Source: Streptomyces yatensis (GTDB lineage Bacteria; Actinomycetota; Actinomycetes; Streptomycetales; Streptomycetaceae). Taken from it: a stretch of DNA of 64,000 nt. Shown piece after piece: positions 1 to 64,000 of this stretch. The position numbers and the translations under genes were made by a program. Every line of letters begins with the position of its first letter. Position 1 is the first letter of the stretch. The notes below the pieces were generated by a model. It did not search any database. It had not been told where the DNA came from and worked only from the letters and a program-made list of their open reading frames with translations. The stretch is taken from positions 2,852,001 through 2,916,000 of the forward strand of contig NZ_CP072941.1 of NCBI RefSeq assembly GCF_018069625.1. Reading direction: 5' to 3'.

Positions 1-743
1 TGCAGGACCTGATCGCCTCCGCGGCGGCCCTGATCGTGGGCCTGGCCGCCGGCTGGGCCGTGCACTCGGCGTTCGGGCGCCGCAAGCGCGCCCGCGAGCA
101 GCGCTTCTTCGGTCTGCCGGACGGTTCGGAGTGCGTGCTGGTCACCCATCGGGACAGCACCTCGGCCCACTGGAGCATCCCCCGCCATGACGCGCTCGCG
201 CTGCTCGGTCTCGCGTCGATCGTGGAGAACTGCGGAGCGCATACCGAGGTCGCCCCGCATGACACGGGGCTGCAGGGCTTCGGCGCGCGCACCGAGTTCT
301 GCGTCGGCGATCCGACCGCGCACCGCAGGCTCGCCGCCCATATGACCAATCTACTGCCGGGCGTCACCGCGCACCCGGGGGACGACTCCGGCACGGACCG
401 GGGGATGTTCACCATCGCCGGTACGCACTACCGCCCGGAGCCGGGCACGGTCGAGTATGTGCTGCTGGCCCGGCTGACGGCGGGCGACGAGAGCCGGCCG
501 GTCTTCCTGGCGGCAGGTCAGCGTCCGGTCACCCATCGCGCCGCCGTCCGCCACCTCGTCCGCAACCGCGCCAAGCTGGCCCGTAAGTACGGCGCCCAGG
601 GCTCCTTCTGCCTGCTGCTGAAGGTGGTCAACTCCCAGGCGTACGGCCCGGATCTGGTGGAACTGGTCGCGGATGTGACCAAGCCGGCGACCACCTCGGC
701 GGGCCCCCGCGCCGCCGCGAAGGCGGCCGCGAAGGACGACTGA
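1..743 (+). CDS. Membrane-anchored conserved protein of unknown function (start one base outside the window)
   Basis: I do not recognise a named family. The reading frame is open from the first base and the first two bases are TG, so the start codon (probably ATG or GTG) begins one base before the window. The protein would then be about 247 residues. It opens with a hydrophobic stretch (ALIVGLAAGWAV) followed by a basic cluster (GRRKRAREQR), which fits an N-terminal membrane anchor with the rest in the cytoplasm. The body is a mixed alpha/beta soluble domain with no obvious catalytic motif. The C-terminus is Ala/Lys-rich (AAAKAAAKDD). It converges on the ABC permease gene, and the two stop codons lie in the two arms of one inverted repeat. 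Coding is well supported; function is unknown. Confidence 0.75.
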   Translation, partial: QDLIASAAALIVGLAAGWAVHSAFGRRKRAREQRFFGLPDGSECVLVTHRDSTSAHWSIPRHDALALLGLASIVENCGAHTEVAPHDTGLQGFGARTEFCVGDPTAHRRLAAHMTNLLPGVTAHPGDDSGTDRGMFTIAGTHYRPEPGTVEYVLLARLTAGDESRPVFLAAGQRPVTHRAAVRHLVRNRAKLARKYGAQGSFCLLLKVVNSQAYGPDLVELVADVTKPATTSAGPRAAAKAAAKDD

Positions 744-766
744 GCCGGCCCGGAGCCACCGGCTCA
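741..766. terminator. Inverted repeat carrying both convergent stop codons
   Basis: TGAGCCGG and CCGGCTCA form perfect 8-bp arms around a 10-nt loop. The TGA of the plus-strand gene is the first three bases of the left arm, and the TGA of the minus-strand permease is the end of the right arm. It would form the same hairpin in both transcripts and probably acts as a shared bidirectional terminator, although no U-tract follows. Confidence 0.5.
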
Positions 767-1516
767 GCCGCGGACCCGGCCGAACAGGCGCGCCCCGCCC
801 ATCAGGCACAGCGCCGCCAGGGCCAGGGTGACGGCCGCCCCGACGGCGACCGTGGTGTTGGCGTAGTGCCCCAGGAAGACCTGGCGCACCGCGTCGACCG
901 TGTAGCGGAACGGCACCGCGCGCGAGGCGCCCTGCAGCCATCCGGGCGCCAGGGTCATCGGCAGCAGCAGGCCGGAGAGCAGCATCAGCGGCATGGCCGC
1001 CGTGTTGGCGATGGCGGCGAACTCCGGGGCTGTGCGGACGTTCATGGCCAGCCCGTAGGAGAGCGCGGACAGGGCCGCCGCGAGCACGGCCACGAACAGC
1101 AGGCCGAGCAGCACACCGGGGAGCGGGGCGCGCAGCCCGAAGGCCAGGCCGAGCAGCACCAGCAGCACCGACTGGGCCACCAGCTGGACGACATCGCGCA
1201 GGGTGCGGCCGAGCAGCAGCGCCAGCGGGCTGACCGGGGTGACCCGCATCCGGTCCAGAACGCCGAAGTTGCGGTCCATCAGCAGTCCGAGTCCGACGTA
1301 CGACCCGCCGAGCAGGGCGAGCTGGACGAGCACACCGGGGACCAGCGTCTGCCAGGACGATCCGCTGACGCCCATGTCGAGTCCGGTCAGCAGCGGGCCG
1401 AAGAGGGCGAGCAGGAGCAGTGGCTGCAGCATCCCGAAGAAGAGATTGGTCTTCGAGCGAAGCGTCGAGCGCAGACAGCGGCCGAAGACGATGCCGGTAT
1501 GGGCGAGAAGAGTCAT
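764..1516 (-). CDS. ABC-2 type transporter permease (DrrB-like exporter subunit)
   Basis: This is the membrane subunit of an ABC-2 export system and would pair with the ATPase encoded just upstream on the same strand. The 250-residue protein has about six hydrophobic segments, including LFFGMLQPLLLLALFG near residue 30 and LALLLGRTLRDVVQLVAQSV in the middle. The central segment contains the ABC-2 pattern of a Leu/Gly-rich helix followed by a cytoplasmic R(M/V)TPVS loop. Length is normal for DrrB/NodJ-type permeases. An imperfect tandem repeat fills the 120 bp between it and the ATPase gene, unusual spacing for an ABC operon. The substrate cannot be deduced. Drug or lipid efflux is an inference from the TetR regulator encoded divergently next to the ATPase. 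Confidence 0.88.
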   Translation of the reverse strand: MTLLAHTGIVFGRCLRSTLRSKTNLFFGMLQPLLLLALFGPLLTGLDMGVSGSSWQTLVPGVLVQLALLGGSYVGLGLLMDRNFGVLDRMRVTPVSPLALLLGRTLRDVVQLVAQSVLLVLLGLAFGLRAPLPGVLLGLLFVAVLAAALSALSYGLAMNVRTAPEFAAIANTAAMPLMLLSGLLLPMTLAPGWLQGASRAVPFRYTVDAVRQVFLGHYANTTVAVGAAVTLALAALCLMGGARLFGRVRG

Positions 1517-1554
1517 GAGAGGGCCTTGGGTGGTCGGGTACGGCGTCGGATTGC

Positions 1555-1636
1555 TCGGAGGGCTCAGGGGCTCAGAGGGATCAGGGGGCTCGGAGGGAGG
1601 CTCGGAGGGATCAGAGGGCTCAGCTAGCTCGATGGC
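1555..1636. repeat. Imperfect GGCTCRGAGGG tandem repeat between two ABC genes
   Basis: The spacer between the ATPase stop and the permease start is built from short variants of GGCTCAGGG, GGCTCGGAGG and GGGATCAGAGG, about eight units of 8-12 bp. It sits where a ribosome-binding region or translational coupling would be expected. It may be slippage-prone, and it lengthens the intercistronic gap. Confidence 0.6.
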
Positions 1637-2416
1637 TCAGATGGCGAGCGGTTCATCGGCCGTGGACCGGCCGGTGATGGCGAGGAAGGCGTCCTGGAGG
1701 CTGGCGGCCGGATCGCCCGCGTAGCGGCTCTTGAGCTCGGCGGAGGTGCCCTCGGCGACGATCCGCCCGGCGTCCACGACCACGATCCGGTCGGCGAGCG
1801 CATCGGCCTCGTCCAGGTAGTGGGTGGTGAGGAAGACCGTGGTGCCGTGCTCGGCGCGGACGCGCCGCACCAGGTCCCACAGCTCGGCCCGGCTGCCGGG
1901 GTCGAGACCGGTGGTGGGCTCGTCGAGGAAGAGCACCTCGGGCCGGTTGACCAGGCCCAGCGCGATCTCCACGCGGCGGCGCTGACCGCCGGAGAGGGCC
2001 GCGGTCGGGCGGTCCATGAGCCCCGACAGACCCAGCTCACCGGCGAGTTCATCGGCGCGCCCGGCCGCCTCGCCCCGGGACATCAGATGCAAGCGGCCCT
2101 GGGTGACCAGTTCCTCGCGTACGGAGCAGGCGGGGTCCAGGCCGCCCGACTGGGCCACAGAGCCGATCCGCCGCCGCACACCCGCCGGATCGCGGAGCAG
2201 ATCGCGCCCGGCGATCTCGGCCTCGCCTCCGCTGGGCGGCAGCAGGGTGGTGAGCATGCGCAGGGTCGTGGTCTTACCGGCCCCGTTGGGGCCCAGGAAG
2301 CCGAGGATCTCGCCGCGGCCGACGGTCAGATCGATACCGCGGACGGCGTGCACGGGGCCGCTGCCCAGCGAGAAGGTCCGGGTGAGGCCGCGAACGCGGA
2401 TGACGGATGAGGACAT
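1637..2416 (-). CDS. ABC exporter ATP-binding subunit, DrrA family
   Basis: This is the nucleotide-binding subunit that energises the ABC-2 permease downstream. Walker A (GPNGAGKTT), the Q-loop region (GSVAQSGGLD), the signature (LSGGQRRR), Walker B (VLFLDEPTTGLD) and the switch His (TTHYLDEAD) are all present and intact. At 259 residues it lacks the long C-terminal extension of classical DrrA (about 330). I chose the ATG encoding MSSSVIRV; an in-frame GTG four codons upstream (MIDG) is the alternative. The gene is divergent from a TetR regulator, and the short shared promoter region contains repeated half-sites, so the exporter is probably repressed by that TetR protein. Confidence 0.92.
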   Translation of the reverse strand: MSSSVIRVRGLTRTFSLGSGPVHAVRGIDLTVGRGEILGFLGPNGAGKTTTLRMLTTLLPPSGGEAEIAGRDLLRDPAGVRRRIGSVAQSGGLDPACSVREELVTQGRLHLMSRGEAAGRADELAGELGLSGLMDRPTAALSGGQRRRVEIALGLVNRPEVLFLDEPTTGLDPGSRAELWDLVRRVRAEHGTTVFLTTHYLDEADALADRIVVVDAGRIVAEGTSAELKSRYAGDPAASLQDAFLAITGRSTADEPLAI

Positions 2417-2442
2417 GCCATCGATCACAGCACAACGCGCAC

Positions 2443-2507
2443 CAAACTTGCAATCGACTTAAAGTTGAGAGGCGAGCGCAAGTTTGCAACGGGCTACACT
2501 GACGGGC
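2443..2507. promoter_or_regulatory. Divergent promoter with nested palindromes, putative TetR operator
   Basis: CAAACTTGC (2443-2451) and GCAAGTTTG (2478-2486) form a perfect 9-bp inverted repeat spaced by 26 bp. Between them, 2455-2467 (CGACTTAAAGTTG) is a near-perfect 13-bp palindrome made of related half-sites. TACACT at 2495-2500 matches the actinobacterial -10 form TAnnnT and ends 7 bases before the TetR ATG, which would give a leaderless transcript. A TetR dimer bound here could silence both directions. Confidence 0.6.
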
Positions 2508-3161
2508 ATGAGCGAAGGACTGCGGGAACGGCACAAGCGCCGTACGCGCCGGCGGATCGCGGACGTGGCCACCGGCCTGTTCCTGGAGCGGGGCTTCGAC
2601 CGGGTCACGGTCGCGGAGGTCGCCGCGGCCGCGGAGGTGTCCGTCAACACCGTCTACAACTACTTCCCGGCCAAGGAGGATCTGGTCCTGCCGCCCGACC
2701 AGGCGTCCCCGCGGCGGATCGCCGACATCGTGCGCGAGCGCCCGCCCGGCCGGTCCGCCGCGCAGGCGGTGCTGGACCGGCTGCGCGAGGAGGTGGCGCG
2801 CCGCGATCGCTCGCTGGGGCTGACCGAGGGCTTCGGCCCGTTCTTCGCGATGATGCGGGCCGCTCCCACGCTGGTCGCCCGGCTGGAGGAGCTCGGCCAC
2901 CGGATGAACGACGAACTGGCCGCCGTGCTCGCCGAGGAGACCGGCACGGCGCCGGAGGATCCGCTGCCGCGTGTGGTGGCCGCCCAGATCAGCGGCTATC
3001 ACTCACTCATCTTCGGCGAGATCGGCCGGCGTGTGACGGCAGGCGAGCGCCCCGACGCCATCGCCGAGGCCGTGACCGAACTCCTCGACGCCATCGAGGA
3101 GATGCTCGGCGCGCCGATGCTCGGCTACGCCGTACGGGAGGAGCGACCGTGTTCCGAGTGA
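2508..3161 (+). CDS. TetR/AcrR family transcriptional regulator
   Basis: This is a DNA-binding repressor whose ligand is probably a substrate of the divergent ABC exporter. The N-terminal 50 residues are a textbook TetR helix-turn-helix (RIADVATGLFLERGFDRVTV, then SVNTVYNYFPAKEDLV). The remaining 165 residues are the helical ligand-binding and dimerisation domain. I chose the ATG encoding MSEGLRERHK because it lies 7 bases after a TAnnnT -10 element, consistent with a leaderless message. An upstream in-frame TTG would add eight residues and overlap the operator. The last codons overlap the next gene's GTG start, so the two are co-transcribed. Confidence 0.93.
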   Translation: MSEGLRERHKRRTRRRIADVATGLFLERGFDRVTVAEVAAAAEVSVNTVYNYFPAKEDLVLPPDQASPRRIADIVRERPPGRSAAQAVLDRLREEVARRDRSLGLTEGFGPFFAMMRAAPTLVARLEELGHRMNDELAAVLAEETGTAPEDPLPRVVAAQISGYHSLIFGEIGRRVTAGERPDAIAEAVTELLDAIEEMLGAPMLGYAVREERPCSE

Positions 3162-3466
3162 CCATCCGCGGGGCCTTCGAGGAGCTGGGCGAGGACGATC
3201 GTGAGGCGCTGCGCGGCGCGGTCGGCTCCTTCCAGGTGGGCTTCACCGAGGCGGGCACCTTCACCTGCGACCAGAGCCTTTCAGCGTTCACCTTCCGCTG
3301 CCAGGTGCCGGCACAGGAGCCGGACGACGGCGAGCACGAGGCGACCGAGCGTGCCATCGCGGCACTGACCGCCCATGGTTACCCCCATCGGATCCTCCGG
3401 GTCGGGGTGACGGACATGCGGAACATCAAGATCCGCCGCAACCGCCGCGGGGCGGGCGGCACGTAG
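3149..3466 (+). CDS. Small conserved protein resembling DUF6204
   Basis: This 105-residue protein starts at a GTG inside the 3' end of the TetR gene (13-base overlap in another frame), which implies translational coupling. It begins MFRVTIRGAFEEL and has the pattern I associate with the Streptomyces DUF6204 family: an N-terminal strand-rich RV.IRG.F motif, a central FTFRCQVP block, and a C-terminal basic tail (NIKIRRNRR). No enzymatic motif is visible. Its coupling to a TetR regulator suggests an accessory role in the same stress or export response, but that is inference. Confidence 0.75.
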   Translation: MFRVTIRGAFEELGEDDREALRGAVGSFQVGFTEAGTFTCDQSLSAFTFRCQVPAQEPDDGEHEATERAIAALTAHGYPHRILRVGVTDMRNIKIRRNRRGAGGT

Positions 3467-4062
3467 CGCAGTGCCGGGTCCGGTTCCGGATCACCCTGGG
3501 GCCTGGGGCCGAGTCGTGGGCGGTGGACGCGATCCCGCGCGAGCGGCGCCATGGGGCGTCCGGCGGACCGCGCGGCAGCTTGATCGCGGTCGGAACACCG
3601 GCGCAGTGGATGACCGGGCGGACGCCCGCGCCCATCCGGGGCGGCAGGCCCGGGGTCTGGGGCGGAGCCCCAATCGAGGGAAGGGGCGGGAGGGGAACAG
3701 CCCGCCGCAGGCGCCGCGACCCGTCGGACACCCCCTGAGCACGGGGGCCGGGCCCAACTCGGGGCGGGCCCAACCCGGGGCCGACGCCCCGCCCGGCGCC
3801 GGGGCTCGTCGCAAGGCCAAAGCCCGGCGACCGGCAGGGGGCTTGCGCTCGGGCGGAATTCCACCGGAGCGGGGCCGGACCCTTGCGGATCCGGCCCCCG
3901 GATAGCGCCCCGGGCCGGGCCGGCCCCGGCAGCCGACCACGGCCTCTATCGTTACCCAGGCGTAACTTACCGCGCTATTACCGCCGGTAAACCCCCGAGT
4001 TACCGTCAGGTCACCAGCACCGGTGCTCCCCTGCCCCCACGGCACCCCCACCAGGAGCCACA
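3467..4062. other. 596-bp intergenic region with one dispersed repeat and a promoter region
   Basis: No convincing gene is present: open frames here occur on both strands with codon use unlike the neighbours. The left part carries a dispersed GC-rich repeat (annotated separately). The right part (about 3950-4020) is locally AT-richer with several GTTAC/GTAAC words (GTTACCCAGGCGTAAC, CCGGTAAAC, GAGTTACCG) and is the likely promoter region of the secreted hydrolase that follows. Confidence 0.6.
3646..3740. repeat. Dispersed intergenic repeat, type GGGGTCTGGGGCGGAGCCCC
   Basis: This segment holds GGTCTGGGGCGGAGCCCC, then GGGAAGGGGCGGGAGGGG, then CAGCCCGCCGCAGGCGCC and a final GGACACCCCCTG. The same blocks in the same order recur near 62030-62155, and the reverse complement of the core recurs near 9085-9110. 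The TGGGGCGGAGCCCCA core is itself a palindrome that can form a hairpin. Confidence 0.7.
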
Positions 4063-5724
4063 GTGACCCCTGCCCGCAAAGCCCTGCGCCCCACGATGGC
4101 CGCCGCCGTCTCGGTGACCGTCCTGGCCGGCACGGCCTTCGGCCTCGCCCCCTCCGTCCAGGCCGCGGCACCGGCCCCGGCCGCCGCCACGTCCTCCGCC
4201 GCCTCCGCCTCGGGCGTCTCCTCCTCGGAAGTCTCCTCCTCGGGCGTCTCCTCCTCAGGCGTCTCCATACGGTTCGTCGACATCCCCGGCGACGGCGGCA
4301 CCAAGCTGGCCGCCAACGTCGTGGCCCCCGCGGACGCCGACGCCTCCCGCCGTCTGCCCCTCGTCGTCCTGCCCACCAGCTGGTCCCTCCCCCAGGTCGA
4401 ATACCTCGCCCAGGCCAAGAAGCTCGCCGAAGCCGGCTACGTGGTGCTCACCTACAACTCCCGCGGCTTCTGGCAGTCCGGCGGGCGGATCGAGACGGCC
4501 GGGCCGCCCGATATCGCCGACGCGTCCAAGGTCATCGACTGGGCGCTGGCCAACACCCCCGCCGATCCCGACCACATCGGCATGGCCGGGCTCTCCTACG
4601 GCGCCGGGATCAGCCTGCTCGCGGCCGGTGCCGATCCGCGGATCAAGGCCGTGGTGGCCATGAGCGGCTGGGCGGATCTGGTCGGCTCGATCTACAGCGG
4701 CCGCACCCAGCACGCCCAGGCCGCCGGGCTGCTCGCCGGAGCCGGGGAGCTGACCGGCCGGCCCAGCGATGAACTCCGGCAGATCCTGGACGACTTCTTC
4801 TCCTCCAACCTCGCCAAGGAACCGGAGCTGATCGCCTGGGGCAAGAAGCGGTCCCCCGCCGCCCAGCTCGACCGGATCAACGCCAATGGCGCGGCCATCA
4901 TGCTGGGCAACTCCTGGGGCGACTCGATCTTCCCGCCCAACAGTTACGCCGACTTCTTCGAGAAGCTGACCGGCCCCAAGCGGCTGGAGCTGCGGCCCGG
5001 CGACCACGCCACCGCCGAGCTCACCGGGCTGCTCGGACTGCCCAACGCCACCTGGAGCCACGCCCGGCAATGGCTCGACCGCTACCTCAAGGGCGAGCGC
5101 AACGGCATCGACACACAGGCGCCGGTGCAGCTGATGTCCCGTACCGCGCACGGCGACGACTACGAGGGCTACCCCAGCTGGTCGGCCGTCCCCTCCGAGC
5201 GGCGCCGCGTCCCGCTCGCCACCACCGAGAAGATCACCGCCAATCACGACTCCGGCGCCAACGCCGGAACGGTGCTGCTGGGCGGCGCGCTCGACCAGTT
5301 CCTGAAGGTCCCGCCGCTGGCCTCGATCCCGCTGCTGCCCCGGTCCCGAGCGGCCGTCTGGCAGACCGGAACCTCCGCGCGCGAGCAGCGCGTCCGCGGC
5401 ACCGTGAAGCTCCACACCACCGTGACCAGCGACCGCTCCGACGGTACGGCGGTCGCGTATCTCTACGACGTGGGTCCGCTGGGCGTCGGCAAGCTCATCA
5501 CCAACGCCCCGGTCACCTTCCATGACCGCACGCCCGGCACGCCGTTCGGAGTGGACCTGGAGCTGTTCTCCACGGCGTACGACGTCCCGGCGGGCCATCG
5601 GCTGGCGCTGGTCGTCGACACCGTCGACCCGCTCTATATCGAGCACAACCCCGACGGCGCCCATCTCACCTTCTCGTCCCCGGCCGCCGACCCGTCCTAC
5701 CTCACGGTCCCGGTCCGCGACTGA
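4063..5724 (+). CDS. Secreted S15/CocE-type alpha/beta hydrolase (X-Pro dipeptidyl-peptidase-like)
   Basis: This is an exported serine hydrolase acting on peptides or esters outside the cell. A GTG start preceded by AGGAG gives a 553-residue protein. A signal peptide (residues 1-35, ending SVQAAA) is followed by an Ala/Ser-rich linker with three VSSS(G/E) repeats (about 51-67). The alpha/beta-hydrolase core follows, with nucleophile Ser178 in GLSYG, Asp287 in SWGDSIFPPN and His315 in PGDHATAE. The C-terminal 200 residues look like the jelly-roll domain of CocE/NonD-type enzymes. All three catalytic residues are visible. The substrate is unknown: members include X-Pro peptidases, cocaine esterase and acyl esterases. 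Confidence 0.88.
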   Translation: MTPARKALRPTMAAAVSVTVLAGTAFGLAPSVQAAAPAPAAATSSAASASGVSSSEVSSSGVSSSGVSIRFVDIPGDGGTKLAANVVAPADADASRRLPLVVLPTSWSLPQVEYLAQAKKLAEAGYVVLTYNSRGFWQSGGRIETAGPPDIADASKVIDWALANTPADPDHIGMAGLSYGAGISLLAAGADPRIKAVVAMSGWADLVGSIYSGRTQHAQAAGLLAGAGELTGRPSDELRQILDDFFSSNLAKEPELIAWGKKRSPAAQLDRINANGAAIMLGNSWGDSIFPPNSYADFFEKLTGPKRLELRPGDHATAELTGLLGLPNATWSHARQWLDRYLKGERNGIDTQAPVQLMSRTAHGDDYEGYPSWSAVPSERRRVPLATTEKITANHDSGANAGTVLLGGALDQFLKVPPLASIPLLPRSRAAVWQTGTSAREQRVRGTVKLHTTVTSDRSDGTAVAYLYDVGPLGVGKLITNAPVTFHDRTPGTPFGVDLELFSTAYDVPAGHRLALVVDTVDPLYIEHNPDGAHLTFSSPAADPSYLTVPVRD

Positions 5725-5762
5725 GGCGACTCGAGCGACGCAAGCCGTCCGGCCGCCCCGGC

Positions 5763-6632
5763 TCAGCCGCGGGTGTCCCCCGGCATCGGGGCGGCCGGTT
5801 CGGCGGCGGCGACCTCCACCTGGCGGGTCTTCACGCTGCGCCGCTCTCGCTTGGCCACCCAGTTGGCGAACCACGACAGCAGCATGCACATCCCGATGTA
5901 GATGGGGGAGATCACCATGACCACCGGGATGAACGGCAGATCGTAGTCGAGATTGGACGCGATCAGCTTTCCGGCGTGCAGGAACTCCTCATAGGTGATG
6001 AGGAAGCCGAGCGAGGTGTCCTTAAGGGCCACCACCAGCTGGCTGATGATGGCCGGCAGCATCGCCCGTACCCCCTGCGGCACCAGCACGGACGCCATGA
6101 CCTGGGTCTTCCGCAGGCCGAGCGAGTACGCCGCCTCGCGCTGGCCGCGGTCCACCGAGTTCACCCCCGCCCGGAACACCTCGGCCAGCACCGAGCCGTT
6201 GTACAGCGTCAGCCCGGTGACCAGGGCGGGCAGCGGCTGGACCTTCAGCGCCACGAAGACGAAGAAGATCATCACCAGGACGGGCATCGCCCGGAAGAAC
6301 TCCACCAGCAGCGTGGCCACCCAGCGCACCGGGCGATGCTCGGAGAGCCGCCCGGCGGCGAGCACTCCGCCGAGGGCGAGCGAGAGGACCGCCGCGATGC
6401 CGAACGCCTTGAGGGTGCCCGCGAGCCCGTTCAGCAGCAGCTCCTGGATGCCCTTGTACTCGAACGGCATCCACTTGCGGTAGCTGAACTGGCCGGTGTG
6501 GATGAGGAGGTAGATGATCCAGCCGAGCAGGGCCAGCAGCACGGCCGTCCCGGCCAGCGCGTAGATCCGGTGCCGGCGCCGGGTGTGGGGACCGGGGACG
6601 TCGTAGAGGGCCGTGGTCGAGGGGGCGGTCAT
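5763..6632 (-). CDS. gluD: Amino acid ABC transporter permease, GluD-like
   Basis: This is the second membrane subunit of a polar amino acid importer. The 289-residue protein has an N-terminal helix (LAGTAVLLALLGWIIYLLI), a periplasm-facing loop and five or so further helices. It carries the inner-membrane permease EAA motif region (REAAYSLGLRKTQVMASVLVPQ). A basic, Ala/Pro-rich C-terminal tail follows the last helix. Its ATG overlaps the TGA of the preceding permease gene by four bases. Order and lengths match the glutamate uptake operon gluABCD of Corynebacterium and Streptomyces. Glutamate as substrate is likely but not proven. Confidence 0.88.
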   Translation of the reverse strand: MTAPSTTALYDVPGPHTRRRHRIYALAGTAVLLALLGWIIYLLIHTGQFSYRKWMPFEYKGIQELLLNGLAGTLKAFGIAAVLSLALGGVLAAGRLSEHRPVRWVATLLVEFFRAMPVLVMIFFVFVALKVQPLPALVTGLTLYNGSVLAEVFRAGVNSVDRGQREAAYSLGLRKTQVMASVLVPQGVRAMLPAIISQLVVALKDTSLGFLITYEEFLHAGKLIASNLDYDLPFIPVVMVISPIYIGMCMLLSWFANWVAKRERRSVKTRQVEVAAAEPAAPMPGDTRG

Positions 6633-7273
6633 CGCTGCACTCCCCAGTGCCGCTCCAGCAGGGAGAAGATCGCGCTGATGGCGAGCGTGATGATCAGATA
6701 CCCGGCGGCGATCCAGACGAAGGACCAGATGATGCTGTAGCCGCGCTCATTGAGGGGTTTGTAGGTGCCGAGGAGTTCGGTGACGCTGAACGACCCGGCG
6801 ATGGCCGAGTTCTTGGCGAGCGCGATCAGGGTCGATCCGATCGGCGGGATGACCGAGCGGAACGCCTGCGGCAGCACCACCGCGCTCAGCGTCTGGTCGA
6901 ACGTCATGCCCAGGCTGCGGGCCGCCTCGCCCTGCCCCACCGGCACCGTGTTGATGCCCGCGCGCACCGCCTCGCAGATGAACGCCGAGGTGTAGCAGCC
7001 GAGCGCGATCACCGCGAAAACGGTGAACGGCAGCACCAGACCGAAGCGCGGCAGCCCCAGCATCACCGCGAAGAACAGCAGCGTCAGCGGGGTGTTGCGG
7101 AGCACCGTCACCCAGGCGGTACCGAAGGCGCGCAGCGAGGCGACCGGCGCCACCCGGAAGGCGGCCATCAGGATGCCGAGCGCGAGGGCGAGCAGCGAGG
7201 CGTAGACGGTCAGCTCCACGGTGCCGAGGAAGCCCTTGCCGTAGAGCGAGAAGTTCTGGGTGAGCACGTCCAT
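6629..7273 (-). CDS. gluC: Amino acid ABC transporter permease, GluC-like
   Basis: This is the first membrane subunit of the importer. I chose the ATG encoding MDVLTQNFSLY, giving 214 residues as expected for GluC. Upstream codons in the same frame lie in the intergenic gap and do not resemble the family. It contains the EAA-loop pattern (GQGEAARSLGMTFDQTLSAVVLPQ region) and five hydrophobic segments. It begins 10 bp after the binding-protein stop and overlaps the next permease by four bases, so translation is probably coupled. Confidence 0.9.
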   Translation of the reverse strand: MDVLTQNFSLYGKGFLGTVELTVYASLLALALGILMAAFRVAPVASLRAFGTAWVTVLRNTPLTLLFFAVMLGLPRFGLVLPFTVFAVIALGCYTSAFICEAVRAGINTVPVGQGEAARSLGMTFDQTLSAVVLPQAFRSVIPPIGSTLIALAKNSAIAGSFSVTELLGTYKPLNERGYSIIWSFVWIAAGYLIITLAISAIFSLLERHWGVQR

Positions 7274-7283
7274 GGGAAGGCCT

Positions 7284-8207
7284 TCAGCCGGTGCGGTAGC
7301 GGTCGATGGGGGGCGGCTTGGGGGCGGGCACACCGGAGAGGCCGAGGGTCGCCTCGTACGCCTTCCTCCAGTCGCCGTTGCGCTCATGGACCTGGATGGC
7401 GTCGTCCAGCGCGAAGCGCAGCGCGTTGTCCCGCTTAGGCACACCGATGCCGTACGGCTCCTTGGAGAAGGGCCGGCCCACCACCTTCAGCTCCTCGGGG
7501 GCCTTGGCCGCGTAGCCGAGCAGGATGGTGTTGTCGGTGGTCACCGCGTCCACCTGGAAGCTGAGCAGATTGTCCACGCATACCGAGTAGGTGTCGTACG
7601 CGACCGCGTGGGCCTTGGGGTAGTCGCTCTCGATGCGCTGCAGCGGGGTCGAGCCGGCCACCGAGCAGACCGTCCGGCCCGCGAGGTCGGCGGGGCCGTG
7701 GATGTCGTCCTCGTCGGTGCGCACCAGCAGCGACTGTCCGGCCATGAAGTACGGCCCGGCGAAGCCGACCAGCCGTTTGCGCAGCGGATTGATGGTGTAG
7801 GTGCCGACGTAGAAGTCGATCTGGCCGCTCTGCAGCGCGGTCTCGCGGTTGGCGGAGGCGATGGTCTGGAACCGGATGGTCTTCGGGGCGAAGCCGAGGG
7901 AGGCGGACATCATGCGGGCGATCTCGATGTCGAAACCCGAGTAGCGGCCGGTGGCCGGGTCCCGCTCGCCCAGATAGGGCTGGTCCTCCTTGACCCCGAC
8001 GGTGAGATGGCCGCGGCGCTCGGCCCGGCGCCAGGTGGGCGAGGAGGGCAGCCGGAAGCCGGTCGCCACCTTGTAGGTGGGCAGCTTCTCGGCGCGGGGT
8101 CCCTTGGCGGGCGGGCTGCCCTCCTTGCCGCAGCCGGCCATGAGCAGCAGGGCCAGGGCCGTTGCGAGGGCGGCGGTCGCGCGGCGCAGACGCGTCATCT
8201 CCGTCAT
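7284..8207 (-). CDS. gluB: Glutamate-type solute-binding lipoprotein (family 3)
   Basis: This extracellular receptor delivers an amino acid to the permease pair. The N-terminus has a lipoprotein signal with the lipobox LMAGC (Cys26), so the mature protein is lipid-anchored. The family-3 binding fold is clear: [17 protein letters not shown] near the start, then [33 protein letters not shown] and [14 protein letters not shown]. Two candidate starts three codons apart (MTEMTRL) exist; I used the upstream one, 7 bp after the ATPase stop. It is transcribed between the ATPase and permease genes, the usual glu operon order. Confidence 0.9.
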
Positions 8208-8214
8208 CACCGGC

Positions 8215-8973
8215 TCAGTGCTTGAGGATCTTGGACAGGAAGTCCCTGGCCCGCTCGCTCTCCGGGGACCTGAAGAACTCCTCCGGCGGACGGTCCTCGA
8301 CGATCCGGCCGTCGGCCATGAAGACCACCCGGTTCGCGGCGGAGCGGGCGAAGCCCATCTCATGGGTGACGACGACCATCGTCATCCCTTCCTGGGCGAG
8401 CTGGCGCATCACCTCCAGCACCTCATTGATCATCTCCGGGTCGAGGGCGGAGGTGGGCTCGTCGAAGAGCATCACCTGCGGATCCATCGCCAGCGCGCGG
8501 GCGATGGCCACCCGCTGCTGCTGGCCGCCGGAGAGCTGGGCGGGGAACTTCCCGGCCTGGTCGGCGAGTCCCACCCGGTCCAGCAGCTCCAGGGCGCGCC
8601 GCTCGGCGTCCTGCTTCCCGCGGCGGCGGACCTTGGTCTGACCGAGCATCACATTGGCCGCCACGGTCCGGTGGGCGAAGAGGTTGAACGACTGGAAGAC
8701 CATGCCGACCTCGGCCCGCAGCCGCGCCAGCTCCTTGCCCTCCTCGGGCAGCGGCCGGCCGTCGACGACGATGGAGCCGGACTGGACGGTCTCCAGCCGG
8801 TTGATAGTCCGGATCAGGGTGGACTTGCCGCCGCCGGAGGGGCCGATGATCACGACCACTTCGCCGCGTCCGACGGTGAGCTCGATGTCCCGCAGAACGT
8901 GCAGCGCGCCGAAGTGCTTGTTGACGCCGCGCAGCTCGATCAACGGCTCGCCGACGGCCATACTCGGCCCCAC
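8215..8973 (-). CDS. gluA: Amino acid ABC transporter ATP-binding protein, GluA-like
   Basis: This is the cytoplasmic ATPase of the importer and first gene of the operon. The 252 residues contain Walker A (GPSGGGKST), the Q-loop ([11 protein letters not shown]), the signature (LSGGQQQR), Walker B ([12 protein letters not shown]) and the switch His (VVTHEMGFA). It is most like GlnQ/GluA. The stop is separated by only a few bases from the binding-protein start. Its upstream flank is a 190-bp region that includes a dispersed repeat. Confidence 0.94.
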
Positions 8974-9082
8974 CCACCTTCCGCTGTGTCCCGGTCAGCG
9001 CAAGCTATCCGGGCAATCGCGGAGCATCGGGCACGGACACGCATCGATGGGCGGATACCGCCCGACAGGGTCTACGGGGCCG

Positions 9083-9165
9083 CCGCCGGGGCTCCGCCCC
9101 GGACCCCGCTCCTCAAACTCCCCCAGCTACCGCTGGGAGGTGCCCCCTGGAGGGGCTGGTCATCC
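9083..9165. repeat. Dispersed intergenic repeat with GGGGCTCCGCCCCGGACCCC core
   Basis: GGGGCTCCGCCCCGGACCCCGCTCCTCAAACTCCCCCAG is followed by CTACCGCTGGGAGGTGCCCCCTGGAGGGGCTGG. The core is the reverse complement of the repeat core at 3650 and 62030. The second half contains CCCAGCTACCGCTGGG, a hairpin. It ends immediately before the stop of the next minus-strand gene, so it may serve as its transcription terminator. Confidence 0.7.
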
Positions 9166-9167
9166 CG

Positions 9168-9608
9168 CTATGCCTCGGCCACCTCGGCGTAGCGCCGGGA
9201 GAGTTCGGGGGCGCCGTCGGCGGCCCACTGCTGGCCGGCCTCCACGACGTCGACCTCCCGGCCCGAGGCCAGCAGCACGACGGGCCGGCCGTTGGGCCAC
9301 ACCTGCCAGACGGCCCCGGGGACGGTGCGGACGATGACCGTGCCGAGGTAGAGACCGGCGTCGTTGCCGAGCCAGGGGAGTTCGTCCGGGTCGTCGCGCC
9401 AGCGCGGCGCCATCTGGTCGAGCGCCTCCAGGGAGGCTGTCGAGTCATCAAGTCCGATGCCCGCGGCCGCGGCCCGCGCGCGCAGCAGCTCGCATTCGGA
9501 GAGCAGTTGGGCGACGCCCTGGGGGTCCTCCTCCTGGGCGCCCATCAGGGCCGCGCCCGAGGCGGGGCCGCGTCGCTTGCGCCAGTTGCCCAAGAAGGAG
9601 ATGTTCAT
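9168..9608 (-). CDS. Small conserved protein resembling DUF6278
   Basis: This 146-residue cytoplasmic protein has no signal or membrane segment. I chose the ATG encoding MNISFLGNWRKRRG; the frame stays open upstream but enters the GACGCGGCG tandem repeat and loses protein-like composition. The first part is predicted helical (VAQLLSECELLRARAAAAGI). The second is strand-rich with a conserved-looking GLYLGTVIVRTVPGAVWQVW block. I associate this layout with the streptomycete family DUF6278. No function is known to me. Confidence 0.75.
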   Translation of the reverse strand: MNISFLGNWRKRRGPASGAALMGAQEEDPQGVAQLLSECELLRARAAAAGIGLDDSTASLEALDQMAPRWRDDPDELPWLGNDAGLYLGTVIVRTVPGAVWQVWPNGRPVVLLASGREVDVVEAGQQWAADGAPELSRRYAEVAEA

Positions 9609-9683
9609 ACGACTCAGCGTGGCATCCGCGCCACCGGCGCACCACAGGGCGCGCGGTGTGAGCTGTGACCCGATGCTGGGAGT

Positions 9684-9737
9684 GCGGCGCGACGCGGCGC
9701 GATACGTGACGCGGCGTGACGCGGCGTGAGACGTGAC
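9684..9737. repeat. GCGGCGTGAC decamer tandem repeat in a divergent intergenic region
   Basis: Four copies of GCGGCG(C/T)GAC, interrupted by ATACGTGAC and AGACGTGAC variants, lie between the DUF6278-like gene and the SGNH hydrolase. The repeat would sit within or near the promoters of both genes. Confidence 0.6.
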
Positions 9738-9830
9738 CCGTTGCTTGTCTTGACGACACCCATCGGTCTTTCTACGTTCTCCCAGCGCCTGTCGAATCAC
9801 CGGTCAGGTTGGTTGCGAGAGGGGACACTT

Positions 9831-11675
9831 ATGCGCGTCGCGAGACCCTGGACAGCCGCCGGGATCGTCGCGGGAGGTGTCACTCTCGCACTCCTCGCGC
9901 CGTCCTCCGCCGCACCGGCCAGCGTGCCGTCCCAGGCGACCCGGCCGACCCAGCCGACCCGGCCGACCCAGAAGCCGCTCCCTTTGGAGCGGCTTTTCGA
10001 CAACCGGGCGGTCAGCGACGACGCCCGGCCGGGTGACGCCGACTTCGACGGCGCGGGCGCCTCGCTCTCCGCACAGGACCTGCGGGCCGCCGGCTGGACC
10101 CCGGGGCGTGGCATCGCCCTGGACGCGGCGCGGCTGACCTGGCCGCGGAGCGCGGGGGCACGGCCGGACAACGTGATCGCCGACGGACAGGCGGTGCGGC
10201 TGCGCGGGCGGGGCGAGGCGCTGACCTTTCTGGTGGCGAGCAGTTCACCGGACGGGCCCGGCGCCGGGGCGAGCGGTGTCGGCACGGTGCGCTACCGGGA
10301 CGGGTCGAGCCGTCCGTACACGCTGAGCGCGCCGGACTGGCGGGCGGGCCCCGCCGCCACCAAGGCCGTCGGGCTCCCCCATCTCAACACCACCGCAGGG
10401 CAGCGGCAGGAGACGGCCCGGCTGTACGCGGTGACGGTGCCGCTGGAGCGCGGCCGGGAGGTCGCGTCGGTGGTGCTGCCGAGGGATCCGGGCCCGGCGG
10501 CCGACCTCCATGTCTTCGCCGCGTCGCTGCGGCAGCCCGCGGACGGCTGGACCGGGAGCTGGGCGGCGAGCACCGCCGGGTACACCAAGGTCGGGCCGTG
10601 GACCGATCAGACGCTACGGCTGGTGGTGCACACCAGCGCGGGCGGGCCGAGGGCCCGGGTCCGGCTGGAGAACACCTTCGCCGCATCGCCCGTGGAGATC
10701 GGCCATGCGACGGTCGCGCTCCAGGCGAGCGGCGCGGCGGCGCGGGGCGCACCGGTGCCGCTGGCCTTCGGCGGGCGGCCGGGGACGTCGGTCCCCGCGG
10801 GCGCGCAGGTGTTCAGCGATCCGGTGGACTTCCCGGTTCCGGCGGACGCCAATCTGCTGGTGAGCATCCATCTGCCGGGTCCGGTCGCGGCGGTGCCGGT
10901 GCACAGCCAGGCCACCCAGCGGTCGTATCTGAGCGCGGCGGGCAGCGGTGACCGGACCGCCGAGCCGGGCGCCGAGTCCTATACCGGCACCCTCACCACC
11001 TGGCCGTTTCTGACCGGGGTCGATGTGCGGGGCGGGCCGGGTGCGGTGGTGGCGCTCGGTGACTCGATCACCGACGGCACCAAGTCCACCAATGACGCCA
11101 ACCGCCGCTGGCCGGATGTGCTCTCGCGCCGGCTGCGCGGCCAGTCCGAGATCCCGGCGTACGGCGTGCTCAACGCGGGCATCTCCGCCAACCGCGTGGT
11201 CGCCGACCGCTATCCGGGCGAGGGCGTCTCCACGGACACCGGCGGGGTCAGCGCACAGCACCGGCTGGAGCGGGATGTGCTCGCCCAGACCGGGGCCCGT
11301 ACGGTCGTCGTCTTCCAGGGCATCAACGATCTGCGCTGGGGCAGCTCGGCCGAGGAGCTGATCGCGGGGCTGCGGTCGCTCGCGGCACGCATGCACGAGC
11401 GCGGGCTGCGGGTGGTCGGGGCGACCATCGCCCCGTGCGAGGGCGAGTCGCTGTGCACGGCGGACGCGGACGCGCGGCGCCAGGCCGTGAACGCCTTCCT
11501 CCGGGACAGCGGCGGGGTGTTCGACGCCGTGCTGGACTTCGACGCGGTGGTGCGGGACCCCGAGCATCCGGCGCGGATCCTGCCCGCCTACGACAGCGGG
11601 GACCATCTGCACCCGGGGGACGCGGGGTTGCGGGCGATGACGGACTCGATCGACCTGCGGAAGCTGGTGGGGTAA
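9831..11675 (+). CDS. Secreted two-domain SGNH/GDSL hydrolase
   Basis: This is an exported esterase or lipase-like hydrolase of 614 residues. The ATG has a strong GAGAGGGG ribosome site. A signal peptide (about 1-30) is followed by a short linker with RPTQ repeats. Residues about 50-390 form a beta-rich accessory domain. The C-terminal SGNH domain has block I GDSITDG with nucleophile Ser412, block II around NAGISANRV, block III in FQGINDLRW and the DxxH dyad Asp591/His594 in DHLHPGD, all intact. The large N-terminal domain is typical of a streptomycete secreted subfamily and may bind substrate. The true substrate (lipid, polysaccharide ester) is unknown. Confidence 0.92.
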   Translation: MRVARPWTAAGIVAGGVTLALLAPSSAAPASVPSQATRPTQPTRPTQKPLPLERLFDNRAVSDDARPGDADFDGAGASLSAQDLRAAGWTPGRGIALDAARLTWPRSAGARPDNVIADGQAVRLRGRGEALTFLVASSSPDGPGAGASGVGTVRYRDGSSRPYTLSAPDWRAGPAATKAVGLPHLNTTAGQRQETARLYAVTVPLERGREVASVVLPRDPGPAADLHVFAASLRQPADGWTGSWAASTAGYTKVGPWTDQTLRLVVHTSAGGPRARVRLENTFAASPVEIGHATVALQASGAAARGAPVPLAFGGRPGTSVPAGAQVFSDPVDFPVPADANLLVSIHLPGPVAAVPVHSQATQRSYLSAAGSGDRTAEPGAESYTGTLTTWPFLTGVDVRGGPGAVVALGDSITDGTKSTNDANRRWPDVLSRRLRGQSEIPAYGVLNAGISANRVVADRYPGEGVSTDTGGVSAQHRLERDVLAQTGARTVVVFQGINDLRWGSSAEELIAGLRSLAARMHERGLRVVGATIAPCEGESLCTADADARRQAVNAFLRDSGGVFDAVLDFDAVVRDPEHPARILPAYDSGDHLHPGDAGLRAMTDSIDLRKLVG

Positions 11676-11763
11676 GGGCGCGCGTCGGGCGGGCTCCCAC
11701 GCAAGCACGCGCCTCGGGGAGCTCCCGCGTCAGGGGGCTCCCCGCACAGCGCGCCCAGCCGGG

Positions 11764-12543
11764 TCACACCTCCAGGTCGACGACGACCGGGGCGTGGTCG
11801 GAGGCGCCCTTGCCCTTGCGCTCCTCGCGGTCCACATACGCGTCGCCGACCGCCTTGGCGAACACCTCGTTGCCGTAGACCAGGTCGATCCGCATACCGC
11901 GGTTCTTGGGGAAGCCCAGCTCGCGGTAGTCCCAGTAGGTGAAGGGGCGGTCGTACTTCAGCGGCCGCGGCACCACGTCCGACAGCCCGGCCTCGCGCAG
12001 CGCCGCCAGGGCCTCGCGCTCCAGGTCGGTCACATGGGTCAGCCCGTCGAAGGCGGAACGGTCCCAGACGTCCTCGTCGGTCGGCGCCACATTGAAGTCG
12101 CCCAGGACCGCGAAGGGGCGCTCACCGGCCGCGTCCCCGGCGACGGTCGTGCGCAGCGCCTCCAGCCAGCGGAGCTTGTAGTCGTAGTGGGGGTGGCCGA
12201 TCTCCCGGCCGTTGGGCACATAGACCGACCAGAGGCGGACCGGGCCGCAGGTGGCGCCTATCGCCCGCGGCTCCTGGCCGCCGTCGTAGTCCGGGCCGCC
12301 GGGGAGGCCCACGGTGACGTCGGTGAGACCGGCCTTGGAGATCAGCGCCACTCCGTTCCACCGCCCGGTGGCGTTGACCGCGGCCTCGTAGCCGAGCTCG
12401 CGCAGCGGCTCGTACGGAAAGGCGGACTCGGCGCACTTGGTCTCCTGGACGCACAGGACGTCCGTGCCGCTGCTCTCCAGCCAGGCGAGCAGCCGGGGCA
12501 GCCGGGCGGTGATCGAATTGACGTTCCAGGTCGCGATGCGCAT
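11764..12543 (-). CDS. xthA: Exodeoxyribonuclease III
   Basis: This is a DNA-repair AP endonuclease and 3'-5' exonuclease. The ATG encoding MRIATWNVNSI gives 259 residues, the usual length for XthA; a TTG three codons upstream is unlikely. Endonuclease/exonuclease/phosphatase motifs are complete: N7 in WNVNS, the metal ligand Glu34 in CVQETK, the YVPNG block, LGDFNVAP with its Asp/Asn pair and the terminal SDHAPVVV. It stands alone between a secreted hydrolase and an MBL-fold gene. The end of that MBL gene overlaps a 33-bp tandem repeat lying just upstream of xthA. Confidence 0.95.
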   Translation of the reverse strand: MRIATWNVNSITARLPRLLAWLESSGTDVLCVQETKCAESAFPYEPLRELGYEAAVNATGRWNGVALISKAGLTDVTVGLPGGPDYDGGQEPRAIGATCGPVRLWSVYVPNGREIGHPHYDYKLRWLEALRTTVAGDAAGERPFAVLGDFNVAPTDEDVWDRSAFDGLTHVTDLEREALAALREAGLSDVVPRPLKYDRPFTYWDYRELGFPKNRGMRIDLVYGNEVFAKAVGDAYVDREERKGKGASDHAPVVVDLEV

Positions 12544-12580
12544 AGGGGACAACCTACATCCCGGCTATGACAGCCCGCCC

Positions 12581-12662
12581 GGCCCGCACAGGGCACCGCT
12601 CCTCGCGGGCCCCGGCCCGCACAGGACGCCGCTCCTCGCCGGCTCCGGCCCTCACAGGGTGA
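12581..12662. repeat. 33-bp tandem repeat, about 2.4 copies
   Basis: GGCCCGCACAGGGCACCGCT... (12581-12613) is repeated with few changes at 12614-12646, and a partial third copy runs through the stop codon of the MBL-fold gene. It occupies most of the space between that gene and xthA, so it lies in the xthA promoter region. Confidence 0.75.
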
Positions 12663-13299
12663 GGGATTCGCCCGGTGTCAGCCGCAGGTGCTCGGCGCCG
12701 CCCGTGCCCGGTCCGTCGGGGCCGAGCATGCGGCCGTAGACCATGGGCGCGAGGTCGGACAGCAGGGCGTCGTGGATGTCGACGGCCCGGCTCGGGTCGA
12801 CCGCGCGGACGTAGTCGAGGACCTCGGCGAGCTTGTTCCAGGGGGCGTGCACCGGCAGCATCAGCGTGTCCACCCGCCGCCCGGCGGGCACGGTGAGCGC
12901 GTCGCCGGGGTGGAAGAGCGTGCCGTCCACCAGATAGCCCACATTGGTGATCTGCGGGATGTCGGGGTGGATGACGGCGTGCAGCTGGCCGTGCACCTCG
13001 ATGTCGAATCCGGCGGCCGTGAAGGTGTCGCCCTCCCCTACGGTGTGCACCCGCCCGGGGAACGCCGCCGAGATCTGGCCGGAGACGCTGGAGAGCGTCC
13101 AGATGTGGGCGGCGGGGTTGGCGTCGAGCGCCGTGCGCAGCCGCTCCTCGTTGAAGTGGTCGAAGTGCTCGTGGGTGACCAGGATCGCGTCCGCGCCGAC
13201 CGCGGCGTCCTCTTCGCTGAAGGCCCCGGGGTCGATGACGAGCGCCTGCCCGTCCTTCTCGATCCGGACGCAGGCATGGCCCTTCTTGGTGAGCTTCAT
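12652..13299 (-). CDS. MBL-fold metal-dependent hydrolase (UlaG-like)
   Basis: This 215-residue cytoplasmic metallo-beta-lactamase-fold enzyme carries the metal-binding motif THEHFDH (HxHxDH), preceded by the LVIDPGAF strand typical of UlaG-like hydrolases, and the later ligand region FHPGDAL. I used the ATG of MKLTKKGHACV, the common start for this family; another ATG three codons upstream is possible. The family cleaves phosphodiester or lactone-like bonds; the substrate here is not predictable. It has no operon partner. Confidence 0.85.
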   Translation of the reverse strand: MKLTKKGHACVRIEKDGQALVIDPGAFSEEDAAVGADAILVTHEHFDHFNEERLRTALDANPAAHIWTLSSVSGQISAAFPGRVHTVGEGDTFTAAGFDIEVHGQLHAVIHPDIPQITNVGYLVDGTLFHPGDALTVPAGRRVDTLMLPVHAPWNKLAEVLDYVRAVDPSRAVDIHDALLSDLAPMVYGRMLGPDGPGTGGAEHLRLTPGESLTL

Positions 13300-13389
13300 G
13301 GAGATCATTGTGCTACCGGGATCCCCCTGGCCGTACTAAGCGGGTCGGAGGAAGTCCGCTATGGTTCGGCAGCGCCCCGAAGAGGCGCG

Positions 13390-13450
13390 GGGCCGTGTCG
13401 ATGTGCGGCTCCGCCGCGTGGGCGCGACCGGCCACGGCGGCGCCGCGGAC
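13390..13450. repeat. Dispersed repeat, type TGCGGCTCCGCCGCGTGGGCGCGACC
   Basis: TGTCGATGTGCGGCTCCGCCGCGTGGGCGCGACCGGCCACGGCGGCGCCGC resembles a repeat I know from many Streptomyces intergenic regions. Part of its left end (CGACATGCGGCTCCGCC) recurs at 61933. The GCGGCTCCGCCGC core is palindromic. It lies just past the stop of the PcaL-type gene. Confidence 0.55.
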
Positions 13451-13486
13451 GACCGACGGCATGCCGGGGCACTTCCAGCGGAGCGC

Positions 13487-14773
13487 TCAGCCCTCCGGGC
13501 TTGTCTCCTCGCGGATGATCCGCTGGGCCACGGCGAAGGCGGAGTTCGCGGTCGGCACCCCGCAGTAGACGCCGGTGTGCAGCAGCACCTCCTTGATCTC
13601 GGTGGGGGTCAGCCCGTTGCGCAGCGCGGCGCGGGTGTGGAAGGCGAGTTCGTCGAGGTGGCCGCGGGCGGCGAGGGCGGTGAGGGTGACCACGCTGCGG
13701 GTGCGCCGGTCGATTCCGGGCCGGGTCCACACCTCGCCCCAGGCATAGCGGGTGATGAAGTCCTGGAAGTCGCCGGTGAACTCGTCGGTCAGCGACTGGG
13801 CGCGGTCCACATGGGCGTCGCCGAGCACTTCGCGGCGCACCTTGATGCCCTGGTCGTACGCGTCGGAGCGGGCGTCCAGCAGCGGCTCGGGCGCATGCTG
13901 GCCGTACTCGACGACCTCGGCGCCGGGCGGTACGGGCGAGAGCACGGGCTTGAGCGGGGGCGCGGGGATCGCGGTCATCCCGGTCGGGTGGTCCGGGGAC
14001 TGCCAGGAGCTGGAGAAGTGGCGCACCAGCAGATCGGTGACGGCCATCGGCTGTTCGACGGGGGTGAGATGGGAGGCGCCGGGGACGAGCGCGAGCCGGG
14101 CGTCGGCGATGCCGGCGACCAGGACGCGGGCGTCGGCGGCCGGGGTGACCTGGTCGTCGGCGCCGGCCACCACGAGGGTGGGGATGCCGATCCGGCTCAG
14201 CTCGGCGCGGATGTCGAAGGCTGCGAGGGCCTCGCAGGCGGCGATGTAGCAGCCGGGGTCGGTGGTGCGGACCATCTGGACGGCCCAGTCGACGATGGCG
14301 GGCTGCGAGGCGGCGAAGCCGGGGGTGAACCAGCGCTCGGGGGTGGCGCGGGCGATCGGGTCGAGGCCGTTGGTGCGGACCACGACGCCGCGCTGCCGGA
14401 AGGAGTCGGCGGTGCCGAAGCGCGGTGAGGCGGAGACGAGGGCGAGTGAGCCCACTCTCCGGGGATGTCGGAGCGCGAGTTCGGCGCCGATGGCCCCGCC
14501 GATCGAGCAGCCCGCGTAGCCGAAGCGCTCGACCTCGAGCTGGTCGAGGGTGGCCAGCAGCCGGGCGGCGAGCTCGGCCACGGAGGGGGCCGGATGGGCG
14601 GGCGCGCCGCCGTGGCCGGGGAGGTCGAAGCGGAGGACGCGCCAGTGGCGGGACAGCTCGGGTATCTGGCGGTCCCACATATGCCAGGTGGTGCCCAGCG
14701 ACGGTCCGAGGACGAGCACGGGCCCGTCCTCGGGTCCGTCGGTCCGGTACTGAAGTGTCTTCGTCTCGCTCAC
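13487..14773 (-). CDS. pcaL: Fused 3-oxoadipate enol-lactonase / 4-carboxymuconolactone decarboxylase
   Basis: This is a bifunctional beta-ketoadipate pathway enzyme. Residues 1-250 are an alpha/beta hydrolase with nucleophile Ser90 (GCSIGG), Asp207 (GADDQVTP) and His235 (GASHLTP), matching PcaD enol-lactone hydrolases. A Pro-rich linker (about 255-300) leads to a carboxymuconolactone decarboxylase domain (about 305-425) containing YDQGIKVRREVLG, GDFQDFITRYAWGEVW and the HTRAALRNGLT region. The fused PcaDC/PcaL order is known in actinobacteria. Normally the gene sits in a pca operon with the protocatechuate dioxygenase genes; here no other pca gene is visible, so it may serve a related lactone or an incomplete set elsewhere. 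Confidence 0.88.
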   Translation of the reverse strand: MSETKTLQYRTDGPEDGPVLVLGPSLGTTWHMWDRQIPELSRHWRVLRFDLPGHGGAPAHPAPSVAELAARLLATLDQLEVERFGYAGCSIGGAIGAELALRHPRRVGSLALVSASPRFGTADSFRQRGVVVRTNGLDPIARATPERWFTPGFAASQPAIVDWAVQMVRTTDPGCYIAACEALAAFDIRAELSRIGIPTLVVAGADDQVTPAADARVLVAGIADARLALVPGASHLTPVEQPMAVTDLLVRHFSSSWQSPDHPTGMTAIPAPPLKPVLSPVPPGAEVVEYGQHAPEPLLDARSDAYDQGIKVRREVLGDAHVDRAQSLTDEFTGDFQDFITRYAWGEVWTRPGIDRRTRSVVTLTALAARGHLDELAFHTRAALRNGLTPTEIKEVLLHTGVYCGVPTANSAFAVAQRIIREETSPEG

Positions 14774-14838
14774 CCGAAAACGGTAGCCGACCGAGGTGGC
14801 GGGGTTTTCGGGCGTGATGCACCCAGGATGTGAAGGAC

Positions 14839-15513
14839 CTACGGAGTGACCGTGGAGACCACGTAAACCTTGGGATGCGCCGGATTGTCGAACTTGACCG
14901 TGATCCTCAACTTCGGTTGCGGATCCTTCTGCTTGAGCTCCATTCCGGCCCAGTCGTGGCCGGCCTCGCCGACCTGCCAGCCGACCTTCTTCGCCTGGGC
15001 GCCGGTGATGGTCACCTTGCCCTTGTCCAGGGCGGAGCGGCCGGTGCCGATCCGGTGCAGGAAGGAGTCGAGTCCGTCGCGGGAGGTGACGAACTGCACA
15101 TACAGCGAGCTGACCTTCCAGGAGTTGGTCTCGTAGAACGCGACCTTCTTGGAGTGGGGCGGCACCGGCACGTCGTATATGCGCCGCTGCACCCGGGTCG
15201 GATAGCCGGCGCTGAGACCCTTGGCCGACGCCGCCTCCGCCTTCTCCTCACCGCCGTTGCGGCTCTGGATGGCGGAGATCACCAGATAGCCCGCCGGGAT
15301 CGCGATCAGCAGGAAGACGATCACGCCCTTGAGCCAGCGACGGGACGGACGGCCGCCACCGGGCGCGGACCCACCGGGCGCGGAGCCACCAGGAGTGGAC
15401 CCGCCGGACAGGGACCCGCCGGGCGTGGAGCCACCGGACGTGAGCCCGTCGGGGTGTCTGCCGTCGGCGGCGGGGGACATCGGGGCGCCGGGGCGCTGCT
15501 CGGCGGCGGTCAT
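14839..15513 (-). CDS. Single-pass membrane protein with Gly/Ser/Pro-repeat cytoplasmic tail, function unknown
   Basis: This 224-residue protein is translationally coupled to the ROK kinase (ATGA overlap). Residues 1-55 are low complexity with five GGS(T/A/L)(P/S) repeats. They are followed by a basic patch, one transmembrane helix (GVIVFLLIAIPAGYLVISAI, about 62-82) and a 140-residue extracytoplasmic domain containing YDVPVPPHSKKVAFYETNSW and a C-terminal beta-rich stretch. I do not recognise the family. The orientation (short basic side inside) puts the domain outside the membrane. Coupling to a sugar kinase downstream of a sugar transporter hints at an envelope or nutrient-sensing role, which is speculative. 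Confidence 0.8.
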   Translation of the reverse strand: MTAAEQRPGAPMSPAADGRHPDGLTSGGSTPGGSLSGGSTPGGSAPGGSAPGGGRPSRRWLKGVIVFLLIAIPAGYLVISAIQSRNGGEEKAEAASAKGLSAGYPTRVQRRIYDVPVPPHSKKVAFYETNSWKVSSLYVQFVTSRDGLDSFLHRIGTGRSALDKGKVTITGAQAKKVGWQVGEAGHDWAGMELKQKDPQPKLRITVKFDNPAHPKVYVVSTVTP

Positions 15514-16664
15514 TCGCGGCCTGCCTGACCGCGCGGCGCCAGCCGCAGCGGGGAGGAGGACCCGGCGCGCTCGTACCGCTCGACACGGCGGCGGTTGGCG
15601 CGGCGGAAGCGGCGGGCCACCAGCCGGGCGAGGTCGGCGGCGCCCACCATCCCGGCCTCGGGGCCCAGCTGCGCCTTGACGATCCGGGCCTCCGGCCGGT
15701 ACCCGCGGCCGGTGAGGGTGCGCCGGAAGGCGTCCCGGGCGGGGCCGATCAGCAGATCGTCGGCGGCGCTGACGCCGCCGCCGATCACGAAGCAGGAGGG
15801 GTCGAGGGCGGCGGCGAGATTGGCGATGCCGACGCCGAGCCACTGGCCGATGTCCTGGAGCAGTTCGACGCACATGGCGTCGCCCTGCCGGGCCAGTTCG
15901 GTGATCAGCGGCCCGGTGATCTCCTGGATGTTGCCGCCGACCCGGTCGGTGATCCCGTACGCCACCGGCGATTCGGCGGCGGCCAGTTCGCGGGCCTCGC
16001 GCACGAGGGCGTTGCCGGAGCTGTACTGCTCCCAGCAGCCGCGGTTGCCACAGGGGCAGCGGTGGCCGGCCGGGACGACCTGCATATGGCCGAACTCCCC
16101 CGCGACCCCGTACTTGCCGCGCTTGACCTGGCCGTCCTCCAGGATCGCGCCGCCGATTCCGGTGCCGAGGGTGATCATGACGAGATGGTCCTCGCCGCGT
16201 CCGGCGCCGAACCGCCACTCCGCCCACGCGGCCGCGTTGGCGTCGTTGTCGACCATGACCGGGACGTCGAGCCGCTCCGCGAGCCGGTCGCGCAGCGGTT
16301 CGTTGCGCCAGGACAGATGCGGGGCGAAGAGCACCCGGTTGCGGTCGGCGTCCACCCAGCCCGCGGCGCCGATGCCCACGGCGTGCACATCGTGCCGGTC
16401 GGAGAGGTCCAGCACCAGTTCGGTGATGGTGTCCTCGACGACCTTGGGGCTCTTGGACTTGTCCGGGGTCTCGGTGCGCAGCTTCTCGAGGATGACGCCG
16501 TCGGCGTCGACCACCCCGGCCATCACCTTGGTGCCGCCGATGTCGATGCCGACCGTGGGCACCCGGGGCGCGCTGAGATGCGAGCGGCGCTCACGGGTGC
16601 CGACGGTCCGCAATACGGTGGCCCGGGCCGAGCCCCGGTGCACTCGTTCGCGGTAGATGCTCAT
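15510..16664 (-). CDS. ROK-family sugar kinase (glucokinase-like)
   Basis: This cytoplasmic enzyme phosphorylates a hexose using ATP. The 384-residue protein has an N-terminal phosphate loop (VGIDIGGTKVMAGV), the DNDANAAAWAEW catalytic Asp region, LGTGIGGAI, the EFGHM motif and the ROK zinc motif CPCGNRGCWEQYSSG. There is a 35-residue basic N-terminal extension and a basic C-terminal tail (RRFRRANRRRVERYERAG); both exceed the usual 315-residue glucokinase. There is no HTH, so this is a kinase rather than a ROK repressor. It lies 226 bp downstream of the CUT2 transporter genes on the same strand, suggesting it activates the imported sugar. Confidence 0.9.
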   Translation of the reverse strand: MSIYRERVHRGSARATVLRTVGTRERRSHLSAPRVPTVGIDIGGTKVMAGVVDADGVILEKLRTETPDKSKSPKVVEDTITELVLDLSDRHDVHAVGIGAAGWVDADRNRVLFAPHLSWRNEPLRDRLAERLDVPVMVDNDANAAAWAEWRFGAGRGEDHLVMITLGTGIGGAILEDGQVKRGKYGVAGEFGHMQVVPAGHRCPCGNRGCWEQYSSGNALVREARELAAAESPVAYGITDRVGGNIQEITGPLITELARQGDAMCVELLQDIGQWLGVGIANLAAALDPSCFVIGGGVSAADDLLIGPARDAFRRTLTGRGYRPEARIVKAQLGPEAGMVGAADLARLVARRFRRANRRRVERYERAGSSSPLRLAPRGQAGRE

Positions 16665-16890
16665 CGGCCGGCCCCCTCGCCGGTGTGGGGGGTACGGTCG
16701 CTGCGGGTACGTGCTCGCAAGAGTTCGTCGTCCCTGCGGGGGTATCGGGAGGCCGCGCGGCCTCGGGTGCGTCGGTCGTGGCGGGTGGGGCCCGCCGTGC
16801 GATTGTGCCTCACCCGCGCCTCACGCCGCATGGCGAGCCTACGGCGCGTGGCCCGCCGAGGGGCCGGAACACGGCCGTCGGCCCGGCCGC

Positions 16891-17730
16891 TCAGCCCTTG
16901 GCGACCCCTTCCGAGAGATCGGGGGCGGGGGTGCGGGCCAGTTCATGGCTGAGCTGTTCCAGCTCGCTGCCGCCCGCCATCTGCCGGGTGAGCTCCTCCA
17001 GGGCGATCTCGTCCTTGGCGTGGCTGCCCGCCATGGCACCGCGCTTGAGCAGCACGAAGCGGTCGCCGACGAGATAGGCGTGGTGCGGGTTGTGGGTGAT
17101 GAGGACCACGCCGAGGCCCGCGTCCCGGGCGGCCGCGACGTACTTGAGCACGACCCCGGACTGCTTGACGCCCAGCGCCGCCGTCGGCTCGTCCAGGATC
17201 AGCACCTTCGCGCCGAAGTGGACGGCGCGGGCGATGGCCACGCACTGGCGCTGACCGCCGGAGAGGGTGCCGATGGGCTGGTCGACGTCGCGCAGATCGA
17301 TGCCCATGCGCAGCAGTTCACGGTGGGTGGTGGCGCGCATCGCCTCCACATCCAGGCGCCGCAGCGGCCCGCGGCCCTTGTGGACCTCGGAGCCGAGGAA
17401 GAAGTTCCGCCACACCGGCATCATCGGGACCACGGCGAGGTCCTGGTAGACCGTGGCGATCCCGCGGTCCAGGGCCTCGCGCGGGGAGCCGAGACGGACC
17501 TCCTCCCCCTCGATGGTGAAGCTGCCGCCGTCGTGCTGGTGCAGCCCCGCGACGATCTTGATGAGGGTGGACTTGCCCGCGCCGTTGTCACCGAGGACGC
17601 AGGTGATCTCCCCGGCGTGCACCTCCAGCGAGACGCCGTCCAGGGCCTGGACATTGCCGTAGTACTTGCTGATGTCGCTGAGCGCGACCAGAGGTGTCCC
17701 GGATGCCCGAGATGTCTGGGACGTACTCAT
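16891..17730 (-). CDS. CUT2 sugar ABC transporter ATP-binding protein (single ATPase domain)
   Basis: This energises the sugar importer. From the ATG of [11 protein letters not shown] it has 279 residues and one ATPase domain: Walker A (GDNGAGKST), Q-loop (VYQDLAVVP), signature (LSGGQRQC), Walker B ([11 protein letters not shown]) and switch His (LITHNPHH). Classical RbsA/XylG proteins have two such domains; the single-domain form is like the FrcA (fructose) subclass. Its ATG overlaps the permease TGA by four bases. The signature ends QC where most members have QR, a minor variation. Confidence 0.92.
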
Positions 17731-18776
17731 TTGCTCTCCTCCGCCCGCTTGCGGACCCACCAGTTGAGCAGCGTGGCGAGCAGCAGCATCGCCCCGAGGA
17801 AGAACTTGAACCAGTCGGCGCCCCACTGCGCGTAGACGATGCCCTTGTTGGTCATGCCGAAGATGAACGCGCCGACGGCCGCGCCGACCGCCGAGCCGTA
17901 GCCGCCGGTCAGCAGGCAGCCGCCGATGACGGCGGCGATGATGTAGAGCAGCTCATTGCCCACGCCCTCGCCGGACTGGACGACGTCGTAGTTGAACAGC
18001 AGATGCTGGCCGGAGATCCAGGCGGCCAGCGCGACGCCCAGATAGAGGCCGATCTTGGTGCGCTCGACCGGTACGCCGACCGCGCGGGCCGCCTCCTTGG
18101 CGCCGCCCACCGCGAAGATCCAGTTCCCGGCGCGGGTGCGCAGCAGGATCCAGGTGGCGAGCGCGATCAGGGCGAACCACCACAGGACGGTGATCTGCAC
18201 CTCGACGTCCCCGATGGTCAGATGCGAGGCGAAGACCTTGTGGGCGGAGGGGAAGCCCTCCATGTCGGCGATGCTCTTGGTGGAGACGGTGTCGCTGATC
18301 AGCTTGGTGAAGCCGAGGTTGCAGCCCTGGAGGATCAGGAAGGTGCCGAGCGTGATGATGAAGCTCGGCAGATTGGTGCGGACCAGCAGATAGCCGTTGA
18401 AGAAGCCGATCGCGAGGGTGGCCAGCAGGGACACCCCGGCGCCGACCCATACGTTCGCCGTCATCTGGTACGAGAACATGGACGAGATCAGCGCCGAGCT
18501 GGTGACCAGGACACCGGTCGACAGATCGAACTCCCCGCCGATCATCAGCAGCGCGACCGGCACCGCCATGATCCCGATGGTCGAGGACGCGTACAGCACG
18601 GTGCTGAAGCTGGACCACTGGAGGAAGGCGTCGGCGACGATCGAGAAGAAGACGAAGACGGCGACGGCGCCGACGACCGCGCCCAGTTCCGGCCGCCCCG
18701 CGAGCCGGCGCGGCAGCGATCCGCGCACCGGCTGCCGGCTCGCGAGTTCCTCGACGGGCGGTGCCTCCGCGCTCAT
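17727..18776 (-). CDS. CUT2 sugar ABC transporter permease (FrcC/RbsC-like)
   Basis: This is the membrane channel of the sugar importer, 349 residues with eight to ten hydrophobic segments. It carries the RbsC-family patterns [18 protein letters not shown] (residues about 80-97), [17 protein letters not shown] and [20 protein letters not shown] chose the ATG of [11 protein letters not shown] because it overlaps the binding-protein stop by four bases; upstream in-frame sequence is inside that gene. Family membership is secure; the sugar is unknown (FrcC-like proteins transport fructose, ribose and mannose). Confidence 0.92.
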
Positions 18777-19792
18777 CGGGTGCCCCGCTTCGTGTACGAG
18801 GCGAGCTCGGCGGCGTCGTCCTTGGTGATGATCTGCGGACCGGTCAGCACCGGCCTGCCACCGCCGAGCACATCGGCGTTGTAGCGGTTGAGCCACAGCA
18901 GGTCCACGGCCTCGTAGCCCTGCAGATACGGCTGCTGGTCCACGGCGAAGCCGAGCGTGCCGTCCTGGAGCGCCGCGGCGACCTTGGCGTTGAGGTCGAA
19001 GGTGTCGATCTCGGCCTTGCTGCCCGCCTGGTCGGCGGCCTTGGCGGCGGTGTCCGCGAAGGGGGCGCCGAGGGTGAGCACGGTGTCGATGCCCTTGTCC
19101 GACTGGAGCTTGGCCTCGATCGAGGACTGCACATCGGGCATGTTGGTGCCCTCGACGTAGATCTTCTCCATCTTGCCGTCGAAGGTCTTGGCCGCGCCGT
19201 CGCAGCGCTGCTCATGGCCGACGTTGCCCTGTTCGTGGAGGACGCACAGGGCCTTCTTCCGGCCCCGCTTGTTGAGCTCGTCGCCGACGGCCTCGCCCGC
19301 GATGGTCTCGTCCTGGCCGACGTGAGTGAGCGCGCCGAACGCCTTGGACTCCTCGGAGCCGGAGTTGACGGTGATCACCGGTATCCCGGCCTTCCGCGCC
19401 TTCTTCACCACGGCCTTCATGGCGTCGGGCTTGGCGAGGGTGACGATCAGGCCGTCGACCTTCTGGTCGATGTAGGACTGGACCAGCTGGGACTGCTCCT
19501 TGCCCTCCTCGTTGTGGGCGTAGAGGAACCGGATGTTGTCCTTGACCGCGGCCTGCTTGGCACCGCTCTGGACGATGTCCCAGAAGGTGTCGCCGTCGCC
19601 GGAGTGGGTGACCATCGCGAAGGTCCACTTCGGGGTGTTGACCGCCGCCCGCCCCCCGGCGGCCGCCTCCCGTGCGGCCCGCTCCTCGGCACGCTTGCCG
19701 CCCGTGCTGCTGCAGCCCGCCAACACCGTACCCAGCACCGCCGCCAGCACGGCGGCGGTCATCGCACGTGCCCCTCTCCGCACCTTCGCCAC
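18773..19792 (-). CDS. CUT2 sugar-binding lipoprotein
   Basis: This is the substrate receptor of the importer, 339 residues with a lipoprotein signal (LAGC, Cys27). A type-1 periplasmic-binding fold follows: WTFAMVTHSGDGDTFWDIVQ, the QKVDGLIVTLAKPD hinge region, GIPVITVNSGSEES and FAVDQQPYLQGYEAVDLLWL near the C-terminus, the usual end of ribose/inositol-type receptors. It starts with GTG and is the first transporter gene after the GntR regulator, separated by about 256 bp that should contain its promoter. Confidence 0.92.
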   Translation of the reverse strand: MAKVRRGARAMTAAVLAAVLGTVLAGCSSTGGKRAEERAAREAAAGGRAAVNTPKWTFAMVTHSGDGDTFWDIVQSGAKQAAVKDNIRFLYAHNEEGKEQSQLVQSYIDQKVDGLIVTLAKPDAMKAVVKKARKAGIPVITVNSGSEESKAFGALTHVGQDETIAGEAVGDELNKRGRKKALCVLHEQGNVGHEQRCDGAAKTFDGKMEKIYVEGTNMPDVQSSIEAKLQSDKGIDTVLTLGAPFADTAAKAADQAGSKAEIDTFDLNAKVAAALQDGTLGFAVDQQPYLQGYEAVDLLWLNRYNADVLGGGRPVLTGPQIITKDDAAELASYTKRGTR

Positions 19793-20048
19793 GAAGACCC
19801 GCCCTTCTCACTGTGTGTTCGTCCCGCTGTCACCTTCGCGGCCGGGTACCGCATGATCGGGCCCGGCCGCCGCCAAGTATCCGTTACCGGCCCTCGCCGG
19901 GGCTTCCGGGGTGCTCGGCGGCGCCGCGTACGGTGAAACCGGTGGCGGGCCCGGTGCCCGTCCGGCTGGAGGACTTGTAGCGGGGGACGCGGGACACGTC
20001 AAGGACAGCGGCCGGGCGCGACGGCCTTGCAGGGCGGGAGCGAAGGGC

Positions 20049-20816
20049 TCAGGGGCGTACGAGGAGCTGGAACTCGAAGGCGTAGCGCGAGGCCCGGTAG
20101 GTGTGCGAGCCGAACTCCACGGCCCGGCCGGTGTCGTCGTAGGTCGTGCGCTCCATGGTCAGCAGCGGCGCGCCCTCCGGCTCCCCCAGCTGCTCCCCCT
20201 CCTCGGCGGTGGCCGCGCGGGCGCCGACCGCCTGGCGGGCGCTGTGCAGGGTGATCCCGGCCGCGCGCATCAGCCGGTAGAGCCCGGTGTCCTCCAGCTC
20301 GGCGCTGTCCAGCTTGAGCAGGCCCACGGGGAGGTGGTTGCGCAGATGGGCCATGGGCTCGCCGTGCGCCAGCCGCAGCCGCTCGATCAGCACCACCTCG
20401 GCGCCCTCGGAGATGCCGAGCGCGGCGGCGACCTCGGCGGTCGCGAGCTCGGTCGTGTTCCGCAGCACCTGGGTGGCGGGGCGCTGACCGGCCGCCTCCA
20501 GGTCGTCGTAGAGGCTGCTCAGCTCCAGCGGGCGCTTGACCTGGCTGTGCACCACCTGTGTGCCCACGCCCCGGCGGCGCACCAGCAGCCCCTTGTCGAC
20601 CAGGGACGAAATGGCCTGCCGGACGGTGGGGCGGGACAGCCCGAGCCGCCCGGCCAGCTCGATCTCATTGCCCAGCAGGCTCCCGGGCGCCAGCCGCCCC
20701 TGCTCGATCGCCGCCTCGAGCTGCTGGGACAGCTGGAAATACAGCGGGACCGGACTGCTGCGATCGACGCTGAGCTGGAGCGCCTCAGCCCCGCCCGAAG
20801 AGTCTTCTTCCTCCAT
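20049..20816 (-). CDS. GntR/HutC-family regulator of the adjacent sugar transporter
   Basis: This is a transcriptional regulator with an N-terminal winged helix (PLYFQLSQQLEAAIEQGRL, then GRLGLSRPTVRQAISSLVDKG) and a C-terminal UTRA ligand-binding domain (about residues 90-250, with RLRLAHGEPMAHLRNHLP and TYRASRYAFEFQLLVRP). It has 255 residues from the ATG of MEEEDSSGG; an in-frame GTG two codons upstream is possible. The UTRA domain normally binds a sugar phosphate or sugar, fitting control of the downstream CUT2 genes. A perfect palindrome TTGTCCGGACAA lies about 55 bp upstream and is a candidate autoregulatory operator. Confidence 0.92.
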   Translation of the reverse strand: MEEEDSSGGAEALQLSVDRSSPVPLYFQLSQQLEAAIEQGRLAPGSLLGNEIELAGRLGLSRPTVRQAISSLVDKGLLVRRRGVGTQVVHSQVKRPLELSSLYDDLEAAGQRPATQVLRNTTELATAEVAAALGISEGAEVVLIERLRLAHGEPMAHLRNHLPVGLLKLDSAELEDTGLYRLMRAAGITLHSARQAVGARAATAEEGEQLGEPEGAPLLTMERTTYDDTGRAVEFGSHTYRASRYAFEFQLLVRP

Positions 20817-20871
20817 AGCCACGGGGCGAGGGTATCCGGATGAGCACATGACGGGAAGTCGTGAAGTTCTG

Positions 20872-20883
20872 TTGTCCGGACAA
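20872..20883. promoter_or_regulatory. Perfect 12-bp palindrome TTGTCCGGACAA, candidate GntR operator
   Basis: TTGTCCGGACAA is fully self-complementary and lies upstream of the GntR gene, with G/C flanks that weakly extend the symmetry. Its size and position fit an autoregulatory GntR-family site. I did not find an exact second copy upstream of the sugar-binding lipoprotein gene. Confidence 0.45.
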
Positions 20884-20956
20884 ACTACGCACTCTCGACC
20901 CGCCGGGGCCGACAACGCTGTCAGCCGGCGCACCGGCCAAGGGGCCGTCCTGCCTC

Positions 20957-21610
20957 CTACGGGGCCCGCTCGCGCAGCCGGGCGGCGGACCGGGCCAGCC
21001 GTGCGGCGCCGACCACCGGCAGGGCGAGCGCTATCAGGAGGGAGGCCACGAAGGCGGGGGCGCTGATCCCGTCGAACGCCAGGGAGAGGGCGGCCGCCAG
21101 CACCGGCACCGTCACCAGCGGCGACAGGACGAACAGCGTGGCCTGCCGCTTCTCGCGCCGCGCCCACGGCGCGGACCGCCACAGCCGGACGAGCGCGCCG
21201 AAGGCGGCGACCAGCCCGAGCGGTATGCCCACGCCGGGGATCAGGCACAGCGGGACGGGCAGTACGGCGAGGCCGAGCGTCAGCCAGGTGCCGCCGGGGT
21301 TCTCGGGCTCGGGGGGAATGCTGCCGGACTCCTCGGCCAGCGCGTCCGCCGCGATCTCCTCCGGGGTCCCGATCCAGTCGAGCGCCCGCCGTACCCGCTC
21401 CTCACTGATCGCCGGACCGCCGTCCGGGCCGTCGTCCGGGCCGCCGTCCGCGGCGGGAACCTCGGTGCGGTCGTCGGCCAGCGCCGCCGCGATCTCCTCG
21501 CGCAGATCCTCGAGCAGTTCCTCCCGCCACGCGGCGGGAAGCGCCGCGGTCCGCCGCTCGACCGAGGCCAGAAAGGTCCGCACGAGGGGGTGGCTGAGGG
21601 GGCTGCTCAT
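20957..21610 (-). CDS. HAAS-domain-like membrane protein
   Basis: This 217-residue protein has an N-terminal helical region (HPLVRTFLASVERRTAAL, WREELLEDLREEIAAAL) and a second helical block (SEERVRRALDWIGTPEEIAADAL). Both resemble the HAAS/DUF1700-type alpha-helical domain found in membrane-associated sensor partners. Four hydrophobic segments follow (about 120-215). Between the helical blocks is a DGGPDDGPDGGP low-complexity linker. HAAS proteins usually accompany PadR regulators; none is here, and the gene upstream on the same strand encodes a TetR protein. A signalling role is therefore inferred only. Confidence 0.75.
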   Translation of the reverse strand: MSSPLSHPLVRTFLASVERRTAALPAAWREELLEDLREEIAAALADDRTEVPAADGGPDDGPDGGPAISEERVRRALDWIGTPEEIAADALAEESGSIPPEPENPGGTWLTLGLAVLPVPLCLIPGVGIPLGLVAAFGALVRLWRSAPWARREKRQATLFVLSPLVTVPVLAAALSLAFDGISAPAFVASLLIALALPVVGAARLARSAARLRERAP

Positions 21611-21741
21611 ATCGTCTTCTCCGGATGCGAGGAAACGTTCACCGGTCGGGGGCATTACAACCGGCATCCGTCAGGGTGTAGCACCCGCGCAAGGGCCGCG
21701 CCCGAATTCGCGCAAATGCGCATCCCGCCGCGGGCGACAGG

Positions 21742-22431
21742 TTAGTAGGCCGCCCTGTCGCCCCCGCTGTGGGTCAGGGCCCGGTCCAGTTCGGCACCGG
21801 TGAGTCCGGCGGGGAGCGGGGCGGTGTCGGAGCGGGCGCGCAGTCCGTCCAGGACGAGCGCGGCGATGCGTCGGGCGGCGCGATCCCAGGCGTCGGACGG
21901 GAGTTGGGCACGGGCGAGCGTCGCCACGGTGACGACGAGGTCGGCGGCGGTGGCGTCGGGCCGGATCGAGCCGTCGTCGATGCCCCGTTTCAGCACCGCG
22001 CCCAGCGACCGGGAGATCCGCGGGCCGAGGGGGTCGGCGCCGTTTCGCGGATGCGGGCCGAGGGGGTCGGCCCCGTTCCACGGACGCGGGCCGGGGGCGC
22101 TGAGCAACGGCAGGGCGAGACGGCGACGTTCGGCGAGCAGCCGGTCCAGGAAACCGGCCAGCGCGTCCAGCGGCGGCGCCGCGCCGGCCTCGGCCTCCTG
22201 GGCGAGGTCGGCCACGAGCTGGTGGGCGCGGTGGACCACGGCCGCGTATAACTCGTCGCGGTCGGCGAAGTTCCGGTACAGCGTGGCGATGCCGACCCCT
22301 GCCTCGCGCGCCACCACGTCCAACGGCACGGCGGGGCCATCGCGGAGCAGGACCCGCTCGGCGGCGTCGAGGAGGGCGGCGCGGTTGGCGACGGCGTCCG
22401 AGCGGCGGCGCACGGGCTGGGCGGGACTCAT
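21742..22431 (-). CDS. TetR-family regulator with an internal 11-residue duplication
   Basis: This is a TetR repressor of 229 residues. The HTH is at residues 15-60 (LLDAAERVLLRDGPAVPLD, then GVGIATLYRNFADRDELYA). The C-terminal half is the regulatory domain. Within it, NGADPLGP appears twice 11 residues apart because a 33-bp segment is tandemly duplicated in the gene. The duplicated stretch is Pro/Gly-rich and would sit in a loop between helices. The target is unknown; the downstream membrane protein on the same strand is a possible one. Confidence 0.88.
   Translation of the reverse strand: MSPAQPVRRRSDAVANRAALLDAAERVLLRDGPAVPLDVVAREAGVGIATLYRNFADRDELYAAVVHRAHQLVADLAQEAEAGAAPPLDALAGFLDRLLAERRRLALPLLSAPGPRPWNGADPLGPHPRNGADPLGPRISRSLGAVLKRGIDDGSIRPDATAADLVVTVATLARAQLPSDAWDRAARRIAALVLDGLRARSDTAPLPAGLTGAELDRALTHSGGDRAAY
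22021..22086. repeat. In-frame 33-bp tandem duplication inside the TetR gene
   Basis: CGGGCCGAGGGGGTCGGCGCC... (22021-22053) is followed by a copy with about five differences (22054-22086) and the first bases of a third. The 33-bp period keeps frame and adds 11 residues. Confidence 0.8.
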
Positions 22432-22523
22432 GGGGCCATCTTCCCGCCCCGGGCACCGCGGCAGGGCGACGGGCGCGAGAGTCCTACGGCGATGCCCAGA
22501 TTTTCAGCCGCCGTCCGTCCGCC

Positions 22524-22563
22524 GCCGCTTTACCGCTTCACCGCGTCACCGTTTCACCGCTTC
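22524..22563. repeat. Octamer tandem repeat (ACCGCTTC)n
   Basis: Five consecutive 8-bp units (GCCGCTTT, ACCGCTTC, ACCGCGTC, ACCGTTTC, ACCGCTTC) run into the last codons and stop of the PheC-like gene. Because 8 is not a multiple of three, copy-number change would alter the C-terminus. Confidence 0.7.
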
Positions 22564-23402
22564 ATCCAGTCATCCTCGTACTTCTTGTACGTGCCGTCGT
22601 GGGTGGCCAGATGGACCCACTGGTCGACGTACTCCTTGAACTGCGCATCGCCGCGCGGCAGGGCGTACGCCTTCTCGGAGAAGGAGAACGGCTCGTCGGG
22701 GTGGACCGCGCACAGCTCCGGGTGGATCGCGGACTGGTAGCGGGTCTCGCTGGCGTCCGTCATCATCACATCGGCACGGCCCGCGATGATCTCGTCGAAG
22801 ATCGTGGTGTTGTCCGGATGGACGGTGAGAGTGGCCCGTTTGACATGGGCCCGGGCGAACTCCTCATTGGTGCCGCCCGGGTTGACCACCACCCGCACGC
22901 CCGGCCGGTCGATGTCCTCCAGCGTGCGGTACCTGTCCTTGTCCTCGCAGCGCACGATCGGCGTCTTGCCGTCGGTGAGATACGGCTCGCTGAAGGACGC
23001 CTTACGGGCACGGGCCAGGGTCACCGAGACCCCGCCCATGCCCACGTCGCAGCGTCCGGCGGCAAGGTCGTCCACCAGTTCGGCCCAGGTGGTGGGCACG
23101 AACGCCGGTTTGGCGTCCAGGCTCTTGGCCAGGTCCCCTGCCATCTTGATGTCGATGCCGGTGTAGGCGCCGGACTTGGGGTCGCGATGGCTGAAAGGCC
23201 GGTAGTCGCCCGTGGTGCACACCCGCAGCACCCCGCGCTCGGGCACCCGGTCGAGCAGGGTGCCGCGCTGCGGCCGGGCGCGGTCGGCGGCGGACGCCCG
23301 CGGCGACTCGGCCTTGGACGTGGAGCCGACGGCCAGCGCCGAACCGGCGGCGGTGGCGGCGAGCACGGCGGCGAGGGCGGACAGCGTGACGGTACGTCTC
23401 AC
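22554..23402 (-). CDS. Secreted PheC-like protein (cyclohexadienyl dehydratase or family-3 solute-binding protein)
   Basis: The GTG start follows AGGAGG and gives 282 residues with a signal peptide (VRRTVTLSALAAVLAATAAG, then SALA). There is no lipobox Cys, unlike a Gram-positive transporter receptor. From my memory of Pseudomonas PheC, the body matches it block by block: GVLRVCTTGDYRPFS, PYLTDGKTPI, VVNPGGTNEEFAR, VHPDNTTIFDEII, VMMTDASETR, HPELCAVHP and EKAYALPR. PheC is a prephenate/arogenate dehydratase that evolved from binding proteins. No permease or ATPase gene adjoins. I favour an exported dehydratase-like enzyme; an orphan amino-acid receptor is the alternative. Its role outside the cell is unclear. 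Confidence 0.8.
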   Translation of the reverse strand: MRRTVTLSALAAVLAATAAGSALAVGSTSKAESPRASAADRARPQRGTLLDRVPERGVLRVCTTGDYRPFSHRDPKSGAYTGIDIKMAGDLAKSLDAKPAFVPTTWAELVDDLAAGRCDVGMGGVSVTLARARKASFSEPYLTDGKTPIVRCEDKDRYRTLEDIDRPGVRVVVNPGGTNEEFARAHVKRATLTVHPDNTTIFDEIIAGRADVMMTDASETRYQSAIHPELCAVHPDEPFSFSEKAYALPRGDAQFKEYVDQWVHLATHDGTYKKYEDDWMKR

Positions 23403-23524
23403 GGCACCTCCTGGGCGCGGGCGGGCGGCCGGTACGAGCCGCATGATCACAGCGCGCTCAGGGTGGCAGAACTCCCGGCCCACGGGAAGCGGATGCGGTT
23501 GACCGCGCGCTGGGACGGGCGGAC

Positions 23525-23680
23525 GTACGGGCCACGCACCGCCATTCGTACGGCCCGCGCGCAGCGATCAGTACGTCCCGGGCGCCCCGTCCGCACAGCC
23601 CGCGCACAGCGGTTCGGTACAGCCCGCGCCCCGCCGTCCGTACAGCCCGCGCACAGCGGCTCAGTACAGCTCGGGCGCCG
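23525..23680. repeat. 22-24 bp tandem repeat GTACAGCCCGCGCACAGCGG, six to seven units
   Basis: Units begin at about 23525, 23548, 23571, 23593, 23617, 23640 and 23664. Each starts GTAC(A/G)GCCC or a variant and runs 22-24 bp. The array fills the space upstream of the PheC-like gene, and the last units encode the C-terminal residues and stop of the KDPG aldolase gene. Confidence 0.8.
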
Positions 23681-24314
23681 AGTCCAGCGGTGGTGCCACA
23701 TCCGCGAGGCGGGCCAGCAGCTCGGCGGCGCGCTTGCCCACGGTGTCCCGGTCGCCCTCGGACAGCGCCGAGCCCATCCCGCAGGCGACGGCCCCGGCCG
23801 CGATCCAGTCCGGGGCCTCGGCCAGCGTCACCCCGCCGGTGGGGACCACGGCGGCCTGCGGCAGCGCGGCGCGTACGTCACTGACCCAGCGGGGCCCGTA
23901 GGCGGAGGCGGGGAAGAGCTTCAGGGCGTCCGCGCCCAGCTCCATCGCGTGCACCGCCTCGGTGGGCGTCGCCACGCCGGGGAAGACCGGCAGACCGTAG
24001 CGGTGGCCGGTGCGGATGACCTCGGGGTCCAGGCTCGGCGAGACGAGGAAGCGGGCGCCCGCGTCCACCGCCATCCGGGCCGAGGCGGCGTCGAGCACCG
24101 TGCCCGCGCCGATCACCGCGTCATCGCCGACCTCCCGGATCAGTGTGGTGACCGCCTCCAGGGCGAAGGGTGTGGTCAGCGAGATCTCCAGGCTGGTGAT
24201 ACCGGCGGAGAGCAGGCTGTCCGCCGTGGCATGGGCGTGGTCGTAGCTGTCGCTACGGACGATGGCGAGAACGCGCTGCGCGAGCGCGGCCCGGGTGATC
24301 TCCCAGCGGTACAC
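23661..24314 (-). CDS. eda: KDPG / 4-hydroxy-2-oxoglutarate aldolase
   Basis: This class I aldolase cleaves 2-keto-3-deoxy-6-phosphogluconate to pyruvate and glyceraldehyde-3-phosphate. The 217 residues show Glu43 in the SLEISLTTP block, GAGTVLDAASAR, FPGVATPTEA, the Schiff-base Lys132 in ALKLFPAS and the phosphate-binding VPTGGVTL and AVACGMGSAL. The gene lies downstream of a PfkB-type sugar kinase on the same strand with 257 bp between. Together they can phosphorylate and split 2-keto-3-deoxygluconate (uronate or galactonate catabolism). No 6-phosphogluconate dehydratase is nearby. Its last codons lie in a tandem repeat. Confidence 0.93.
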   Translation of the reverse strand: MYRWEITRAALAQRVLAIVRSDSYDHAHATADSLLSAGITSLEISLTTPFALEAVTTLIREVGDDAVIGAGTVLDAASARMAVDAGARFLVSPSLDPEVIRTGHRYGLPVFPGVATPTEAVHAMELGADALKLFPASAYGPRWVSDVRAALPQAAVVPTGGVTLAEAPDWIAAGAVACGMGSALSEGDRDTVGKRAAELLARLADVAPPLDSAPELY

Positions 24315-24571
24315 GGCGGTCGCCGCCTTCCTCTCCCAAGTGCTGCTGGCGATGCCGCCCCGGATTGCCTCCGGGATATGCGGCGGTTTCGGTGTGCGGT
24401 GGACGATCTGCGGTGCTGTGATGCGCTTGGTGGATCGATAGCCGACTTGCCGGTGTTACCGGCGCTGTCCGCGCTGTCTGTGTTGTCCCTGTCGTCTGCG
24501 TTGATTGTCTCGTGCGCGGATCTCCGTGCGGTCCGCGCGCTGCGGGTGGGCCGTGGATGCGGCGGGTCGGC

Positions 24572-25540
24572 TCAGCGGTACACCGCGTCCCCGCCCTTGG
24601 AGAGCTCGGCGAGTGCCCGGTCCCGCGCGGCGGCGGTGGGCAGCCCGTCCGTATCGGTGGCGGCCTGGACGACGAGGGCGGCCACACACGCCGCCTCGGC
24701 GAGCGCCTGGTGCTCGTGCAGCCCGCGCAGGCGGGCCGACAGATAGCCGGCCGCGAAACCGTCACCGGCCCCGATGGGATCGACGACCGGCACCGCGTGG
24801 GGCGCCTGGTCCCAGACGCCGTCGGCGGTGAGGACGGTCGAGGAGTGGTCGGCGCGCTTGATCACGACCTCGTCGGCCGCGCCGCGCAGCAGCTCCCGCG
24901 CGGCCTCGTCGGCGGGTTGGGCGGTCAGCAGCTCCAACTCGTCCTCGCCCGCGAGGACGATGTCGGCGTCGCGCAGCAACGGGCCCGCCGTCTGGGCCCA
25001 CTGCGCCGCGCCGCCCAGCTTGTGCCGTACGTTCGGATCGAAGGAGACCTTGGCCCCGGCCGCACGGGCCAGCTCCACCAGGCGGCGGCTCGCGGCCGCC
25101 GCGGTCGGCGAGAGCATCGGCGTGATCCCGGACAGGTGCAGCAGCCGGGTGCCTTCGAGGGCCTCGGGGCGTATCTGCTCGGGGGTCAGCCGGGAGGCGG
25201 CCGATCCCATGCGGTAGTACTGCACATCGATGGCGCGGTGCGCATGGCTGTCCCGCATCAGGAGCCCGGTGGGGGCGTGGTCGTCCACGATCGCGTGGGC
25301 GACGTCCACACAGTCGGCGCGCAGCTCGCGCAGCACCGCCTCCCCCGCGGGGTCGGCGCCGACCCGGCCGAGCCAGCGCACCCCGTGGCCGAGCCGGGCG
25401 AGGCCCACGGCCACATTGGATTCGGCCCCCGCCACCGACCGGCGGAAATGCACGGCCCGGTCCAGCGGAACCCCGGGCTCGGCGAGCAGCAGGAGCATCG
25501 CCTCCCCGCACGTGACCACTTCCGGACCGTTCGCCACCAT
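24572..25540 (-). CDS. kdgK: PfkB-family sugar kinase, probably 2-keto-3-deoxygluconate kinase
   Basis: This ribokinase-fold enzyme likely makes KDPG for the neighbouring aldolase. From the ATG of MVANGPEVVTCGEAM it has 322 residues, typical of KdgK. It has the N-terminal substrate region (VAGAESNVAVGLARLG), ADIVLAGEDELELL and the PfkB signature DPIGAGDGFAAGYL with the catalytic Asp. Specificity is inferred from the aldolase neighbour and overall KdgK-like layout. Its 257-bp downstream gap contains a run of degenerate 9-mers (GCGCTGTCC-like). Confidence 0.88.
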   Translation of the reverse strand: MVANGPEVVTCGEAMLLLLAEPGVPLDRAVHFRRSVAGAESNVAVGLARLGHGVRWLGRVGADPAGEAVLRELRADCVDVAHAIVDDHAPTGLLMRDSHAHRAIDVQYYRMGSAASRLTPEQIRPEALEGTRLLHLSGITPMLSPTAAAASRRLVELARAAGAKVSFDPNVRHKLGGAAQWAQTAGPLLRDADIVLAGEDELELLTAQPADEAARELLRGAADEVVIKRADHSSTVLTADGVWDQAPHAVPVVDPIGAGDGFAAGYLSARLRGLHEHQALAEAACVAALVVQAATDTDGLPTAAARDRALAELSKGGDAVYR

Positions 25541-25727
25541 GCCTCCCCGCACGTCCGCTGCTAACCGAGACGGTATCGGGAAGCAACGACAACGACCCGC
25601 GCGGGGTTCCCGGGCCGGTGACCGTGGTCCGGGGCGACGGCGGGGCGGAGGGCGGGTCCGAGGGCAACGGAGGGCGGGCCCGAGGGCGGACGGTGGGGCG
25701 GGCCCGAGGACGGGCGCGGACAGCGCT

Positions 25728-25760
25728 GCGGCCGCTGCCCTGATGAGGGGCAGCGGCCGC
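25728..25760 (-). terminator. Strong hairpin downstream of the RNase gene
   Basis: GCGGCCGCTGCCC and GGGCAGCGGCCGC form a perfect 13-bp stem with a 7-nt loop (TGATGAG), about 35 bases past the RNase Sa-type stop codon. There is no U-run, as is common for streptomycete terminators. Confidence 0.7.
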
Positions 25761-25795
25761 GCCGCGGGGGGTGGCGGTTCTTCGGTGGGACCGCG

Positions 25796-26230
25796 TCAGC
25801 AGCCGCGGTCGACCAGGTCGAACGAGGCGTAGTGGTCCGAGGTGTAGTAGTCCTCGTCCGTCTGCTTACCGGTGACGATGCGCCGGGCGCCACGGTCGTC
25901 GGAGCCCGGGGTGATCACGGTGTACTCGTGGTAGTAGCCGGAGGACTGGGACGGAAGGACGCCTTCACGGTTCTGGAAGACGGTGCCGTCCTGCGGGAAC
26001 GGGTAGGGGCCGCCCTGCTCGATCAGGTCCAGGGTGTCATGGGCCTGGGACGGCAGATCCGAGTAGCAGATGTCGCCGACGGCCGCGATGACCTGGGACG
26101 ACACAACGGTCTGCGATGCCGCCGGGGCGACAGCGGTAGCGGCGGTGGCCGTACCGCCGATGATCAGCGTCGAAACGAGGGCGCCGAGGGCACCGATGCG
26201 AGCGATCCGTGGGGGGATTGTCATAGACAT
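25796..26230 (-). CDS. Secreted guanyl-specific ribonuclease, RNase Sa type
   Basis: This is an exported RNase that cleaves single-stranded RNA after guanosine. The 144-residue precursor has a signal peptide (LGALVSTLIIGGTATAATA). The mature region aligns without gaps to my memory of RNase Sa: disulfide Cys55/Cys144 (Sa Cys7/Cys96), catalytic Glu102 (E54), Arg113 (R65), Arg117 (R69) and His133 (H85), with the guanine-binding FQNRE block at 86-90. All key residues are intact, so it should be active. A second ATG two codons downstream could be the real start. Streptomycetes usually encode a barstar-like inhibitor; none is seen nearby. A strong terminator follows. Confidence 0.95.
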   Translation of the reverse strand: MSMTIPPRIARIGALGALVSTLIIGGTATAATAVAPAASQTVVSSQVIAAVGDICYSDLPSQAHDTLDLIEQGGPYPFPQDGTVFQNREGVLPSQSSGYYHEYTVITPGSDDRGARRIVTGKQTDEDYYTSDHYASFDLVDRGC

Positions 26231-26360
26231 AGCATGACGCGCGTAGACGCTGTCGTGTCAATGCCAAGTGACCGCCGTTCGCCGGGAGTTCACAAGAACT
26301 GCGCGAAGCGCCAGAGGAGGTAACGGAAGCGTAACCTCGCACCCGCCTCGCCCGCGCTTC

Positions 26361-26412
26361 TTGCCTCTCAGGCAAATCTTTTGCCTCAGAGGTCAGGCCT
26401 GGCTATACCGGA
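26361..26412 (+). promoter_or_regulatory. Promoter and operator of the XRE-cupin regulator
   Basis: TTGCCTCTCAGGCAA (26361-26375) is a perfect 6-3-6 inverted repeat. A related half-site, TTGCCTCAGAGG, follows at 26381. TATACC at 26404-26409 is a plausible -10 just before the ATG with GGAG between. The paired TTGCCT sites fit autoregulation by the downstream XRE protein. Confidence 0.5.
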
Positions 26413-26415
26413 GAC

Positions 26416-27093
26416 ATGCACCCGCTCCCCCACGGGCCCGACGAGGGGCCCACGGACGGACCGGCCGACGGCCACCCCGGCGGACCGGCGACCGAGCTGC
26501 CCACCGTCGCTCCCCGCCTGCGTGACCTGCGGCGACGCAGCGGTCTGACGCTGGAGGCCGCCGCGCATCGCGTCGGGCTCTCACCCGCGCATCTGTCGCG
26601 GCTCGAGACGGGCCGCCGCCAGCCCTCGCTCCCGATGCTGCTGACCCTGGCCCGTACCTACGGAACCACGGTATCCGACCTCTTGGGCGAGGAGACCGCG
26701 GAACGGGACCCGGTCGTGCGGGCCGACCGCATGGAGGCGCAGGAGGCGGGCGGCTGGACCTACTGGCAGGCCGGCGGCTCCGGCCGGGCCATGCAGGCGC
26801 TCCGGCTGCACGTGCCGGAGCGCTCCGGCGCCCAGGAGGGCCTGGTGCGGGTCCACCCCGGCGAGGAATGGCTCTACGTCCTGCAGGGCCGGCTGCGGCT
26901 GACCCTCGGCGAGACCGTGCACGCCCTCTCCCCGGGCGACGCGGCCCATTTCGATTCGCTCACCCCGCACCGCATCGCCGCCGCCTCGCCCGGCGGCGTG
27001 GATCTGCTCTTCGTCCACACGCTGCTGCAGAGCGGCGCGGCCGAGCTGTGCCTCGGCGACGCCGCTCGCCGAGGAAGGCCCGGAATGCCATGA
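26416..27093 (+). CDS. XRE-family regulator with C-terminal cupin domain
   Basis: This is a transcription factor of 225 residues. After a Gly/Pro/Asp-rich N-terminal tail (1-25), an XRE helix-turn-helix spans about 30-92 (LRDLRRRSGLTLEAAAHRVG, LSPAHLSRLETGRRQPSLPM). A cupin domain follows at about 125-215 (VHPGEEWLYVLQGRLRLTLG, LSPGDAAHFDSLTPHRI), likely sensing a small ligand. The His/Glu pattern is close to a metal-binding cupin but not complete. The last codons abut a small membrane-protein gene, a pairing I know from other streptomycetes. TTGCCT inverted repeats upstream are probable binding sites. Confidence 0.9.
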   Translation: MHPLPHGPDEGPTDGPADGHPGGPATELPTVAPRLRDLRRRSGLTLEAAAHRVGLSPAHLSRLETGRRQPSLPMLLTLARTYGTTVSDLLGEETAERDPVVRADRMEAQEAGGWTYWQAGGSGRAMQALRLHVPERSGAQEGLVRVHPGEEWLYVLQGRLRLTLGETVHALSPGDAAHFDSLTPHRIAAASPGGVDLLFVHTLLQSGAAELCLGDAARRGRPGMP

Positions 27094-27110
27094 AGGAGGA
27101 CGGGAACGAC

Positions 27111-27293
27111 ATGACCGCGCACCAGATGAGCCCGAGCGACACCCGGACGGACCCGACGCCGCGCGCCCGGACCGGCCCGAACGAGGAGGACCGGGCGCCG
27201 ATGAGCCTCACGGTCCGGGTCTTCATCTACCTCGTGGGCGTCCACTTCATCGCCGCTTTCCTCTTCTTCCTCTTCTACGTCGCGGGCGGGTGA
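27111..27293 (+). CDS. Small single-pass membrane protein (DUF6126-like) paired with the XRE-cupin regulator
   Basis: This 60-residue protein has a hydrophilic N-terminal half rich in Thr/Pro/Arg and one C-terminal transmembrane helix (VFIYLVGVHFIAAFLFFLFY). I chose the ATG preceded at about 10 bases by GAAGGAGGA. An earlier ATG at 27090 overlaps the regulator stop (ATGA) and would add seven residues. The pattern fits the DUF6126 family, which I recall next to XRE regulators. Its function is unknown; membrane sensing or control of the regulator is a guess. Confidence 0.75.
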   Translation: MTAHQMSPSDTRTDPTPRARTGPNEEDRAPMSLTVRVFIYLVGVHFIAAFLFFLFYVAGG

Positions 27294-27335
27294 GCGGTCG
27301 CGGGCGGTGAGCGGGGGCCAGGGCCGAGGGGCTCG

Positions 27336-28166
27336 TCACCCCGCGTGGGTGGAGAACATCCCGCCCGTCGGCCCCTGCTTGTCGCCGCCCTGCGCCTTCT
27401 TCAGGGCGTTCGCCAGGCCCTCGATGGTGAGCGACTGGAGGATCACCCGCCCATTGCCCTCCAGCGTGGCCAGCGACAGGCCCTCACCGCCGAAGACCGC
27501 GTTCATCAGGCCCTGGCGGTTGAGCCCGCCGATGCGCTCCACGCCGTACCGGATGCCTTCCTCGAAGGCCACGATGCAGCCCGTGTCGACCTCGATCCGG
27601 CCGCCGAAATCGGCCGGATTCAGGTCGATGAAGTTGCCCGCACCGCAGATGATCACGGTGCCGCGCCCGGTGAACTTCTCCAGGATGAATCCCTCGCCGC
27701 CGCTGCGCCCGGTCTTCCCGCCCTGGAAGGCGATGCCGAACTCCACGGTGGACTCGGCGGCCACGAAGGCGTCCTTCTCCGCGAACCACGCCCGCGCCCC
27801 GTCCAGCTCCAGCGCCCGCATCTCACCGGGCAGCACCCCGGCGAAGCCGACGGTGCCCTCGCCGCCGGTGGCGGTGAAGTACTGGAACGCCAGCGACTCC
27901 CCGGCCAGCGCCCGCTGCCCCACCTGCATGGCGGTGCCCATGGCCTGGCGCAGCATCCCGCCCATCCCGCCGCCCCCGCCGCCCCCGCCATTGCTCCCGG
28001 CGGCCTGACCGCCGCCTCCGCCGGGCCCGGACAGCCGGGTCTCCATCGTCACGTTCGCCGTCTTGAACAGGAACTTCCCGGCCTCGCAGTAGACGGTCTG
28101 CCCCGGCTGCAGGGTGCAGACCGCCATCTGCATGGCGTTGCCGACGATCTCTTGCCGCAGGGTCAC
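27336..28166 (-). CDS. AIM24 / TIGR00266-family protein
   Basis: This 276-residue protein belongs to the AIM24 family, a beta-rich trimer-like fold named for a yeast mitochondrial protein, whose bacterial role is unclear. Family blocks include MQMAVCTLQPGQTVYCEAGKF at the start, the central SGGEGFILEKFTGRGTVII and FIDLNPADFGGRIEVDTGCIVAFEEG. A Gly-rich insertion (about residues 45-75, GGGGGQAAGSNGGGGGGGGM) precedes an MGGMLRQAMGTAM helix. The GTG start follows GAGGAG at good spacing. The promoter region is shared with the divergent SCO6745-type gene. Confidence 0.9.
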   Translation of the reverse strand: MTLRQEIVGNAMQMAVCTLQPGQTVYCEAGKFLFKTANVTMETRLSGPGGGGGQAAGSNGGGGGGGGMGGMLRQAMGTAMQVGQRALAGESLAFQYFTATGGEGTVGFAGVLPGEMRALELDGARAWFAEKDAFVAAESTVEFGIAFQGGKTGRSGGEGFILEKFTGRGTVIICGAGNFIDLNPADFGGRIEVDTGCIVAFEEGIRYGVERIGGLNRQGLMNAVFGGEGLSLATLEGNGRVILQSLTIEGLANALKKAQGGDKQGPTGGMFSTHAG

Positions 28167-28300
28167 AGCCGATCTCCTCGAAGGTCGTATGCAGGCGCGT
28201 CGGTCGTGTCGGTGGTCTCGGTCGCGTCGCTCGCGGCCGTCCCGTCCGTCCCGTCCCGCCGGGCCCGGTGATGCCAGATGGTGTCAGGTGATGCCGTAAT

Positions 28301-28335
28301 CGGACATCCGGGTCAACGTCCGACCCGGATGTCCG
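28301..28335. promoter_or_regulatory. 14-bp perfect inverted repeat in a divergent promoter region
   Basis: CGGACATCCGGGTC and GACCCGGATGTCCG form perfect 14-bp arms with a 7-nt loop (AACGTCC). It lies about 70 bp upstream of the SCO6745-type start and about 135 bp upstream of the AIM24 start. Since no transcript should end here, it is more likely an operator, or a structured 5' leader element, than a terminator. Confidence 0.65.
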
Positions 28336-28405
28336 GGTTCCGGGAGCTTGGCACAATGCCGGTCGTGGTCCGGCCCCCGGGGGCGATGTTGAAGGGAGCA
28401 TGGCA

Positions 28406-29263
28406 ATGAACACCAGCGCTGCGACGACGGCCCGCACGATGTGGGCCCTCTTCGAGCCGATCCACGCGGTGGCGTACTTCGCTCCGGAGGCCGAGGCGGC
28501 GTACGAGGAGGTGGGGCTGCGCGGCTTCTGGCGGGGCTACTTCGCGGGACGCGCGGCGCCCCTCGGACCGGTCGGGCCGGAGCCCGTCGTGGCGGCCTTC
28601 TTCACCTTCGCGCCCGCCATGGTCGCCCGCGCCCTGCCCGACGTCTGGTCCCTGACCACGCCCGGGCGGGCCCTGGAGCTCCGCCGTACGGGCGCCGCGG
28701 CCGCCCTCACCCGGCTGCTCGCCGGGCGCGAGCGCGAGGTGGAGCGCGCCGCCGAGGCCCTGGTCCCCCGCGCGGCGGGCCTGGAGGGGTCCGGCCGGGT
28801 GCTGGCCGCCGCGAACGGCGCGCTGGACTTCCCCGACAAGCCCATCGAGCGGCTGTGGCATGCGACGACCCTGCTGCGCGAGCACCGCGGCGACGGCCAT
28901 GTCGCGGCCCTGGTCGCCGCCGGTATCGACGGCTGCGAGGCCCTCGTCCTCCGTTCCGCCGTCGACGTCCCCCGCGCCGAACTCCAGCCCCACCGCGGCT
29001 GGACCGACCAGGAGTGGGAGGCCGCCGCCCAGCGCCTGACCGACCGCGGCCTGCTCGCCCCGGACGGCACCGCGACGCAGGACGGACGCGAGCTGCTCCG
29101 GACGGCCGAGACGGCGACGGACCGGGCGGCGGAGCGCCCGTGGCGGCCGCTGGGCCCCGACGAGGTGGCGACCCTGGTACGGCTGCTCACCCCCCTGGCC
29201 ACCGCCTGCGCCACCGCCCTCCGCTTCCCCAACCCGATCGGGGTCCCGAAGCCGACAGGGTGA
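28406..29263 (+). CDS. SCO6745-family protein (helical, HTH-like)
   Basis: This 285-residue cytoplasmic protein belongs to a streptomycete family known as SCO6745 family. It starts TARTMWALFEPIHAVAYFAP, followed by GFWRGYFAGRAAPLG, typical of the family. A C-terminal winged-helix-like stretch (WTDQEWEAAAQRLTDRGLL, APDGTATQDGRELL) suggests regulator ancestry. I used the second ATG (MNTSAATT), 7 bases after AGGGAG; an ATG two codons earlier abuts the ribosome site. Function is unknown. A perfect 14-bp inverted repeat lies upstream. Confidence 0.85.
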   Translation: MNTSAATTARTMWALFEPIHAVAYFAPEAEAAYEEVGLRGFWRGYFAGRAAPLGPVGPEPVVAAFFTFAPAMVARALPDVWSLTTPGRALELRRTGAAAALTRLLAGREREVERAAEALVPRAAGLEGSGRVLAAANGALDFPDKPIERLWHATTLLREHRGDGHVAALVAAGIDGCEALVLRSAVDVPRAELQPHRGWTDQEWEAAAQRLTDRGLLAPDGTATQDGRELLRTAETATDRAAERPWRPLGPDEVATLVRLLTPLATACATALRFPNPIGVPKPTG

Positions 29264-29393
29264 GCGGTCATGCCAGGGGCGGCACCCCGCGCGCCCCGGG
29301 CGAGAATGCCGCCGGGTGCCGGCCGCTCCCTGGATCTCCGAGAGCCACGGACGGGCCACGGCGGGGGCGTCCGGGTGGCCGGAACGCCCGTGG

Positions 29394-29618
29394 TCAGTCC
29401 GCGACGCCCTGCATCGGGGCCCAGAACTCCTCGAACGACATCGTGCCGTCGCCGTCCATGTCGAGTACGTCGATGAATCGTTGCGCCTGCTCGTCGGTGA
29501 GGTGCTCACCGCGCAGCTCGGCGACGACCTGCTGGTATTCCTTGGCGGTTATCTGCCCGTCGGCATCGAGGTCGTATGCGTCGAAGACCTTGCGCGCGGC
29601 CGCCTTCATGTCCACCAC
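29394..29618 (-). CDS. Two-EF-hand calcium-binding protein
   Basis: This 74-residue protein has two canonical EF-hand loops: Asp16-Glu27 (DLDADGQITAKE) and Asp53-Glu64 (DMDGDGTMSFEE). Each has Asp at positions 1, 3 and 5, Gly at 6 and Glu at 12, so both should bind calcium. It resembles the small calmodulin-like proteins of streptomycetes (CabC/CabB type) linked to aerial growth and spore germination. An ATG three codons after the chosen GTG (MKAAARKVF) is an alternative start. It is monocistronic and convergent with the SCO6745-type gene. Confidence 0.9.
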   Translation of the reverse strand: MVDMKAAARKVFDAYDLDADGQITAKEYQQVVAELRGEHLTDEQAQRFIDVLDMDGDGTMSFEEFWAPMQGVAD

Positions 29619-29724
29619 GTGAGTTCGCCCTTCCTCGCTGGATGTCGTGCGATGTTACTTCGCATTGATCGCCCGCAGCCCGCCGAGGCGACGGCGGCTA
29701 CCTGGAGGCGGCGAGGCCGAGGGC

Positions 29725-29755
29725 TTGAACCTCTCGTTACGGCCGGTTCTAGCGT
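29725..29755 (+). promoter_or_regulatory. MerR-type promoter with 19-bp spacer
   Basis: TTGAAC (29725-29730) and TAGCGT (29750-29755) are separated by 19 bp, the elongated spacing typical of MerR-activated promoters. GAACC and GGTTC arms (29727-29731 and 29745-29749) form an inverted repeat inside it. The -10 ends 7 bases before the GTG of the MerR gene, so the message is probably leaderless and autoregulated. Confidence 0.7.
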
Positions 29756-29762
29756 GGGCGGC

Positions 29763-30551
29763 GTGATCGGAAAGGACGCCACCGGAGATCGGTGGAGCAT
29801 CGGTGAGCTGGCGCGGGCGAGTGGAGTGACCGTGCGGACGCTGCGGCACTACGACGAGGTGGGGCTGGTGCGGGCCGGCGGGCGGACCGGGGCCGGGCAC
29901 CGTCGGTATACGGCGGAGGACCTGCGGCGGCTGTACCGGGTGCGGGCGTTGCGCGGGCTGGGGCTGTCCCTCCAGGAGATCGGCGACGCGCTCGCGGCCT
30001 CCGCGGACGGTCCTGAGGCACTGCGTGCGTCGCTCGCCGGGCAGTTGGACCGGCTCATCGCACAGGCCGAGCGGATCCAGCAGCTCAGCGAGCGGATCCG
30101 CGGGATGCTGCGGCAGCTCGACGGGGCGTCGATGCCCGATCCGGACCAGTTCATGACGGCCTTGGAGATGATGTCGATGCTGGACGGCTATTTCACCCGG
30201 GGACAACGCGATGGGCTCGCCCGGCGCAGGAGCACGCTTGGGCCCGAGGCGGTCGAGGCGGCCAAGAGCGAGTGGGCCGGGCTCGTGGAGGCGTTGCTGG
30301 GGCATATGGAGGCCGGGACTCCGGTGGATGACGCGGATGTACGGGAGCTTGTGCGGCGCTGGGACGCGGTGGGCGAGTCCTTCCACGGCGGCGGTGAGCG
30401 GGCCCGGGCGGAGACCAGGGCGGCGGCCCGGCGCATGTGGCAGGACCATCGCGAAGAGCTCAGCGCCCGGCTGCCCTGGCCCGGCGAGCGGATGGCCGAG
30501 TTGGTCGGTTATGTGGAGCAGGTGCGGAAGGCCCGTCGGGGAGGGAGCTAG
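29763..30551 (+). CDS. MerR-family regulator with TipAS-like effector domain
   Basis: This regulator has 262 residues. The MerR winged helix is at about 10-75 (WSIGELARASGVTVRTLRHY, RRYTAEDLRRLYRVRALRGL). A coiled-coil dimerisation helix follows (about 85-125). The C-terminal domain (about 140-250) resembles TipAS: MLDGYFTRGQRDGLARRR, LGPEAVEAAKSEWAGLVEAL and RMWQDHREELSA. TipA-type regulators bind bulky drugs and activate their own promoters by untwisting a 19-bp spacer, which is present here. Its TAG overlaps the convergent allantoicase TAG within the shared CTAG. Confidence 0.92.
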   Translation: MIGKDATGDRWSIGELARASGVTVRTLRHYDEVGLVRAGGRTGAGHRRYTAEDLRRLYRVRALRGLGLSLQEIGDALAASADGPEALRASLAGQLDRLIAQAERIQQLSERIRGMLRQLDGASMPDPDQFMTALEMMSMLDGYFTRGQRDGLARRRSTLGPEAVEAAKSEWAGLVEALLGHMEAGTPVDDADVRELVRRWDAVGESFHGGGERARAETRAAARRMWQDHREELSARLPWPGERMAELVGYVEQVRKARRGGS

Positions 30552-31690
30552 CTCAGCTCCGCATGGCGGGCCGCGAGGCGCCGCGCGCCGTGCTCGGTCA
30601 GGGTCCCGTGCAGCCGCAGCCGGGCGACGCCGCCGTCCGGGTAGATGTCGATCCGGACGTGGGTCACCGGCGGGGCGGCGTCGAGGACGAAGCGGTGGAC
30701 CGTATCGGGCTGGAGGCGGGTGCGGGGCAGGAGTTCGGTCCAGGCCGGGGAGGTGTGGTCGGCCGGGTCCGCGCCGGAGGTGGCGTCGAGGCCGTACAGC
30801 GCCGCCCAGCCCGGTGCGTTGCCCTTGTAGCAGCCGGTGTCGATCTCCACGGCGTGCGGCGACGCCTGGGCGGTGAGGCGGTAGCGGACCCAGTCGTGGC
30901 CCGTGTCGCGGCGGCGGCGGGTCTCCCAGCCCTCGTCCATCTTGTGGGAGCGGCCGGGCTGGATGGAGTTGGCGGGCGGGGAGTAGAAGCGGTCGGAGGC
31001 GTCCTCGGCCGCGCCGCCGTGCTCCAGCGCCACCACGTCGAAGGTGCCGAGGACGGTGAGCCACGCCGGGTCGGGGGCGACCTCGCCGTGGACGCGGAGG
31101 CGGGCGATGCCGCCGTCGGGGTGCTGCTTGAGGCGGAGGTGGGTGAAGCGGCGGCCCGGGGAGACGGGGAAGCCGTTGGCCGCGTGGCCGCCGATCCGCG
31201 TACGGGGGACGAGTTCGGTCCACACGACGTCGTCGGCGAGGAGTTCCTCGGGGGACGGGGTGCCGTCCACCGCCGTCGCCTCGATGCTCACCGCCCGCGG
31301 GTAGTTGCCGCGGAAGTGGGCGGTGTCGACGACGATGCCGTGGACGACCCCGGGGGCGCCGAGGCGGATCAGGGCCCAGTCGTGGTCGTCCTCGGCCGGA
31401 TGCGGGGTGTCGGCGCGGGCCCCGCGCCGCCGCCGGGTCTCCCACCCGTCCATGACCTTGCCCTTGTGGCCGAAGGCCGCGGGGTCGAAGTGCGGCGCCT
31501 CGGGCCTCAGCAGATTCTCGCGCTCGGCGAAGAACTCGTCGTTGGCCGCGACCACGCTTCCGCCGAGCCGCCGGTCGGCCAGGTCCACGAGATGGGTGAA
31601 GGGGAGGTCGGCGGTCCGGTAGTCGGCGTACGGATCGCCCCCGCCGTACGGGGCGGCGTCACCGGTGAAGCGGGGGATCGGCGCGGTCAT
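30548..31690 (-). CDS. alc: Allantoicase
   Basis: This hydrolyses allantoate to ureidoglycolate and urea, the step after allantoinase. The 380-residue protein has the duplicated beta-jelly-roll architecture of the family. Two similar halves each contain a [16 protein letters not shown] motif ([12 protein letters not shown] near residue 80 and [18 protein letters not shown] near 245) and an [16 protein letters not shown] motif. [23 protein letters not shown] near residue 40 is the N-terminal signature. Its ATG overlaps the allantoinase TGA by four bases, so the two are coupled and controlled from the allantoinase promoter. Confidence 0.96.
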
Positions 31691-33048
31691 CTGCGGGGCT
31701 GCCTTTCCAGGAGTCGGCCGGTGGGTTCGCCCGCCGCGCCGCGGTCGGCGATCGCGCCATGGTCGGCGATCTTCCGGCCGCGCAGCCAGGTGGACCGCAC
31801 GACGCCGTACAGCGTCCTGCCCGCGTAGGCGGTGACCTGGTTGCGGTGGTGGAGGGCGGCGGGGTCGACGGTGAAGGTCTCGTCGGGGGCGAGGACCGCG
31901 AAGTCGGCGTCGCGGCCGGCCTCGATGGCGCCCTTACGGTCGAGACCGACGAGCGCGGCGGGGCCGGTGGACATCCAGCGGGCCACGTCGTGGAGGGTGT
32001 GGCCGCGCCGGCGGGCCGCCGTCCAGACGGCGGGGAGGCCGAGCTGGAGCGAGGAGATGCCGCCCCAGGCCCGCCCGAAGTCGTCCACCTTGAGGTCGGC
32101 GGTACAGGGCGAGTGGTCGGAGACGACGCAGTCGATCTGTCCGGCCGCCAGGCCCGCCCACAGCGCGTCCTGGTTGGCGGCCTCCCTTATGGGCGGACAG
32201 CATTTGAACTCCGTGGCGCCGTCGGGGACTTCCTCGGCGGTGAGGGTCAGGAAGTGCGGGCAGGTCTCCACGGTGATCCGCACGCCCTCGCGCCGTGCGT
32301 CCGCGATCAGCGGCAGCGCGTCGGCGGACGACAGATGCAGGACGTGGACGCGGGCGTCGAGTGCGCGGGCGAGGGTGATGAGGCCCGCGATGGCCTCGTT
32401 CTCGGCGGCGCGGGGGCGTGAGGCCAGGAAGTCTGCGTAGCGGGGGCCGGTCGGCGGCGGAGCGCCGTCGATGAGGTGGGGGTCCTCGGCGTGGACGATG
32501 AGCAGTCCGCCGAAGCCCGCGATCTTCCGGAGGGCGGTTTCGAGCTGGTCGGGGGCGAGCTGGGGGAACTCGTCCACGCCGGAGGGGAGCAGGAACGCCT
32601 TGAAGCCGAGGACGCCCGCGTGGTGCAGCGGCTCCAGGTCCGGGGCGTTCCCGGGCACGGCGCCGCCCCAGAACCCGACGTCGACATGGGCCGACCGCCG
32701 GGCGACGGCCCGTTTGACCTCCAGGGCCTGGACGGTGGTGGTCGGCGGGATGCTGTTGAGCGGCATGTCGATGAGGGTGGTGACGCCGCCGGCCGCGGCG
32801 GCGCGGGTGGCGGAGCCGAACCCCTCCCAGGCGGTGCGGCCGGGGTCGTTGACATGGACGTGGGTATCGACGAGGCCGGGAAGCAGGACGTCGTCGCCGA
32901 GGTCCTCGACCCGCGCGCCGTCCGGGTCCGGGGCGTCGTACGGCCCGACGGCCACGATGCGGCCGTCGGCGACGGATACGGCGGCCGCGCGCAGGCCGTC
33001 CGGCGTGACCACCCTGGCCGAGCGCAGCACCAGCTCCACGTCGGGCAC
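31687..33048 (-). CDS. allB: Allantoinase
   Basis: This cyclic amidohydrolase opens allantoin to allantoate. Metal-centre residues are visible: [10 protein letters not shown] (two His), [10 protein letters not shown] (carboxylated Lys), [16 protein letters not shown] and VVSDHSPC (metal Asp). I chose the GTG six bases after GAGGAGG ([10 protein letters not shown]), giving 453 residues. An earlier GTG two codons upstream and one at 33075 are possible. It is the first gene of the allB-alc pair and divergent from an IclR regulator. The promoter region has two adjacent palindromes, including the 19-bp motif shared with the malate synthase and uricase operons. Confidence 0.96.
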
Positions 33049-33076
33049 CGACACCCTCCTCGCTTCCGCCCTCACC

Positions 33077-33110
33077 GATTCCGCGACACGGAATCAACTT
33101 TTTGTTGAAT
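33077..33110 (-). promoter_or_regulatory. Two palindromic operators upstream of allB
   Basis: Site 1 (33077-33095), GATTCCGCGACACGGAATC, has 7-bp perfect arms and the look of an IclR-family operator. Site 2 (33092-33110) reads ATTCAACAAAAAGTTGATT on the minus strand. It matches sites upstream of aceB (35406) and the uraD operon (42427) as TTCAACA-N5-TTGA. The two sites overlap by four bases. A clear -10 for allB was not identified. Confidence 0.7.
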
Positions 33111-33342
33111 GATTGCCCCGGTGGACGGCCGGGTCAAGACCTCCCGGCCGGTGCTCCACACCCACCTCGCCCATGCTCCAACCCCGCCCGGCCGGTCCCG
33201 CACACCCGCTGTGACCGGCGCGGACGGTAGGCGCAAGCCCGCTGTGGGCGTCGCCGGGGACCGGTAGGCTTCCCGTGGCCGGTCGGCAGCGGATGGTCAC
33301 CGTGTGCGGGCCGGTGCCGACCGCTGTGAAAGGAACACCGAC

Positions 33343-34134
33343 GTGCCGTCCGCCGAGTCCAAGACCGCCGCCACCACCGCCGGATCCGGTGGCGTCCAGT
33401 CCCTGGAGCGCGCCTTCGATCTGCTGGAGCGGATGGCCGACGCCGGGGGCGAGGTCGGGCTGAGCGAGCTCTCCACCAGCAGCGGGCTGCCGCTGCCCAC
33501 CATTCACCGGCTGATGCGCACGCTGGTGGCCTGCGGCTATGTCCGTCAGCAGCCCAACCGCCGCTATGCCCTCGGGCCGCGGCTGATCCGGCTCGGCGAG
33601 AGCTCGGCCCGGCTGCTGGGCACCTGGGCGCGGCCGTATCTGGCGCGGCTGGTGGAGGAGACCGGCGAGACCGCGAACATGGCGCTGCTGGACGGCGATG
33701 AGGTGGTGTACGTGGCGCAGGTGCCCTCGCGCCACTCGATGCGGATGTTCACCGAGGTCGGGCGGCGGGTGCTGCCCCACACCACGGGCGTCGGCAAGGC
33801 ACTGCTGGCGAGCACGCCCCCCGAGGAGGTGCGCGCCCTGCTGGCCCGTACCGGCATGCCCGCGGTGACCGAGAAGACGATCACCTCGCCGGACGCGTTC
33901 CTCGACGCGCTGCGGCAGGTCCACGAGCAGGGCTATGCGGTGGACGACAACGAGCAGGAGATGGGCGTGCGCTGCCTCGCGGTCCCGGTGCCCGACTCCC
34001 CCGCACCGGCGGCCATCTCCATCTCGGGCCCGGCGGGCCGGGTGACGGACGAGGCCACGGAGCGGATGGTGCCGATCCTCAAGGAGGTCGCGGCCGAGCT
34101 GTCGGGGGCACTGGACAGCACGGGTTCCGCCTGA
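33343..34134 (+). CDS. allR: IclR-family regulator of allantoin catabolism (AllR-like)
   Basis: This is probably a repressor of the ureide and glyoxylate genes. It starts at a GTG 8 bases after GAAAGGA and has 263 residues. The winged HTH spans about 17-80 (SLERAFDLLERMADAGGEVG, LPLPTIHRLMRTLVACGYV). The IclR effector domain follows (about 95-260), with NMALLDGDEVVYVAQVPSRH, VLPHTTGVGKALLAS and AISISGPAGRVTDE. In S. coelicolor an IclR protein in the same position relative to allB (AllR) represses allantoin genes, with allantoate or glyoxylate-related effectors. The orthology call here rests on position and family. Confidence 0.9.
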   Translation: MPSAESKTAATTAGSGGVQSLERAFDLLERMADAGGEVGLSELSTSSGLPLPTIHRLMRTLVACGYVRQQPNRRYALGPRLIRLGESSARLLGTWARPYLARLVEETGETANMALLDGDEVVYVAQVPSRHSMRMFTEVGRRVLPHTTGVGKALLASTPPEEVRALLARTGMPAVTEKTITSPDAFLDALRQVHEQGYAVDDNEQEMGVRCLAVPVPDSPAPAAISISGPAGRVTDEATERMVPILKEVAAELSGALDSTGSA

Positions 34135-34178
34135 CGGCGGGCGACACCGGCGGCGGGCGCGGCACGGCGCCGCCCGGC

Positions 34179-34640
34179 TCAGTCTCTCCCTCTGCCCGTC
34201 TGCGGCACGTTGCTGAACTGGTCGATCGCCGCGCGCACGCCCGTCAGGGCGGAGCCCAGTGCGCTGACCGAGCCCAGCGCGCCCGCGATGAGCAGCAGCG
34301 AGCGGCGCAGGCGGTGCAGCTCCGGAGCGCCGGTGCGGGCCATGGCATCGAGCGCGGCCAGCTCGTCGTCCGCGATCGCCCGGTCCGGTAATTCGGCCGG
34401 GTGGGCCGCCAGATCACGTCTGAGTCGGGCCACGGCACGGCGCAGCTCGGCCGCCCTCGGATCGTCATCGGTGCCCGCCACTCGCCTGGCTTCCACGACT
34501 GCGGCGCCCTCCACTGACAAGGCACCGGGTTCGTCCCAGAGCCTCGCGCCATCGTTGGCCAACACTGCCCTTCTCCCCCTCGCGCCCTCTCGCACGAGCC
34601 TGCCCCCTTCCCGCATGGCCGCCCCAACCCTCCACCCCAC
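34179..34640 (-). CDS. Small conserved protein resembling DUF5955
   Basis: The protein is up to 153 residues; the start is uncertain. The conserved core begins near VAGTDDDPRAAELRRAVARL, so a GTG at 34481 (100 residues) is credible. An ATG at 34616 preceded by G-rich sequence is another option. The core has an Arg-rich amphipathic helix (LRRAVARLRRDLAAHPAEL) and a C-terminal hydrophobic helix (LRRSLLLIAGALGSVSALGS). This matches my memory of streptomycete DUF5955, which has no known function. It lies on the minus strand between allR and the nucleotidyltransferase gene. Confidence 0.65.
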   Translation of the reverse strand: MGWRVGAAMREGGRLVREGARGRRAVLANDGARLWDEPGALSVEGAAVVEARRVAGTDDDPRAAELRRAVARLRRDLAAHPAELPDRAIADDELAALDAMARTGAPELHRLRRSLLLIAGALGSVSALGSALTGVRAAIDQFSNVPQTGRGRD

Positions 34641-34770
34641 GTGGATTCGGACACAAGGGGCCGCGGATCAGTTAACGCCACTCAGTGCACGACGCGCTAT
34701 ACGGAGAGCGAAAATCAGACCGGCTGGGATGAAGCCCCCGCACGGCCCTCGGGTGCGGTAAGCAGGGCCC

Positions 34771-35379
34771 ATGGATCGCACAACGGAGGACTCCGCGCAG
34801 GTCGCCGGGATCGTGCTGGCGGCCGGGGGCGGCCGGCGGCTGGGCGGGCGCCCCAAGGCCCTTTTGACGCATCGGGGGCGGCCGCTGGTGGAGCACGCCG
34901 CGCGGGCGCTGCGCGAGGGCGGCTGCGCGCCCGTGCACATCGTGCTGGGCGCCGCGGCCGAGACCGTACGGGCACGGGCCCGGCTGCCCGGGTACGTCCT
35001 GGTCGACAACCCCGACTGGGAGCGGGGCATGGGCTCCTCGCTGCGCGCCGGGCTCGGCTCGCTGGCCGGTACGGGCGCGCGGGCGGCGCTGATCGCGCTG
35101 GTGGACCAGCCGGGGATCGGCGCCGAGGCGGTGGCCCGGGTGGTGGCCGCGTATCGCTCGCCGTCGACCCTGGCGGCCGCCGCGTACGGCGGGGAGCGGG
35201 GGCATCCGGTGCTGTTCGGCGCGGACCGGTGGGCGGATATCACGGCGAGTGCGGAGGGCGACCGGGGGGCACGCGCCTATCTGCGGGCGCATCAGTCCGC
35301 GATCACGCTCGTCGACTGCTCGGATATCGCCCGTACGGACGACATCGACACCCCCGAGGACTTGACGCTGCTCGAATGA
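34771..35379 (+). CDS. MobA/MocA-like nucleotidyltransferase
   Basis: This NTP transferase of 202 residues has the signature VAGIVLAAGGGRRLGGRPKA, the NPDWERGMGSSLRAGL block and the LVDQPGIGAEAV metal-binding Asp. The order is that of MocA, the molybdopterin cytidylyltransferase that makes MCD cofactor for xanthine-dehydrogenase-type enzymes. A xanthine dehydrogenase operon lies about 20 kb away in the same pathway. The link is supported by family but not proven: 2-phospholactate-type transferases are similar. It stands on the plus strand upstream of malate synthase. Confidence 0.82.
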   Translation: MDRTTEDSAQVAGIVLAAGGGRRLGGRPKALLTHRGRPLVEHAARALREGGCAPVHIVLGAAAETVRARARLPGYVLVDNPDWERGMGSSLRAGLGSLAGTGARAALIALVDQPGIGAEAVARVVAAYRSPSTLAAAAYGGERGHPVLFGADRWADITASAEGDRGARAYLRAHQSAITLVDCSDIARTDDIDTPEDLTLLE

Positions 35380-35405
35380 GACGGCGAGAGGGCAGCGGAC
35401 GCGGC

Positions 35406-35447
35406 GTTCAACAGAAGATTGAACTTCCACCATGAGAAACTTAGTAT
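35406..35447 (+). promoter_or_regulatory. aceB promoter with overlapping operator
   Basis: GTTCAACAGAAGATTGAAC (35406-35424) is a palindrome matching the shared 19-bp motif. Its right arm TTGAAC is also the -35, followed after 17 bp by TAGTAT (35442-35447), a near-ideal vegetative promoter. A bound repressor would block RNA polymerase. The leader is about 50 bases with AAGGAG before the ATG. Confidence 0.8.
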
Positions 35448-35505
35448 CCACAAGACAAAATCACTGCGAGCGTCCAGCTGAGACTCGTCCAAGGAGTGAC
35501 AGCCC

Positions 35506-37125
35506 ATGTCCGCACCAGCGCCGTCCCCGCTGGCCATCGTCGACGCCGAACCGCTGGAGCGTCAGGGGGAGGTGCTGACCGACGCGGCGCTGGCCTTCCT
35601 GGCCGAGCTCCACCACCGCTTCACCCCGCGCCGGGACGAGCTGCTCGCGCGCCGGGCGGAGCGCCGCGCCGAGATCGCCCGCACCAGCACGCTGGACTTC
35701 CTCCCGGAGACCGCCCCTGTCCGCGACGACCCCGACTGGCGCGTCGTCCCCGCCCCACCCGCCCTCGAGGACCGCCGGGTGGAGATCACCGGGCCCACCG
35801 ACCGCAAGATGACCATCAACGCGCTCAACTCGGGCGCCAAGGTCTGGCTCGCCGACTTCGAGGACGCCTCCGCCCCCACCTGGGCGAATGTGATCGGCGG
35901 TCAGCTCAATCTGATCGACGCCTATGAGCGCCGGATCGACTTCACCTCCCCCGAGGGCAAGAGCTACGCACTGCGGCCCGACGAGGTGCTGGCCACCGTC
36001 GTCACCCGGCCGCGCGGCTGGCATCTCGACGAGCGCCATCTGCGGGCCGCCGACGGCCGCCCCGTCCCCGGCGCCCTCGTCGACTTCGGGCTGTACTTCT
36101 TCCACAACGCCCGCCGGCTGCTCGACCGGGGCAAGGGGCCGTACTTCTACCTCCCCAAGACCGAGTCACATCTCGAGGCCCGCCTCTGGAATGACGTCTT
36201 CGTCTTCGCACAGGACCATCTCTCGCTTCCGCAAGGGACGATCCGCGCCACCGTTCTGATCGAGACCATCACGGCGGCGTACGAGATGGACGAGATCCTC
36301 TACGAGCTCCGCGACCACGCCTCCGGGCTCAACGCGGGCCGCTGGGACTATCTCTTCTCGATCGTCAAGAACTTCCGCGACGGCGGCCCCGGTTTCGTCC
36401 TCCCGGACCGCAACGCGGTCACGATGACCGCCCCGTTCATGCGCGCCTACACCGAACTGCTCGTCCGCACCTGCCACAAGCGCGGCGCGCACGCGATCGG
36501 CGGCATGGCGGCCTTCATCCCCTCGCGCCGCGACCCCGAGGTCAACGCGGTCGCGTTCGACAAGGTCAAGGCCGACAAGGACCGTGAGGCGAACGACGGC
36601 TTCGACGGCTCCTGGGTCGCCCATCCGGATCTGGTCCCGGTCGCCCGGGCCTCCTTCGACGCGGTCCTCGGCGACCGGCCGCACCAGAAGGACCGGCTGC
36701 GCGAGGACGTCCGGGTCACCGCGGCCGAGCTGATCGACGTCGCGTCGCTCGACGCCAAGCCCACGCATCAGGGCCTGCGCAACGCCGTTCAGGTCGGCAC
36801 CCGCTATATCGAGGCGTGGCTGCGCGGCCTCGGCGCCGTCGCGATCTTCAACCTGATGGAGGACGCGGCCACCGCCGAGATCTCCCGCTCCCAGATCTGG
36901 CAGTGGGTCAACGCGGGGGTGGTCTTCGAGAACGGCGAGAAGGCCACCGCCGATCTTGTCCGTAAGGTCGCCGCCGAGGAGCTGGCGGCGATCCGCGAGG
37001 AGGTCGGCGAGGACGCCTTCGCCGCGGGCAAGTGGAGCCAGGCGCACGATCTGCTGCTGAGGGTGGCGCTGGACGCGGACTACACGGAGTTCCTGACGCT
37101 GCCCGCGTACGAACTGCTGGGCTGA
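35506..37125 (+). CDS. aceB: Malate synthase A
   Basis: This condenses glyoxylate with acetyl-CoA to malate and so consumes the glyoxylate released by ureide breakdown. The 539 residues match the A form: [20 protein letters not shown] near residue 100, [12 protein letters not shown] with the catalytic Arg, [55 protein letters not shown] and the [17 protein letters not shown]sp region. No isocitrate lyase is nearby. The shared operator at its promoter supports a purine-degradation role. A strong bidirectional terminator follows. Confidence 0.97.
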
Positions 37126-37148
37126 GCCGGTCCGTTCGGACGGCAAGG

Positions 37149-37178
37149 GCCCCGGACCGTACGGATACGGTCCGGGGC
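37149..37178. terminator. Bidirectional terminator between aceB and the GH29 gene
   Basis: GCCCCGGACCGTA and TACGGTCCGGGGC form a perfect 13-bp stem with a 4-nt loop (CGGA) between two convergent genes. It begins 23 bases after the aceB stop and ends 11 bases before the GH29 stop. Confidence 0.85.
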
Positions 37179-37189
37179 TCCTGTCGTCC

Positions 37190-39040
37190 CTACGGCGTGT
37201 AGAGCTGGGAGCGCGGCACGATCTGCTGGGGCACGCTGGGGCTGGACCACAGCAGCTTCATATGCGCCTCACCGGTCTGCTCGGTGTACTCGATCTTGAT
37301 GGCGTGTTGGGCTCCGGCGCGCAGCGCGACGGTCGCCTTGTCGACCTGTGGTTCATGCGGGGTGGTGTTGTCGATGACCAGACGGCCGTCGATCCACACC
37401 CGCGCGGTGTCGTCGGAGACGGTCGTGAGCGTGTAGGTCTCGCTGTGGCGGGGCTGGAGGAAGCCGGTCCAGCGGACGCCGAAGTGGTCGGCGGGGACGT
37501 CGGCGGCCGGGGAGCCGGCAAACCTCCAGCTGTGGTTGACGGCCGGGTCGGTGCGGGTGACGGCCGGCGGCCCGGTGAAGGTCTCATTGGCGAAGACCTC
37601 CTCGCGCAGCCCCTTGCCCCGGCCCTGGGGCGCGGCCGGGGCCGGTTTCACCGTCAGCTCGATCACCGAGGCGGTGGGGTCGGCCGGGCCGGCGGAGGGG
37701 GTGAGGTCGAAGCCGTCCCCCGCCTTCGCCACCTCGATGCGCTGTCCGCTGCCCAGCACCCGGGCGCCGGTCACCGTGAACGGCGCCCTGGCGGTGAGGT
37801 GGAGGGGCTGCCCCGCGGCGGGCCAGGAGGTGACGGACGCGTACAGCCGGTCGCCCGACCGGCTGACGGCACCCCAGGACGGCTCGTCGACCAGCCCGGT
37901 GGCCCCGGCCCCGTACACCGCGCGGCCCTGGCCGGAGGTCCGCAGCCAGGAGCCGATCGCACGGAGCCGGTCGACGGAGGGCTGGGGAACGCGGCCCAGT
38001 TTGTCGGGGCCGACATTGAGGAGGTAATTGCCGCCGCGGCTCGCGATATCGAGGAGATTGCGGGTGAGGGTGGCGGGCGACTTCCAGTCCTGGTCGTATC
38101 TGGCAAAGCCCCAGTGGCCGTTGAGGGTCATACAGCTCTCCCACAGCTGCCCGGCCACCGGCGCGTCCGGGATTTCCTGCTCGGGCGTTCCGTAGTCGCC
38201 GTCGACCACGCGCCGCTTGCCGACCCGGTTGTTGGTGATCAGATCGGGGTCGAGTCCGTGGAGATAGGACTGGAGCCGCTCACCGTCCTGGGCGGACCAG
38301 CGGTTGGTGGGGTTGTCCGCGTCCCATTCCCCGTCGAACCAGAGCAGCGCCGGATGGTAGTTGTCGACCAGCTCCTTGAGCTGGGCATACATCCGCTTCT
38401 CATAGCGGGGGAAGGTGGCGGGGTCGGCGAAGTCGGGGTCGTGCCAGTCCCAGATCGAGTAGTAGAAGCCGAGTTTGATCCCGGCGGCGTCCGCGGCGGA
38501 CTTCAATTCGGCCAGGATGTCGCGCCGTTGGTCGAAGGAGGAGTGGTCGCGCAGATTCCAGGTGTTCTGCTCGGTCGGCCACATCGCATAGCCGTCGTGG
38601 TGCTTGGAGGTGATGACGATATAGCGCTGCCCGGCGTCCTTGGCCGCCTTGACGACGGCCTTGGCGTCGAAGGAGGCGGGGTTGAAGTCCTGGGCGGCGT
38701 CCTCGTACTCGTTCATCGGGATCTGGCAGTTTCGCTTGATCCACTCCGCGTCGCGGCAGACGGTCCCGTCCGCCCGCCGGTATTCGCCCTCCAGCTGGGA
38801 GTAGGCGCCGAAGTGGATGAACATCCCGAAGCGGTCCTGCCGCCACCAGCCGGTGCGGTCGGCGGTGAACGGATCGTCGGTCGCGTAGTCGGTACCGGGC
38901 CCGGGCTCCCGCGCCGCCGTCGGCGCCGCAGGCACCGCGGTGGCGGCGGAAGGGCCGCTGAGGATCGTCGCCAGCACCATGCCGAGCAGAAGGCTGAGCG
39001 CTCGGAGAGGGATGACGGCCCGTCGTCTGGACGTGCGCAT
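37190..39040 (-). CDS. Secreted GH29 alpha-L-fucosidase with PA14 domain
   Basis: This is an exported glycosidase that removes fucose from glycans. It has 616 residues from the ATG after AGGAG (MRTSRRRAV); an ATG six codons upstream is less likely. The signal peptide is about 1-35. The GH29 catalytic domain (about 45-350) shows WWRQDRFGMFIHFGAYSQ, ITSKHHDGYAMWPT, FYYSIWDWHDPDF and the nucleophile Asp in LLWFDGEWD. A beta-sandwich follows, then a C-terminal PA14 domain (about 475-610), with HFGVRWTGFLQPRHSETYTL and ARVWIDGRLVIDN, likely a glycan-binding module. Confidence 0.93.
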   Translation of the reverse strand: MRTSRRRAVIPLRALSLLLGMVLATILSGPSAATAVPAAPTAAREPGPGTDYATDDPFTADRTGWWRQDRFGMFIHFGAYSQLEGEYRRADGTVCRDAEWIKRNCQIPMNEYEDAAQDFNPASFDAKAVVKAAKDAGQRYIVITSKHHDGYAMWPTEQNTWNLRDHSSFDQRRDILAELKSAADAAGIKLGFYYSIWDWHDPDFADPATFPRYEKRMYAQLKELVDNYHPALLWFDGEWDADNPTNRWSAQDGERLQSYLHGLDPDLITNNRVGKRRVVDGDYGTPEQEIPDAPVAGQLWESCMTLNGHWGFARYDQDWKSPATLTRNLLDIASRGGNYLLNVGPDKLGRVPQPSVDRLRAIGSWLRTSGQGRAVYGAGATGLVDEPSWGAVSRSGDRLYASVTSWPAAGQPLHLTARAPFTVTGARVLGSGQRIEVAKAGDGFDLTPSAGPADPTASVIELTVKPAPAAPQGRGKGLREEVFANETFTGPPAVTRTDPAVNHSWRFAGSPAADVPADHFGVRWTGFLQPRHSETYTLTTVSDDTARVWIDGRLVIDNTTPHEPQVDKATVALRAGAQHAIKIEYTEQTGEAHMKLLWSSPSVPQQIVPRSQLYTP

Positions 39041-39157
39041 GGCGGCTCCTGTGCTCATGGGTGGTCGAACAGGAGGGCTGGCCAGCCGCGTACGGGAACC
39101 TAGAACCGTAAAGATGGGATGTCAACGGGGCCCGAACGCACCGATGGGCCGCCGGTG

Positions 39158-39173
39158 ACTGCCATAAGGCAGT
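39158..39173. terminator. Small hairpin after the amidohydrolase gene
   Basis: ACTGCC-ATAA-GGCAGT is a perfect 6-bp stem with a 4-nt loop, about 36 bases past the end of the uricase operon. It is a modest candidate terminator. Confidence 0.4.
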
Positions 39174-39209
39174 TACCTCAGCGACCCATCCGATGAATCG
39201 ACGCGTCGT

Positions 39210-40580
39210 TCAGTCGTCCGCGGCGATACGGGCCAGGCGTCGCGCCTCGGTGCGCGCCTCCCGCGCGATCTCGTCCTCGTCCACGGTGAGCAGCCGGCCC
39301 GACTCCACCACCGGAGCGCCGTTCACCAGCGACAGGGTCACCGGGGCCGGGGCGCCCAGGACGAGGGCGGCGACCGGGTCGGCGATCGACGAATGGCCGA
39401 GGCCGTCCAGCTTCCACAGCACCAGGTCGGCCAGTTTGCCCGGCTCCAGCGAGCCGATCTCGTCCTGGCGGCCCAGCACCCGCGCACCGCCGTAGGTGCC
39501 GAGGCGCAGCGCCTGGCGGACGTTCAGCGCCTTCTCACGGTGGCCGCCGAGCCGGTTGACCAGCAGCGCGTTGCGCAGTTCGGTGTGGAGCTCGCCGGAT
39601 TCGTTGGAGGCGGTGCCGTCCACGCCCAGGCCCACCGGTACGTCCGCGGCGAGCAGATCGGGGACCCGGGCGATCCCGGCGGCGAGCCGGGCGTTGGACG
39701 AGGGGCAGTGGGCCACCCCGGTGCCGGTCCGGGCGAACGCCTGGATGTCGGTGTCGCTCATGTGGACGCAGTGGGCCATCCACACGTCCTCGCCCAGCCA
39801 GCCGGTGGACTCGAAGTAGTCGGTCGGCCCCATCCCGAACCGCTCCTGGCAGAACTTCTCCTCCTCCACCGTCTCCGAGCCGTGGGTGTGCAGCCGTACG
39901 CCCTTGCGGCGGGCCAGCACCGCGGACTCGCGGAGCAGTTCGGTGGAGACGGAGAACGGCGAGCAGGGCGCGACCGCGATCCGCAGCATGGCGTCGAACC
40001 CCGGGTCGTGGTGGGTGTCGATGGCCTCCTCGGTGGCGGCCAGCGCGTCCTCGGCGGACTCCACGGCGAAGTCCGGCGGCAGCCCGCCGTCGGAGGCGCC
40101 GAGGTCCATGGAGCCGCGGGCGGCGGTGAACCGCACACCCAGCTCGCGCGCCGCGCGGATCTCGGCGCCCAGCAGATCGCCGCTGCCGCGCGGAAAGACG
40201 TAGTGGTGGTCCATGGCGGTGGTGACCCCGCCCCGCACCATCATCGCGAGCGAGCCGCGGGCCGCCGCGTGGACCATCGGCTCGTCGATCCGCGCCCAGA
40301 CGGGGTAGAGCGCGACCAGCCAGTCGAAGAGGTTGCTGTCCTGGGCCAGGCCGCGGGTGAGCCACTGGTAGAAGTGGTGATGGGTGTTGACCAGGCCCGG
40401 GGTCACCAGGTGTCCCGTGCCGTCGATCCGGCGGACGACACCCTCCAGCCCCTGCGGCGCGCGCCCCTCGCCCACCGACTCGATGCGGTGGCCGGCGACG
40501 ACGACATGGCCGGACGCGTACTCGGTGTCCTGCGCGTCCACGGTGGCGAGGGCGCAGTTCTCGATGACGATGCGGTGCAC
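39210..40580 (-). CDS. 8-oxoguanine-deaminase-type amidohydrolase
   Basis: This zinc or iron amidohydrolase of about 456 residues is last in the uricase operon. Metal-site motifs are NTHHHFYQW (two His), LHTHGSETVEEEK, WMAHCVHMS and GLGVDGTASNESG (metal Asp). The family (AtzB/TrzN/8-oxoguanine deaminase subgroup) converts 8-oxoguanine to urate, which would feed directly into uricase and fits the operon. Guanine deaminase or an s-triazine-type hydrolase is the alternative. I chose the GTG of VHRIVIENC, 9 bases after GGAAGGG; an ATG ten codons upstream is possible. Confidence 0.88.
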   Translation of the reverse strand: MHRIVIENCALATVDAQDTEYASGHVVVAGHRIESVGEGRAPQGLEGVVRRIDGTGHLVTPGLVNTHHHFYQWLTRGLAQDSNLFDWLVALYPVWARIDEPMVHAAARGSLAMMVRGGVTTAMDHHYVFPRGSGDLLGAEIRAARELGVRFTAARGSMDLGASDGGLPPDFAVESAEDALAATEEAIDTHHDPGFDAMLRIAVAPCSPFSVSTELLRESAVLARRKGVRLHTHGSETVEEEKFCQERFGMGPTDYFESTGWLGEDVWMAHCVHMSDTDIQAFARTGTGVAHCPSSNARLAAGIARVPDLLAADVPVGLGVDGTASNESGELHTELRNALLVNRLGGHREKALNVRQALRLGTYGGARVLGRQDEIGSLEPGKLADLVLWKLDGLGHSSIADPVAALVLGAPAPVTLSLVNGAPVVESGRLLTVDEDEIAREARTEARRLARIAADD

Positions 40581-40640
40581 GGGGCGTGGCCCTTCCGTCG
40601 GCTGAGTCAAGGGGGATCCGGTCGGTCGGCGGGGAGCCGT

Positions 40641-41522
40641 TCAGTCGGTGGGGATCCGGGGCTCGGCGCCGTCCCGCAGCACGGTGGCCTCGATGAGCCC
40701 GTACGGCCGGTCGGCGGCGAAGTAGACCTCGTTGTCGTTGGTGAGGCCGAAGGGTTCCAGATCGACCAGGAAGTGGTGCTTGTTGGGCAGTGAGAGACGT
40801 ATCTCGTCCACCTCCGGGCGGCGCTCGATCACCCGCGCGCCCATCTCGTAGAGCGTCTGCTGGAGCGAGAGGGAGTAGGTCTCGGCGAACGCGCTCAGCA
40901 GCTGGCCGCGCGCCTCCTCGTGGCCGTGGTCCCAGTCCGGCATCGGCCGGGTGTCATCGCTCCAGCCGTAGCGCCAGCGGGCGTGCACATCGGTGGCCAG
41001 GACGCGGTCGCGGGTCTCCGGCAGCGTGGTGTACCGGTCCTTGACATAGCCCCAGAACTCGGAGTCCGTGGTGTTCAGGACGGTGAGGCCGGTGAGCCCG
41101 GAGACCACCTCCCAGCGCTCGCCGTCGTAGGCGATCTGGGCGGTGCGGACCTCCTGGCCGCGGCGGACGAAGGAGTGCCGGGCGCTCCCGGCCGTCTCGA
41201 TCCGGTCCCAGGCGTACTCCTCGATACGGATGCGGGCGCGGTGGATGGGCTGCTGGCTGGTGACGAAGTGGCGGGCCAGCCGGATGCCGAACTCCTCGGC
41301 CGTGTCGATGCCGTGCTCCTTGGCGAAGGCGTACACGGTGTTCTTGGTGGCGTCGGTCGTCAGGACGTTGGCGTTGCTGCCGGAGAGGTGGACCTCGTCC
41401 ATCTCTCCGGACAGCGCCACCGAGACATTGAGGTCCTTGAGGTGGTGCACGGCGCCGTCGCGCACCACCCGCACGACGCGGGTCTCGGCTTTGCCGTAAC
41501 TGTTCGGGCCGAGCGTGGGCAT
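40641..41522 (-). CDS. uox: Uricase (urate oxidase)
   Basis: This cofactor-free enzyme oxidises urate to 5-hydroxyisourate. From the ATG of MPTLGPNSYGKAE it has 293 residues. It shows the T-fold tandem and the Lys-Thr catalytic region TTDATKNTVYAFAKEHG, the HHFLVDLEPFG motif and SLPNKHHF. The gene begins 5 bp after the HIU hydrolase stop. Peroxide produced here is a known burden of this step; no catalase is adjacent. Confidence 0.97.
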   Translation of the reverse strand: MPTLGPNSYGKAETRVVRVVRDGAVHHLKDLNVSVALSGEMDEVHLSGSNANVLTTDATKNTVYAFAKEHGIDTAEEFGIRLARHFVTSQQPIHRARIRIEEYAWDRIETAGSARHSFVRRGQEVRTAQIAYDGERWEVVSGLTGLTVLNTTDSEFWGYVKDRYTTLPETRDRVLATDVHARWRYGWSDDTRPMPDWDHGHEEARGQLLSAFAETYSLSLQQTLYEMGARVIERRPEVDEIRLSLPNKHHFLVDLEPFGLTNDNEVYFAADRPYGLIEATVLRDGAEPRIPTD

Positions 41523-41527
41523 GGGTG

Positions 41528-41869
41528 CTAGCTCCCTCGGTAGACGGAGTAGCCGAACGGGGTGAGCAGCAGCGGTACGTGGTAGTGCTCGCCCGGCTCG
41601 ACGGCGAAGGCGACCGCGACCTCCGGGAAGAAGGCGTGGGTCAGATACGGCCCGGTCTCGAAGCGCAGCCGTGCGTGGGTGGTGCCCTCGGGGAGGTCGG
41701 GCAGGTCCTTGCAGCGCCCGTCGGCGTCGGTCAGGGAGTCGGCGTGCGCCGTCCACCGCGCGCCGGGCCCCGAGCGGACGGACAGCTCGACGACCACGCC
41801 CACGGCGGGGCGGCCGATGCTGGTGTCCAGGATGTGGGTGGACACGGAGGTGGCGCCGCCGGCCATCAC
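41528..41869 (-). CDS. uraH: 5-Hydroxyisourate hydrolase (transthyretin-like)
   Basis: This hydrolyses 5-hydroxyisourate to OHCU. The 113 residues show the family landmarks: N-terminal VSTHILDTSIGRPA (catalytic His), TDADGRCKDL, YLTHAFFPEV, HYHVPLLLTPFGYSVY and the C-terminal YRGS tetrapeptide. Its start overlaps the OHCU decarboxylase stop by four bases. Confidence 0.97.
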   Translation of the reverse strand: MMAGGATSVSTHILDTSIGRPAVGVVVELSVRSGPGARWTAHADSLTDADGRCKDLPDLPEGTTHARLRFETGPYLTHAFFPEVAVAFAVEPGEHYHVPLLLTPFGYSVYRGS

Positions 41870-42396
41870 CGCTCTCCTTCCGCCGGGGCCCGCGGGGCCT
41901 GGGGGGTTTCCGTCAGCCGGGTCAGCCGGATGCGGTTGATCTTTCCCAGTTCGGTGCGGACGATCTCGCGCTCGGTGTCGGCGTCATGGTGGATCCGCTC
42001 GCGCAGCGCCGCCAGCATCTCCTCGCCGGTGCGGCCGGTGGCGCAGATCAGGAAGACATGGCCGTGGCGCTCCTGGTACGCGAGGTTCAGCTCCAGCAGC
42101 TCGGCGCGCTCCGCGTCCCGTACCCCGCGCTGCTCGCGGGCCGAGGCGGCGTCGCCCGGCGCCGGCCGCCCGATGGGCGGATGCGCGGCCATCGCCTCGG
42201 CGAGGTCGGCGGCGGTCAGCCCGGCCATGGCCGCGTCGGCGGCGTCGAGCAGCTCCCCGACCGTGGCGTACGGCCGCCCGCCGGCGACCGCCGCGGCCCA
42301 GGCCCGGCTGGCGCACACCTCGTGCAGCAGCCCGGCGGCGTCGCGGTCGTCCACCGCGTTGAACCGGGCCAGCCCCGGCGGTGCACTGGAAGTCAC
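41866..42396 (-). CDS. uraD: OHCU decarboxylase
   Basis: This converts OHCU to S-allantoin. The 176-residue, all-helical protein has the catalytic His in AMAAHPPIGRPAP and the conserved LNLAYQERHGHVFLICATGR block. It is the first gene of the operon, starting with GTG six bases after a TAGCTT -10 element, so its message is probably leaderless. The promoter overlaps the shared TTCAACA operator. The C-terminal tail is Pro/Ala-rich. Confidence 0.96.
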   Translation of the reverse strand: MTSSAPPGLARFNAVDDRDAAGLLHEVCASRAWAAAVAGGRPYATVGELLDAADAAMAGLTAADLAEAMAAHPPIGRPAPGDAASAREQRGVRDAERAELLELNLAYQERHGHVFLICATGRTGEEMLAALRERIHHDADTEREIVRTELGKINRIRLTRLTETPQAPRAPAEGER

Positions 42397-42402
42397 TCTC
42401 GC

Positions 42403-42445
42403 AAGCTAGGAGGCACCCTCGCCGGGCGTCAACACTTTGTTGAAA
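42403..42445 (-). promoter_or_regulatory. uraD operon promoter with overlapping operator
   Basis: On the minus strand TTTCAACAAAGTGTTGACG (42445-42427) matches the shared motif. Its TTGACG serves as -35, followed by an 18-bp spacer and TAGCTT (42408-42403). The arrangement copies that of aceB: operator right arm equals -35. Confidence 0.8.
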
Positions 42446-42469
42446 AATGCGCGGAACGACGGGCCGCGG

Positions 42470-42841
42470 TCAGTCCCCGCTCTTCTCACGGTTGAGGTAG
42501 TTGTAGACGGTGAAGCGGCTCACGCCGAGGGCTCCGGCGACCGTCTCGACGCCGTGGCGCACCGAGAAGGCGCCGCGCTGTTCGAGCTGGCGGACGACGG
42601 ACTGCTTGGTCTTGCGGTCGAGGGCCGAGAGCGGCACGCCGTGGCGGCGCTGCAGGTCGGCGAGGATGTGGTCGAGCGAGTCCGAGATATGCGGCAGCCT
42701 CACGGCGATCACCGGGCGGCCCTCCCAGGAGAGCACCACGTCGTCGCCCCGGGCCCGGTCCGGGGCGATCATCTCGCCGCCCATGGCGTCCACGAGCGGC
42801 CGCACCGCGGCGGCGAAGGGGTGGTCGGCCGGTACGCTCAC
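42470..42841 (-). CDS. Short helix-turn-helix regulator (HTH_22/YheO-like)
   Basis: This 123-residue protein lies immediately upstream of the uricase operon on the same strand. The C-terminal third is a clear HTH (KQSVVRQLEQRGAFSVRHGV, then ALGVSRFTVYNYLN) of the YheO/DauR type. The N-terminal part keeps the DDVVLSWEGRPVIAV and HISDSLDHI elements seen at the end of the sensory domain in longer relatives (about 200-240 residues), so this is a trimmed form. It starts with GTG overlapping the stop of the preceding small gene (GTGA). A role in purine-gene control is inferred from position. Confidence 0.82.
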   Translation of the reverse strand: MSVPADHPFAAAVRPLVDAMGGEMIAPDRARGDDVVLSWEGRPVIAVRLPHISDSLDHILADLQRRHGVPLSALDRKTKQSVVRQLEQRGAFSVRHGVETVAGALGVSRFTVYNYLNREKSGD

Positions 42842-43089
42842 GCCTCACCCTCCCCGATCACGTTGACCTGGAGCGAAATCCGGGTGGCACCGGCTTCGAG
42901 GGAGCCGCGCAGCAGCCGGTCGACGGCCGCCAGCACCGCTTCCGCCCCGCCTTCCGCGGTGTTGCCGAAAGGGCCGACGTCGACCGCGTCCAGCGGGGCG
43001 GCCTGGACGGTCTCGCGGGCCACGACGGCGTGCGGCGGCACCTCGTCGAGGTCGAACGGTTCGGTGGTGAACTCAACCCTCAATCTCAC
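42838..43089 (-). CDS. Small thiamine-binding-fold protein (MTH1187/YkoF-like)
   Basis: This 83-residue protein contains the LDAVDVGPFGNTAEGGAEAV pattern and a terminal GATRISLQVNV strand of the PF01910-type thiamine-binding family. It is shorter than the usual 100 residues. It is co-transcribed with the HTH gene (4-base overlap). The link between thiamine and purine degradation is not obvious. Function is inferred from fold only. Confidence 0.65.
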   Translation of the reverse strand: MRLRVEFTTEPFDLDEVPPHAVVARETVQAAPLDAVDVGPFGNTAEGGAEAVLAAVDRLLRGSLEAGATRISLQVNVIGEGEA

Positions 43090-43225
43090 GCGGCAAACCT
43101 ACTGCGTCAGCCGTAACACGGCGCCCCCACTGCGGGGGACCAAACGCCCAAGTCCCTCGCCGCGGCCGCCCGCTTCGGGGAGCATGGACGCCTACCGCAT
43201 CCGCCCCCGTCCACGGAGCGCCCCG

Positions 43226-43930
43226 ATGACAGACAACGTGCCGGTGCGTTGTCCCGCGTGCCGTCGCGAGCAGTCGTTCACGCCGCCCACCTTCCCCTGT
43301 TCCTGCGGCGCGCCGGTCACCCTGCCCGTCCTCCGCGACGGCGCCCCGGAGGAGGTGGCCCACCGCACCTGGGAGAACCTCTGGGTGGCGGTGAACTGCC
43401 CGTCCTGCGGGCATCGGGGCCACTGGCCGCAGCCGGAACTGGGCTGCGACTGCGGCGCGGTGGTCCGCGTCCCCGTCGCGGCCGCGCCGCCCCCGGCCGA
43501 CCCGGGCGGGGTGGCCGGGGGCGGCGGCCCGGTCGTGCGGCGACCGGCCTTCCGGCCGGTGACGATCCGTACGGCGCGGGACGCGGTCACCGCCGCCTCG
43601 CTGTATCTGAAGTGGCTCGGCTTCCACAGCCTGCGGCCCTCGGAGGACCGGGCCGCGTCCGGGGTGGACCTCTACGGGACGGGCGTCGTCGCCCAGGTCG
43701 ATCCGACCACCCGCCCCACCGGGCTGCGGGACATCGAATGCCTGTGGCTGAACGGGCTCCAGAAGTCGGCGATGAGCGTCTTCTTCTCGCTCGCGGGCTA
43801 TGCGCGGGAGGCGCGGGCGCGCGCCGACGCGCTCCATCTGCCGCTGTTCATCATGGACCTCACCGGCACCCCCCAGCCCGTCAACGACCCGGCGGACGCG
43901 CTGATCAGGATGGGGCCGCCGGACGGCTGA
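43226..43930 (+). CDS. Double zinc-ribbon protein with degenerate Mrr-like nuclease domain
   Basis: This 234-residue protein has two N-terminal zinc-ribbon-like units: Cys9/Cys12 with Cys25/Cys27, and Cys58/Cys61 with Cys74/Cys76. A Pro/Gly linker (85-105) leads to a C-terminal domain (about 115-225) with an Mrr-type restriction-endonuclease layout: AASLYLKWLGFHSLRPSED, GVDLYGTGVVAQVD, then VFFSLAGYAREARARADALH. The expected PD-(D/E)xK pattern would be Asp148...Gln-Val-Lys, but the Lys position is Asp159, so cleavage activity is doubtful. DNA binding or a regulatory role is possible. Start chosen at the ATG 7 bases after GGAG. Confidence 0.75.
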   Translation: MTDNVPVRCPACRREQSFTPPTFPCSCGAPVTLPVLRDGAPEEVAHRTWENLWVAVNCPSCGHRGHWPQPELGCDCGAVVRVPVAAAPPPADPGGVAGGGGPVVRRPAFRPVTIRTARDAVTAASLYLKWLGFHSLRPSEDRAASGVDLYGTGVVAQVDPTTRPTGLRDIECLWLNGLQKSAMSVFFSLAGYAREARARADALHLPLFIMDLTGTPQPVNDPADALIRMGPPDG

Positions 43931-44031
43931 CCCGGTCGGCCCTTGCGCTCATGACCGGGGAACGCTTCCGTTGAGACGCCGCCCTCCACCGTTCACCGTC
44001 CCATCCGCTCGACCGGCCGGAGGCCGAAACG

Positions 44032-44793
44032 ATGGCTGTTCCGTGGTACCCGAGATCATGGGCCCCTCTCGCCGCCGCCCTGACCCTGCTTCTGGTGACC
44101 GGCTGCGCGGGCGGCGATGTGCCGCCGCCCACGGTGGAGAGCTCCTCGGCCGCACCGGCGCCCCCGTCCGACGCCACACCGGGCACGCCCACCCCGCTCA
44201 CCAGCCCTGATGCCACCGACGGCGGAAAGGCCGTGGAGGAGGACATCAACGCGGCGGTCTCCGTCACCACCACCTACTGGCAGACCCACTGGCCCGAATT
44301 GTTCACCGGCGGCTACAACCCGCCCAGGATCCTGGGTGCCTACGACGGCGACACCCCCGGTACGCCGCTGTGCGGAAGTGAGCCGCTCCCCGACGACAAC
44401 GCCGTCTACTGCCCCGACGGCGACTACATAGCGTGGGACATGGACCTGATGCGCTGGGGCCATGCGCGGGGCGACGCCTGGGTCTATCTGGTGATCGCCC
44501 ATGAGTGGGGCCACGCCGTCCAGAACCGGCTGGACGCGGGCCTGGTCGACCTCGCCCGTGAGCTGCAGGCCGACTGTCTGGCCGGGGCGGTCCTCTTCGG
44601 CGCCGCCCAGGACGGGACGCTGACCTTCGAGGAGGGTGACACCGAGGAGCTGGCGGACGCCCTGACCGCGCTCGCCGACCGGACCCCGTGGACCGACGTC
44701 TCCGACCACGGCGACGCCTCCCAGCGGGTCGGCTACTTCAGCCGCGGCGCGCGATCCGGGGTGAAGTCGTGCCTGCCGAACGTCGTCCAGTGA
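44032..44793 (+). CDS. Putative neutral zinc metallopeptidase lipoprotein
   Basis: This exported, lipid-anchored peptidase has 253 residues with the lipobox LVTGC (Cys25). A Ser/Pro/Thr-rich linker (about 28-65) precedes a catalytic domain with the zinc motif HEWGH (157-161) and the downstream acidic ligand region ARELQADCLAGAVLFG. This is the order seen in YpfJ-type neutral zinc metallopeptidases. Cys114, Cys127, Cys177 and Cys248 may form disulfides. The ATG follows GGAGG at 8 bases. The substrate is unknown. Confidence 0.9.
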   Translation: MAVPWYPRSWAPLAAALTLLLVTGCAGGDVPPPTVESSSAAPAPPSDATPGTPTPLTSPDATDGGKAVEEDINAAVSVTTTYWQTHWPELFTGGYNPPRILGAYDGDTPGTPLCGSEPLPDDNAVYCPDGDYIAWDMDLMRWGHARGDAWVYLVIAHEWGHAVQNRLDAGLVDLARELQADCLAGAVLFGAAQDGTLTFEEGDTEELADALTALADRTPWTDVSDHGDASQRVGYFSRGARSGVKSCLPNVVQ

Positions 44794-44798
44794 CGGGC

Positions 44799-44890
44799 GG
44801 GGTGCGGGCCCCCGCGGTGGCGGGGGCGTGGGCCCCGCCGTGATGGGGGTGTGGGCCCCGCCGTGATGGGGGTGTGGGCCCCTGCTGGAG
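44799..44890. repeat. 23-bp tandem repeat, four copies
   Basis: Units (G)GGGGTGTGGGCCCCGCCGTGAT start at about 44799, 44822, 44845 and 44868; the middle two are almost identical. The array fills the gap between the peptidase stop and the convergent ligase stop, and each unit contains a GGGCCC palindrome. Confidence 0.85.
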
Positions 44891-44909
44891 TAGAGGGGCC
44901 CGCGACTCA

Positions 44910-46634
44910 TCAGCTGGGCGCGGTCTGCGGCTCGGCCCGCTCGACCGGTGCTTCGGATCTGGCCGGACCGTCCTCGGACCGGGTCTCGGGCAGCAGCTCC
45001 CGCGCGGCCGCCTCCCGCAGCTCGACCTTGCGGACCTTGCCGCTGACCGTCATCGGGAAGGCGTCCATGAGCCGCAGATAGCGGGGGACCTTGTAGTGGG
45101 CGAGGCGGCCCCGGCAGAAGCGGGCGAGCTCATCGCGGGTGAGGGTCCTGGCGCCCTCGCGCAGGATGACGCAGGCCAGCACCTCCTCGCCGTACTTCTC
45201 GTCCGGTACGCCGACGACCTGCACATCCGCCACCTTGGGGTGGGTGTGCAGAAACTCCTCGATCTCCCGCGGATAGACGTTCTCCCCACCGCGGACGATC
45301 ATGTCCTTGATCCGGCCGACGATCTGGACGTATCCCTCGCCGTCCATCACCGCGAGGTCACCGGTGTGCATCCAGCGCGCCGAGTCGATCGCCTCGGCGG
45401 TCCGCTCGGGCTCCTGCCAGTAGCCGAGCATCACCGAGTAGCCGCGGGTGCACAGCTCGCCGCGGGTGCCGCGGGGCACGGTCGCCCCGGTCACCGGGTC
45501 GACGATCTTGACCTCGACATGCGGCAGCACCCGGCCGACCGTCGAGGTGCGGCGGGCCAGGTCGTCATCGGGCCGGGTCTGGGCGGAGACCGGCGAGGTC
45601 TCGGTCATGCCGTAGCAGATGGACACCTCCCCCATGTGCATCTCGGCGACCACCCGCCGCATCACCTCCACCGGGCAGGGCGATCCGGCCATGATCCCGG
45701 TGCGCAGCGAGCTGAGGTCGAAGGTGGCGAAGTCCGGCAGGGCCAGCTCGGCGATGAACATGGTGGGGACGCCGTACAGCGAGGTGCAGCGCTCCCGTTC
45801 GACGGCGGCCAGGGTGGCGACGGGGTCGAAGGTGGCGGCGGGGATGACCACGCAGGCGCCGTGGCTGGTGGCCGCGAGGTTGCCCATGACCATGCCGAAG
45901 CAGTGGTAGAAGGGCACCGGCACACAGATCCGGTCCTCGGCGGTGTAGCGGACCGTCTCCCCCACGAAGTAGCCGTTGTTGAGGATGTTGTGGTGGGAGA
46001 GGGTGGCGCCCTTGGGGAAGCCGGTGGTGCCGGAGGTGTACTGGATGTTGACCGCGTCGTCACAGCTGATCCGGGCCTCGCGCTCGGCGAGCCGCTCGGG
46101 GGGCACATCGGCCCCGGCGCGCACCAGCCCGTCCCAGGTCCGGTCGCCGATGTAGATGACATCGCGCAGCGGGGAGCAGGCCGATCGCACCTGCTCGACC
46201 ATCCGCCGGTAGTCGCTGGTCTTGTGCTCGATGGAGGAGACCAGGACCGAGATTCCGGCCTGCTGGAGTACGTACCGCAACTCGTGGACGCGGTACGCGG
46301 GGTTGATATTGACCATGATGGCGCCGATGCGGGCGGTGGCGTACTGCAACAGCACCCATTCGGGGCAGTTGATGGCCCAGATGCCGACCCGGTCGCCCTT
46401 GGCGACCCCCTTGGCCATCAGCCCGAGCGCGACCTCCTCGACCGACCTGCCGAACTCGGCGTAGGTCCAGCGGCGGCCGGAGGGGACGTCGACGAGCGCC
46501 TCGCGGTCGCCGTACAGCTCGACGGCCCGGGCCAGATTGGCGCCGATGGTGTCGCCGAGCAGCGGGAGGTCCCCGGCTCCGCTGGCGTAGGAGAGCCCCG
46601 CTGGGCTTGGTGGGTCAGACGTGAGGTCGGTCAT
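44910..46634 (-). CDS. Fatty acyl-CoA synthetase (FadD-type AMP ligase)
   Basis: This activates a carboxylic acid to its CoA thioester via an acyl-adenylate. The 574 residues show the P-loop-like [18 protein letters not shown] (about 205), [21 protein letters not shown] (A5), [11 protein letters not shown] (A7), [20 protein letters not shown] (A8) and the C-terminal catalytic Lys in [11 protein letters not shown]. It is closest to medium/long-chain FadD proteins. The ATG follows AAGGAG. It lies 73 bp downstream of a second AMP ligase gene on the same strand; both are probably controlled by the divergent LuxR regulator. Confidence 0.93.
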
Positions 46635-46707
46635 GGGAGCTCCTTGGGGTCACGTTCACGTACGCCTTCACGTTCGTGCGGGTGGGTCATCATATGAGCG
46701 TCAGTCA

Positions 46708-48426
46708 TCAGATCTCCTCATAAAACTCGATACCGCCACCCTGTGCCGTGCGTTCACGCAGCTCGATCCGGCGAATCTTCCCGGAAACCGTCTTGGGGAG
46801 GTCGGCGAACTCCAAGCGGCGGATCCGCTTGTACGGCGCGAGCACCGCCCGCGAGTGCGCGAACAGCGCCTTCGCGGTGTCCGGGCCGGGCTCCCAGCCC
46901 TCCGCCAGCACGATGTACGCCTTCGGCACGGCCAGCCGCAGCGGATCGGGGGCCGGGACGACGGCGGCCTCGGCGACCGCCTCGTGCTCCAGCAGCGCGC
47001 TCTCCAGCTCGAACGGCGAGATCTTGTAGTCGGACGCCTTGAAGACGTCGTCGGCGCGGCCGATGTAGGTGATGTAGCCGTCCGCGTCGCGCGAGCCGAT
47101 GTCCCCGGTGCGGTAGTAACCGCCCGCGGTGGCCTCGGCGGTGCGCTCCCCGTCGCCCTCGTAGCCGGTCATCAGGCCGACGGGACGGCCCTCGGGGCCG
47201 GTGAGATCGAGGCAGATCTCGCCCTCCTCACCGGGCCGGCCGGTGACCGGATCCAGCAGGACGACCCGGAAGCCGGGGGTCGGGCGTCCCATCGAGCCGG
47301 GCTTGAGCGGCTGTCCGGGGGTGTTGGCCACCTGAACGGCGGTCTCGGTCTGGCCGAAGCCGTCCCGGATGGTCACCCCCCAGGCACGCCGCACATGCTC
47401 GATGACCTCGGGGTTGAGCGGCTCGCCCGCGGCCAGGGCCTCCCGGGGCGGAGTGCGCAGCTGGGTGAGATCGGCCTGGATGAGCATCCGCCAGACGGTG
47501 GGCGGGGCGCAGAAGGTGGTGATGGCACAGCGGTCCATCTCGGCCATCAGACGGTTGGCGTCGAAGCGCGTGTAGTTGTGGACGAAGACGGTGGCCTCGG
47601 CGTTCCAGGGGGCGAAGAGATTGGACCAGGCGTGCTTGGCCCATCCGGGGGAGGAGATGTTGAGGTGGACATCGCCCGGCTTGACCCCGATCCAGTACAT
47701 CGTCGCCAGATGCCCGATGGGATACGAGATATGGGTGTGCTCGACCAGCTTGGGGCGGGCGGTGGTGCCGGAGGTGAAGTACAGCATCAGGGGGTCGGTG
47801 GCGAGGGTCGGCCCGTCGGGGACGAAGGGCTCGTCGTCCCCCGCGCCGTCCCCCGCGCCGTCCACCGTGATGCCCGCGGTCCCGGCGTCCTCGTAGGCGA
47901 GCCAGCCCTCGGGCGCGCCGCCGACCGCGATCCGGGTGTAGTCGCCCGGCACCTCCGCGAACTTCTCCGTGTCCGCACCCCGCACGACCACATGCGCCGC
48001 CCGGCCGCGCTCGATGCGGTCGGCCAGGTCGAGCGGGCCGAGCAGCGGGGTGGCGGGGATGACGACGGCGCGCAGCTTCATCGCGGCCAGCGCGGTCTCC
48101 CACAGCTCGACCTGGTTGCCGAGCATGACCACGATGCGGTCACCGGCCCGGACGCCGCGGTCGCGCAGCCAGTTCGCGGCCCGGTTGGAGCGGCGGCGCA
48201 GCTCCTCGAAGGTCAGTCGGATCTCGCCGCCGTCCTCCTCGACGATGTGCAGGGCGGTACGGTCGCCGCCGCGCGCGGCGATCCCGTCGAACCAGTCCAG
48301 GGCCCAGTTGAACCGCTCCGGGCGTGGCCAGCCGAACCCTTCGTACGCCGCCGCGTAGTCCTCCCGGTGGTCGAGCAGGAAGTCCCGTGCCTCGCGGAAG
48401 TCGTGAGCCGGATTCATTGCTGTCAC
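46708..48426 (-). CDS. Acyl-CoA synthetase-like AMP ligase (ACSM-type)
   Basis: This adenylate-forming enzyme of 572 residues is related to medium-chain acyl-CoA or benzoate ligases. Motifs: YFTSGTTARPKLVEHTH, where the usual GTTGxPK is GTTARPK; SPGWAKHAWSNLFAPW; GFGQTETAVQV; YYRTGDIGSRDADGYITYIG; ADDVFKASDYKISPFELE; and TVSGKIRRIEL with the C-terminal Lys. A DGAGDGAGDD linker lies near residue 190. The GTG start follows AGGAGG. The substrate is unknown; divergent placement beside a GAF-LuxR regulator suggests induction by an acid or its CoA ester. Confidence 0.92.
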   Translation of the reverse strand: MTAMNPAHDFREARDFLLDHREDYAAAYEGFGWPRPERFNWALDWFDGIAARGGDRTALHIVEEDGGEIRLTFEELRRRSNRAANWLRDRGVRAGDRIVVMLGNQVELWETALAAMKLRAVVIPATPLLGPLDLADRIERGRAAHVVVRGADTEKFAEVPGDYTRIAVGGAPEGWLAYEDAGTAGITVDGAGDGAGDDEPFVPDGPTLATDPLMLYFTSGTTARPKLVEHTHISYPIGHLATMYWIGVKPGDVHLNISSPGWAKHAWSNLFAPWNAEATVFVHNYTRFDANRLMAEMDRCAITTFCAPPTVWRMLIQADLTQLRTPPREALAAGEPLNPEVIEHVRRAWGVTIRDGFGQTETAVQVANTPGQPLKPGSMGRPTPGFRVVLLDPVTGRPGEEGEICLDLTGPEGRPVGLMTGYEGDGERTAEATAGGYYRTGDIGSRDADGYITYIGRADDVFKASDYKISPFELESALLEHEAVAEAAVVPAPDPLRLAVPKAYIVLAEGWEPGPDTAKALFAHSRAVLAPYKRIRRLEFADLPKTVSGKIRRIELRERTAQGGGIEFYEEI

Positions 48427-48487
48427 TTGTCCTCCTGAATGGCGTACCGCTCGCTAGCATCGTGCGACGGGTGATCTGAGTCTCACT

Positions 48488-48503
48488 ACCCCCGGACGGG
48501 GGT
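48488..48503. promoter_or_regulatory. ACCCCC-GGAC-GGGGGT inverted repeat, candidate operator
   Basis: A perfect 6-bp inverted repeat with a 4-bp centre lies 39 bases upstream of the LuxR start, within the 100-bp divergent region shared with the ligase genes. It is the only strong dyad there and is a candidate site for the LuxR-type protein. Confidence 0.5.
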
Positions 48504-48526
48504 GGCGCTGGATGCGGGAGGTGGCC

Positions 48527-49441
48527 GTGACGGGATCGGACGGGGCCGTCGACATACGGAACACGCTGCAGCGGATGCGCCGGCGCGGTGGGCTGCCCGT
48601 CGCGTTCGGCGGGCTGTTCTCGGGGTCACGGCAGTTCCGGATCTCGGAACTCACCGGCACCACGACCAACTCCCTGCGGGGTCTGGCCATCACACCCGGC
48701 AACGGTCTCGGCGGCAAGGTCCTCACCATGTCCCGGCCGATCTCGGTGGTGGACTACCCCGCCTCACGGGCGATCAGCCATGAGTACGACGCGGCCGTGG
48801 GGGCGGAGGGGCTGCGCTCGATGCTCGCGGTGCCGGTGGTGGTGCGCGGGCGGGTGCGCGGGGTGCTGTACGGCGCGCTGCGCCAGCCGCTGCTGCTCGG
48901 CGACCGGGCGCTGACCGCGGCCGTGGAGTCGGCGCGCGAACTGGAACGCGTGCTGGAGAGCGAGCTGGCGCAGGAGCTGGCGGTACGGGAGGAGGCGCAG
49001 CGGCTGCTGACCGAGGCGCGTCAGCGGCGGGGGCAGCCGCCGGGACCGCAGTGGGAGCCGTCGGCGGAGGAGACCGATCCGGCGGTGTGGGAGGAGGTGC
49101 GCGAGGCCCACGGCGATCTGCGGGCCCTGGCGCACCGGGTGCCCGACCCCCAGCTGCGCGAGGAGATACTCACCGCCTGCTCCCGGCTGGCCAGGGCCTC
49201 GTCGGGGCGCGGCCGGCAGCGCGAGCACCGGAACGGGGGGACCGGGGTGGAGCTGTCGCCGCGCGAGGTGGATGTGCTGGCGTGTGTGGCCTCGGGGGCG
49301 ACGAATTCGACGGCGGCCGAGCGGCTGGGGTTGCGGCCGGAGACGGTCAAGAGCTATCTGCGCTCGTCCATGCGGAAGTTGGGGGCCCATACCCGTCTCC
49401 ACGCGGTGGTCGAGGCCCGCCGTGCGGGGCTCTTGCCGTAG
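48527..49441 (+). CDS. GAF-LuxR family transcriptional regulator
   Basis: This regulator has 304 residues from the GTG 5 bases after GGGAGG; an ATG five codons earlier lacks a ribosome site. A GAF-like N-terminal domain (about 10-140, with RQFRISELTGTTTNSLRGL, LGGKVLTMSRPISVVDY and AVPVVVRGRVRGVLYGAL) is followed by a helical linker (about 145-225) and a C-terminal LuxR HTH (LSPREVDVLACVASGATNST, AERLGLRPETVKSYLRSSMR). This architecture is frequent beside acyl-CoA ligase or dehydrogenase genes in actinobacteria, so it probably controls the two ligases. Confidence 0.9.
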   Translation: MTGSDGAVDIRNTLQRMRRRGGLPVAFGGLFSGSRQFRISELTGTTTNSLRGLAITPGNGLGGKVLTMSRPISVVDYPASRAISHEYDAAVGAEGLRSMLAVPVVVRGRVRGVLYGALRQPLLLGDRALTAAVESARELERVLESELAQELAVREEAQRLLTEARQRRGQPPGPQWEPSAEETDPAVWEEVREAHGDLRALAHRVPDPQLREEILTACSRLARASSGRGRQREHRNGGTGVELSPREVDVLACVASGATNSTAAERLGLRPETVKSYLRSSMRKLGAHTRLHAVVEARRAGLLP

Positions 49442-49513
49442 CAGGCGGCGGGTGCGGGCGCCGGTGGGGCCCAGGGCGGCCCCTCCGGGTGCCCCCGCGG
49501 AAAACGTTTGATC

Positions 49514-49532
49514 CGAGGCAATTCTTGCCTCG
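49514..49532. terminator. Hairpin CGAGGCAA-TTC-TTGCCTCG
   Basis: A perfect 8-bp stem with a 3-nt loop lies about 70 bases past the LuxR regulator stop. It may end that transcript, or be an operator upstream of corA. Confidence 0.5.
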
Positions 49533-49616
49533 CCCACCGCTCCCCCGGGACGCACCACGGTCATATAGGGCGATATCCTGCACTGAGGTCAGTGCTCGCG
49601 ACAGGAGGTGAGGTCC

Positions 49617-49676
49617 ATGGACAGTGAGCCTCCCAGTCGTATGCCCCGAGGCGCCGCCGCGGCCCGGACGCGCTGA
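49617..49676 (+). CDS. Possible 19-residue leader peptide upstream of corA
   Basis: An ATG 8 bases after AGGAGG opens a 19-codon frame (M-D-S-E-P-P-S-R-M-P-R-G, then Ala/Arg-rich) ending 71 bases before the corA start. The ribosome site is stronger than that of corA itself (AAAGGA). It contains a Pro-Pro pair; proline codons matter in the enterobacterial corA and mgtA leaders. Translation and any role are unproven; chance occurrence is possible. Confidence 0.35.
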   Translation: MDSEPPSRMPRGAAAARTR

Positions 49677-49747
49677 GCGCGCTGCCCGGCTCGGCCCGGA
49701 GGTGGCGCCCGTCCGAGCCCGAGCCCGCTATCCGTAAAGGACCCCCT

Positions 49748-50938
49748 ATGTCCGAGCGCCGCCGCACCCCCCGCCCCACGAGGCGGTACCCCTGGCTGCG
49801 CCCCGGCGGGGCGAACCGGGCCGATGCCGCCCCGCGCCCCGCCCCGGCGCCCCCGGGTCCGCCGCGCGACGAGCAGCGGACCGCCGCCGCCGATGGAACC
49901 CCGCGTGAGCCGGACGAGCGCAGCGTGGTGGACGCCGCCGTGTACCGCGACGGCCGCCGGGTCGGCACCCCCGGCACCCTGGCCGCCACCTACCGGCGGC
50001 TGCGCGAGGAGACCGGCGCGATGGCCTGGATCGGGCTGTACCGGCCGAGCGAGGCGGAGCTGCTCTCGCTGGCCGAGGAGTTCGATCTGCACAAGCTGGC
50101 CATCGAGGACGCGCTGGAGGCCCATCAGCGGCCCAAGCTGGAGCGCTACGGCGAGACGCTCTTCGTGGTGCTGCGCGCCGCCCGCTACCTCGACGCGCCG
50201 GAGGAGGTCGACTTCGGCGAGCTGCACGTCTTCGTGGGCCCCGACTTCGTCATCACCGTCCGGCACGGCGCCGCCCCGGATCTGTCCGCGGTGCGCACCC
50301 GGATGGAGTCCACCCCCGAGCTGCTGGCGCTGGGCCCCGAGGCCGTGCTGTACGCGATCCTCGACGCGGTCGTGGACGGCTATGCCCCGGTGGTGGCCGG
50401 GGTGCAGAACGACATCGACGAGATCGAGACCGAGGTGTTCCGCGGCGACCCCGAGGTGTCGCGGCGCATCTATGAACTCTCCCGCGAGATGGTGGAGTTC
50501 CAGCGCGCCACCCGCCCCCTGGTCGGGATGTTGCACGGGCTGATGGCGGGTTTCGACAAATACGGCACCGATGAGGAGCTGCAGCGCTATCTGCGGGACG
50601 TCGCCGACCACGTCACCCACACCAGCGAGCGCGTGGACGGCTTCCGCTCGGCCCTCACCGACATCCTCGCCGTCAACGCCACCCTGGTGACCCAGCAGCA
50701 GAACGCCGAGATGCGGGCGCTGGCCGAGGCGGGTTTCGAGCAGAACGAGGAGGTCAAGAAGATCTCCGCATGGGCGGCCATCCTGTTCGCACCCACGCTG
50801 GTCGGCACCATCTACGGGATGAACTTCACCCATATGCCCGAGCTGGACTGGGTGTGGGGATATCCGTTCGCGGTCGTGCTGATGGCGGTGGTCTGCGTCA
50901 GCCTGTATGCCATCTTCAAGCGCCGCGGCTGGCTCTGA
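49748..50938 (+). CDS. corA: CorA-family magnesium/cobalt transporter
   Basis: This is an inner-membrane divalent cation channel of 396 residues. A long Pro/Arg-rich N-terminal extension (about 1-60) precedes the cytoplasmic CorA domain (WIGLYRPSEAELLSLAEEFD, HQRPKLERYGETLFVVLRAA, the long helix with DIDEIETEVFRG). Two C-terminal transmembrane helices follow, with the pore signature YGMNF between them and a basic tail (KRRGWL). All family hallmarks are present. A leader region with hairpins and a possible leader ORF suggests regulation beyond simple initiation. Confidence 0.95.
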   Translation: MSERRRTPRPTRRYPWLRPGGANRADAAPRPAPAPPGPPRDEQRTAAADGTPREPDERSVVDAAVYRDGRRVGTPGTLAATYRRLREETGAMAWIGLYRPSEAELLSLAEEFDLHKLAIEDALEAHQRPKLERYGETLFVVLRAARYLDAPEEVDFGELHVFVGPDFVITVRHGAAPDLSAVRTRMESTPELLALGPEAVLYAILDAVVDGYAPVVAGVQNDIDEIETEVFRGDPEVSRRIYELSREMVEFQRATRPLVGMLHGLMAGFDKYGTDEELQRYLRDVADHVTHTSERVDGFRSALTDILAVNATLVTQQQNAEMRALAEAGFEQNEEVKKISAWAAILFAPTLVGTIYGMNFTHMPELDWVWGYPFAVVLMAVVCVSLYAIFKRRGWL

Positions 50939-50965
50939 CGGCGCCCCAACTCCCCGGCCGGCTCG

Positions 50966-50996
50966 GCGATTCAAGGGATTTCCTCGATTGAATCGC
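50966..50996. promoter_or_regulatory. 9-bp inverted repeat GCGATTCAA / TTGAATCGC
   Basis: Perfect 9-bp arms are separated by 13 bp, between corA and the PI-PLC gene. It could terminate the corA message or be an operator for the downstream secreted enzyme; position (28 bp after corA, about 90 bp before the next start) fits either. Confidence 0.5.
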
Positions 50997-51087
50997 TGAT
51001 TCGGCCGCTGTCCATGGCCCCTCCCCCTCGTTTGTGCTTCGATGCCGTCCGGCACGGCACGGGCAGGCGAGCGACGGGAGTACGCGT

Positions 51088-51978
51088 ATGGACCGGCGAG
51101 GGTTCCTCAGGGGTGCGGCCGCGCTGTCCACCGCGGGGCTGGTCACCGCCGCCGGCGGTACCGCGACGGCCACGGCCGCGCCGCCCCGGCCCCTGGCGGC
51201 CCAGGACTGGCTCTCCGCCCTCGCCGACGCCACCCCGGTCCAGCGGCTGACCCTGCCCGGCACCCACAACTCCGGCGCCCGCTTCGGCGGCCCGTGGACC
51301 GAGTGCCAGAACACCACCATCGCCGACCAGCTCAGCAGCGGCATCCGCTTCCTGGACATCCGTTGCCGCGCCTTCGAGAACGCCTTCCCCATCCACCACG
51401 GCGCCTTCTACCAGAACCTCAACTTCGACGATGTGCTCGGCGCCTGCCGCTCCTTTCTGTCCGCGCATCCGTCGGAGACCGTGCTGATGCGGGTCAAGCA
51501 GGAGTACTCGGAGGAGAGCGCCGCGGAGTTCCGCCGAATCTTCGACACCTACCTGGACGACAAGGGCTGGCGCCCGCTGTTCCGCCTGGACAGCACCCTC
51601 CCCGCCCTGGGCCAGGCCCGGGGCAGGGTGGTGCTGCTCGCCGACTCGGACGACATGCCGGGGGTGCGGTACGGCGACGGGGGGCTCTTCGACATCCAGG
51701 ACGACTACATGGCGGAGCCGTTCGGCAAGTACCCGAAGATCGAGGCGCAGTTCCGCAAGGCGGCGGCCCAGCCCGGCAAGCTCTTCATCAACTATGTCTC
51801 CACCGCCGCCCTGCTGCCGCCCCGCTCCAACGCGGACCGGCTCAACCCGCAGGTGAAGTCGTTCCTGGAGGGCGCCGAGGCACAGGGCTGGACCGGGCTC
51901 GGGATCGTTCCGATGGACTTCCCGAACACCGCGTCCGGCCTGGTCGACGCCCTCGTCCGGCACAATCCGGCGGGCTGA
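51088..51978 (+). CDS. Tat-exported phosphatidylinositol-specific phospholipase C
   Basis: This secreted phospholipase of 296 residues has a twin-arginine signal (DRRGFLRGAA at 2-11) followed by a hydrophobic stretch and ATATAA. The X-domain motifs are LTLPGTHNSGARFG with catalytic His59, IRFLDIRCRAF, the second His in FPIHHGAFY (102/103), VLMRVKQEYSEES and the GKLFINYVST block. It is a single-domain bacterial PI-PLC of normal size. The ATG follows GGGAG. The substrate is likely a phosphoinositide or GPI-like lipid. It is convergent with the cellulase gene, with 10 bp between the stops. Confidence 0.92.
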   Translation: MDRRGFLRGAAALSTAGLVTAAGGTATATAAPPRPLAAQDWLSALADATPVQRLTLPGTHNSGARFGGPWTECQNTTIADQLSSGIRFLDIRCRAFENAFPIHHGAFYQNLNFDDVLGACRSFLSAHPSETVLMRVKQEYSEESAAEFRRIFDTYLDDKGWRPLFRLDSTLPALGQARGRVVLLADSDDMPGVRYGDGGLFDIQDDYMAEPFGKYPKIEAQFRKAAAQPGKLFINYVSTAALLPPRSNADRLNPQVKSFLEGAEAQGWTGLGIVPMDFPNTASGLVDALVRHNPAG

Positions 51979-51988
51979 CCGAGGAGCG

Positions 51989-53623
51989 TCAGCGGCCGGG
52001 GAACCGGCGGAAGACCTTGACCGACGGTTCCGCGTAGCGCACCAGCTCCAGCGCCTGCTCGGGGAACCACTCCCCCGCGTCGGGGTTGACGGTCCCGCGC
52101 ACCGGGTCCAGGGGCCCGTCGGTGCCGCGCAGGCACCGCCCGTCCGACTCGCCCGGCGTCTTCACCCACAGCGCGGCGTCCATCAGTGCGTCGCCGGTGC
52201 GGGTGGTGGGACGCCGGCCCAGGCCCCGCGCCGGCGGGTTGCACCACGACTGCGCGTCGCGATGCACCCCGGCCCTGGGGGCCCAGGGGCCCTGCCCGTT
52301 GCGGCTGGTGTCGGTGACGAAGTGCTTCATACGGCCCGGGTCGTCCGGAATGTGGGCGTGCAGCCAGCGGCGGGCCTGCCGGCGTGACCAGCTCTGGTCG
52401 GCGCAGTCCTCGGGGTCCCCGCCCTCGTCGGCGTAGGCGAGGCAGGAGGAGATCAGCCGGCCGTACCAGGAGCTGTCCGGGTCGGTCTGGTAGTGGGAGA
52501 CGTTGAGGGCGAAGCCGGTGGCGCGGTCGATCCCGGCCTTGATGAGCCGGGGCACGATGCTGGTGACGGAGTGCCAGCCGGCGTGGCCCGCGTCCAGGTA
52601 CACCGATGTGTTGCCGAGCGCGGTCAGGGCGTCGACCGCGTAGTTGATCTCGGAGTAGCGGGCGGCGGTCTCCGGGTCCTCGACCACCGGGGTGTCCGGG
52701 TCGCCCACGTCCTCGGCGTCGGGGGTCGCGGGGTCGGGCGTGGGGAGCGGGGGCAGCTCGGGGAGGGTGCCGGGCTGCTCGGTGGAGGGCTCGGGGGCGG
52801 GGCTCCGGGATGCGGAGGGCTCCGGGCCGGAGGGCTCCTGGGCCTCGGCGGGCCGCGGCGCCGGGTCCTCGGAGGCGGGGAGCCGCGGGTCCGGGGACTG
52901 CGCGTCCGGGGACTGGGCGTCCGGGGACTGGGCGGCGTCCTGGGCGGCCGATGCGGTGGGCGGGCCCGTGGACGCGCCGGGGTCGGGCAGCGGGGGCAGA
53001 TCGGTGGGCGGCTGCTCGGCGGCGGGCTGCTGCTCGGTGGCGAGTTGCTCCTCGGCCGCGGGCTGCTGCTCGGTGGGCAACTCCTCGACGGCGGTCTGCT
53101 CGGCGTTCGATTCGTCGGCGCAGTCGGAGGGCAGCAGCGACAGCGAATCGGGTTCGAGGACGATCAGCACCTTATGGTCGCCGATGCCCTCGGCGACGGC
53201 GTCGATCCACGCCTCGTACGCGGCGAGGCCGTCCGCTCCCCCGCTCGAGTAGCTGCCGCAGTCACGGCCCGGGATGTTGTAGAGCGCGAGGACCGGCAGC
53301 CTCCCCTGCATGTCGGCGCTCCGCGTCGTCCTGCGGACCAGCCGCTCGACCCGCTCCGGGCTCTCGTCCCCGTACCAGACCGCCTGCGGCGTCCGCACCA
53401 TGGCGAGGAGCCCGGCGGAGTCGCGGAAGTCGCCCCGCCAGGCGAGCCGGGCCACCTGGCGGTAGGAGTCCCGGTCGGGGGGCGGGGCGTAGAGGCGGGC
53501 GATGCGGGAGGAATCGTCGTCCTCCCGCGCGGCCGCGCTCACCACGGGGCTGATCAGCAGGGGCAGGGTGGCCGCGGCCACGACGGCCGTCGACACGGTG
53601 AGAATCTTGCGTCTCTTACGCAC
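51989..53623 (-). CDS. Secreted GH6 glucanase with a large internal low-complexity insertion
   Basis: This is a GH6 endoglucanase or cellobiohydrolase of 544 residues from the GTG after GGAG. The signal peptide (about 1-30) ends SPVVSA. The GH6 domain is in two parts. Residues 40-170 have QAVWYGDES, LYNIPGRDCGSYSSGG (catalytic Asp region) and IVLEPDSLSLLPSDC. Residues 322-544 have RYSEINYAVDALTAL, VYLDAGHAGWH, FALNVSHYQT, the C-terminal VKTPGESDGRC and GEWFPEQALELV. Between them are about 150 Pro/Glu/Gln/Ser-rich residues with TEQQPAAE and QSPDA repeats, where relatives I know have roughly 15. No carbohydrate-binding module is present. Confidence 0.93.
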   Translation of the reverse strand: MRKRRKILTVSTAVVAAATLPLLISPVVSAAAREDDDSSRIARLYAPPPDRDSYRQVARLAWRGDFRDSAGLLAMVRTPQAVWYGDESPERVERLVRRTTRSADMQGRLPVLALYNIPGRDCGSYSSGGADGLAAYEAWIDAVAEGIGDHKVLIVLEPDSLSLLPSDCADESNAEQTAVEELPTEQQPAAEEQLATEQQPAAEQPPTDLPPLPDPGASTGPPTASAAQDAAQSPDAQSPDAQSPDPRLPASEDPAPRPAEAQEPSGPEPSASRSPAPEPSTEQPGTLPELPPLPTPDPATPDAEDVGDPDTPVVEDPETAARYSEINYAVDALTALGNTSVYLDAGHAGWHSVTSIVPRLIKAGIDRATGFALNVSHYQTDPDSSWYGRLISSCLAYADEGGDPEDCADQSWSRRQARRWLHAHIPDDPGRMKHFVTDTSRNGQGPWAPRAGVHRDAQSWCNPPARGLGRRPTTRTGDALMDAALWVKTPGESDGRCLRGTDGPLDPVRGTVNPDAGEWFPEQALELVRYAEPSVKVFRRFPGR

Positions 53624-53659
53624 GTGCGCACTCCAGGGGGGCGGCAGGACCAAGGTCGA

Positions 53660-53680
53660 TTTCTGACTCTCACTCAGAAA
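53660..53680. promoter_or_regulatory. TTTCTGA-N7-TCAGAAA operator-like dyad upstream of the GH6 gene
   Basis: Perfect 7-bp arms with a 7-bp centre lie 37-57 bases upstream of the GH6 start. It differs from the CebR cellulose-regulator consensus (TGGGAGCGCTCCCA), so control by another regulator is implied. Confidence 0.5.
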
Positions 53681-53700
53681 CCGGCGCCCGGCAAGAGAAG

Positions 53701-53726
53701 CCTCCGCCAGGTGGCGGAGGGTTTTT
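53701..53726 (+). terminator. Intrinsic terminator hairpin with T-run
   Basis: CCTCCGCC-AGGT-GGCGGAGG followed by GTTTTT is a classic rho-independent terminator on the plus strand. No plus-strand gene ends just before it, so it may stop an unannotated or antisense transcript. In the minus direction the stem is followed by CTTCTCTT and could end the xanthine dehydrogenase operon. Confidence 0.65.
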
Positions 53727-53799
53727 CCCGCTCAGGAGTGGCCTTATGTCAGACGATCCTTCTGTGATCTGATCCGATGTCAGGTTTCGTCGGGTGTCG

Positions 53800-54951
53800 T
53801 CAGGCGACCGAACCGATCCGGTCCGAGGCCTCCCGGGTGTCGTGGTGGATCGGGGTCCGGGCACCCGTCAGCGGTGTGCCGCTGCCGCCCCGCCGGTTGG
53901 CGACGATCTCGCCGGCGATGGACAGCGCGGTCTCCTCGGGCGTACGGGCGCCGAGGTCGAGGCCGATCGGGGAGCGCAGCAGGGCCAGCTCCGGCTCGCC
54001 CACACCGGCCTCGCGCAGCCGCCGTAGCCGGTCCCGGTGGGTGCGGGCGGAGCCCATCGCGCCGACGTACGCCACGGGCAGCCGCAGCGCCCGCTCCAGC
54101 AGCGGCACATCGAACTTCGCGTCATGGGTGAGCACGCACAGCACCGTGCGGGCGTCCACCTCGGTCTTCTCCAGATAGCGGTGCGGCCAGTCGACGACCA
54201 CCTCGTCGGCGTCCGGGAACCGCAGCGCGGTCGCGAAGACCGGACGGGCGTCGCAGACCGTGACGTGGAAGTTCAGGAACTTCCCTATCCGCACGAGCGC
54301 GCTCGCGAAGTCCACCGCCCCGAAGACGATCATGCGCGGCGGCGGCACACTGGCCTCGGCGAGCACGGTGACGGGCCGCCCGCAGCGGCTTCCCTCGGCG
54401 CCGATGACCACGGTCGCGGTGCGCCCGGCGTCCAGCAGGGCGCGGGCCTCCGCGGCAGCCGTGCGGTCCAGCTCGGGGTGGCCGCCCAGGGTGCCGTCCC
54501 AGCCGCCGTCCGGGCGGACGAGCAGGGCGCCGCCCAGCAGCTCGGGCGGGCCGTCCACGATCCGGGCCAGCGCCGTCGTCCGGCCGTCGGCGGCGGCGGA
54601 CGCGGCGGCGGCCAGCACCGGGCGCACCCGGCGGTCGGCCGCCGGGGCCGGGGTGACCAGGACATCGATGACTCCGCCGCAGGTCAGGCCGACCGCGAAG
54701 GCGTCCTCGTCGGAGTAGCCGAAGGTCTCCCGTACGGTCTCGCCGGTGCTCAGCGCCTCCTGGCACAGCTCGTACACCGCGCCCTCGACACAGCCGCCGG
54801 ACACGCTGCCGATCGCCGTACCCTCGGCGTCCACGGCGAGGGCGGCCCCGGGCTGCCGGGGCGCGCTGCCGCCCACGGAGACCACGGTGGCGACGGCGAA
54901 GTCCCGGCCCTCCTCGCACCAGCGGTGCAGCTCGGCGGCGATGTCCAGCAT
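53800..54951 (-). CDS. xdhC: XdhC-family molybdenum-cofactor insertion/maturation protein
   Basis: XdhC proteins bind molybdopterin cofactor, help sulfurate it and insert it into xanthine dehydrogenase. The 383 residues show the N-terminal XdhC/CoxI domain (FAVATVVSVGGSAPRQPGAA, GSVSGGCVEGAVYE, GLTCGGVIDVLV) and the C-terminal Rossmann domain (PRMIVFGAVDFASALVRIGK, CVLTHDAKFDVPLLERAL, YVGAMGSARTHRDRLRRL, IGLDLGARTPEETALSIAGE). It is the last gene of the xdh operon, 81 bp after the molybdenum subunit, with a 15-bp tandem duplication in the gap. Confidence 0.95.
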   Translation of the reverse strand: MLDIAAELHRWCEEGRDFAVATVVSVGGSAPRQPGAALAVDAEGTAIGSVSGGCVEGAVYELCQEALSTGETVRETFGYSDEDAFAVGLTCGGVIDVLVTPAPAADRRVRPVLAAAASAAADGRTTALARIVDGPPELLGGALLVRPDGGWDGTLGGHPELDRTAAAEARALLDAGRTATVVIGAEGSRCGRPVTVLAEASVPPPRMIVFGAVDFASALVRIGKFLNFHVTVCDARPVFATALRFPDADEVVVDWPHRYLEKTEVDARTVLCVLTHDAKFDVPLLERALRLPVAYVGAMGSARTHRDRLRRLREAGVGEPELALLRSPIGLDLGARTPEETALSIAGEIVANRRGGSGTPLTGARTPIHHDTREASDRIGSVA

Positions 54952-54970
54952 GGTGATCAGCTCCTTGGGC

Positions 54971-55000
54971 GGCGCATCGGTACGCGGCGCATCGGTATCC
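54971..55000. repeat. 15-bp tandem duplication between xdh genes
   Basis: GGCGCATCGGTACGC is followed directly by GGCGCATCGGTATCC, in the gap between the molybdenum subunit stop and the xdhC start. Confidence 0.7.
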
Positions 55001-55032
55001 GGAACAACGCACTCGGCTCCCGATATCTGCCC

Positions 55033-57429
55033 TCAGGTGCCCGTCAGGTGCTCCGGGCGCACCGGCACGCGCTTCAGGGGCAGGCCGGTGGCCGCGCGGA
55101 TGGCGGCGACGACGGCCGGGGTCGAGGAGAGCGTGGGCGCCTCGCCGACGCCGCGCAGCCCGTACGGGGCGTTGTCGTCGGCCAGCTCCAGCACGTCCAC
55201 CGGCATGGCCGGGGTGTCCAGGATGGTGGGGATCAGATAGTCCGTGAAGGACGGATTGCGCACCCGCGCCCCGTCCGCCGAGACGACGATCTCCTCCATC
55301 ACGGCGAGGCCGAGCCCCTGCGTCGAACCGCCCTGGATCTGCCCGACCACCGACAGCGGATTGATCGCCTTGCCCACGTCCTGCGCGGCCGCCAGCTCGA
55401 CCACTTTGACCAGACCCAGCTCGGTGTCGACCTCGACGACCGCGCGATGGGCGCAGAAGGAGTACTGCACATGGCCGAAGCCCTGGCCGGTGCGCAGGTC
55501 GAACGGCTCGGTCGGCCGGTGCCGGAACTCCCGCTCCAGATCGATCGCCGCATCGCCCAGGATCCCGGCGAGGTCGCCGATCACCTCGCCGCCGTCGGTG
55601 ACCACCTTGCCGTCCGCCAGCCGCAGCCGGGCGGGCTCCGCCCAGGCGGGGTGGGAGTCTCCGAACCGCTCGCGGCCGCGCCGCAGCACCTCCTCGCGGA
55701 CCGCCTCGCAGGTGTGCTTGACGGCGCCGCCCGTCATATAGGTCTGGCGGGAGGCGGAGGTGGAGCCGGCCGAGCCGACCCGGGTGTCGGCCGGGTGGAT
55801 GGTGACCCGGTCGACGCCCAGCTCGGTGCGGGCGATCTGGGCGTGCACGGTGACCCCGCCCTGGCCGACCTCGGCCATCGCGGTGTGCACCAGGGCGACC
55901 GGCTCGCCACCGATCACTTCCAGCCGGATCCGGGCGGTGGAGTAGTCGTCGAAGCCCTCGGAGAAGCCGACGTTCTTGATGCCGACCGCATAGCCCACCC
56001 CGCGCACCACGGACTCGCCGTGGGTGGTGTTGGACAGCCCGCCCGGCAGGGCCCGTACGTCCACGGGGCCGCCCGCCGCCTCCCAGGCGCGCTCGGGCGG
56101 CATCGGCAGCGCCTTGACCCGGCGCAGCAGCTCGGCGACCGGGGCCGGGGAGTCGACCAGCTGCCCTGTGGGCATGGTGGCACCCTGGGACATGGCGTTG
56201 CGCTGCCGGAACTCCACCGGGTCCAGGCCGAGTTCGGCCGCCACCGCGTCCATCTGCGCCTCGTAGGCGAAGCACGCCTGGACGGCGCCGAAGCCGCGCA
56301 TCGCACCGCAGGGCGGGTTGTTGGAGTACAGCGCGATGGCCTCGACGTCGACGTTCTCGACGACGTAGGGGCCGATCGCCAGGGAGGCGGCGTTGCCGAC
56401 GACCGCCGGGGAGGAGGAGGCGTACGCCCCGCCGTCCAGGACGATGCGGCACTGGACGTAGAGCAGTGTGCCGTCGCGGCTCGCGCCGTGTTCGTAGGTG
56501 AGCTTGGCGGGGTGGCGGTGGACATGGCCGAAGAAGGATTCGTACCGGTTGTAGACGATCTTGACGGGCTTTCCGGTGCGCAGCGCCAGCAGACAGGCGT
56601 GTGCCTGCATGGACAGGTCCTCGCGCGCGCCGAACGCCCCGCCCACCCCCGACAGCGTCAGCCGCACCTTGTCGGCGGGCAGCCCCAGGACCGGGGCGAG
56701 CTGATCGCGGTCGACATGCAGCCACTGGGTGGCGATGTAGAGGTCCACCCCGCCGTCCTCGGCGGGCACCGCGAGCCCCGACTCCGGGCCGAGGAACGCC
56801 TGGTCCTGCATGCCCACCTCGTAGTCCCGGCGGACCACCACATCGGCGCGGGCCCGGGCGGCCGCGACGTCGCCGCGCAGGACGGGCTGCCGGTGCACGA
56901 TGTTCGGGTGCGGGGCGTGGGCGGCGTGGTGGTCCCGGCGGCCGGGGTGGAGCAGCGGCGCGCCCGGCGCGGTGGCGGTCGCCTCGTCGACGACCAGCGG
57001 CAGCTCCTCGTACTCCACCGCGATCCGGGCGGCGGCGCGGCGGGCGGTCTCGGGGTGGTCGGCGGCGACGATCGCGACGGGCTCGCCGTGGTAGCGGACC
57101 CGGTCCTTCGCGAGCACGGGCTGGTCGCGGATCTCCAGGCCGTAGTGGGTCTCGGCGGGCAGGTCGTCATGGGTCATGACGGCGTACACCCCGGGCAGGG
57201 CGAGCGCCGCGGCGGTGTCGATGGACCGGATCGCGGCGTGGGCGTGCGGGCTGCGCAGGGTGAAGCCCCACAGCATGTCCTCGTGCCACAGATCCGAGGA
57301 GTAGGCGAACTCGCCGGTCACCTTGAGGGTGCCGTCGGGGCGCAGAGTGGACTCGCCGATCGTGCCCCTGATGGCGCCGGTGGCCTGGCTGAGGGCGGTG
57401 GGGGCACTGGCGGTGCGGTCGGCTGCCAT
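55033..57429 (-). CDS. Xanthine dehydrogenase, molybdopterin-binding subunit
   Basis: This catalytic subunit oxidises hypoxanthine and xanthine to urate. It has 798 residues: an aldehyde-oxidase/xanthine-dehydrogenase a/b hammerhead domain (about 30-140, with RSPHAHAAIRSIDTAAALAL) and molybdopterin-binding domains containing GGAFGAREDLSMQAHACLLA, AMRGFGAVQACFAYEAQMD, the EVGQGGVTVHAQIARTELG block and the C-terminal GVGEAP motif with the catalytic Glu. Three-subunit organisation (FAD, 2Fe-2S, Mo) matches bacterial PucCDE-type enzymes. The ATG is 2 bp after the Fe-S subunit stop. Confidence 0.95.
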   Translation of the reverse strand: MAADRTASAPTALSQATGAIRGTIGESTLRPDGTLKVTGEFAYSSDLWHEDMLWGFTLRSPHAHAAIRSIDTAAALALPGVYAVMTHDDLPAETHYGLEIRDQPVLAKDRVRYHGEPVAIVAADHPETARRAAARIAVEYEELPLVVDEATATAPGAPLLHPGRRDHHAAHAPHPNIVHRQPVLRGDVAAARARADVVVRRDYEVGMQDQAFLGPESGLAVPAEDGGVDLYIATQWLHVDRDQLAPVLGLPADKVRLTLSGVGGAFGAREDLSMQAHACLLALRTGKPVKIVYNRYESFFGHVHRHPAKLTYEHGASRDGTLLYVQCRIVLDGGAYASSSPAVVGNAASLAIGPYVVENVDVEAIALYSNNPPCGAMRGFGAVQACFAYEAQMDAVAAELGLDPVEFRQRNAMSQGATMPTGQLVDSPAPVAELLRRVKALPMPPERAWEAAGGPVDVRALPGGLSNTTHGESVVRGVGYAVGIKNVGFSEGFDDYSTARIRLEVIGGEPVALVHTAMAEVGQGGVTVHAQIARTELGVDRVTIHPADTRVGSAGSTSASRQTYMTGGAVKHTCEAVREEVLRRGRERFGDSHPAWAEPARLRLADGKVVTDGGEVIGDLAGILGDAAIDLEREFRHRPTEPFDLRTGQGFGHVQYSFCAHRAVVEVDTELGLVKVVELAAAQDVGKAINPLSVVGQIQGGSTQGLGLAVMEEIVVSADGARVRNPSFTDYLIPTILDTPAMPVDVLELADDNAPYGLRGVGEAPTLSSTPAVVAAIRAATGLPLKRVPVRPEHLTGT

Positions 57430-57431
57430 GG

Positions 57432-58007
57432 TCAGACCGCCTTCCCGGTGCGGGCGGCCGCGAGCCGGACCGCGTCGAGGATCTTCTCGTAGCCGGTGCA
57501 GCGGCAGAGGTTGCCGGAGAGCGCCTCGCGGATATCGGCGTCGGAGGGGTCGGGGGTGCGCTCCAGCAGCTCATCGGCGGCCACGAGCAGTCCGGGGGTG
57601 CAGAAGCCGCACTGGACGGCGCCGGCGTCGATGAACGCCTGCTGGACCGGGGCCAGGACGGCCTCGGGCGCCGCGGGGCGGGTCCTCTCCGGCGCCCCCG
57701 GGTGACCCGCCCCGGGCTCACCGGGGCGGACGCCCCCAGCCGCATGCGCGGAGCGCTGCCGGGCGTGGTCGGCGAGTCCCTCGACGGTGACCACCTCGCG
57801 GCCCTCGGCCTGCCCCGCCGCCACCAGACAGGCGCATACCGGCACCCCGTCGAGGCGCACCGTGCAGGAACCGCATTCGCCCTGCTCACAGGCGTTCTTC
57901 GAACCGGGAAGCCCCATCCGCTCGCGCAGCACGTACAGCAGGGACTCGCCCTCCCAGACGTCATCCGCCTCGTAGGGCCGTCCGTTGACCGTGATGTTCA
58001 CGCGCAC
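57432..58007 (-). CDS. Xanthine dehydrogenase, 2Fe-2S subunit
   Basis: This electron-transfer subunit of 191 residues has two clusters. The plant-type ferredoxin site CEQGECGSC plus a later Cys lies near residues 40-60, and the four-helix site QCGFCTPG and CRCTGYEK near 140-175. Between TVEGLADHA and the PVQQAFIDAGAVQ helix is an extra Gly/Pro/Arg-rich stretch of about 35 residues that most relatives lack. I used the GTG giving VRVNITVNG, the common family start; the GTG two codons later makes a GTGA overlap with the FAD gene stop. Confidence 0.93.
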   Translation of the reverse strand: MRVNITVNGRPYEADDVWEGESLLYVLRERMGLPGSKNACEQGECGSCTVRLDGVPVCACLVAAGQAEGREVVTVEGLADHARQRSAHAAGGVRPGEPGAGHPGAPERTRPAAPEAVLAPVQQAFIDAGAVQCGFCTPGLLVAADELLERTPDPSDADIREALSGNLCRCTGYEKILDAVRLAAARTGKAV

Positions 58008-58888
58008 TGTGCGGTCCTCCCGTCTCCCTCGCGGTACGCCTCCCAGGTCCAGCCGAGCGTGCGGCGCGCCATGACCCCCACCGCGTGACGGCGGTAGGCG
58101 GCGCTGCCGCGTACGTCGTCGATCGGGCGGCACGCCCCGGCGCACAGCTCGGCGAACCGCCGGGCGGTCGACGGGTCGAGGGCCGCGCCGCTGTCCCAGA
58201 AGCCGCCCTCTTCCAGCGCCGCGCCCAGGAACTCCTCGGCCTCATGGGCCCGTACGGGCGTGGGCGCGGCCGATCCGATGCCGGTGCGCACGGTGCGGGT
58301 GCGCGGATGGAGCGCGACGGCGAAGGCGCAGACCGCGATCACCATGGCGTTCCGGGTGCCGACCTTGGAGAACTGCTGCGGACCGTCCGCCTTCTGGATG
58401 TGCACCGCCCTGATCAGCTCATCGGGCTCCAGGGCATGCCGCTTGACCCCGGTGAAGAACTCCTCGACGGGGATGCGCCGGGTGCCGCGCACCGACGCCG
58501 CCTCCACCTCGGCCCCGGCCGCCAGCAGCGCGGGATGCGCGTCCCCGGCGGGCGAGGCGGCGCCGAGGTTGCCGCCGACGGTGCCGCGGTTGCGGATCTG
58601 CGGTGAGCCGACGGTGTGCGCGGCGAGCGCCAGCCCCGGCAGCTCGGTCCGCAGCTCCTCGATGATCCGGGTGTACGGGACGCCCGCGCCCAGCCGGATC
58701 GTACGGTCGGTGGCCTCCCATTCGGCCAGTTCGGCGACGCGGGTCAGATCGAGCAGATACTCGGGCCGCCGGTGATCGAAGTTGATCTCGACCATCACAT
58801 CGGTGCCGCCCGCGATGGGCACGGCGGTGGGGTGCTCGGCCTTCGCGGCGAGCGCCTCCTCCCAGCCGGCGGGGCGCAGGAAGTCCAT
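57998..58888 (-). CDS. Xanthine dehydrogenase, FAD-binding subunit
   Basis: This flavin subunit transfers electrons from the Fe-S centres to NAD or another acceptor. The 296 residues show the FAD pyrophosphate loop (AVPIAGGTDVMVEIN, about 23-37), HTVGSPQIRNRGTVGGNLGA (about 92-111) and the CO-dehydrogenase-type C-terminal domain (GSAAPTPVRAHEAEEFL). It is the first gene of the xdh operon, preceded by GAGAAGAGAGA, and divergent from a PucR regulator with a 234-bp promoter region between. Confidence 0.95.
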   Translation of the reverse strand: MDFLRPAGWEEALAAKAEHPTAVPIAGGTDVMVEINFDHRRPEYLLDLTRVAELAEWEATDRTIRLGAGVPYTRIIEELRTELPGLALAAHTVGSPQIRNRGTVGGNLGAASPAGDAHPALLAAGAEVEAASVRGTRRIPVEEFFTGVKRHALEPDELIRAVHIQKADGPQQFSKVGTRNAMVIAVCAFAVALHPRTRTVRTGIGSAAPTPVRAHEAEEFLGAALEEGGFWDSGAALDPSTARRFAELCAGACRPIDDVRGSAAYRRHAVGVMARRTLGWTWEAYREGDGRTAQCA

Positions 58889-59122
58889 GGGTCTCTCTTC
58901 TCGAATCGTCGGCGTCGGCGTCGGCAGGCGGGAGCCCCCTCCCAGAACTCTGCACGCGACTCAACGCCAGTAGACCGAGGTGTGGGCCACATGGTGCAGT
59001 CACCGAAGACATGAAGCAATTGGCTGGCCAGGGGGCGGGTCTTGTAGATTCGAACGAACGGCGGGGGCCGGAAACCTCGCGGTATTCGACCGGCGACACG
59101 GAACAAGATCGGCTGGCATCCC

Positions 59123-60883
59123 ATGCGGCTGCGCGCACTGCTGGAGAACGACACCCTGGGCCTGCGCCTGCTCGGCGGCGAGGGCGAGCTGGACCGTACC
59201 GTGCGCGGCGTGATGACCACCGATCTGCGCGACCCCAGCCGCTATCTCTCGGGCGGTGAACTCGTGCTGACCGGGCTCGCCTGGCGGCGTGAGCCGGAGG
59301 ACTCCGAGCGGTTCGTCCGCATCCTCGCGGCGGCCGGGGTGGCGGGGCTGGCGGCGGGCGAGGCGGAGCTGGGCGCCGTGCCCGAGGATCTGGTGCTGGC
59401 CTGCGGACGGCATCGGCTGCCGCTGTTCTCCGTGGTCGAGGACGTCGCGTTCGCCACCATCACCGAGCATGTGGTGCGCCAGGTCTCCGGTGAGCGGGCC
59501 GGGGATCTGGCGGCGGTCGTCGACCGGCACCGCCGGCTGATGACGTCCGGGCCCGCGGGCGGCGGCCCCGAGGTGGCCCTGGACCTGCTCCGCTCGGACC
59601 TGGACCTGACCGCGTGGGTGCTCTCCCCCACCGGCCGCCGGATCGCCGGGCCCACCGCCGCCGGAGCGGCCGCCGAGCCGCCCGCGGCGGTCCGCGCCCA
59701 GCTGGCGGGCGAGCATCTGGCCGCCCGGCGGGACGGGCGGCGCGGTCCGCACCGGATGACCGCCGCGGACGGCATGACGTACTCCCTCTTCCCCATCCGC
59801 AGCGGGGAGACGGACGAGGAGGTGCGCGAGACCGTGCTGTCCGACTGGCTGCTGGTGGTCGGCGCGGACGCCGACGAATGGCCGGAGGAACGGCTGGATC
59901 TGCTCTATGGGGTCACCCAGCTGATCGCCGTCGAGCGCGACCGGCGGAACGCGTCGCGCACCGTGCGGCGCAGGCTCGCCCAGGAGGTGCTGGAGCTGGT
60001 CCAGACGGGCGCGCCGCCCGCCGAGATCGCGGCCCGGCTGCGGGTGGCCGCCCCGGTGCTGCTGCCGGGGCTCGGCACCGCGCCGCACTGGCAGGTGGTG
60101 GTGGCCAAGGTGGAGTGGGGCGTCAGCGCGGCGGCGGAGCACGGCGTGGAGGGCGGGGTGCGGGACGGCGCCGCGCGAGAGGCATTCACGCGGGACGGCG
60201 GGGCCGCCCTCGGCGCCCGGGTCGCCCAGTCGCTGCTGGAGGAGATCCTGGTCGACCCGGCCGCGCCCGGGCCGGAGCTCTCGGACCGGATCGCCGTGGC
60301 CCACACCGGCGACGAGGCGGTGGCGCTCGTCCCCCTCCCGGCGCTCGCCGACGGCCCGCCGGAGGGCGGCATCGACCATGCGACGGAGGGGCTGCAGGCC
60401 GACGCGCTGCTCACCGCCGTCCGGGAGCCGCTCTCCCGCGGTCTGGACGGCGACGGCCGGCTGACCCTCGGCGTCAGCGCCGCCGTCCACTCCGCCGACG
60501 GGCTGCGCGGCGCCCTGGAGGAGGCCCGGCACGCCCGGCGCGTCGCCGCCGCACGCCCCGGGCGGGTCTGCGCGGCCGGCCATCAGGAGCTGGCCTCGCA
60601 CGTACTGCTGCTCCCCTTCGTCCCGGACGATGTGCGGCGCGCCTTCACCGCCCGGCTGCTGGACCCGCTGCGCGAGTACGACCGGCGCCACCGGGCCGAG
60701 CTGATCCCGACCCTGGAGGCGTTCCTGGACTGCGACGGCTCCTGGACGCGCTGCGCCTCCCGGCTGCATCTGCACGTCAACACGCTGCGCTACCGGATCG
60801 GCCGGATCGAGCAGCTGACCGGGCGCGAGCTGTCGCGCCTGGAGGACAAGCTGGACTTCTTCCTCGCGCTGCGCATGAGCTGA
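59123..60883 (+). CDS. pucR: PucR-family purine catabolism regulator
   Basis: This transcription factor of 586 residues is divergent from xdh. The N-terminal PucR domain (MRLRALLENDTLGLRLLGGE, DLRDPSRYLSGGELVLTGL, LPLFSVVEDVAFATITEHVV) is followed by a central GGDEF-like region (about 370-480, EARHARRVAAARPGRVCAAG). The C-terminal HTH_30 domain contains LEAFLDCDGSWTRCASRLHL, HVNTLRYRIGRIEQLTGREL. In Bacillus PucR induces uric acid and allantoin genes; in Streptomyces its likely target is the adjacent xdh operon. No exact copy of the TTCAACA operator is present in its promoter region, so two regulators probably divide the pathway. Confidence 0.93.
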   Translation: MRLRALLENDTLGLRLLGGEGELDRTVRGVMTTDLRDPSRYLSGGELVLTGLAWRREPEDSERFVRILAAAGVAGLAAGEAELGAVPEDLVLACGRHRLPLFSVVEDVAFATITEHVVRQVSGERAGDLAAVVDRHRRLMTSGPAGGGPEVALDLLRSDLDLTAWVLSPTGRRIAGPTAAGAAAEPPAAVRAQLAGEHLAARRDGRRGPHRMTAADGMTYSLFPIRSGETDEEVRETVLSDWLLVVGADADEWPEERLDLLYGVTQLIAVERDRRNASRTVRRRLAQEVLELVQTGAPPAEIAARLRVAAPVLLPGLGTAPHWQVVVAKVEWGVSAAAEHGVEGGVRDGAAREAFTRDGGAALGARVAQSLLEEILVDPAAPGPELSDRIAVAHTGDEAVALVPLPALADGPPEGGIDHATEGLQADALLTAVREPLSRGLDGDGRLTLGVSAAVHSADGLRGALEEARHARRVAAARPGRVCAAGHQELASHVLLLPFVPDDVRRAFTARLLDPLREYDRRHRAELIPTLEAFLDCDGSWTRCASRLHLHVNTLRYRIGRIEQLTGRELSRLEDKLDFFLALRMS

Positions 60884-61081
60884 CGCCCGCGCCGCGCATG
60901 AGCCGGTGCCCGGCGGGGCGTTGTCACGCGCCCGGGGACACGCCCGGGCGCGTGACGACGCGGCATCACTCTTGCCAGGGGTTTGTGAATTGATTCACAC
61001 CAACCTCTTGGCCGGGCGCGCGCATTCATGCTGAGATTCGCCCACAGCTTCCGGCTCGATGGCGCGCTTGGGGAGGGCAAT

Positions 61082-61909
61082 GTGGCGGACACCGCCATGT
61101 CACCACCTGGATCGTCCGATCCTCATTCCGAGGTACAGGCGGGGCGCGGGCTCGACCCGCTCGTGGACGACCCACTCGACACGGCGGTATGGCGGCTGCG
61201 TTCGCGCGGCTGTTGGAAGGACGCCGCCGAACTGCTCACCCCGCACGCGGTGGACGACGCCGCCGCCGCGCTCAAGCGCAGCGCCGTCCTGATCGAACGG
61301 TGCATGTACACCTCGGCGGGCTGGGACGCGGCCGATGACGCCCTGCGGGCGGCGGAGGCGCTCGCGCTCACCGACACCGAGCGGGGCGCGACCGCGTGCG
61401 AACGGGGCTATCTGGCGTACGCGTCCACGCTGGTCGGGGTGCGGGACCGGGCCGACGAGGCGCGGACCGCGCTCGGCCGCGCCGCCGCGCTGCTCTCCCC
61501 GGGCTCCCCGATCCGGCCGCTGCTGGACTTCCGGCGCGGGCTGATCTCCCAGCACCTCGCCCACAATCCGACCGGCGCCCTGGCCGCCTTCCAGCGCGCC
61601 CACGCGGGCGCGGCCGCCCACGGCGACACCCTGCTGCGCTCGTTCACCTGGCGCCATCTGGCCGCCATGGCGGAGGCGGACGGGGATCTGGCCGAAGCGC
61701 GCCACGGCTTCGCCGAATCGCTGCGGATCCGTGAGGAGCTGGGCTATCTGGTCGGCATCGCCCCGGCCCTGGCCGCCCTGGCCGATGTCGAGCCCGACCC
61801 CGACGAGGCCACCCGCCTGCGCACCGAAGCGGCCCGCCTGGTCCGCCTCCTGGGCGGCGTCCCCGTCTGGCTGGCGGAACAACTGTCCACCGAGGACACC
61901 ACCGGCTGA
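61082..61909 (+). CDS. TPR-like helical repeat protein, function unknown
   Basis: This cytoplasmic protein of about 275 residues has no signal. It is built of Ala-rich helical pairs such as WKDAAELLTPHAVDDAAAAL, GWDAADDALRAAEALALTD, GLISQHLAHNPTGALAAFQR and ARHGFAESLRIREELGYLVG, typical of tetratricopeptide-like repeats. I chose the GTG after GGGGAGGG (VADTAMSPPG); an in-frame ATG five codons later is possible. The N-terminal 40 residues are disordered. It may be a scaffold. It is on the plus strand 198 bp after pucR, with no clear operon link. Confidence 0.75.
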   Translation: MADTAMSPPGSSDPHSEVQAGRGLDPLVDDPLDTAVWRLRSRGCWKDAAELLTPHAVDDAAAALKRSAVLIERCMYTSAGWDAADDALRAAEALALTDTERGATACERGYLAYASTLVGVRDRADEARTALGRAAALLSPGSPIRPLLDFRRGLISQHLAHNPTGALAAFQRAHAGAAAHGDTLLRSFTWRHLAAMAEADGDLAEARHGFAESLRIREELGYLVGIAPALAALADVEPDPDEATRLRTEAARLVRLLGGVPVWLAEQLSTEDTTG

Positions 61910-61950
61910 CCCGGCCGGGGGTGTGGGACGTATCGACATGCGGCTCCGCC

Positions 61951-62160
61951 TCCCAGCCCCTCCGGCGTTTGGCCTTCCAGCCCCTCCGGCATTTGGCCTT
62001 CCAGCCCCTCCGGCGATTGAGGAGCGGGGTCTGGGGCGGAGCCCCAGTTGCGGGAAGGGGCGGGAAGGGGCGGGAAGGGGCGGGAAGGGGCAGGGAGGGG
62101 CAGGGAGGGGAGCAGCCCGCCGCAGGCGCCAAGACCTGCCGGACGCCCCCTGTCAGCCCC
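61951..62160. repeat. Composite repeat: 24-bp triplicate, dispersed repeat and GGGAAGGGGC decamers
   Basis: Three 24-bp units TTCCAGCCCCTCCGGCGTTTGGCC (from 61951) lead into GGGGTCTGGGGCGGAGCCCC (about 62030). Four GGGAAGGGGC decamers, two GGGAGGGGCA variants and CAGCCCGCCGCAGGCGCC follow. The order after the triplicate matches 3646-3740, but the decamers are expanded here. Confidence 0.8.
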
Positions 62161-62165
62161 GGCCC

Positions 62166-62855
62166 TCAGACCGTCGGGGCGAAGTGGGCGCGGGTGAGGG
62201 ATTCGACCGTGTCGAGGTCGCGGGCGGCCAGGGCGTCGAGGAGGGCCATGTGCTCCTCCGCGTCGGCGACGAGGTCGGCGGTGCGGGTCACGCGGCCGCA
62301 GGCCAGGGGCCACTGGGCGCGGCGGTGCAGGTCGTCGGCGACGATCACGAGCTGCTGGTTTCCGGCCAGTCCGAGCACGGTCTGGTGGAAGGTGCGGTCC
62401 GACTCCAGGTAGGCGGCCCGGTCGCCCGTCATCGCGGCCGCCGCCGTCGCCTCCGCGAAGGGCCGCAGCCCGGCCCAGCGCTCGGGCGCGATCGCCTCGG
62501 CCAGGCCCAGCATCACCGGGACCTCCAGCAGCGCCCGCACCTCGGCGAGCTCGGCCAGATCGCGCTCGCTGCGGCGGGAGACCCGGAAGCCCCGGTTGGG
62601 CACCACCTCGACGGCGCCCTCGCCCGCGAGCTGCTGCATGGCCTCCCGTACGGGGGTGGGAGAGACGCCGAAGCGTTCGGCGAGGACCGGGGCCGAGTAC
62701 ACCTCGCCCGGGATCAGCTCACCGCCGGCCAGCGCCTCCCGCAGGGCGTCCAGGATCTGGCCGCGCACCGAGTGGCGGCGCGGAGACCTCCGTGCCGCGG
62801 GCGCGCCACAGGAGGGCGGCGGCTCCATTGCCACCTGTGCTTCGGACTGCTCCAC
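62166..62855 (-). CDS. GntR-family regulator with FCD effector domain (FadR subfamily)
   Basis: This 229-residue regulator starts at a GTG 6 bases after AGGAGG. A disordered Pro/Ser/Arg-rich N-terminus (about 1-28) precedes the winged HTH (VRGQILDALREALAGGELIP, APVLAERFGVSPTPVREAMQ). The FCD domain (about 100-225) follows, with LAELAEVRALLEVPVMLGLA, YLESDRTFHQTVLGLAGNQ and DAEEHMALLDALAARD. The Asp/His residues in FHQTV and EEHMAL are the usual metal-binding positions. The target and ligand are unknown; such proteins respond to carboxylic acids. A GTAACGTTAC palindrome lies upstream. Confidence 0.92.
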   Translation of the reverse strand: MEQSEAQVAMEPPPSCGAPAARRSPRRHSVRGQILDALREALAGGELIPGEVYSAPVLAERFGVSPTPVREAMQQLAGEGAVEVVPNRGFRVSRRSERDLAELAEVRALLEVPVMLGLAEAIAPERWAGLRPFAEATAAAAMTGDRAAYLESDRTFHQTVLGLAGNQQLVIVADDLHRRAQWPLACGRVTRTADLVADAEEHMALLDALAARDLDTVESLTRAHFAPTV

Positions 62856-63201
62856 TCCGGTCCTCCTGACATCCCATCGAACGATATGCGGAGGCCGCGC
62901 CGGGGCAAAGCCCGTAAACATCATTTAAGGTGGCAGTAACGTTACGCCTCGTACACGGACAGTACGCTGGCGGCAAGCCGATCGGTCGGATTACCCGCGA
63001 TCGGGTTCCGTGAATAGAATCAAGCCGCTTGCACAGCGCAGGTGTTCGGATCGCATCGCGCCTATTCGCGTGTCCCCCCGCCTACTTGGCGGCCTCTTGT
63101 CCCAAAACCGCTCGAGGCCCGGCAGGATTCCGCCAGGATGTCGCGCGCGGTAGGGCCGCACTGCGGCCGGAACTTCATGGAAGCCAATCAAGGGGCACCG
63201 G
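62856..63201. other. 346-bp divergent promoter region
   Basis: No gene is apparent. The region has a locally AT-richer part (about 62915-62945) with the perfect palindrome GTAACGTTAC at 62936-62945, then CCGATCGGTCGG and CCGCGATCGGG words, and AAGGGG as ribosome site for the DUF2637-type gene. It probably holds divergent promoters for that gene and the GntR/FCD gene. Confidence 0.5.
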
Positions 63202-64000
63202 ATGAGACTGACCGACATATCGCTGGTTCTGCCAGTCGTCGTGGCGCTCGCCGGCGTCGTGGGGGCGGCGGTTGTCCTCGCGCGCGGCCGACGGAAGAAG
63301 GACGAGAGCGTCATCACCGACTCCTGGGAGCGCAGCGAAGAGCGTCGGCGCCGTAAGGAGGCCATCTACGGGATGGCCGCCTATGTCCTGCTGTTCTGCT
63401 GCGCCGGGGTGGCCGCGGCGCTCTCCTTCCAGGGCCTGGTGGGCTTCGGCCGGGAGAACCTGGCGCTGACCAACGGCTGGGAGTACCTGGTGCCGTTCGG
63501 TCTCGACGGCGCCGCGATGTTCTGCTCGGTGCTGGCGGTGCGGGAGGCCAGCCACGGTGACGCGGCGCTCGGCTCGCGCATGCTGGTGTGGCTGTTCGCG
63601 GGTGCGGCGGCCTGGTTCAACTGGGTGCACGCGCCGCGCGGCATGGGCCACGCGGGCGCCCCGCAGTTCTTCGCGGGCATGTCGCTCTCGGCGGCGGTCC
63701 TCTTCGACCGGGCCCTGAAGCAGACCCGCCGGGCGGCGCTGCGCGAGCAGGGCCTGGTGCCCCGGCCGCTGCCGCAGATCCGCGTCGTGCGCTGGCTGCG
63801 CGCGCCGCGCGAGACCTTCGCCGCGTGGTCGCTGATGCTGCTCGAGGGCGTGCGGACGCTGGACGAGGCGGTCGAGGAGGTCCGCGAGGACCGGCGCGAG
63901 AAGGAGAACAACCGCGCCCGCCGGCGCGACCAGGAGAAGCTGGACCGGGCCCGGATCCGGGCGATCAACCGGCAGCACCGGATGTGGGGCCGCCGCGGCG
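63202..64000 (+). CDS. DUF2637-type membrane protein (runs past the window end)
   Basis: The frame is open from the ATG after AGGGG to the last base, at least 266 residues. It has an N-terminal hydrophobic segment (ISLVLPVVVALAGVVGAAVVL), a basic loop, then further transmembrane helices (IYGMAAYVLLFCCAGVAAAL, LDGAAMFCSVLAV, LVWLFAGAAAWFNWVHA, FFAGMSLSAAVLF). A long Arg/Glu-rich helical C-terminal part begins near residue 215 (EEVREDRREKENNRARRRD). FGLDGAAMF and AAWFNWVHAPRG are the DUF2637 hallmarks. Such proteins occur in Streptomyces chromosomes and plasmids, some with transfer-spread genes; the role here is unknown. Confidence 0.85.
   Translation, partial: MRLTDISLVLPVVVALAGVVGAAVVLARGRRKKDESVITDSWERSEERRRRKEAIYGMAAYVLLFCCAGVAAALSFQGLVGFGRENLALTNGWEYLVPFGLDGAAMFCSVLAVREASHGDAALGSRMLVWLFAGAAAWFNWVHAPRGMGHAGAPQFFAGMSLSAAVLFDRALKQTRRAALREQGLVPRPLPQIRVVRWLRAPRETFAAWSLMLLEGVRTLDEAVEEVREDRREKENNRARRRDQEKLDRARIRAINRQHRMWGRRG

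Follow-up and report, generated by a model that had tools for sequence, protein, structure and literature searches.

Several described regulators resemble those of the locus analysed here, among them AllR, which in Streptomyces coelicolor reportedly binds an operator and has allantoate and glyoxylate as effectors, and the HTH_22 proteins, to which YheO is kin. Work on the control of the S. coelicolor allantoin genes by AllR is cited in the reference list of PMC12772271. Regulators of the YheO/Cj1387c type are described as PAS_6 plus a helix-turn-helix (PMC4519771, in excerpt). HucR of Deinococcus and PecS/MftR are urate-responsive MarR proteins, and urate-bound HucR lets go of DNA, as stated in an excerpt of PMC5487221. 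The hpxQ-hpxT-hpxO genes of S. coelicolor (SCO6209-6211) are controlled by SenS-SenR, according to the excerpted text of PMC4991794. In the open-licence literature, no account of uricase control by an HTH_22 protein was found, which is weak evidence of absence, as subscription papers mostly lay outside that scope.

The genes considered here lie in one window of Streptomyces yatensis, the window being the whole stretch of 64,000 nucleotides that was analysed (Table 1). Reading the sequence confirmed the coordinates and strands of the three 19-bp sites that the initial annotation had placed at allB, aceB and uraD. The promoter geometry proposed for aceB and uraD, with the right arm of the site as -35 element and TAGTAT or TAGCTT behind it, was found as well. 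This coincidence of right arm and -35 element also applies to kat, whereas no -35/-10 arrangement accompanies the allB site. In full, the sites follow a 17-bp palindrome, TTCAAC-N5-GTTGAA (the TTCAAC box), from which each of the three copies deviates by one mismatch. Judged by sequence, the three sites are a real control element, common to the genus, for uric acid breakdown and its products, and they form one operator class linking the urate, allantoin and glyoxylate steps. A second palindrome, TTCCR-N5-YGGAA (the TTCC box), abuts the TTCAAC box at allB and aceB and is also present at hyi and gcl. The HTH_22 protein encoded beside uraD probably reads the TTCAAC box and AllR the TTCC box, which would place allB and aceB under both regulators.

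Table 1. Genes and candidate control elements of the S. yatensis locus, in window coordinates
Feature	Position	Strand	Evidence or remark
Allantoicase	30548..31690	-	PF03561
allB, allantoinase	31687..33048	-	TIGR03178, 604 bits; start GTG at 33048 chosen in this analysis
TTCC box of allB, GATTCCGTGTCGCGGAATC	33077..33095 (15-bp core 33079-33093)	-	Candidate AllR operator
TTCAAC box of allB, ATTCAACAAAAAGTTGATT	33092..33110	-	Pattern match and conservation at allB
AllR, IclR family	33343..34134	+	Proposed reader of the TTCC box
MobA-like NTP transferase	34771..35379	+	Upstream of the aceB promoter
TTCAAC box of aceB, GTTCAACAGAAGATTGAAC	35406..35424	+	Right arm is the -35 element TTGAAC (35419-35424), 17 bp from TAGTAT
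Degenerate TTCC box of aceB, TTCCACCATGAGAAA	35425..35439	+	TTCCACNATGAGGAAA in most relatives
aceB -10 element TAGTAT	35442..35447	+	Conserved as TA[CG]TAT
aceB, malate synthase	35506..37125	+	PF01274, PF20659, PF20656
8-oxoguanine deaminase	39210..40610	-	Downstream of uricase, same strand; NF006055, 664 bits (cut-off 532)
Uricase	40641..41522	-	PF01014
HIU hydrolase	41528..41869	-	PF00576
uraD, OHCU decarboxylase	41866..42396	-	PF09349
uraD -10 element TAGCTT	42403..42408	-	TTAGCT/TAGCTT in the relatives displayed
TTCAAC box of the uraD operon, TTTCAACAAAGTGTTGACG	42427..42445	-	Right arm is the -35 element TTGACG (42432-42427), 18 bp from TAGCTT (42408-42403)
HTH_22 (PF13309) protein, 123 aa	42470..42841	-	Proposed reader of the TTCAAC box
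83-aa ORF	42838..43089	-	Weak Thiamine_BP match below the curated cut-off; overlaps the HTH_22 start

Scanning the window returned the exact pattern TTCAACA-N5-TTGA at three places and, as a fourth row, the uraD site read on the opposite strand with one mismatch; dinucleotide shuffles of the window gave 0.04 rows on average, and none of 100 reached four. Throughout the 10.36-Mb genome, the exact pattern had three matches, all of them the sites described here, against one for the reversed control. With one mismatch allowed, the 26 forward and 26 reverse rows faced 20 and 20 for the control, and therefore the one-mismatch sites of this genome are mostly background. The 27 loci screened at this level (L004-L030) were near background, and most of them could not be placed by a crude ORF test. 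Five further stretches of the genome were inspected, among which the site at 8789777 alone looked meaningful.

Conservation was assessed on the loci from L031 onward, with the window's own uraD counted as L126. At allB, 78 of 80 loci had a best site of 11/12 or more; at aceB, 57 of 68 reached 10/12 or more (1 of 68 when shuffled), and at uraD all 34 scored 11/12. As controls, the hth22, alc, ntp and gdeam promoters scored at most 8/12 for a TTCAAC site and that of uox at most 9/12. The motif was also commoner than its reversed control in related genomes, with 429 matches against 62 in 95 HTH_22-positive Streptomyces, and the sites lay at allB, aceB and the uraD-uricase operon, and elsewhere at catalase, urease and a DUF6986 gene. 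Outside the window, genes were mostly named by eye, with profile tests on examples. Seven of the 18 site regions retrieved could not be linked to a pathway gene (L279, L280, L282, L285, L287, L289, L295). By eye, a moaA-like gene lies downstream of L289, and L284 is tied to the pathway through its neighbours only.

AllR belongs to the IclR family, with 149.4 bits for IclR_C (cut-off 24) and 66.3 bits for HTH_IclR (cut-off 22). Its gene is divergent from allB within the allantoin locus, as expected of a Streptomyces AllR, and its best NCBIfam match is BhcR with 208 bits, below the cut-off of 350. The TTCC box overlaps the TTCAAC box by 4 bp at allB and scores at least 9/10 there in 77 of 78 loci; since chance sites of this kind are not rare in the window, its support is this conservation. 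In relatives, hyi and gcl carry the TTCC box alone. At aceB it mostly persists in HTH_22-negative genomes (9/10 in 8 of 10; the copy of G247 lies elsewhere). In other genera, TTC-N9-GAA was found upstream of allR in 7 of 20 loci, with 0.3 expected. The TTCC box seems a better AllR box than TTCAAC because its distribution is the one expected of AllR, and it resembles the E. coli AllR and IclR motifs tabulated in the excerpt of PMC8222616. In the S. yatensis genome, the best TIGR01504 match scored 373 bits (cut-off 711) and by eye resembles ilvB beside ilvN and ilvC; glyoxylate carboligase is therefore probably missing here.

The second candidate of the initial annotation, the HTH_22 protein, emerged as the best-supported reader of the TTCAAC box, as the distribution of the box largely tracks its gene. 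HTH_22 is the sole Pfam match of this protein (75.2 bits, cut-off 29.6, residues 56-117), so that it differs from the PAS_6 plus HTH_22 architecture of YheO/DauR; Pfam gave no MarR match, and a PDB sequence search nothing better than E 0.3. Structure prediction gives it a small alpha/beta N-terminal part, the best of five models having a pLDDT of 85.9 (range 54.5 to 85.9) and a pTM of 0.62. Of 114 genera sampled, 1 yielded orthologs of the HTH_22 protein and 35 yielded AllR.

At least two motif matches were present in 94 of the 95 HTH_22-positive genomes and in 3 of 14 AllR-positive HTH_22-negative Streptomyces (Fisher 1.1e-11, uncorrected for kinship and with palindromes counted on both strands), and the latter had 10 matches in all against 17 for the control. 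Part of this association is target loss, because HTH_22-negative genomes often lack pathway genes. In a tree of 53 AllR proteins, HTH_22-negative rows were scattered when judged by eye; its bootstrap was unsettled, many forks stayed open, and the automatic group count set these rows against the outgroup only. A TTCAAC box of at least 10/12 at aceB was found in 0 of 10 HTH_22-negative genomes and in 56 of 67 named loci (Fisher 3.2e-7), the 80 named loci having been picked by their AllR and not by individual HTH_22 tests. For seven of these ten genomes an anchored comparison was possible: the left arm retained 0-3 of 6 positions and the -35 arm 4-6 of 6, while the left arm was complete in 51 of 62 named loci; against the HTH_22 model, the -35 arm is likewise weaker in HTH_22-negative genomes. 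Where AllR is intact and HTH_22 is split into two frames (G010), the TTCAAC box is absent at allB and aceB, and the aceB TTCC box scores 9/10. G257 has HTH_22 at 69% identity, no AllR match at 1e-50 and a locus without allR; its TTCAAC box scores 12/12 at allB and 11/12 at uraD, and the TTCC box at its allB has fallen to 8/10.

Several observations do not fit. Both canonical boxes are lost at aceB of G257. A 12/12 box at allB (G405, 950 contigs) and an 11/12 box at uraD (G468, 140 contigs) occur in assemblies in which HTH_22 went undetected. The uraD boxes barely decay without HTH_22 (10, 11 and 10 of 12 in G010, G468 and G658), partly owing to the -35 element that their right arm forms. At allB without HTH_22, G247 has an altered palindrome of 10/12 and G658 has lost both boxes. 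Single boxes are missing in HTH_22-positive relatives at allB (L032, L035) and aceB (L033, L035, G037). HTH_22 was also found where no ligand pocket was recognised.

The initial annotation had favoured AllR as the single reader, and its gene is indeed divergent to allB with the TTCAAC box in between, the box is conserved there in loci picked by AllR, and AllR is known to control the S. coelicolor allantoin genes. However, G257 keeps its boxes without AllR, and the 14 HTH_22-negative genomes are unenriched although AllR is present and its recognition helix was unchanged in all 10 examined, so that the box shows no dependence on AllR. Among 20 AllR loci read from the 70 AllR genomes outside the genus, there was no TTCAAC site of at least 11/12 and one of 10/12; the palindrome there is a different one, and it is the TTCC box whose distribution AllR predicts. 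The single-regulator AllR model was dropped as first choice, and a reading of the TTCAAC box by AllR, perhaps in addition to the TTCC box, is considered unlikely. Of the proposed single repressor, one operator class joining the three steps stands; a sole regulator probably does not, with two regulators and adjoining operators suggested at allB and aceB.

It is rather improbable that a third, unlinked regulator, for instance of the MarR or GntR type, reads the TTCAAC box and was lost alongside HTH_22. Related perfect palindromes upstream of genes without an obvious pathway role, such as the Cyclophil_like/cydA region (12 loci), would suit it, and the literature searched leaves room for one; TamR was weighed as a possible candidate. 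Yet G010 and G658 keep uraD, allB and aceB with HTH_22 broken or not found, and their boxes decay, while the best-conserved box adjoins the HTH_22 gene. That the box is a promoter feature of the -35 region instead of an operator is hardly credible: at uraD, aceB and kat the right arm does coincide with the -35 element, and this arm persists best after HTH_22 loss, but the left arm falls beyond the promoter and shows equal conservation where HTH_22 is present, allB lacks the promoter arrangement, and the dyad symmetry is preserved over many spacer sequences.

According to the preferred model of two regulators, the HTH_22 protein would bind TTCAAC-N5-GTTGAA and repress urate catabolism, blocking RNA polymerase since the -35 element of uraD and aceB is formed by the right arm of the box, until an early-pathway inducer, possibly urate or a close intermediate, releases it. 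AllR would repress the allantoin and glyoxylate genes through TTCCR-N5-YGGAA. The uraD-HIUase-uricase operon would be under HTH_22 alone and hyi and gcl under AllR alone; because the latter two carry only the TTCC box, HTH_22 without a second regulator would be an incomplete model. Allantoinase and malate synthase would obey both, as an AND gate for release. The wider proposal has an even chance: that the PAS-less 123-aa protein is a urate-responsive repressor throughout Streptomyces, acting on xanthine permease, uricase, catalase, allantoinase, urease and malate synthase, with two promoters shared with AllR and released only when early and late intermediates are present. Catalase in this regulon would deal with the peroxide made by uricase.

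Streptomyces uricase control would thereby gain a candidate regulator from the seldom-studied HTH_22 family, for the same operon that HucR-type MarR proteins control elsewhere, and possibly a compact urate sensor if a small single-HTH protein does sense urate. The two-box reading predicts which half of the purine pathway responds to which signal and provides hints to function for the catalase, urease and DUF6986 genes with a TTCAAC box in relatives. It also cautions against assigning motifs in this locus to AllR by proximity.

The S. coelicolor AllR regulon (Navone et al. 2015, AEM) comprises the same allR, allB and aceB in the same pathway with an IclR-type repressor, but here there are two operator classes and the uricase operon has the TTCAAC box only. 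E. coli AllR and IclR share the family and an A/T-rich palindrome with GGAA/TTCC arms like the TTCC box (PMC8222616, excerpt), whereas the S. yatensis protein falls below the cut-off of the E. coli AllR equivalog NF007548 (122.1 vs 406 bits). As far as the excerpt of PMC4991794 goes, SenS-SenR targets the same operon of OHCU decarboxylase, HIU hydrolase and urate oxidase, but SenR is the response regulator of a redox two-component system, and other sites are predicted for it. The YheO/Cj1387c type in the excerpt of PMC4519771 shares the C-terminal helix-turn-helix with the 123-aa protein, which differs in having no PAS match and a predicted alpha/beta N-terminal part. As with HucR in the excerpt of PMC5487221, the regulator gene lies beside uricase; HucR is a MarR protein, whereas the one found here belongs to HTH_22.

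The three 19-mers that the initial annotation placed upstream of allB (allantoinase), aceB (malate synthase) and uraD (OHCU decarboxylase, uricase operon) were all found at their positions, and the promoter geometry claimed for aceB and uraD was correct. The exact pattern TTCAACA-N5-TTGA occurs at three places in the window (listed as four rows, a count reached by 0 of 100 shuffles) and nowhere else in the 10.36 Mb own genome, where the reversed pattern occurs once. With one mismatch allowed, the own genome gave 26 and 26 rows, close to the 20 and 20 of the control. Taken whole, the motif forms a palindrome of 17 bp, TTCAAC-N5-GTTGAA (TTCAAC box), from which each of the three copies differs by one base.

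Recurrence in related genomes was confirmed, with 443 exact matches versus 67 for the reversed control in 101 Streptomyces genomes (palindromes scored on both strands) and at least one match in 99 of them. The window itself belongs to a Streptomyces genome, and its AllR has its closest named matches in S. hygroscopicus and relatives. Streptomyces loci were also selected by AllR, and the best site upstream of each gene was scored by arm positions matched out of 12. Of 80 allB loci, 78 had a site of at least 11/12; of 68 aceB loci, 57 had one of at least 10/12; and all 34 uraD loci, the window's own among them, had one of 11/12. The two allB exceptions (L032 and L035) are both near relatives of the window's species. 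No site above 8/12 was found upstream of hth22, allantoicase, NTP transferase or deaminase, and none above 9/12 upstream of uricase.

Features and sites, in window positions unless a locus is named
Feature	Position	Remark
TTCC box of allB	33079-33093	inside perfect palindrome GATTCCGTGTCGCGGAATC; four-base overlap with allB TTCAAC box
TTCC remnant of aceB		one base shorter; directly after aceB TTCAAC box
Second exact TTCC-type site, TTCCGGATCTCGGAA	48635-48649	chance expectation for the window
AllR gene	33343-34134 (+)	IclR family
Large secreted-looking protein gene	37190-39058	between aceB and deaminase, same place in L035 and L278; presumably fuc, alpha-L-fucosidase-like
uraD -10 element and chosen GTG start	42396-42408
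HTH_22 gene (hth22)	42470-42841 (-)	123 aa, PF13309
83-aa ORF	42838-43089	overlaps HTH_22 gene start; beside HTH_22 in relatives
Xanthine permease site, TTAAACAATCTGTTGAT	G000:C1:8789777 (L265:3278)	own genome; 10/12
Perfect palindrome TTCAACATATTGTTGAA	L285:2518	upstream of adenylate-forming enzyme gene (by eye)
cydA-hisC palindromes	L117-L121, L124, L162, L163, L270, L290, L292, L293	perfect or near-perfect

With the TTCAAC motif masked, a dyad search revealed TTC-N9-GAA in the upstream regions of allR, allB and aceB; this dyad also topped the list for the AllR loci of other genera (7/20, 0.3 expected). The underlying sequences fit TTCCR-N5-YGGAA (TTCC box, 10 arm positions). Since such sites are not rare in the window alone (two exact sites; 3.28 expected when one mismatch is allowed), the standing of this box rests on its conservation. 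At least 9/10 was reached at allB (77/78), aceB (60/67), gcl (5/5), catalase (4/5) and hyi (10/10 and 6/6, two sets with some genomes in common), and at uraD in only 1/29. The spread of the TTCAAC box is different: 76/78 at allB, 56/67 at aceB, 29/29 at uraD and 5/5 at catalase, with none at hyi (0/10 and 0/6) or gcl (0/5). Among aceB promoters with both boxes, 51 have a TTCC box that starts one base past the TTCAAC box. At allB, the TTCC box comes immediately after the TTCAAC box in 20 loci and is placed further upstream in others. Most relatives' aceB promoters also have another conserved palindrome, GAGAATCTC, close to the upstream end of the TTCAAC box; the window's copy lacks it.

The distribution of the proteins bears on the reading that HTH_22 binds the TTCAAC box and AllR the adjoining TTCC box. 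At E 1e-60, 35 of the 114 sampled genera contained AllR relatives; at E 1e-20, one genus, that of the window, contained an HTH_22 ortholog. In 20 loci read from the 70 AllR-carrying genomes outside the genus, no TTCAAC site of 11/12 and a single one of 10/12 were found. Within the genus, HTH_22 was detected in 375 of 393 genomes. The pattern search gave 429 matches versus 62 control in 95 HTH_22-positive genomes, each with at least one, 11 versus 20 in 18 HTH_22-negative genomes, and 10 versus 17 in the 14 of these with AllR, all counts uncorrected for kinship. The AllR recognition helix is identical in the 10 HTH_22-negative genomes compared. The named loci scored for conservation were selected by AllR and not by HTH_22.

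Genomes lacking one of the regulators serve as natural experiments. In G257, allB adjoins the NTP transferase gene without allR between them, none of the 63 candidates, all of them scored, was an AllR match at 1e-50, and HTH_22 is present. Its TTCAAC boxes score 12/12 at allB and 11/12 at uraD, its allB TTCC box is down to 8/10, and aceB retains neither canonical box. G010 has allR, allB, aceB and uraD, and its HTH_22 is split into two pieces in different frames; the TTCAAC box is missing at allB and aceB and scores 10/12 at uraD, with an aceB TTCC box of 9/10. G658 has the pathway without HTH_22; both allB boxes are lost, uraD scores 10/12, and aceB retains the TTCC box alone. Across 10 HTH_22-negative genomes, aceB reached a TTCAAC score of at least 10/12 in none and a TTCC score of 9/10 in eight (in G247 at a different place). 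In the seven anchorable promoters among them, 0-3 of 6 positions match on the left arm and 4-6 of 6 on the -35 arm, while of 62 AllR-selected aceB loci, 51 match the left arm and 56 the right arm at all 6 positions; thus, the -35 arm is also weaker without HTH_22, though less so.

Several results count against HTH_22 as the reader of the TTCAAC box. HTH_22 was not found in G405 (950 contigs; allB box 12/12) or G468 (140 contigs; uraD box 11/12), the three uraD boxes read in genomes without HTH_22 reach 10, 11 and 10 of 12, and allB of G247 retains a 10/12 palindrome of altered sequence. Moreover, single boxes are missing in some HTH_22-positive genomes, and pathway genes are often missing too in HTH_22-negative ones.

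At uraD, aceB and catalase, the -35 element coincides with the right arm of the TTCAAC box, so a protein bound there would exclude RNA polymerase, and from this geometry we infer that the box mediates repression. The C-terminal helix-turn-helix of HTH_22 is invariant, and its N-terminal part is predicted to be a small alpha/beta structure. Because its gene adjoins uraD, urate or an early product would be the natural inducer candidate. For AllR, allantoate and glyoxylate are reported as effectors by Navone. The uraD message may be leaderless, as the -10 element ends six bases ahead of the GTG start. The 83-aa ORF, whose sole match, to Thiamine_BP, is weak at 17.3 bits (cut-off 24.9), may encode a partner or ligand-binding subunit.

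Other candidate targets were picked as interesting-looking sites rather than a random sample, with profile tests on examples. In relatives, the TTCAAC box lies upstream of catalase and, in L123, L271, L275 and L288, upstream of urease genes. It also immediately precedes a DUF6986 gene that has etf genes next to it (L273, L281, L283, L291, L294). This gene has a weak HpcH/HpaI aldolase match, and the placement of the box hints at a function in the metabolism of purines or glyoxylate. The palindromes between cydA and hisC, an interval that holds a Cyclophil_like gene, were found in 12 loci and possibly belong to another regulator. The own-genome 10/12 site precedes a gene for a xanthine permease (TIGR03173, 567 bits, cut-off 414), where the relative G096 (L269) has 11/12. 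The palindrome at the adenylate-forming enzyme gene is a misfit with a purine regulon. No glyoxylate carboligase over the cut-off was found in the own genome (L111, G000:C1:3535466); in relatives, gcl adjoins the uricase operon.

Among known systems, HucR of Deinococcus, which sits beside uricase (PMC5487221), is the closest to the HTH_22 system in role. The AllR regulon of S. coelicolor is the closest in locus, and SenR is reported in PMC4991794 to affect the same hpx operon, as the uricase-operon genes are named there. YheO-type regulators have a PAS domain, whereas the window's HTH_22 protein has none. Repressor regulons that govern purine catabolism are a known kind; this one is set apart as a variant by the type of protein and by its pair of adjoining operators.
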